The notes under the pieces: model-generated
Database searches by the model: none
The model's input: only the letters and a program-made list of their open reading frames with translations
Told to the model about the DNA's origin: nothing
IMG/VR virus record: IMGVR_UViG_3300024433_000078
Span: 1 to 20,801 of that record
Direction: 5' to 3' (one strand)
Length of the DNA: 20,801 bases
Origin: a virus
Part shown: piece by piece, positions 1 through 20,801 of the stretch
Layout of the letters: each line of letters starts with the position of its first letter
Position numbering within the stretch: position 1 is the stretch's first letter
Program-made: the position numbers and the translations under genes

Positions 1-96
1 CCACCGGTGATGTATGACGATTCGTTGCGAAAGATGCTAAACGGCGGCTACGTCCACATCCTAGCGGCCAAACCGCCGAATAAAGTGGGAGCGTAA
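1..96 (+). CDS. 3' end of an unidentified gene (partial)
   Basis: The first reading frame is open from base 1 to a TAA at 94-96 and encodes the last 31 residues of a protein whose start lies outside the window. The tail (ending AAKPPNKVGA) shows no recognisable motif. It precedes the promoter of the zinc-ribbon gene, so it probably closes an upstream transcription unit. It could be a chance open frame, since only 31 codons are visible. Confidence 0.4.
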   Translation, partial: PPVMYDDSLRKMLNGGYVHILAAKPPNKVGA

Positions 97-137
97 GAGC
101 CGTCGCACCATTGCTTAATTGAAAGCCCCGAACCTTC

Positions 138-166
138 AGAAACTTTTGAAAATCCTGAAAGTTTCT
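138..166. promoter_or_regulatory. 9-bp inverted repeat upstream of a promoter
   Basis: AGAAACTTT (138-146) and AAAGTTTCT (158-166) are perfect inverted copies separated by 11 bases. The dyad lies between the end of the preceding gene and the -35 box at 178. It could be an operator for a repressor, or a weak hairpin closing the upstream transcript. There is no T-run directly after it, so an intrinsic terminator is less likely. Confidence 0.4.
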
Positions 167-177
167 TCAAATCCCTC

Positions 178-205
178 TTGCACGCCGATAATTCAAGCGT
201 ATATT
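178..205 (+). promoter_or_regulatory. putative sigma-70-type promoter
   Basis: TTGCAC at 178-183 and TATATT at 200-205 are separated by 16 bases. Initiation would fall near 212, leaving a short leader before the ATG at 228. The placement just before a small gene with a good ribosome binding site supports it. The host sigma factor is unknown. Confidence 0.45.
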
Positions 206-227
206 CATAGATAGAGAAGGCGACAGT

Positions 228-425
228 ATGGGTGCAAAACCGTATCACCCGCTCGATTGCCCGCTGTGCGGAACCCGCATGATCTTCTCAGCGGATTGCC
301 TGGAGATCGGGTGTATGCGATGTAGGATTAAAGCACCCTTGAAGCAGGGGAAACCACTTTGGCAAGGGCCGATGTTGAACGTGACGAAACGAACCTTGAC
401 TGACGGGACGGTGACGCCAGAGTAA
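228..425 (+). CDS. small zinc-ribbon protein (Lar/Com-like)
   Basis: This 65-residue protein has two paired-cysteine knuckles: CPLCG (C11, C14) and, after about 15 residues, GCMRC (C29, C32). The layout CxxC-x(14)-CxxC is that of a minimal zinc ribbon and resembles small phage proteins such as the Lar restriction-alleviation family or the Mu Com translational regulator. The ATG at 228 is preceded by AGAAGG (215-220) at a 7-base distance. A promoter at 178-205 and a terminator at 500-543 make it look like a single-gene transcript in front of the packaging genes. The exact function (nucleic-acid binding, host takeover, regulation) cannot be told from sequence. Confidence 0.65.
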   Translation: MGAKPYHPLDCPLCGTRMIFSADCLEIGCMRCRIKAPLKQGKPLWQGPMLNVTKRTLTDGTVTPE

Positions 426-499
426 ACGAGAACGCCGAAAAGAATAGGTGCAGGCGGCCTAGCTAGCCGTTGAGCGCCGTTGTCGCAAGCGCCTACAAC

Positions 500-543
500 G
501 GGGGCACTTGAGTCTTAACCGGCTTGGGTGCCCCCTTCTTTTT
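500..543 (+). terminator. intrinsic (rho-independent) terminator
   Basis: GGGGGCAC (500-507) pairs perfectly with GTGCCCCC (528-535) and is followed by TTCTTTTT (536-543). The loop is 20 bases. It would end transcription of the zinc-ribbon gene. An alternative upstream hairpin, CCGTTGT (477-483) with ACAACGG (495-501), shares two bases with the left arm, so the two folds are mutually exclusive at their edge. Confidence 0.75.
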
Positions 544-559
544 GGCTTGGACGAAAGGG

Positions 560-573
560 ATCAGCAGGCTGAT
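560..573. promoter_or_regulatory. 14-bp dyad upstream of terS
   Basis: ATCAGC-AG-GCTGAT is a perfect inverted repeat with a 2-base centre, about 90 bases before the terS start. The short centre fits a dimeric protein operator better than an RNA hairpin. No convincing -35/-10 pair is visible beside it. The rest of 426-663 outside this dyad and the terminator shows nothing else that I can support. Confidence 0.35.
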
Positions 574-663
574 GTGTGTGAGTGAGATGAACCCCCGCCA
601 CCATGTACCACAACCTAGGGTAGCAACTTACGTTCCTATGGGGGCTTGTCAAGAGGAAAAATC

Positions 664-1197
664 TTGAGCGATTTGCCGAGTACAGTGGAAACGGAAGAGA
701 TTAAGCCCATAGGGCCAAGAATACGCGAAGAGGTGCTTAACGGTGTGGAGCACCCCCTAAAAAGACGCTTCCTGATTGCGTTCGCTGAGAGTGGAATCAC
801 AAGGCAGGGGTGTGAAGCGGCGCGGGTTTCAAGGGCGGCGGTTTCGTTATGGCGGCAGAAGGACGAACAGTTTGCCCTCTTGTTTATCGACGCCCAGGAA
901 GATGCTTACGACCAGCTTGAGGCTCACGCTTGGCGGCGTGCGACCGACACCAAGAAGCCATCCGACATCCTGACCATCTTCCTGCTGAAGGCGGCCAGGC
1001 CGACGAAGTTCCGAGACAACATCAGCATCAGTGGCCACGACGGCGGCCCGCTCTTTCGGATGGTCGCGGGCGTCTCGCCGCAGCGTGTGTGCGGGGTGGA
1101 GCCTGAGCTGAGGCTGGGGAAGGCAAAAGCCAAGGCGTTGCTCGAAAGCGACGCCGTGAAGCAGCCTGCGGGGGCTGTGGAAACCGTCAAGAGTTAG
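664..1197 (+). CDS. terS: phage terminase small subunit (DNA-binding)
   Basis: The protein would recognise phage DNA and bring it to the large terminase for packaging. The central part has a helix-turn-helix with the SGITRQGCEAARVSRAAVSL segment, followed by WRQKDEQFALLF and an acidic helix (EDAYDQLEAHAWRRA). It then has DILTIFLLKAARPTKFRDN. This arrangement (LxxFLLKAxxPxKYR after the HTH) is typical of phage small terminases. I chose the TTG at 664 because AGAGGA (652-657) sits 6 bases upstream; the frame also allows TTG at 646, adding 6 residues. Length from 664 is 177 residues, normal for the family. The partner terL begins about 1.08 kb downstream rather than directly after it, because a repeat array lies in between. 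Confidence 0.75.
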   Translation: MSDLPSTVETEEIKPIGPRIREEVLNGVEHPLKRRFLIAFAESGITRQGCEAARVSRAAVSLWRQKDEQFALLFIDAQEDAYDQLEAHAWRRATDTKKPSDILTIFLLKAARPTKFRDNISISGHDGGPLFRMVAGVSPQRVCGVEPELRLGKAKAKALLESDAVKQPAGAVETVKS

Positions 1198-1527
1198 GCC
1201 CCTGTACGGGATTTCTGGGGGTCTTGGGGGACGCCGAAAGTGGCGTTATTGGGCCAATAAACGAGGGCCCGATAATGGTTGTTACGTTGCATTCGTGTAG
1301 CGAAAGCGGACAGTAATGTGCGATTACGGACGCGCCAGAGCGGTTGTGGGTAAGTCCTATAATGGCCCATCGGCCACAGGGTGGTCACGACTGATAGCAT
1401 GACCGAATTAGTGGGAACGTGAGATTTAATGACTAACCGTGGCCATTCCAGGCTCAGCTCTGGGTTATCACTACGGGGCACGTTTACCCCTGTTTTCGAT
1501 AGCGCCAGTGCGGTTTTTTCTAGCCTT
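1198..1527. other. non-coding stretch before the repeat array
   Basis: No convincing gene is present. The stretch holds small dyads: GGGCC (1251-1255) with GGCCC (1266-1270); TGGCC (1363-1367) with GGCCA (1372-1376) around a 4-base loop; and GGTCA (1383-1387) with TGACC (1400-1404). A TATAAT hexamer sits at 1358-1363, but no good -35 hexamer lies at the right distance. A weaker pair, TTGGGC (1249-1254) and GATAAT (1271-1276) with 16-base spacing, could be a promoter. The stretch may belong functionally with the array that follows. Confidence 0.4.
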
Positions 1528-2199
1528 CAGCACGACATTTGCAACTTGAGAGGCCAAACCGCATATTCGCAAGCTGGCCGTCGAAACTCGCATTTGCGAT
1601 CCACGAGGGCGGAACGTGTAATTCGCAACCCGGTCCCCAAAACCTGCGTTTGCGATTCCGGCCGGGCCAACTCGACATTTGAGAACCGAGGCCCCGAATC
1701 TGACATTTCGGAATCGGCCCGCCAAATCCGACATTTGAGAACCAGCACCTCGAAACTGACATTTCGAGTGTCACGGCCTGTCACTCGTTTTTCCGATTCC
1801 GGCCCTCGGAATCTGCTTTTGCGATTCGCGCGGCCAAAGTTTGTAATTGCGATCCGCGCTCTCAAAACTTGTAATCTGGAATCCGTCCGGCAAAACTCGC
1901 ATTTCGAGATTAAGGACCTTAACCGTGCGATTGGCAAAGCGTCGACCAAAGTGTGTAATTGGCAACCTGGGCGGCAAAGTTTGTTTTTCGCAGCCCGGTC
2001 ACCAAACCTTGTAATTCGGAAGCTGGCGGCCAAATCTGTAAAAGTGACTTCGGCGAGCCGAAACTGTAAAAGCGGGTGTCAGCCTGTGGCACTTGTTTTT
2101 GGTGAACCGGCGGTCAAAACGTGTAATGTGAGAACCGGAGGGGCGAAAGTGCAAAAGCACGTAGGTCCTTTCGGGATCGCAAAAGCGCTCCACGGAATT
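1528..2199. repeat. array of 24 degenerate 28-bp tandem units between terS and terL
   Basis: Aligning on the T-rich or A-rich core of each unit gives core positions 1537, 1563, 1592, 1620, 1648, 1677, 1705, 1733, 1761, 1789, 1817, 1845, 1873, 1901, 1929, 1957, 1985, 2013, 2040, 2068, 2097, 2125, 2153 and 2181. Eighteen of the 23 steps are exactly 28 bp. The other five are 26, 29, 29, 27 and 29, and the total is exactly 23 x 28. A rough consensus is AAAACTTGTAATT followed by CGCGAATCCGGCCGG, so each unit has an A/T-rich half and a G/C-rich half. Units are strongly diverged, with no two identical. Core types change along the array: mainly CATTT at the start, TAATT in the middle, AAAA near the end. 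The region is open in several frames on both strands because the unit lacks stop codons, but 28 is not a multiple of 3, so coding is unlikely. It may be a packaging or other multi-site protein-binding region. Confidence 0.85.
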
Positions 2200-2253
2200 G
2201 GCCTTGGCGCTATCAATAATGCGGTTTTTCGGCGTATCGAAACCGAACGCACA

Positions 2254-2302
2254 CGATTAGTACCAAGCGGCGTTCGATATGCCGGAAACCGCTCGATTAG
2301 TA
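2254..2302. repeat. short direct repeat at the terL start
   Basis: CGATTAGTA occurs at 2254-2262 and again at 2294-2302, each preceded within about 10 bases by GAAACCG and followed by a CA-containing triplet. The copies are 40 bp apart and flank the ATG at 2279. They may be a small duplication or paired binding sites. The second copy lies inside the annotated terL start, which slightly weakens the case for that start. Confidence 0.35.
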
Positions 2303-3685
2303 TCAGAACTGTGGCGTTTGCGGGCTATCCGCTTAGGGGTTCATAACGCGATGCAACCATATGAACCATTCGGCGGCTGTAAGAAGGTGATGCTGGACCA
2401 ATCGCCCGAGGTTCTTATCTCTGGACCGTCTGGAACCGGCAAGAGCATGGCCTGTCTCTTCAAGCTCGCTATGGTTGCAGACGGTTGCGCGGCCTCTCGA
2501 TCGCTCATCGTCCGCAAGACACGGGCTTCCTGCACCGAATCGGTGCTCGTGACGTTCGAGAACCAGGTGCTGCCAGCGGGCTACTCGGTCATGCAGGGTG
2601 TTAGCCGCGAGAACCGCCACATCTACCGCTTCCCGAACCGATCTGAGATCGTTGTCGGCGGCATGGACAACCCCGACCGCATCATGTCCACCGAATACGA
2701 CATCATCTACGTGGCGGAGGCTACGGAGCTTACGGAAGAGGATTGGGAAAAGCTGTCGACCAGGCTCGGTCGCCACCAGAAGGTGCCTTACCAGCAGATG
2801 CTCGGTGACTGCAACCCGTCCGCTCCTACCCATTGGCTGAAGCTGCGGTGCGATCGCAAGGATTGCAAGATGGTTGAGAGCCGCCACGAGGACAATCCAC
2901 TGCTCTACGATCGCAACACGAAGGCTTGGACTTCGGTAGGTGCTCAATACCTCGCTCGCCTCAACAATCTGACCGGCGTTCGCAAGGAACGGTTACGGCA
3001 CGGTCGCTGGGTGGCCGCTGAGGGGGTCGTATACGATGGCTGGGACGCTCGAAAGCACCTGATTGACCGATTCCACATCCCTGATAGCTGGCGTCGGATC
3101 CGGGCCATCGACTACGGGTATCAGAATCCGTTCGTTTGCCTGTGGCTTGCTGTCGACGGCGACGGTCGCATGTACGTTTATCGTTACATCTACCACACCA
3201 AGCGGCTCGTCGAGGACCATGCTCGGCAGATACGGGAGTACACCCGGCGAGAGGCTATCGAGGCGACGGTTGCGGACCATGATGCCGAGGACAACGCTAC
3301 GATGCGGCGGTATGGAGTGACTACTCGTCTTGCTCACAAGCAGATTCGGCTCGGTATCGAGGCTGTTGCGGCTCGGTTGCGTGATGCCGAGGACGGCAAG
3401 CCTCGGCTGTTTGTTTTGCGGGACTCGTTGGTCGAGTTAGATACCGATCTCGTCGAGTCTGGTCGGCCTTGGACGATGGAGCAGGAGTTCGATGTGTACG
3501 CTTGGCCTAAATCATCGACAGGTCGGGCTGTTCGCGAGGTTCCAGTGGACACGGACAACCACGCGATGGACGCTTTGCGTTACGCCGTTCGGTACGTTGA
3601 CGGCGTTGTTTCGATAGGTCAGCGCGAGGACCGGCTTGCGTCGTTGCACCTGCCGAGTCGGCGTGCAATGTTGAGGGCTGTATAG
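2279..3685 (+). CDS. terL: phage terminase large subunit (ATPase/nuclease)
   Basis: This is the motor that pumps DNA into the prohead and cuts it. The ATPase domain has Walker A GPSGTGKS (residues 49-56) and Walker B IIYVAE (142-147), followed by a TRLGR-type segment and the QMLGDCNPSAPTHWL coupling motif. The RNase-H-like nuclease domain shows IDYGYQNP (D278), VADHDAEDN (D333-D338) and DNHAMDALRYA (D431), the usual acidic metal-binding set. At 468 residues it is full length. The ATG at 2279 lacks a strong Shine-Dalgarno sequence. An internal ATG at 2351, with AGGGG 11 bases before it, would drop 24 residues and still keep the conserved PYEPFGG start. It follows the repeat array and ends one base before the portal start. 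Confidence 0.93.
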   Translation: MPETARLVSELWRLRAIRLGVHNAMQPYEPFGGCKKVMLDQSPEVLISGPSGTGKSMACLFKLAMVADGCAASRSLIVRKTRASCTESVLVTFENQVLPAGYSVMQGVSRENRHIYRFPNRSEIVVGGMDNPDRIMSTEYDIIYVAEATELTEEDWEKLSTRLGRHQKVPYQQMLGDCNPSAPTHWLKLRCDRKDCKMVESRHEDNPLLYDRNTKAWTSVGAQYLARLNNLTGVRKERLRHGRWVAAEGVVYDGWDARKHLIDRFHIPDSWRRIRAIDYGYQNPFVCLWLAVDGDGRMYVYRYIYHTKRLVEDHARQIREYTRREAIEATVADHDAEDNATMRRYGVTTRLAHKQIRLGIEAVAARLRDAEDGKPRLFVLRDSLVELDTDLVESGRPWTMEQEFDVYAWPKSSTGRAVREVPVDTDNHAMDALRYAVRYVDGVVSIGQREDRLASLHLPSRRAMLRAV

Positions 3686-3686
3686 A

Positions 3687-4973
3687 GTGAGCAAGACTAA
3701 CGCCCTGACAATCCAGCAGCGTGAGCCGCTCAACATGTCCGGTGGTCGACTGGTCGAGTATTCGCAGCGGCTTGACGGTTCGCCTGATTACCTGACCGAT
3801 GCCCCTACGCCGGATACCTTCGCTCGCATCATACAGAGTGCCGACGACGGCGATATCGGCGACCTGATGCGGCTCAATGAGGAGATGGAAGCGAAGGACG
3901 CCCACTTGCAGGGTGTTGTCGAAACGCGGCGTGGTGCGTTGACTGCTTTGGATTGGTCTATCGAGCCTGCTGAGAGCGCTAAGAAGCAGGAGCTTGCGGA
4001 TAAGGCGGCGGCATACGTCCAGGACGAGCTTGAGAATCTTCACACGTTGACAGGTACGCTTGAGCACCTGGCCACTGCGATAGGTCCGGGGTTGGCGGTT
4101 ACCGAACTCATCTGGGCTAAAGGTCGTCTGCTTGAAACAAACGACGTACCTAGCCGCCGGTTGCGGTCCGACCCGCTTCTCGGCAACGCAATTCGGATTG
4201 AAACCGAGGACAACTGGCAGGGGATCGAGACGCCCCCCGGCAAGTTCATCGTATTCGCTCCTAGGTCGCGGGCCGGTTCCCCGATTGCCGTCACGATGAC
4301 TCGCGCGTGCGCCTGGCTCTACATCCTGAAGCATTATGCGCGTGCTGACTGGTCATCGTTCTCTGAGTTATTCGGGATGCCGTTCCGAGTTGCGATGTGC
4401 GGCGACAATGTGCCTGACGACGCCCAGGCGAAGATTGGTCAGATGCTGCGCGATATGAGTGCGGATGGCTGGGCGGTATTGCCCCATTCGGAGGATGTGA
4501 CTCTCGACTGGAAGGAAACTGCGAAGGGTGATGGTCCTTATTTGCCTCTGATCGATTGGGTCGAAAAGAAGCAGTCGATTCTTTACCTCGGTCAGACGGG
4601 CACGACGGACATCGGCGATCGGGGCAGTTTCGCCGCCATCAAGGTACACGATAACGTTCGGGCCGATCTTCTCTATTCGGACATCAAGAAAGAGGGTCGG
4701 ATGATCCGGCAGAGCCTCATTCGTCCGATGTGTTTGTTGAAGTGGCCGCGCCGCGAGGTTCCCTTGCCGCATTTCGTGCGGGAGGTTCACGAGGTCAAGG
4801 ACTTGGACGCCGAGAGGTTGTCATTGGAGCAGTTGCGGGCCGCTAAAGAGTTCGGCCTGCTGGTTGACGAGGACGAGCAGTACCGGATGTTGAACATCGC
4901 CAAGCCGAAGCCCGTGGAGGTTGCGCCTGACGGCGAGCCTCTTGTAGAGGAGATTGTGACCAATGAAGTGTGA
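3687..4973 (+). CDS. Mu gp29-like portal protein (DUF935)
   Basis: The portal is the dodecameric ring at the capsid vertex through which DNA enters and to which the tail connects. The N-terminal part (TPDTFARIIQSADDGDIGDL, then EMEAKDAHLQGVVETRRGAL and LDWSIEPA) is characteristic of DUF935 portals, as are the central FGMPFRVA and LGQTGTTDIGDRGSFAAIKVH segments. Length (428 residues) is slightly below Mu gp29 (about 510). The start is GTG at 3687, one base after the terL stop, with GAGGG about 9 bases upstream. It overlaps the protease start by 11 bases. No SPP1 gp7/Mu gpF-like minor head gene follows, although one usually does in Mu-like head modules. Confidence 0.92.
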   Translation: MSKTNALTIQQREPLNMSGGRLVEYSQRLDGSPDYLTDAPTPDTFARIIQSADDGDIGDLMRLNEEMEAKDAHLQGVVETRRGALTALDWSIEPAESAKKQELADKAAAYVQDELENLHTLTGTLEHLATAIGPGLAVTELIWAKGRLLETNDVPSRRLRSDPLLGNAIRIETEDNWQGIETPPGKFIVFAPRSRAGSPIAVTMTRACAWLYILKHYARADWSSFSELFGMPFRVAMCGDNVPDDAQAKIGQMLRDMSADGWAVLPHSEDVTLDWKETAKGDGPYLPLIDWVEKKQSILYLGQTGTTDIGDRGSFAAIKVHDNVRADLLYSDIKKEGRMIRQSLIRPMCLLKWPRREVPLPHFVREVHEVKDLDAERLSLEQLRAAKEFGLLVDEDEQYRMLNIAKPKPVEVAPDGEPLVEEIVTNEV

Positions 4974-6204
4974 CCTTGGATTTGTTGCATTAATTGAGGC
5001 GTCTGAGCTTACCGAGATTGTAGTATTGACTGCTGGGGAGGTCGAGTTTTCTCACGGCGGTCCTTTGCACGTGGACGCTAAGGCCGCTGAGAAGATCATC
5101 GCGGCATTCAAGGCGCAGGGTGTTCAGCTTCCAATCGACTACGAGCATTCCACGATAGTCAAGGGTGAGAAAGGGGAGAAGGCTCCGGCTGCTGGTTGGA
5201 TAACCGCGATGCACTGGGAACCTGATCGCGGGCTGATCGCTTCAGTCGACTGGACCGCCGAGGCGCGAAGCTACATCGAAACGACGGAGTACAAGTATCT
5301 ATCACCCGTCCTTCTAATTAACGTGAAGACACGATCGCCGTACAAGCTGCATAGTATGGCGCTAACGAATAAACCAGCAACGAAACATCAAATGGAAATG
5401 TTGGCCGCTTCGGCCAGACTTTTAGAGGAGACATTGCCTATGGCAACCAAGCAAACGGAAGCGTCCGACAAAAAGGACGTGAAAAAGAAGGGCGTGATTA
5501 TCGCCCAGGACGATGGCGGCGAAGGCGAGGGTGAGACGGCCCCACTCCAGGATACGCTCGCCGTGCTGATCGGTGAGTTGGCTGGCTGGCTGAAGGCTGA
5601 TGGCGTTGCGATCGAAGAGGGGGCCTCCCTTGAAGCGATCATCAAAGCTGCAATTGAGGACCGCAGGGGTGCGGGCGGCGGTGAGGGTGAGCCGACCGCT
5701 GAAGAGATCGCAGCGCGCGATAGCGTCTTGAAGGTACTCGGCGCGAAGGACGGCAACGAGGCTATCCTGAAGCTGAAGGCCGACTTCGTTCCGCGTGCGG
5801 ATCATAAGCTGCTTAGTGCCAGGCTTGCCGAGCTTGAGGGCCGTGACAACGATCGCGAGGTCGAGCTTGTCATCGCCAGGATGGTTGACGAGAACAAGAT
5901 CAACCCGAATGACGAGGAGCAGTTGAAGGCGTGCCGAGCTTACGCTAAAACGGACTTGGCGGCTTTCACGGCTTTCATGGCATCACAACCGGCGTACATG
6001 GAGCCGGGGCGCGCTGTGGCACCGATGTCTGGCAAGGCGAGCGCTACGGGTAACCGCCGAGGCCTCATCATTCAAGCGTGCGCCGAGTATAACGGGGGCG
6101 GTAAGGCGTTTCAGCGGCTTACGACGCTCCCGGCTTTCGTTGCGCAAGAGTTGTCCGAGCAGGGGCAGTCTGCGTTGACAGAGGATGAGGTTAAGGCGCT
6201 CTAG
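4963..6204 (+). CDS. Mu protein I-like prohead protease with C-terminal scaffold
   Basis: The N-terminal ~150 residues match the Mu-like prophage I protein family: LPIDYEH (57-62, candidate catalytic H62), APAAGWI, a tryptophan-containing GLIASVDWTAEA, and EYKYLSPV (S114) followed by LHSMALTNKPAT. This domain cleaves scaffold and head proteins during prohead maturation. From about residue 160 the sequence becomes charged and helical, with KKDVKKK, long Glu-rich stretches and a coiled-coil-like LLSARLAELEGRDNDREVEL segment, as expected for scaffold. The C-terminal end carries an FQRLTTLPAFVAQEL segment. The start overlaps the portal gene. An internal start at 5440 probably yields the scaffold alone. 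Which residues are catalytic is inferred from family patterns. Confidence 0.9.
   Translation: MKCDLGFVALIEASELTEIVVLTAGEVEFSHGGPLHVDAKAAEKIIAAFKAQGVQLPIDYEHSTIVKGEKGEKAPAAGWITAMHWEPDRGLIASVDWTAEARSYIETTEYKYLSPVLLINVKTRSPYKLHSMALTNKPATKHQMEMLAASARLLEETLPMATKQTEASDKKDVKKKGVIIAQDDGGEGEGETAPLQDTLAVLIGELAGWLKADGVAIEEGASLEAIIKAAIEDRRGAGGGEGEPTAEEIAARDSVLKVLGAKDGNEAILKLKADFVPRADHKLLSARLAELEGRDNDREVELVIARMVDENKINPNDEEQLKACRAYAKTDLAAFTAFMASQPAYMEPGRAVAPMSGKASATGNRRGLIIQACAEYNGGGKAFQRLTTLPAFVAQELSEQGQSALTEDEVKAL
5440..6204 (+). CDS. nested in-frame scaffold protein (Mu Z-like)
   Basis: ATG at 5440 is codon 160 of the protease gene and is preceded by AGAGGAG (5424-5430) with a 9-base spacer, stronger than the signal at the protease start itself. 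Translation from it gives a 254-residue scaffold without the protease domain. Phage Mu and lambda both encode scaffold this way, nested in frame in the 3' part of the protease gene (Mu Z in I, lambda Nu3 in C). The boundary coincides with the change from protease-like to charged helical sequence. Separate expression is inferred, not shown. Confidence 0.65.
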   Translation: MATKQTEASDKKDVKKKGVIIAQDDGGEGEGETAPLQDTLAVLIGELAGWLKADGVAIEEGASLEAIIKAAIEDRRGAGGGEGEPTAEEIAARDSVLKVLGAKDGNEAILKLKADFVPRADHKLLSARLAELEGRDNDREVELVIARMVDENKINPNDEEQLKACRAYAKTDLAAFTAFMASQPAYMEPGRAVAPMSGKASATGNRRGLIIQACAEYNGGGKAFQRLTTLPAFVAQELSEQGQSALTEDEVKAL

Positions 6205-6243
6205 CTAACAGGCTGCGAGCCGTCGATTTAGGAGACAGCAAAC

Positions 6244-7335
6244 ATGACTGCTTTGAGTGCAAACAGGAATATCGACCACCTGGTCGATATGGAACTCCGC
6301 GAGTTCCCGGTAGGGGCGGCGGAGACGATCTATCGCAACGGGTTCGTCGGGGTTGACCCGGCGGGATACGCCAAGGCGTTCGAAGCCGGTGACCTCTTCG
6401 TGGGCATCGCCTATGAGGCGGTCGACAACTCGGCGGGTGCCGCGGCGGCTCTTGATGTCCGAGTGTACTTCGAGGGCGACTTCGTCCTCCCGATTTCGGG
6501 CGTGGCGCTCACCGACATCGGACATCCGGTGTTTGCGACCGATGATGGCGACTGCCTGCTGACGGGCCACCCCGACGCTTTTGTTGGAACGCTGGTGCAC
6601 TATGACGCCAGCGGTAAGGCGGTTGTCCGGCTGAAAGCGCCGGGCCAGAAGCCGCCGAACGGCGTGGGATCATTTGAAGCCGCGCTCACCGGCTTTGAAG
6701 GCTACCCGGCGACGGGGGCGGTGGCTGGGGACGAGCTCGTGGGCGATTTCGAGTTTGAAAGCATCCTGGGTCCGGGCTTATCCAGCCCGACGGCTGGTGA
6801 GAACGGGGGCCACACCATGGCCTTCGACGCGACGAGCGAGACGGCGTTGGCTTCGTGTCGGACGATGCAAGCGATGTGGCCGGTCGATAAGGCCATCACG
6901 TTCGAGGTCGAGCTGCACCTGACCGACATCGGTGACGACGAAATGGATGTCGACTGGGGGCTGGGGACGGCCCTGGACACGGATACCGAAGCGAACATTG
7001 ACCACGCCTCTATGGTGCAGCTCGCCTGCTTCCATCTGGACGGGCTTGTGGCGAACATTCTAGCTCAGTCCGATGACAACACCACTGACGTTGCGGCAGT
7101 CGATACGACGATTGACAACTCGCTCACCGTAGCCAAGAAGTTCAAGATCATTGTGCGGCCTGCTGGGACGGTCGAGTTCTGGATTGATGGCGTTCGTGCG
7201 TTGGCGACTACATCCTTCGCGGTTTTGTCAACAGCAGACCTGGCGGCGTTCATCAACATGGAAAAAGTGGCCGATGCTGGCGTAGCTTCGCTGATATTCT
7301 GGAACCTGCGCGTTGCCGGCGGCTGCCGGGCATAG
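6244..7335 (+). CDS. DUF2190-like capsid decoration protein fused to a lectin-like domain
   Basis: The first ~130 residues resemble DUF2190 (head-decoration/fibre-like proteins of Mu-like head modules): a short beta-barrel with AGDLFVGIAYEAVDNSAG, FEGDFVLPISG, LTDIGHPVFATDDGD and HPDAFVGTLV. DUF2190 proteins are usually only about 110-130 residues. Here the chain continues through a PGQKPPNGVGS linker into some 200 more residues. These are rich in beta strands and carry GTVEFWIDGVRA and FWNLRVAGG, a pattern seen in concanavalin/laminin-G-like jelly rolls. The likely role is capsid decoration with an outward-facing carbohydrate-binding module. The ATG at 6244 follows TTAGGAG at a normal distance. 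The lectin assignment is by pattern only. Confidence 0.7.
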   Translation: MTALSANRNIDHLVDMELREFPVGAAETIYRNGFVGVDPAGYAKAFEAGDLFVGIAYEAVDNSAGAAAALDVRVYFEGDFVLPISGVALTDIGHPVFATDDGDCLLTGHPDAFVGTLVHYDASGKAVVRLKAPGQKPPNGVGSFEAALTGFEGYPATGAVAGDELVGDFEFESILGPGLSSPTAGENGGHTMAFDATSETALASCRTMQAMWPVDKAITFEVELHLTDIGDDEMDVDWGLGTALDTDTEANIDHASMVQLACFHLDGLVANILAQSDDNTTDVAAVDTTIDNSLTVAKKFKIIVRPAGTVEFWIDGVRALATTSFAVLSTADLAAFINMEKVADAGVASLIFWNLRVAGGCRA

Positions 7336-7341
7336 GGATAA

Positions 7342-7433
7342 CGGTCATAACGACCGGCTTTAGGAGATTGAATCAAGTAGCCTGACCGGCTCGCCAAAAA
7401 CACAGAGGATTCACGCGCCCCTTTGTTTTTGGC
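7342..7433 (+). promoter_or_regulatory. leader with two hairpins before the major head gene
   Basis: Between the decoration gene and the major head gene lie 116 bases. CGGTC (7342-7346) pairs with GACCG (7352-7356) around a 5-base loop. GCCAAAAACA (7393-7402) pairs perfectly with TGTTTTTGGC (7424-7433) around a 21-base loop. Between them is a TTTAGGAGATTGA ribosome-binding-like sequence with no gene after it, perhaps a relic. The second hairpin contains a T-run in its right arm and lies just before the AAGGA of the head gene. It could be an attenuator, an RNase-processing site or an mRNA stabiliser for the most abundant virion protein. Confidence 0.4.
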
Positions 7434-7451
7434 CTTTAAGGAAAAAAACGA

Positions 7452-8426
7452 ATGGCTGTAATTAACACAGGACTTCTGACAAAGGGGGTGAAATCGAGCT
7501 TCTTCGAGCTCTTCAACCAGTTGCACGGGGAGCAGACGGTTTTCCAAGACCTCTGCACGACCATCCCCTCCGATTCGGATCAGGAAAACTACCGGTGGCT
7601 CGGCTCGGTGCCGGTCATGCGGGAATGGGGAACCGGTCGCAAGGCGAAAGGGCTCCACTCTGAGGAGTACAACGTCAAGAACCTCAAGTATGAATCGACA
7701 ATCGAGGTTGACCGCGACGAGATCGCCGACGATCAGACCGGGCAGATTGCGATTCGTGTTAAGGAGCAGGCCCAACGTGCCGCCTGGCACAAGGACTACC
7801 TGATCGCGCAGCTTTTGCTCAACGGATCGGGCACTGGATACAACTCATATGACGGCGTGCCGTTCTTCGACGCAGCACATGTCAGTGGTCTATCCGGCAC
7901 ACAGGCAAACGAAGCCAACTTCGACGTTACGACGGTCGTGAGTGCCAGTCCGGTGCCGTTTGAACCGGACAGCACCACGCTTTACGGTCCGCAGACTGCG
8001 CTTGCCGCATTCAACACCGCCGTTGCGGCCATGCTCACCTTCAAGGACGACCAAGGTGAGTATATGCACCGCAGTCACATTGGCGGTTGGGTTGTCGTGT
8101 GTTCGCCTGCACGGCTCTACACGTGGATCAAAGCGTTTGGTGCTACCGTGCTCGGCGAATCGGGCACAAACGTGCCGGTCGTCGGCGGTCCGCCGCGCAT
8201 CATCTCGATGCCCGACTTGACCTCGGCGGCTGTGTTCTACGTCCTCAAGACGGACGGCGTTGTGCGGCCCTTCATCTTCCAGGACCGTGAGCCGATCGAG
8301 TTCACGTCGCTTGAGCGGGACAGCGACGAGGGGTTCCGGCGTGAGAAGTACCTGTACGGCGTCCGGGCCCGTTACCGCGTCACCTATGGTCAGTGGCAAC
8401 ACGCTTACGCGATGACCATGACATAG
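7452..8426 (+). CDS. Mu gpT-like major head (capsid) protein
   Basis: This is the main shell protein. The N-terminal region (VKSSFFELFNQ, then FQDLCTTIPSDSDQENYRWLG and VPVMREWGTGRKAKGLHSEEY) and the following YESTIEVDRDEIADDQTGQI are hallmarks of the Mu gpT-like family. The middle has LLLNGSGTGYNSYDGVPFFDAAH and the end VRARYRVTYGQWQHAY. The length (324 residues) is slightly above Mu gpT (about 305). The ATG at 7452 has AAGGA (7437-7441) upstream. Its position after protease, scaffold and decoration genes matches Mu-like head modules. Confidence 0.93.
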   Translation: MAVINTGLLTKGVKSSFFELFNQLHGEQTVFQDLCTTIPSDSDQENYRWLGSVPVMREWGTGRKAKGLHSEEYNVKNLKYESTIEVDRDEIADDQTGQIAIRVKEQAQRAAWHKDYLIAQLLLNGSGTGYNSYDGVPFFDAAHVSGLSGTQANEANFDVTTVVSASPVPFEPDSTTLYGPQTALAAFNTAVAAMLTFKDDQGEYMHRSHIGGWVVVCSPARLYTWIKAFGATVLGESGTNVPVVGGPPRIISMPDLTSAAVFYVLKTDGVVRPFIFQDREPIEFTSLERDSDEGFRREKYLYGVRARYRVTYGQWQHAYAMTMT

Positions 8427-8469
8427 GCCGACGACGGCCTGGTAGTTTTGACTTTTGAGAGGTTTGACT

Positions 8470-8769
8470 GTGACTGGAACAGCCACGGCTGAGAGGTCGG
8501 TAGCGGTTTCGGAGTATCCGACCCGTGAGCCGCGTCATACGCACGGCCTGCAGACCGGGCGAATTGTTGTGATCCCTGAACAGGGGTTGCGCGACTTGCT
8601 CAATCTGTCGTGTGATGTGCCGCTGGATCAGGTGTTCGAGGATGCTTCAGCAGAGATTCGTTCGTTGCGCGCCGGTGAACCGGAGATAGAGATGCCCGTC
8701 GCCACGGCGGCACCTAAGCGTCGCGGCCGTCCGCCCGGAAGCAGGAGTAGGCCACGGGCCGATGTCTAA
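8470..8769 (+). CDS. small head-region protein with AT-hook-like tail
   Basis: This 99-residue protein is in the position of Mu gp35, between the major head and gp36-like genes. It has no recognised enzymatic domain. Residues 20-60 contain HTHGLQTGRIVVIPEQGL and LLNLSCDVPLDQVFEDA. The last 20 residues are basic, with K83-R-R-G-R-P-P around an RGRP core (85-88), the minor-groove-binding AT-hook signature. I chose GTG at 8470 because TGAGAGG lies 7 bases upstream; an in-frame TTG at 8455 would add 5 residues. The end overlaps the next gene by 8 bases. A role in contacting packaged DNA is a guess. Confidence 0.6.
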   Translation: MTGTATAERSVAVSEYPTREPRHTHGLQTGRIVVIPEQGLRDLLNLSCDVPLDQVFEDASAEIRSLRAGEPEIEMPVATAAPKRRGRPPGSRSRPRADV

Positions 8770-9226
8770 CTATGCGACCACGGCTGAGTTGATCGCTCGC
8801 TTTGAGGATGACGCTACCGTTGCGCACCTGACAGATACCCCCGGCGGGGCTATCGACACTGACGTGTTGACCGAGGTGCTGGAAGGTGCCGAATCCTTCA
8901 TCAATAGCTTCGTCGCCAAGAGATACCTTGTGCCGGTGGTTGTCAGCGGGGATACGGGTCTGGCGCAGGTGTTCAATAAGCACACGTTGGACCTTGCTCA
9001 ATACGACCTCTTGGCACGTGGTGATCTAGTATCCGAGGCTAAGGTGGCGCTGCGCGATAACGCAGTGCAGTGGTGCAAGGACATTGCCAAGGGGGTTATT
9101 ACTTTGCCCTCTGCCAATACGCCGACATCGACTGCCTCGCGCGATCCGGTTGTCGACTACGGGTACGGCGACGCGGACTCTGACAGTGAGCGAGTGTTCA
9201 ACCGTAGTAAGGTGGATCGCCTGTAA
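8762..9226 (+). CDS. gp36-like head-tail connector (DUF1320)
   Basis: This 154-residue protein opens with NYATTAELIARFEDDATVAHLTD, has an internal AESFINSFVAKRYLVPV helix with ALRDNAVQWCKDIAKG, and ends in a disordered polar tail. The pattern of an N-terminal ATxxELxxRF helix and AExxINxYxxxRYxxP is typical of DUF1320/Mu gp36 adaptors, which sit under the portal and connect head to tail. It overlaps the preceding gene by 8 bases and the next by 1 (TAATG). Confidence 0.85.
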   Translation: MSNYATTAELIARFEDDATVAHLTDTPGGAIDTDVLTEVLEGAESFINSFVAKRYLVPVVVSGDTGLAQVFNKHTLDLAQYDLLARGDLVSEAKVALRDNAVQWCKDIAKGVITLPSANTPTSTASRDPVVDYGYGDADSDSERVFNRSKVDRL

Positions 9227-9648
9227 TGCAGGCTCTATTCGATGCCATACAGGATCGTTTCGACGAGGACGGCGCGTTGCCGGTTCTCGGTCGGAAAGTC
9301 TATCAGGGCTTCGAGAGCGAGCGGGCTAAAACGGTCCTGCCGTTCGTTGATGTGACGTTCATCGGCCCGGCGTCGGTAGATACATTCAAGGATGACGTGG
9401 AAGAGTACACCGTCCAGTTTTCGGCATTTACCAAACGTGTGCGGCCACGCAAGGCAGCCGAATTGAAGGAATGGCTGATGCGGGTGTTCGATGACTGCAA
9501 TCTGATTCACGGTGAGTTCTATACGGTTGGATTCCTGCGGGAAGGTGCACACGGGCCTGTCCTGCGCGACGGTGTGTACCAGTCGACGATCGACTATCGT
9601 GTAACTGTGCAGCGGACTGTCATGGTCCCTGCTGTGAGGTGTGTGTGA
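9226..9648 (+). CDS. probable tail terminator / head-tail joining protein
   Basis: The 140-residue product starts with a helix (LFDAIQDRFDED), then KVYQGFESERAKTVLPFVDVTFI, a strand-rich centre (EEYTVQFSAFTKRVRPRKAAEL) and an acidic helix, and ends DYRVTVQRTV. The order helix, proline-containing strand, VQFSAF strand, helix and final strand is like DUF3168/gpU-type tail terminators that cap the tail tube. The match is structural rather than by strong motif. It lies between the connector and the gp10-like gene, with TAATG coupling to the connector. Confidence 0.55.
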   Translation: MQALFDAIQDRFDEDGALPVLGRKVYQGFESERAKTVLPFVDVTFIGPASVDTFKDDVEEYTVQFSAFTKRVRPRKAAELKEWLMRVFDDCNLIHGEFYTVGFLREGAHGPVLRDGVYQSTIDYRVTVQRTVMVPAVRCV

Positions 9649-9649
9649 T

Positions 9650-10051
9650 ATGGGAATTGTTCGCATCATCAAGACTGGCAAAGGTGCCACGAAATACAAA
9701 CTCAAGATGAATCTCACGGGCGTTGTCAAAGGTGCCAATCGTGGGGTCACCAAAGGTATGCGAAAGGTTGCGAGGAAGGTGCAACACGAAATACGCGAGC
9801 TTGCGCCTGTCGATACGGGCCACATGAAGAAGAATACTTTTGTTAAGGCTGTCGGTGGCAACAAGCCACGCCTGGAAGTGACCAGCCCCTATTATGCGTT
9901 GTTTGTTGAGAAGGGCACTGTCAACATGGAGCCACAACCCTTCATTAGACCGATCATCCATGGGCACCGTCAGAGTATCATTAAGCAAATCGCCAAAGAA
10001 GGCCGCAAGGAAACAGAAAAGGCTATCGGCAAGCGCCGCAAGCGCCGTTAG
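9650..10051 (+). CDS. HK97 gp10-like tail completion protein
   Basis: The central segment VARKVQHEIRELAPVDTGHMKKN is the diagnostic APVDTG(x)LKxS element of HK97 gp10-like proteins, followed by SPYYALFVEKGT and QPFIRPII. These proteins help join tail and head in siphoviruses. I use ATG at 9650, with GAGG 11 bases upstream, giving 133 residues; a GTG at 9641 would add three residues but sits too close to that site. The C-terminus is strongly basic (KRRKRR). Confidence 0.88.
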   Translation: MGIVRIIKTGKGATKYKLKMNLTGVVKGANRGVTKGMRKVARKVQHEIRELAPVDTGHMKKNTFVKAVGGNKPRLEVTSPYYALFVEKGTVNMEPQPFIRPIIHGHRQSIIKQIAKEGRKETEKAIGKRRKRR

Positions 10052-10063
10052 GAGATATGCATT

Positions 10064-10462
10064 ATGGCTGTCCATTCTGGAACCACTGGTTCAATTACCC
10101 TCAAGGATGGGGGAACTGATCTTATAGCCAGTTTACATGCTTCCCGTTGGTCTATCGACTTAGGGATGGAAACGGTAGATGCTACGGCTTTCAGTCCCAC
10201 CAGCAATGCGCGAGTCCGATTGCCGGGTCTGTCTGCCCACAGCGGAACCGCTGAGGGTTTTCTGGACGATACCGCCAGCATAGACGAGACAGCATGTTTT
10301 GATAATCCCGATGCGGCTATTGAGTTCCAAGGTACAGCGGATACTGGAAGGACGTACACCGGCAATGGTTACATCACGGCGTTTTCGGCGAGTGTCGGCG
10401 TCGGCGAGACAGCTACGTGGACCGCGAGCTTTGAGTTTGCGGGAGCTGTCGCTATCTTATAA
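10064..10462 (+). CDS. tail tube-like protein, paralogue 1
   Basis: This 132-residue beta-rich protein begins MAVHSGTTGSITL and carries the core DATAFSPTSNARVRLPGL (near residues 39-56). The C-terminal half ends ITAFSASVGVGETATWTASF. The FSASVGVGETATWTASFEF pattern, with strands separated by a Gly/Thr loop, resembles major tail proteins of siphoviruses, which form the hexameric tube rings. The position upstream of the chaperone pair and tape measure is where the tube gene is expected. AGGAG lies upstream of the ATG. It is closely related to the next gene. Confidence 0.7.
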   Translation: MAVHSGTTGSITLKDGGTDLIASLHASRWSIDLGMETVDATAFSPTSNARVRLPGLSAHSGTAEGFLDDTASIDETACFDNPDAAIEFQGTADTGRTYTGNGYITAFSASVGVGETATWTASFEFAGAVAIL

Positions 10463-10476
10463 GGAGAATGCCATAA

Positions 10477-10875
10477 ATGGCTGTACATACAGGAACGACC
10501 GGAGCTATCACCGTGATACCGGCGGCGGGCGAGGATTTTGTGGCTGCCTTGCACCCGAATCGCTGGTCGCTCGATATGAGTATGGAGACAACGGACGCAA
10601 CGGCATTCAGCCCGACCAGCAACGCGCGTGTGCGCCTGCCGGGTTTATCTGCACATTCCGGCTCGGCTGAAGGCTTACTCGACAGTACGAGCACGTGGAA
10701 CGAAGCAGATACCTTTGACACTCCGCTCTTATGTGGCTTTGTGCTGACTGCGGTTAGCGGGCAGACGTATGAGTTTGATGGATATATCACCGGATTTTCG
10801 GCCAGTGTAGGTGTGGGTGAAACCGCAACGTGGTCTTGCACATTTGATGTAACAGGCGCTGTGGCGATTGCATAA
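10477..10875 (+). CDS. tail tube-like protein, paralogue 2
   Basis: Also 132 residues, aligning end to end with the preceding product. The stretch from DATAFSPTS through LSAHSG is identical in both, as is FSASVGVGETATW. The regions between differ, for example residues 70-100. Third-codon positions in the shared core differ widely (ACG/ACG, CCC/CCG, CGA/CGT, CTG/TTA), so the duplication is old and the protein core is under selection. AAGGAG precedes the ATG. One copy may build the tube and the other a minor ring or decorated variant; sequence alone does not say which. It overlaps the next gene by one base. Confidence 0.7.
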   Translation: MAVHTGTTGAITVIPAAGEDFVAALHPNRWSLDMSMETTDATAFSPTSNARVRLPGLSAHSGSAEGLLDSTSTWNEADTFDTPLLCGFVLTAVSGQTYEFDGYITGFSASVGVGETATWSCTFDVTGAVAIA

Positions 10876-11363
10876 TGGCAAGTGATCTCATAGTAGCGAC
10901 AGGTGTAAGCATCCTCGGCCGCAAGAAGGACACGGCGGACCTGACGAACCCGGTGCAGCCGATTCGTATCGCTCAGCCGTTCGCGCTGACCAACGGTACG
11001 GGTGACGATCAGGCAAACGAGATATTCGCCGATACGCGGACGCTGACTGCTACCTCTGAAACGCTGGACCTCACGAGCACGCTTGCGAACTTCGCGGGCA
11101 CCACGATTGTCTATACCGCCTTGAAGGGCGTGTGGATATTCAACCGCTCAACTACCGGCGGGGAAGACCTAATAGTTAGCGGAAACTTCGGCACCATACT
11201 TGGGGGAACTACGCCGACGGTTACACTCAAACCGGGTTTCGGCATTCTATTAGCTGGCACGCTCACTGGGTACACTGTAACGAACACGTCAGCGGATCAA
11301 CTGAAGATCGACGCCGGGGCGGCAACGATCAGTTACGATATTGTTTTGATAGGCACCGTGTAG
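10875..11363 (+). CDS. putative virion structural protein, beta-rich
   Basis: The 162-residue protein starts at the TAATG junction with the second tube paralogue. The N-terminus has ILGRKKDTADLTNPVQPI. The rest is strand-rich and small-residue-rich: LKGVWIFNRST, LIVSGNFGTILGGTTPTVTL, KPGFGILLAGTLTGYTV and ISYDIVLIGTV. The final YDIVLIG strand and the VKPGG-like turn followed by LLAG occur in a common but poorly characterised group of siphovirus virion proteins. The context suggests a tail-associated or tail-decoration role. No enzymatic motif is seen. Confidence 0.6.
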   Translation: MASDLIVATGVSILGRKKDTADLTNPVQPIRIAQPFALTNGTGDDQANEIFADTRTLTATSETLDLTSTLANFAGTTIVYTALKGVWIFNRSTTGGEDLIVSGNFGTILGGTTPTVTLKPGFGILLAGTLTGYTVTNTSADQLKIDAGAATISYDIVLIGTV

Positions 11364-11372
11364 GGAGGTTTT

Positions 11373-11858
11373 ATGAGTGGATCATTCAGCGAGAGTTTCC
11401 CGCAAGCCGCGTCTGTGAGCATCGGCGGTATTGAGGTCGAGTTGTCGCCGTTGACACCTAACGATTTCGCGCGTGCCGAGGAGCACGTGAAGGATCATCA
11501 GCGTGGGCAGTTCCTACAGAAGACACGCGACAAGCCACTTGCGCCTGAAATCCTATCCGGCACGCTTGCTCAAATCGAAACTACGCCGGTGACCTTGACT
11601 GATGTGTTGAAAAGTTATGACGGCCAACTCTATCTGGTATGGCTATCAAGCCGTAAGGCGATGCCATTTGAGCACTTCCGAACGAAGCTGGATACAATCG
11701 AACTGGCGCGCCTCACGAACATCGTCAGTCGTATCAGCGGCCTGCTTGAAGAGGGCGAGAGCGAAGATGGAAACCCTACGATCGGTACTATGAATGCCTC
11801 AGAGTTTCGGGGTGGGGAAAAGTCACCGCCGACCTTTGCTACTGGTACAGCGGATTAA
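11373..11858 (+). CDS. tail assembly chaperone, short form (gpG-like)
   Basis: The 161-residue protein lies between the tube genes and the tape measure, the standard place for the tail assembly chaperone. It contains VSIGGIEVELSPLTPNDFAR, LYLVWLSSRKAM and a DTIELARLTNIVSRISGL segment, which fits a tape-measure-binding chaperone. GGGAGG lies just upstream of the ATG. Near its end the message runs through GGGGAAAAG (11814-11822). The -1 frame then stays open to 11965 and encodes a plausible extension, so a minor longer product is likely. Confidence 0.75.
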   Translation: MSGSFSESFPQAASVSIGGIEVELSPLTPNDFARAEEHVKDHQRGQFLQKTRDKPLAPEILSGTLAQIETTPVTLTDVLKSYDGQLYLVWLSSRKAMPFEHFRTKLDTIELARLTNIVSRISGLLEEGESEDGNPTIGTMNASEFRGGEKSPPTFATGTAD

Positions 11859-11965
11859 CGCCGCAACTGTTGGGGGCAATGCCCTGGCCTCAGCTTAAGA
11901 ACCTGCACAAGCAGTTGCCGGACTTGATTAAGAACGACCCGAGGATACACACCGATGGCCGCTGA
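11822..11965 (+). CDS. -1 frameshift extension of the tail chaperone (gpGT-like)
   Basis: In the -1 frame relative to the chaperone, codons read VTADLCYWYSGLTPQLLGAM and then PWPQLKNLHKQLPDLIKN, ending at TGA 11963-11965. There is no ATG in this segment, and it would otherwise be an empty gap between the chaperone stop (11858) and tape-measure start (11955). Slippage of lysyl-tRNA from AAG to AAA within GGG-GAA-AAG would give a fusion of 150 + 47 = 197 residues. Lambda G/GT uses a related G-run/A-run site, but the phase here differs from the classical X-XXY-YYZ heptamer. The end overlaps the tape-measure gene by 11 bases, as is common for GT extensions. Confidence 0.65.
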   Translation, partial: VTADLCYWYSGLTPQLLGAMPWPQLKNLHKQLPDLIKNDPRIHTDGR

Positions 11966-13376
11966 GCTTGGCGAACTTGTTTTGACGATGGAGGCGGATG
12001 ATCTGCGCCTCAAGAAGCAACTCAAAGGGGCAGAGAAGCTCACCAAGAAATCCGCCGACTCTATGGCGAAATCGCTGGACAAAGTGAAAGCGTCGTCTGT
12101 CGACACCAGCCAAGCCTTCAGTGTTCTCGAAAAGGCGGCAGCGGCAACCGGCCTCACTTGGCTGTCGCAAATTAAGAGCATGGGGGAACTGGTATTTGAA
12201 CTCGTGCGCGTCAAAACCAGCCTCGGTTTAAGCGCCTCGGCCTATACAGTTGAGACGGTCGCAGTCGGCAAGAACACGATTGCGATGACAGCGAATACGG
12301 CAGCGCGGACTGCCCAACGTGCCGCAATCACAGCGATGACTGAGCCGTGGGAAGGGCTGGCACGCGCTAGAACGAGGGCTGGTGTAGCGGCGCGCGGAGT
12401 GCGACCGGCTCGCGTAACGGTTGGCAAAGCGGGAGCCTCGACCACTGCGCAACTTGGCGCGAGCGCTGCGTATACGCAGCGTGCCCGGTTGGCTCAACTT
12501 GGTAAGGGGTTAATGACCGCCGGGAAAGTCAGCGCAATTGCCGGTGCCGCGCTTGCGGTTGGCAATCTCGCGCACCAGTTGTGGGGGCTTTGGAAAGTAC
12601 GCAAGAAAAACGCGGAGGTGTTAGAGAAGAGCCAAGAGCTAGAGGGGCGACTGAGCCTGCGAATGCAAGCGACGCGCGATGCCACCGAAAAACAGATGTC
12701 TACCCTGCGGCGGCAGCTTCAAGTTGCCCGCAAGGGTCTGACTGGGGCGGCGGCCCACGAGGTCATGCAACGCGGCACGAAGAAAGACGTGGTTCTCGAT
12801 ATGGAATTGCGGGTTATGCGAGTCCAGGAGCGACGGCTGCTTGTCGCGGCGAATCATGCTCGCAAGGATCAGGAGCGTACCGCACGGTTGCAAGAACAAC
12901 TGGCAACAGAGGAGCGGCTTACAGCAGAGAAGAAACGCCAAGCTGAGTTGACACGACAGCAGAACATTGCCGCCAGGGCGGCCCGCATTGCGGCTGGTGT
13001 AGGAAGCCCATACGAAATGGGCCTCGAGGCGGAACGCCTTATGAACGTCATCGCCCAACGACAGAATTACTTGTCGGAGACGATTAAGCGGTTAGAGACG
13101 AAAGTTAGATACCCTGGCGACCTTGCTTCGCAGGCTATTGCACAATTGAAAGGCGCAACGGCCGCAACCCCGGTTCCGGGTATCGGTGGTCGCGGTATGC
13201 TTGTATCCGCGCGCGAGGTTGCAGGTATGCCGGTGCCGAGACTAGGAGCGGGCGGCGCTGGCGGCAGAGGGCCACAGAGTCTTGAACGCAAGGGGCTCAA
13301 GGCGCAGGAAGAGACAGCCAAGAACACGCGGCGGATAGCGGACGCGGTGCAACAAGGTATGGGGATGGCAGCCTAA
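11955..13376 (+). CDS. tail tape measure protein
   Basis: Long, helical and Ala/Lys/Arg-rich, placed after the chaperone pair. It begins with the typical ELGELVLTMEADDLRLKKQL start and has a repeating charged helix (DSMAKSLDKVKASS). A hydrophobic, likely membrane-interacting segment (GLMTAGKVSAIAGAALAVG) lies around residues 180-215. Long coiled coils rich in Arg, Gln and Glu follow, for example QERTARLQEQLATEERL. The C-terminus QEETAKNTRRIADAV is a common tape-measure ending. With 473 residues at about 1.5 angstrom per helical residue, the tail would be roughly 70 nm. It determines tail length and may help DNA cross the membrane. Confidence 0.82.
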   Translation: MAAELGELVLTMEADDLRLKKQLKGAEKLTKKSADSMAKSLDKVKASSVDTSQAFSVLEKAAAATGLTWLSQIKSMGELVFELVRVKTSLGLSASAYTVETVAVGKNTIAMTANTAARTAQRAAITAMTEPWEGLARARTRAGVAARGVRPARVTVGKAGASTTAQLGASAAYTQRARLAQLGKGLMTAGKVSAIAGAALAVGNLAHQLWGLWKVRKKNAEVLEKSQELEGRLSLRMQATRDATEKQMSTLRRQLQVARKGLTGAAAHEVMQRGTKKDVVLDMELRVMRVQERRLLVAANHARKDQERTARLQEQLATEERLTAEKKRQAELTRQQNIAARAARIAAGVGSPYEMGLEAERLMNVIAQRQNYLSETIKRLETKVRYPGDLASQAIAQLKGATAATPVPGIGGRGMLVSAREVAGMPVPRLGAGGAGGRGPQSLERKGLKAQEETAKNTRRIADAVQQGMGMAA

Positions 13377-14293
13377 TGGCATCGGTCACAAAGCTCTGGG
13401 ATGCGACGGTAGGCTACCAGACGGGTCTGCATGGCCCGAAGCGAACAACCATGCCCTATCAAGTGACCGTCGATGCTGTCGATGACAATCCAATCGACGT
13501 TATGAAGCGGGAGGTTACCGGCGTACCTATCGGGACGCATCATCCGCACGATAACTCACTCGTTGTGGTCGATTACATCATCCAAGACCGGATGAACACG
13601 CTCAACTGGCGCGTCGATGCGATTTACACTACCCCGCTTCACTTTGGGGAGTTGCAGCCGCTCAACAATGGTTGGGCTCTTAGTTGGCAATCCACAACAG
13701 AGGCGTACCAACTCTATCATACGGTCGAGCAGAATCCGAAGCACCGGAAGATCATTGGGCTTCCCGAATACCGTCTCGCAAAGCCGAACGAACTTCTACA
13801 AGGCGGCGGTGAGCCGCAGTCCATTCTGTATACGACCCAGGATAGTTTCCAGCACAGGCTTGTGCGCACTGGGCGCTTTATCCCCGACCCCTTTGACCAA
13901 GCAGCGCCGCTAATCGGCTTTTCCTTGACTCGGCGTTTCCTGCAATTGAACGCGGACGCCGTGAGTGCGGCACATACCTATCTGCGCCGGGTTAATGTTG
14001 ATTTGTTTTTCTATGTGGCGGCTGACAGGTACACCGTGCGTTTCGACCATATCGCGGGCCACGCCGTTCCGAGCGATGCCCTGGGAACCGAAGGCGGATA
14101 CGAATGGGAACTGCGGCTTGATTTCACCCACAACCCTGATGGGTTCACGCCGATAAAGAAGTTCCACATGTGGATAGACGCCGACACTGGCGCGATGTCG
14201 TTCATTCTGGACTCTCGGGACAATCGCCTGGAGGAGGAGTTTGAGGTGTATAAGTTGGCGAGCATGAATCAATTGATGAGCAACTTCGGATGA
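13376..14293 (+). CDS. distal tail protein of unknown family
   Basis: The 305-residue protein follows the tape measure with TAATG coupling, where siphoviruses encode Dit/Tal-type tip proteins. I do not recognise the family. Visible features are GTHHPHDNSLVVVDYIIQD, a WALSWQSTTEAYQLYHTVEQ segment, and a C-terminal EGGYEWELRLDFTHNPDG followed by DADTGAMSFILDSRDNRLEE. The mixture of strands and aromatic residues without signal peptide or membrane helix suggests a soluble structural component. A baseplate or tail-tip role is inferred from position only. Confidence 0.6.
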   Translation: MASVTKLWDATVGYQTGLHGPKRTTMPYQVTVDAVDDNPIDVMKREVTGVPIGTHHPHDNSLVVVDYIIQDRMNTLNWRVDAIYTTPLHFGELQPLNNGWALSWQSTTEAYQLYHTVEQNPKHRKIIGLPEYRLAKPNELLQGGGEPQSILYTTQDSFQHRLVRTGRFIPDPFDQAAPLIGFSLTRRFLQLNADAVSAAHTYLRRVNVDLFFYVAADRYTVRFDHIAGHAVPSDALGTEGGYEWELRLDFTHNPDGFTPIKKFHMWIDADTGAMSFILDSRDNRLEEEFEVYKLASMNQLMSNFG

Positions 14294-15078
14294 TAGGTGC
14301 GCTACCACATTTTGAGTTGGGGATGTCTTGGAAGGATGTTAAGGCACGCGAGATGAATACGCTCGTTGCCGAAGTGCAGCGCCTACGAACGATCATCGGC
14401 GGCACGGGGGTCAATGTGAACTCCACGCCACAGGGCACGAGCATAACGGCAACGACGAAACCGCCAATCACCAAGCCAAGGGAATTGATTGTCTCGCTTA
14501 TCGAGGAGCCAACAGACGAATCACAGACATTGCTTGTCCGTCAAGTGCAATACGCATCCCTTCCACCCGCTGCGGGGGTGTATGAATGGGACGCCAATCA
14601 TTTTGAGGCTTACCCGGCCCAGGGCTTTGAGTGCCTGGACTATGGATCGTATTATTGTAACCCCACAACAGACGCGCCCGCTGGGGATGCCCTGTTTCTT
14701 CGTGCTGAACGCCGTCAGAATGTCTGGATGTTATATCCGCCGCCTGCTATGGCTGCAATTGCCAACGTCGTTGTTATCCGTGCCATCCCCGAAGGCGGCG
14801 AGTACGGTACGGTCTTGCAAGTACAGCGCGTTACTTTGACGGATGGAGGTCAATGGGCGGCGACAGGCGAGACGTTCGAGATGCCGACGTTCCCGTTGAT
14901 TCCGGCGATTGTTTATCGTCTGGCCATTCTGGCAGAAGGTGAGCCGCAGCAAATGGGCGACATCTTGCCGACGTGTTCGGTTGCCGGGGTGGAAGTGGTA
15001 GAACTATTTTTCCCGATGGTTCCTACTGTCGTGCGCAGTGATGAGCCGCATAGAGGATGTAGGCCGAGGGTATTATGA
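14290..15078 (+). CDS. distal tail/fibre-adaptor-like protein, unknown family
   Basis: The start is coupled to the previous gene by ATGATAG overlap. Residues 10-45 contain a helix MSWKDVKAREMNTLVAEVQR and then GGTGVNVNSTPQGTSITATT. That combination, a short helix that counts positions (MNTLVxEVxRL) followed by a GVxVxxxPxGTxI strand, occurs in phage collar, adaptor and fibre-base proteins. The remainder is mixed strand and loop, with cysteines in ECLDYGSYYCNPT and a proline-rich end. Length is 262 residues. It probably links the tail tip to the fibres; the specific role is unknown. Confidence 0.55.
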   Translation: MIGALPHFELGMSWKDVKAREMNTLVAEVQRLRTIIGGTGVNVNSTPQGTSITATTKPPITKPRELIVSLIEEPTDESQTLLVRQVQYASLPPAAGVYEWDANHFEAYPAQGFECLDYGSYYCNPTTDAPAGDALFLRAERRQNVWMLYPPPAMAAIANVVVIRAIPEGGEYGTVLQVQRVTLTDGGQWAATGETFEMPTFPLIPAIVYRLAILAEGEPQQMGDILPTCSVAGVEVVELFFPMVPTVVRSDEPHRGCRPRVL

Positions 15079-15566
15079 CTTGTCGCCGCAGTAAACTTTG
15101 GACTGAGGAGCATTACCCCGAAGATGGTTTTGCGTTCACGGCAGATATGCGGTCTGAGGCTGTGATGCTGCCGACCCACCGACCTCTGAATCACACAGAG
15201 GGGCTTGATGAGGTTGCACCGGGTGCTTATGAGTTTGGGTCGGCGCACATGGTGCGTGCCGTGCCGGAAACGGCTTATGAGCATCCTTGTCACCGGGCAT
15301 ACGGCATAATGGCACGGCGGCAGGACGGGTCGTATACAATGGTAATGTGCAGCACGGGAACCGCTAAAACTAGAGCCCCCATGTGGTCGGAAGGAAGGAT
15401 GTTTCGTCAAACGGAAGCCGATCTGATATTTCCTTCGTGGCAGGCAGATGTCCCGGATGAAGTTATGCCACGCGGGGCTTACGGGATGCTTGTGGAGCAT
15501 TTTCAGCCATTTCCAGTGGAAGCGGTTTATAGCGCCGATTATCTGCTGTGCAGGATATATGAGTAA
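15075..15566 (+). CDS. small distal-tail protein, unknown
   Basis: This 163-residue protein is coupled by ATGA to its upstream neighbour and by TAATG to the next. The N-terminus has CRRSKLWTEEHYPEDGFAFT, the middle HPCHRAYGIMARRQDG and the end FPVEAVYSADYLLCRIYE. No family is recognised. It has no signal peptide or membrane helix. Codon use and tight coupling say it is a real gene of the tail operon. It may act with the adjacent cysteine-rich protein. Confidence 0.55.
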   Translation: MTCRRSKLWTEEHYPEDGFAFTADMRSEAVMLPTHRPLNHTEGLDEVAPGAYEFGSAHMVRAVPETAYEHPCHRAYGIMARRQDGSYTMVMCSTGTAKTRAPMWSEGRMFRQTEADLIFPSWQADVPDEVMPRGAYGMLVEHFQPFPVEAVYSADYLLCRIYE

Positions 15567-17326
15567 TGGGATTTCTCGCTGATTGCCTTGGCTGTTACCG
15601 TCGCCCCGGCGGGTGCTATTGTACGGACATGGGCGGCGAGGATACGCACGGTCATGGCGAATCGGGCCACAATGGTAATTGCTTCACCCGCATAGATGAT
15701 AAGGCCCAGTACGGTGTCCTCGATATGCACGGTTGCGATGTCGGCTGCTGGCCTTGCTCGGACCAACCAGGCGATATCATGTATGGGACAGCACCCAAGC
15801 AGCAATACCACGCAGGGCGCGGGCGGCGTTTCCTCGCATCGAGTACCGCCGAGCAGATTGGTCCTACTGCAATATACCCCAGTACGGATGCCCGTGGGGT
15901 AGTGCACGACTTGCGCGCCGGGACACCGCGACTTGTACGTCAGATGACGCATTATCGGCGCGCCGCGTGTCATGACAACGGTACTGCTCTTATTACTGGT
16001 TCGAGGGAATGCCTCGGCGATGACGATGTTCCTTGCAGTTGTTGGCCTAACCCGGATACGGCTCCAGACCCGTCGACTGGCATGTGCGAGCCGCAGGGTA
16101 TTCCCGTTGGGAACCAAGTTGTAGGCTATTATCAGGAAGGTTTCTTTTTCGCAGGCGAATGGTCGCCGCGAATGGCCGAACGGACAATGCAATGCCGCCG
16201 ATTTTATGAAGGTGGCACAAAGGATGTTGAAGTATGGCATCCGCGAGACAATACCGTATTTCTGCGATCATCGGTTTATGGCGGTAGTAGTGGTAGCCGC
16301 AATGGTTGTGTTGTCGATTGGCTGGTAGCCGGTGGCGGTTTTGTCGAAAATTCGGTATGCAGCGGTTATGCTCATGGGTGGTGGACGCCAGGGCCAGCGG
16401 GAATGTGGATATGGCACGATGGACATGCCGGTGAGAAATACATCAGCAGCATGGCGCCTTCTGCCAGTGCGATATTCGAGACAGTTTACATCACCAACAA
16501 TACGGCGTCATTCCGGGTCGGCGATTCTCCGACAATTGATCCTCGGGTAACTGCGATTCAGAATCACGTGCTCGAAATGATCCGAACGCCCGGCATGTTC
16601 CAGGACGTTGAGTTTGACCGTCTTGACCACGAGTGCAAGCTAGGCCAGAACAATAGCGTGCTGGGGCGATATTCCCGTAGCTGGGAAAGCGATAATGACG
16701 AACCAGGGCCGACTGTTGCGACATTCGAGTGCAGCCGTCTGAAGTGGGGGATGGTTCCATTTATCGCCACGTTGTTCATCGCCAAAGTGTGGTTCGCTCT
16801 TGACCTGCAGTTATACCACCAAAATGATTTTGATACTGCTCATTCGAGATGGCGAGATTTTGTAGCTCCGCATTCTGTTCTCCGTATCCAGGCATGGCTG
16901 GGACTTCGCACTAGCATAGACGGACCTCCACCGCCCGACGATGCCTTGTACTACGCCGAGTACGATGGCGTTGCGGCACATTGGCCACGGATCATTACGG
17001 TTCCCCACCCACCTGATGGTTGGGCTATCCCGTCAGACGGGAATCCTATGCTCTTGGCCCAGGAACCGGGGCAGTATTTCGTTCCGCCTGCCTATGTCGA
17101 ATGGCGCGGCCAGCTTAATGATTTCTCTGCGCCCAATCTTGCGGGGCAAGGATTTCCGGCGGAAGTCGATGCTGGGCATGGTTTTGATGCCGATTTCCGA
17201 ACCTTAAAGACTGCTCTCGGCTCATGGAGCGTTCCAGGTGCGCCGAGCGATCTCGACGCGAACATGGGGGACCGTAATCAGATATGGGATGGAAACGTAG
17301 CATTTAGACTTGCGGATGTTGCATGA
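15566..17326 (+). CDS. large cysteine-rich distal tail protein, unknown family
   Basis: The 586-residue product has an unusual N-terminus with cysteines at 7, 10, 17, 19, 39, 57, 61 and 64 (CLGC, CYC, CDVGCWPC) and histidines at 28, 30 and 35. Further cysteines follow (RECLGDDDVPCSCWPN). The dense Cys/His pattern suggests metal binding or multiple disulfides. The middle part contains WTPGPAGMWIWHDGHAGEKY and many Gly/Trp. The C-terminal third has FAPHSVLRIQAWLG-like helices and a PDGWAIPSDGNP segment. Size and position match a receptor-binding or tail-tip protein. It has no export signal, so it would be made in the cytoplasm and assembled into the virion. I do not recognise the family. Confidence 0.55.
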   Translation: MGFLADCLGCYRRPGGCYCTDMGGEDTHGHGESGHNGNCFTRIDDKAQYGVLDMHGCDVGCWPCSDQPGDIMYGTAPKQQYHAGRGRRFLASSTAEQIGPTAIYPSTDARGVVHDLRAGTPRLVRQMTHYRRAACHDNGTALITGSRECLGDDDVPCSCWPNPDTAPDPSTGMCEPQGIPVGNQVVGYYQEGFFFAGEWSPRMAERTMQCRRFYEGGTKDVEVWHPRDNTVFLRSSVYGGSSGSRNGCVVDWLVAGGGFVENSVCSGYAHGWWTPGPAGMWIWHDGHAGEKYISSMAPSASAIFETVYITNNTASFRVGDSPTIDPRVTAIQNHVLEMIRTPGMFQDVEFDRLDHECKLGQNNSVLGRYSRSWESDNDEPGPTVATFECSRLKWGMVPFIATLFIAKVWFALDLQLYHQNDFDTAHSRWRDFVAPHSVLRIQAWLGLRTSIDGPPPPDDALYYAEYDGVAAHWPRIITVPHPPDGWAIPSDGNPMLLAQEPGQYFVPPAYVEWRGQLNDFSAPNLAGQGFPAEVDAGHGFDADFRTLKTALGSWSVPGAPSDLDANMGDRNQIWDGNVAFRLADVA

Positions 17327-17327
17327 A

Positions 17328-17900
17328 ATGACCACAGCGACCTACAAAACGTCCAGAAACGGCCCAGGATCGCACGGGCGCTTCGATGTGCCTACCGGGA
17401 CCCTGGATTTCGGCTACGGGGCTGATTCGCTGCCGGACATGCGTCTGCGGCTGATGTCGCAACGCATCATACCACCGGCCGAGCCACTGGAAAGCCGGGA
17501 ACCAGGTCAACCGGCGTTAAACCGTCGCTTTTATATGTACATGCGGACCTTTATCCAGCAGGCGACGATTCGCTCGGTTCTCGCGGCCCTCGTCAAGCTC
17601 CTGGTTCGTCGTCCTGTACTTTGGCTGCTCGATCACATATACTGGTTCGTCGTGACGGTAACAAGTCCGAGCGTCGGACCAGCCCAACTTCTAATCCGAA
17701 GGAGAATGTGTGATGAATGCAGCCAAAAGAAACTGGTCGGTCGGTATCATTATTGCGGGGCTTGCGGTTGCCCTCGCTGGGTGTTCGCAAGACTGGAGTT
17801 CTGTTTGCCAAAAGCAGGATTCAACTGTTCTCTTGGCTTACACCCCGGCTCGATCGCTATCCGAAAACGAAAAACGAACGGCGAGCCGGTACGGAGATAG
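17328..17900 (+). CDS. protein with C-terminal cysteine cluster (putative zinc-binding)
   Basis: The ATG at 17328 directly follows the stop of the cysteine-rich protein; upstream in-frame TTG 17310 or ATG 17316 are possible. The 190-residue product has a basic, proline-rich N-terminus and a hydrophobic stretch at about 80-112 (IRSVLAALVKLLVRRPVLWL onward) that may be a membrane segment or helical hairpin. The C-terminal cluster has C128, C131, C143, C146, C148, C159 and C167 (CDECSQ, then YCGACGCPRW, ending GFNCSLG). The CxxC...YCxxCGC...C arrangement is a pattern I associate with small zinc-binding phage domains. An alternative reading frame over the last 190 bases carries a lipoprotein-like signal. 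I favour this frame because the cysteine spacing is regular, but it is not certain. Confidence 0.55.
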   Translation: MTTATYKTSRNGPGSHGRFDVPTGTLDFGYGADSLPDMRLRLMSQRIIPPAEPLESREPGQPALNRRFYMYMRTFIQQATIRSVLAALVKLLVRRPVLWLLDHIYWFVVTVTSPSVGPAQLLIRRRMCDECSQKKLVGRYHYCGACGCPRWVFARLEFCLPKAGFNCSLGLHPGSIAIRKRKTNGEPVRR

Positions 17901-17904
17901 AGAC
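17713..17904 (+). other. overprinted lipoprotein-signal-like frame
   Basis: AAGGAG (17699-17704) lies 8 bases before ATG 17713, in frame with the following beta-rich gene but one frame off from the cysteine-cluster gene. It encodes a near-ideal lipoprotein signal: positive n-region MNAAKRNW, hydrophobic SVGIIIAGLAVA and lipobox LAGC (C24). The frame stays open for 64 codons and joins the gene at 17905. Possible explanations are a real alternative start, an embedded outer-membrane spanin-like relic, or chance. Confidence 0.3.
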
Positions 17905-18783
17905 ATGGCATTAAGCGCAGGCGATACGGTTGTTTGGTACGGTAGTACGGACACGGACTGGGAAGTGGTGACGAATTGGAGCCCGCAGGAAATACCGATT
18001 AACCAGGTGCATGTTGTGGTGTCAGCCTCTGCGGTCAATTCAATGCTGCTTAACCTCGACAGACAGGGGGATACTGCCGGTGCCGGGTTGGACCTGCGCA
18101 CGTTCCATATCGAAGGGGGTTGCACCGTCGATGTCGGGGCAAGTGGGGCGCCGCTTAAATGCACGGTACACAACACGCTTAAAGAGCCATCTATTGAACA
18201 CCATGGCGATGGAACATTTCATTATAGCGCTGAAACCGGGACCAGCTCGCCCGCCGATCTTACAGATTTCATCCTAGTCAATTCGCCGAATATGGATATA
18301 GCATTCCAGTTGACAGGTGATGTTGCGGTTGCTGGCCTTGTGGCCATATCCGGGCGTACCGTTGTCGGCTCAGCGTACACGGGCGTTATGGCCTACCTGT
18401 TTGTGCGGCATGGCCGTTACGGGGCCGTCGAACCTGTGGTAAGTGTAGAGGCACACGCTTCAGCAAGGATCGCGTATGTCTTCGCGCGGGCCGGGGTCAT
18501 AGACATAGCCCGCGAGGTCACCGCTATCGCCCTGAATGGTGGAGTTTACACGCAAGAGGCGGAATACATCTACCAAGCAGAGGTGTACGGCGGCGTATTC
18601 AACTTCAATTCCACAACGACGATGGATGTGCTACGCATGATGGGGGGCGTCTGCGATACGACAGGAAATGCATTGCCGAAAACAATCGCACAGTCGTTCA
18701 TCGCTCCCGAAGCGACCTTAGTCCGAAGCCCTCGGTTGACCATAGGGACCGAGTGGGACATCTTCGGCGATAATGTGGATTAG
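17905..18783 (+). CDS. beta-structured tail/fibre protein A
   Basis: The 292-residue product starts at ATG 17905, with GGAG (17893-17896) 8 bases upstream. I prefer this to the in-frame ATG 17713 because the N-terminus SAGDTVVWYGSTDTDWEVVTNWSP parallels the start of the next gene. The body is dominated by short strands with alternating hydrophobic residues (AVAGLVAISGRTVVGSAYTG; GGVYTQEAEYIYQAEVYGGV), typical of right-handed beta-helix or beta-prism fibre parts. No catalytic motif is seen. It probably forms part of the tail fibre or an appendage. Confidence 0.6.
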   Translation: MALSAGDTVVWYGSTDTDWEVVTNWSPQEIPINQVHVVVSASAVNSMLLNLDRQGDTAGAGLDLRTFHIEGGCTVDVGASGAPLKCTVHNTLKEPSIEHHGDGTFHYSAETGTSSPADLTDFILVNSPNMDIAFQLTGDVAVAGLVAISGRTVVGSAYTGVMAYLFVRHGRYGAVEPVVSVEAHASARIAYVFARAGVIDIAREVTAIALNGGVYTQEAEYIYQAEVYGGVFNFNSTTTMDVLRMMGGVCDTTGNALPKTIAQSFIAPEATLVRSPRLTIGTEWDIFGDNVD

Positions 18784-18794
18784 GAGTAAGCGAA

Positions 18795-19664
18795 ATGGCA
18801 GACACGAAAACATGGATTGGCGGGACGAGCACGGCATACGCTACGGCCGCCAACTGGGATACGGTGACTGTGCCCGCGACAGGTGATACGATCATCTATA
18901 ACCATCAGGCGCAGCAGGGGTGTTTGACCGGCTGCGATGCAGGTAGCGACGGGCACACGTATCCGAAAGTCATCGTCACGAGCGGCTATAAATACGGCCT
19001 CGCTGCCAATGGCGACCCGCTGGACCCGACGGCCATCACCAAGCTGTATTGGTCGAGCGCCTTCGCCGGTACGTCCTATCTTAAGGGCGATATCGACGAT
19101 GGTACGTTCGAGTCGCCGACCGGCGAGGCTGGCGTAGTCAGCATTGACGGCACGCTGAATCATATCGCCTTAAACGGCGGGAAGATGCACCTCACGACCA
19201 ATGCCGATCTCAATAGCGGCGACAAGCTACTCGTGATGACTGAATCGCGTGGCGTTCCATCGCGGTTGACCATTGACAGCGGGGTAACGCTGACCACTTC
19301 GCACATCGTTATGAACGGTGGTGAGATAGTAACGCTGGCGGCCCCCGTAACGCTCACCGTCAACGGCGGCCATGCCATTTTGAGAGGTACGGCAGCGGCA
19401 ACGCTGATTAACATTGACGGGGACGGCGTTGTTGACTGGGATAGCACCGGCACAATTGCGATGTTCCACGTGCGAGGCGATGGTTTACTTCGCTCGATTC
19501 AGTACACCCGTGCCAAGACGTTGACCGAAGGGCATATGTACGGCAACGGTCGGGTTGACCTGCGGGGTAAGGGCGGTCAATTGTTCACTCTGACGAATGG
19601 TATCTTTGTCCACGGTGCGAACAGCCCGCTGTTTGCCCCTGGCTCAGTGGTAGCAGTGTCCTAA
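18795..19664 (+). CDS. right-handed beta-helix-like tail/fibre protein B
   Basis: AGGAG (18782-18786) lies 8 bases before ATG 18795. The 289-residue protein begins KTWIGGTSTAYATAANWD and continues VPATGDTIIYN, an opening common in bacterial and phage beta-helix proteins. It then alternates short strands and turns (VVSIDGTLNHIALNGGKMHL; LTIDSGVTLTTSHIVMNGGE; VTLTVNGGHAILRG), a regular coil pattern of a parallel beta-helix. It shares its opening architecture with the preceding gene, so the two may be distant paralogues. Depolymerase activity cannot be judged, because no catalytic acid pair is recognisable by eye. Confidence 0.65.
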   Translation: MADTKTWIGGTSTAYATAANWDTVTVPATGDTIIYNHQAQQGCLTGCDAGSDGHTYPKVIVTSGYKYGLAANGDPLDPTAITKLYWSSAFAGTSYLKGDIDDGTFESPTGEAGVVSIDGTLNHIALNGGKMHLTTNADLNSGDKLLVMTESRGVPSRLTIDSGVTLTTSHIVMNGGEIVTLAAPVTLTVNGGHAILRGTAAATLINIDGDGVVDWDSTGTIAMFHVRGDGLLRSIQYTRAKTLTEGHMYGNGRVDLRGKGGQLFTLTNGIFVHGANSPLFAPGSVVAVS

Positions 19665-20065
19665 TGCCTCTTGCAGTACACGTACAACGCGACGGCGGCA
19701 CTGGCGACATGGGGGATGTCAATACCATCGGCGCGCAGGACGATAACGTCGGGCGCGTCGCTCGGTTCTTTCGGCCGGGGCGTTTTCACCTGTCCTGGGT
19801 TCGCGTGCATTTCAGCGGTTCGGGTTCCGGCACGGCGACGCTTACCCTGAAGCTCGATAGCGCGCACGGTACTCTGTGGGATGTGACGCTATGGACCTGG
19901 ACGGGTGCCGGGATAGGCTCGGCGGATGTGTTCTTTCGGATCCCGCAAGACGAATTGGAGCACTGGATATTTCAGCCCGGAGACGAACTCGTCTATGAGT
20001 GGACGAATCCGGACGCGGGCAACATCAACTGGGGCATTGAGACGGGATTGATTGATGCCGCGTAA
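19664..20065 (+). CDS. small beta-sandwich virion protein
   Basis: The 133-residue protein is coupled by TAATG to the beta-helix gene. It is strand-rich: FHLSWVRVHFSGSGSGTATL, LKLDSAHGTLWDVTLWTW, DVFFRIPQDELEHWIF and DELVYEWTNPDAGNINWGIE. The alternating strands and the GxxNWGIE ending suggest a compact jelly-roll or beta-sandwich used as a fibre tip or adaptor. No known family is recognised. It overlaps the next gene by 11 bases. Confidence 0.6.
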   Translation: MPLAVHVQRDGGTGDMGDVNTIGAQDDNVGRVARFFRPGRFHLSWVRVHFSGSGSGTATLTLKLDSAHGTLWDVTLWTWTGAGIGSADVFFRIPQDELEHWIFQPGDELVYEWTNPDAGNINWGIETGLIDAA

Positions 20066-20801
20066 CCGCAATTACGATGATGTGAGTGGTGCGCAGGCAG
20101 GGCCAACCGCCGCCCAGGCTGTAGGGTATAAGCCTGCGGTCTTGACTGACTGGGATAGCGACGTTGATCCTGGAAATGTCAATATCGCCCTTGACCAGCT
20201 TGCCGAGCGTATAGATGATAACGAGATACTTGTCGGGACAGCACTGCAAAACGTAGTCGAAGACGTTACACCTCAGCTTGGTAGCGACCTAGATGTCAAC
20301 GGCCATTCCATCATATCTGTGGCAAACGGCGACATCCCGATCACACCGGACGGATCGGGGGAGGTTATCCTGGATGGTGTGCCATGGCCTCTGAACGGTA
20401 CCGGCGTCACTACTCAATGGCTCTTATACGGCGGAGATGGTAAAGCCTATTGGACTAACTTCTCGGTACTCCTGGAACCTGATGGTGGTGTGGTTCCCGC
20501 CGATGATTGGGCAGTCATATACGATGTTAGTGCTTCAAGACACAGGAAGGTTCAAGTTGATGATCTAGTTGCGGCTTCCGCTCCAAAGGCACATAAGGAT
20601 TCCCACGATCCAGGTGGTAGCGACGGTCTCGATGTAGCTACACCGACGGACATTGGTACCGCTAATGCTGCGGGCTCAGCGGTGAGTTTCGTCCGAAGCG
20701 ATCACGTTCATGCAATCCCGGCAAAGTGGCGGACGCGGAGTTTCCTTATCGAGGTTCCCGCTCCTCCGGATGACGACGAGTTCATCGTGCATTGGTTTCC
20801 T
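20055..20801 (+). CDS. tail fibre protein, 5' part (truncated by window end)
   Basis: The frame from ATG 20055 stays open to the window end (249 codons). The N-terminus contains NVNIALDQLAERIDDNE and then VTPQLGSDLDVNGHSII, the classic phage fibre segment (PQLGGxLDxNGxxI). This is followed by VILDGVPWPLNGTG, then HKDSHDPGGSDGLD and SAVSFVRSDHVHA, tandem motifs typical of fibre shafts with His-containing turns. The gene should continue downstream to a receptor-binding tip. Start choice rests on overlap with the preceding gene. Confidence 0.75.
   Translation, partial: MPRNRNYDDVSGAQAGPTAAQAVGYKPAVLTDWDSDVDPGNVNIALDQLAERIDDNEILVGTALQNVVEDVTPQLGSDLDVNGHSIISVANGDIPITPDGSGEVILDGVPWPLNGTGVTTQWLLYGGDGKAYWTNFSVLLEPDGGVVPADDWAVIYDVSASRHRKVQVDDLVAASAPKAHKDSHDPGGSDGLDVATPTDIGTANAAGSAVSFVRSDHVHAIPAKWRTRSFLIEVPAPPDDDEFIVHWFP

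Follow-up and report, generated by a model that had tools for sequence, protein, structure and literature searches.

A 586 aa cysteine-rich protein, P0001, is encoded behind the presumed tail genes of a viral DNA stretch of 20,801 bases (hereafter the window). As judged by alignment with its one detected homologue, a set of its cysteines spanning residues 39-265 (perhaps from residue 10) shows much stronger conservation than the remaining sequence. P0001 appears to belong to an undescribed family that is absent from the databases we searched. We tentatively propose, with a little less than even confidence, that it forms part of the distal tail structure (the tip or an adhesion device) in a siphovirus-like phage most likely infecting Planctomycetota, with cysteines cross-linked mainly by disulfides and a first cluster that may bind metal. 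A conserved cysteine-dense tail-tip slot would offer a handle on adhesion, and on the role of oxidation or metal in virions that are built in a reducing cytoplasm.

Pfam searches of the window identified a Terminase_3 protein together with a portal of Mu type and a protease resembling that of Mu. The remaining features are listed in Table 1. The P0001 gene lies downstream of the presumed tape measure, which is itself assigned by position and composition only and has no significant PHROG match (best E 0.19). The proteins encoded behind it are of 305, 262, 163, 586 (P0001) and 190 aa (ZR), in that order. An earlier note on this DNA had called P0001 a large distal tail protein; the location of its gene in the distal-tail region agrees with this, gene order being the one basis for the assignment. 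The P0001 gene is joined to its upstream neighbour by a one-base stop-start overlap (TAATG). The start codon is supported, since the identical overlap occurs in the homologue.

Table 1. Features of the window (window coordinates) and loci of the dispersed phage blocks in Phycisphaerae-class genomes.
Feature	Position or loci	Strand	Basis or remark
Window	20801 bases		IMG/VR virus record IMGVR_UViG_3300024433_000078
Major tail protein	10064..10462	+	phrog_1407, E 4.8e-10
Presumed tape measure, 473 aa, cysteine-free	11955..13376	+	position and composition only
305 aa protein behind presumed tape measure	13376..14293	+	L023 homologue, E 4e-16
262 aa protein	14290..15078	+	slot equals that of the 176 aa protein of L023
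163 aa protein	15075..15566	+	related to the 304 aa protein of L023
P0001, 586 aa cysteine-rich protein	15566..17326	+	ORF; homologue P0003
Eight-cysteine segment, codons 1-64 (7, 10, 17, 19, 39, 57, 61, 64)	15566..15757	+	ORF 15566-17326
Twelve aligned cysteines, codons 39-265 (39, 57, 61, 64, 135, 149, 157, 159, 174, 210, 248, 265)	15680..16360	+	default alignment with P0003
ZR, 190 aa protein	17328..17900	+	ATG at 17328; long predicted helix and six-Cys ribbon CxxC..YCGxCGCPxW..C
W-G-rich-type protein (by eye), like those after the L023 ZR gene	17905..18783	+	start codon chosen by us
289 aa protein (TWIGGTSTAYATAANW..)	18795..19664	+	similar-looking proteins after the ZR gene in L023
Capsid block	L140, L141, L143		
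Portal-protease block	L144, L145, L147		
Terminase block	L142		

P0001 contains 18 cysteines (residues 7, 10, 17, 19, 39, 57, 61, 64, 135, 149, 157, 159, 174, 210, 248, 265, 357 and 389). The sequence confirms the eight within the first 64 residues, with CxxC, CxC and CxxxCxxC patterns, that had first drawn attention to it. The first 270 residues hold 16 of the 18, and the density thus extends past residue 64. The 23 other ORFs of the window, with the cysteine-cluster protein that follows P0001 excluded, contain 48 cysteines in 5532 aa (0.87%). Against this background the binomial probability is 9e-8 for at least 8 cysteines in 64 residues and 6e-6 for at least 18 in 586; within P0001, that of finding at least 8 of the 18 in the first 64 residues is 2.4e-4. 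The next-richest 64-residue stretches among the other ORFs hold five cysteines (a 65 aa ORF at 228-425) and four (the terminase). This 65 aa ORF (CPLC..C..C..C) encodes a small protein that looks zinc-finger-like by eye. Lysine is scarce in the first 270 residues, with only three in P0001 and only three in its homologue. The AlphaFold2 model of P0001 had a pLDDT of 24.8 and was discarded.

The homologue, P0003 (591 aa; IMGVR_UViG_3300024518_000721, L023:5225-6997:-), was reached by scanning viral contigs for the ZR motif YCGxCGCPxW (15 loci) and inspecting the neighbouring genes; it is the only one found. The two proteins are 24% identical over 444 columns (single-comparison E 2e-8). Gene order in the P0003 contig matches that of the window: its 315 aa protein is related to the window's 305 aa protein (E 4e-16), its 304 aa protein to the 163 aa protein (E 1e-5), and a ZR gene follows. 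The 176 aa and 262 aa proteins that share a slot showed no significant similarity to each other (best E 0.029). All four cysteines of the window's 163 aa protein align with cysteines in the C-terminal part of the 304 aa protein; the latter also carries a cysteine-dense N-terminal region that the window's protein lacks.

In the default alignment 12 of the 14 P0003 cysteines stand opposite cysteines of P0001, and the count is 11, 12 or 13 depending on the alignment mode. The earlier note had named homologues with unconserved cysteines as evidence against its view; the sole homologue thus leaves that view standing. When P0003 was shuffled (n = 200, in the global mode, with a real count of 11), the mean number of cysteine pairs was 2.6 and the maximum 7. 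Because Cys-Cys scores drive alignments, cysteines were also masked before realignment; 3, 3 and 7 then coincided by mode when masked as X, and 7, 7 and 8 when masked either as A or as S. The hypergeometric probability is 4e-8 for seven coincidences (536 columns) and 0.009 in the worst mode. By these comparisons the conservation is real and its full extent is partly alignment-driven.

The conserved set does not coincide with the N-terminal segment. Among its eight cysteines only 39, 57, 61 and 64 pair by default alignment; 10 and 19 find partners only when the register is fixed manually to match CX8C..CX6C, and all 14 P0003 cysteines gain partners in that register. P0003 offers no cysteine partner for C357 and C389, nor, whichever register was tried, for C7 and C17. 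An emphasis on the N-terminus was therefore correct as to the eight cysteines and too narrow as to the conserved set, which covers residues 39-265. Nearby histidines had been pointed out as well; they are present at residues 28, 30, 35 and 55 and are hardly conserved, with only H30 opposite a histidine (1/4).

That the family is unrecognised, as had been suspected, was borne out by searches of Pfam, NCBIfam, PHROG, PDB and phage records, none of which gave a match. P0001 matched no Pfam or PHROG family at E<=1, no NCBIfam family at E<=0.1, and no PDB chain at E<=1. Used alone as query, it found no relative in viral contigs, genome contigs or the phage collection. The negatives of the genome search with P0001 are weak, because a search of seven records at E<=1 reported nothing although P0003's own record (G002) was among them. 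A single match among 199 Planctomycetota genomes (E<=0.01 cut) was a 67-residue stretch with stop codons (E 0.008) and was not counted. A search with A1 recovered only the contig already known and none of 392 genomes. In the phage collection nothing matched P0003 or the 315 aa protein of its contig, and scans with the 305 aa, ZR and 289 aa proteins gave no new relative, the 305 aa protein re-finding only the contig of P0003.

Since a distant relative retains many of them, the cysteines of P0001 are probably structural, acting through sulfur bridges or bound metal. Clusters of this kind had been considered unusual for a virion protein assembled in the cytoplasm, an expectation to which published structures offer exceptions. 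In lambda gpL, Cys173, 182, 205 and 212 are reported to hold a Fe-S cluster located in the C-terminal domain (PMC10721106). For phage JBD30 (PMC11445458) a putative metal is described as held by Cys147, 156, 238 and 245 in domain II of gp50, the upper baseplate protein, and the minor capsid protein is shown to contain a disulfide. Each of the two chemistries thus has a tailed-phage precedent. We lean towards disulfides plus one possible metal site in P0001. The cysteines would cross-link small domains that have little other core, mainly through disulfides formed after virions exit the reducing cytoplasm. The first cluster (C10, C19, C57 and C64) may instead bind metal as lambda gpL does, and ZR could act together with the cysteine-dense tail protein in assembly or attachment. 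Several points count against our reading: a single homologue was found, the tail location comes from gene order, only three cysteines coincide in two of the three modes when masked as X, and the similarity between P0001 and P0003 is weak by the measure of the genome search, which left it unreported at E<=1.

A metal-loaded tail tip, in which the N-terminal cluster binds a Fe-S cluster or zinc in the manner of gpL and gp50 and forms no disulfides, seems to us rather unlikely. P0001 (10/19/57/64) and P0003 (5/14/60/67) each contain exactly one CX8C..CX6C arrangement, and its inner spacings are those of gpL and gp50. Tail-tip proteins of RcGTA and R4C are described as having Fe-S clusters as well, and the reducing cytoplasm permits a metal site to form. 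The rule was nevertheless derived here from the residue numbers of two proteins, gpL and gp50, and was sought in P0001 and P0003 after the fact. Random placement yields the arrangement with a frequency of 10% (8 cysteines in 64 residues), 2.5% (6 in 67), 16% (18 in 390) or 12% (14 in 267), and 4 of 12 proteins tested have it, including two (L24_404 and g3_L118) with no detected relation to P0001. The shared spacing could be chance, judging by these frequencies. In addition, no alignment we made pairs C10 and C19 of P0001 with C5 and C14 of P0003, and the candidate site sits at the extreme N-terminus (residues 10-64 of 586), in contrast to the C-terminal domain of gpL and domain II of gp50. P0001 has no family or PDB sequence match, none to the tail-tip proteins of lambda, JBD30, RcGTA or R4C, and, unlike them, about ten further conserved cysteines. 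The Fe-S site is also dispensable in some tails, phage LSH1 having no cysteines there and cluster-free lambda homologues being reported (PMC13243795).

It is improbable, in our judgement, that P0001 is a secreted or cell-surface protein outside the virion, encoded inside a tail gene cluster. Its cysteine-dense, lysine-poor composition would fit such a role, and its virion location is deduced from gene order; against this stand the tightly packed flanking genes, the matching order behind the tail genes in two phages, and an N-terminus (MGFLADCLGC) with no signal peptide evident by eye. Redox switches or assembly intermediates in place of permanent cross-links are highly improbable in our view, given how many cysteines there are and how widely they are spread. 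A broader version of the cross-linked tail protein that we prefer would make P0001 a tail-tip adhesin family with a gpL-type N-terminal metal centre on a disulfide-dense body, its cysteine-dense slot recurring in Planctomycetota phages and in a domesticated, dispersed phage-derived particle of Phycisphaerae, perhaps adapted to a protein-rich envelope; taken whole, we regard this as a long shot. A literature search listed no publication on tail proteins of Planctomycetota phages, as judged from the listings.

The earlier note's second cysteine-cluster protein after P0001 is indeed present: ZR has seven cysteines (128, 131, 143, 146, 148, 159 and 167). Six are invariant in 11/11 aligned sequences; C143, C146 and C148 are imposed by the search pattern, and C128, C131 and C167 are free of it. 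The AlphaFold2 model (mean pLDDT 63) has a long helix at 64-112 and, at modest confidence, a beta-hairpin at 134-143; Foldseek returned no viral fold match to it at E<=0.001. PDB profile matches were weak (best E 0.011), and 9 of 10 were to eS31, ubiquitin-type ribosomal, rubrerythrin or nin-one-binding chains, all of which we take to hold zinc-ribbon or rubredoxin domains; the tenth was COMMD4. ZR shares paired cysteine knuckles with such domains and differs from them in the long helix ahead of the ribbon and in the modest E value. We consider it probably a zinc-ribbon protein that also has a long helix. Nothing significant came from PDB profile searches with A4, A5, A6 and A8. At 17713-17790, in a different reading frame of the ZR gene region, an AGGAG-preceded ATG begins a textbook lipoprotein signal (MNAAKRNWSVGIIIAGLAVALAGCSQ) that continues into the downstream ORF; it is probably due to chance, being absent from ten other loci read.

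Relatives of ZR occur in two contexts. With ORFs called mechanically, a cysteine-dense protein lies directly upstream in five of six phage-like modules, L034 being the exception; its cysteine content is 3.1% in the window, 2.4% in L023, 9.2% in L024 (404 aa, 37 cysteines), 4.6% in L025 (542 aa, 25 cysteines) and 8.8% in L036 (442 aa, 39 cysteines). The last three have no detected similarity to P0001 and contain CC pairs, which suit disulfides. In all six loci of the second context (L003, L006, L007, L009, L013 and L017) the upstream protein, defined as the nearest ORF of at least 150 aa, has 358-474 aa and 1.1-1.8% cysteine. The counts do not include copies that are solitary, degenerate, weak or cut by a contig end (L035, L037 and L128-L131). 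Among the motif matches in viral contigs, L008, L011, L012 and L014 duplicate the protein of L007, and L015 and L016, which have no CxxC, were taken as chance; L018-L021, among five loci of the genome scan, look like chance also.

The host is likely a member of Planctomycetota, as far as sequence relationships can indicate. ZR relatives are present in a Phycisphaerae MAG, and a terminase search matched 28 of 382 Planctomycetota genomes, the best match (52% identity) being in genome G359. G359 and the MAG seem to belong to one class, as searches by either drew the same genomes. The host is not certain, since terminase relatives also occur in phages of Thermobifida (48%, the best among phage records) and Streptomyces (43% and less). 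We fetched 26 terminase regions and annotated ten, of which L068 and L070 carry additional phage-like genes; the remaining eight appear by eye to be lone terminase-like genes. In tblastn searches with 15 proteins of the window, L023 and L024 (E<=0.05), only L034, L035, L036 and L038 matched among the regions fetched to that point. Cysteine-rich surface proteins are known from the presumed host phylum: YTV cell-wall proteins are reported in Planctomycetales only and not in early-diverging lineages (PMC8567305). P0001 matched no Pfam family at E<=1, which would set it apart from these proteins if Pfam includes a YTV model.

In L024 the place of the window's 305 aa protein is taken by a protein whose relatives occur in 15 of 110 genomes from the G359 class. 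The match of this L024 protein to the 305 aa protein is weak and comes via the family profile only (E 0.0013, probability 18%). At 14 newly fetched loci a relative of it heads, as gene 1, a small tail-tip-like cassette whose layout resembles that of the window. Genes 1-4 are present in eight loci (L116-L118, L120-L122, L124 and L126), with gene 1 of L116 and some genes 2 read by eye. L114, L115, L123 and L127 have genes 1-2 and no cysteine-rich genes 3-4 within 3.5 kb; L119 and L125 are cut by a contig end and hence not assessable, so that 8 of the 12 loci that can be assessed have the cysteine-rich pair. Cysteines invariant in 8/8 number 11 in gene 3 (about 165-190 aa) and 8 in gene 4 (about 85-110 aa). 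Profile comparison of genes 2-4 with the window families gave nothing (E 0.14-0.49), and the link of the cassette to P0001 is positional.

Phage structural genes in these genomes are dispersed (Table 1). All three genomes tested have exactly one HK97 capsid match (PF05065) and one HK97 portal match (PF04860), on separate contigs; Terminase_6N matched in only one of four genomes. The cassette shares the portal's contig in two genomes, adjoining the portal-protease block in G480, which has a further phage-like region (L146), and lying ~80 kb off in G424. Genes flanking the dispersed blocks look host-like by eye. Estimates of dN/dS were 0.05-0.15 for capsid, portal and protease; cassette genes 1, 3 and 4 gave 0.03-0.48. 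Synonymous sites were largely saturated in these comparisons, three pairs gave no estimate, and the G424 portal was excluded because it appeared as a pair of overlapping ORFs. Dispersed structural genes under selection, by which gene transfer agents are recognised, are thus present in Phycisphaerae-class genomes. Together with the cassette they resemble an undescribed gene-transfer-agent-like system; if confirmed, it would add such a system to the phylum Planctomycetota, for which a literature search by title gave none among the matches listed. In G359 a contiguous prophage-like cluster (L038, 7209-19237, partly read by eye) contains ParB-like, ATPase-like, terminase, portal-like, protease-like and capsid-like genes, a relative of the 316 aa protein of L024 and a 162 aa protein with 11 cysteines. 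It looks like the undispersed counterpart of the dispersed blocks.

Three further observations concern the window itself. Degenerate repeats of ~28 bases, in many copies by eye, precede the terminase gene (1520-2150); TRF reports just two short arrays there, and a comparison with Rfam gave no match. A scan with the portal returned a single contig, IMGVR_UViG_3300009529_001269 (4951 bp), whose portal is 88% identical; it is the only close relative found and ends before reaching the tail genes. The products of 10064-10462 and 10477-10875 are adjacent paralogous tail proteins with 64% identity over 132 residues.
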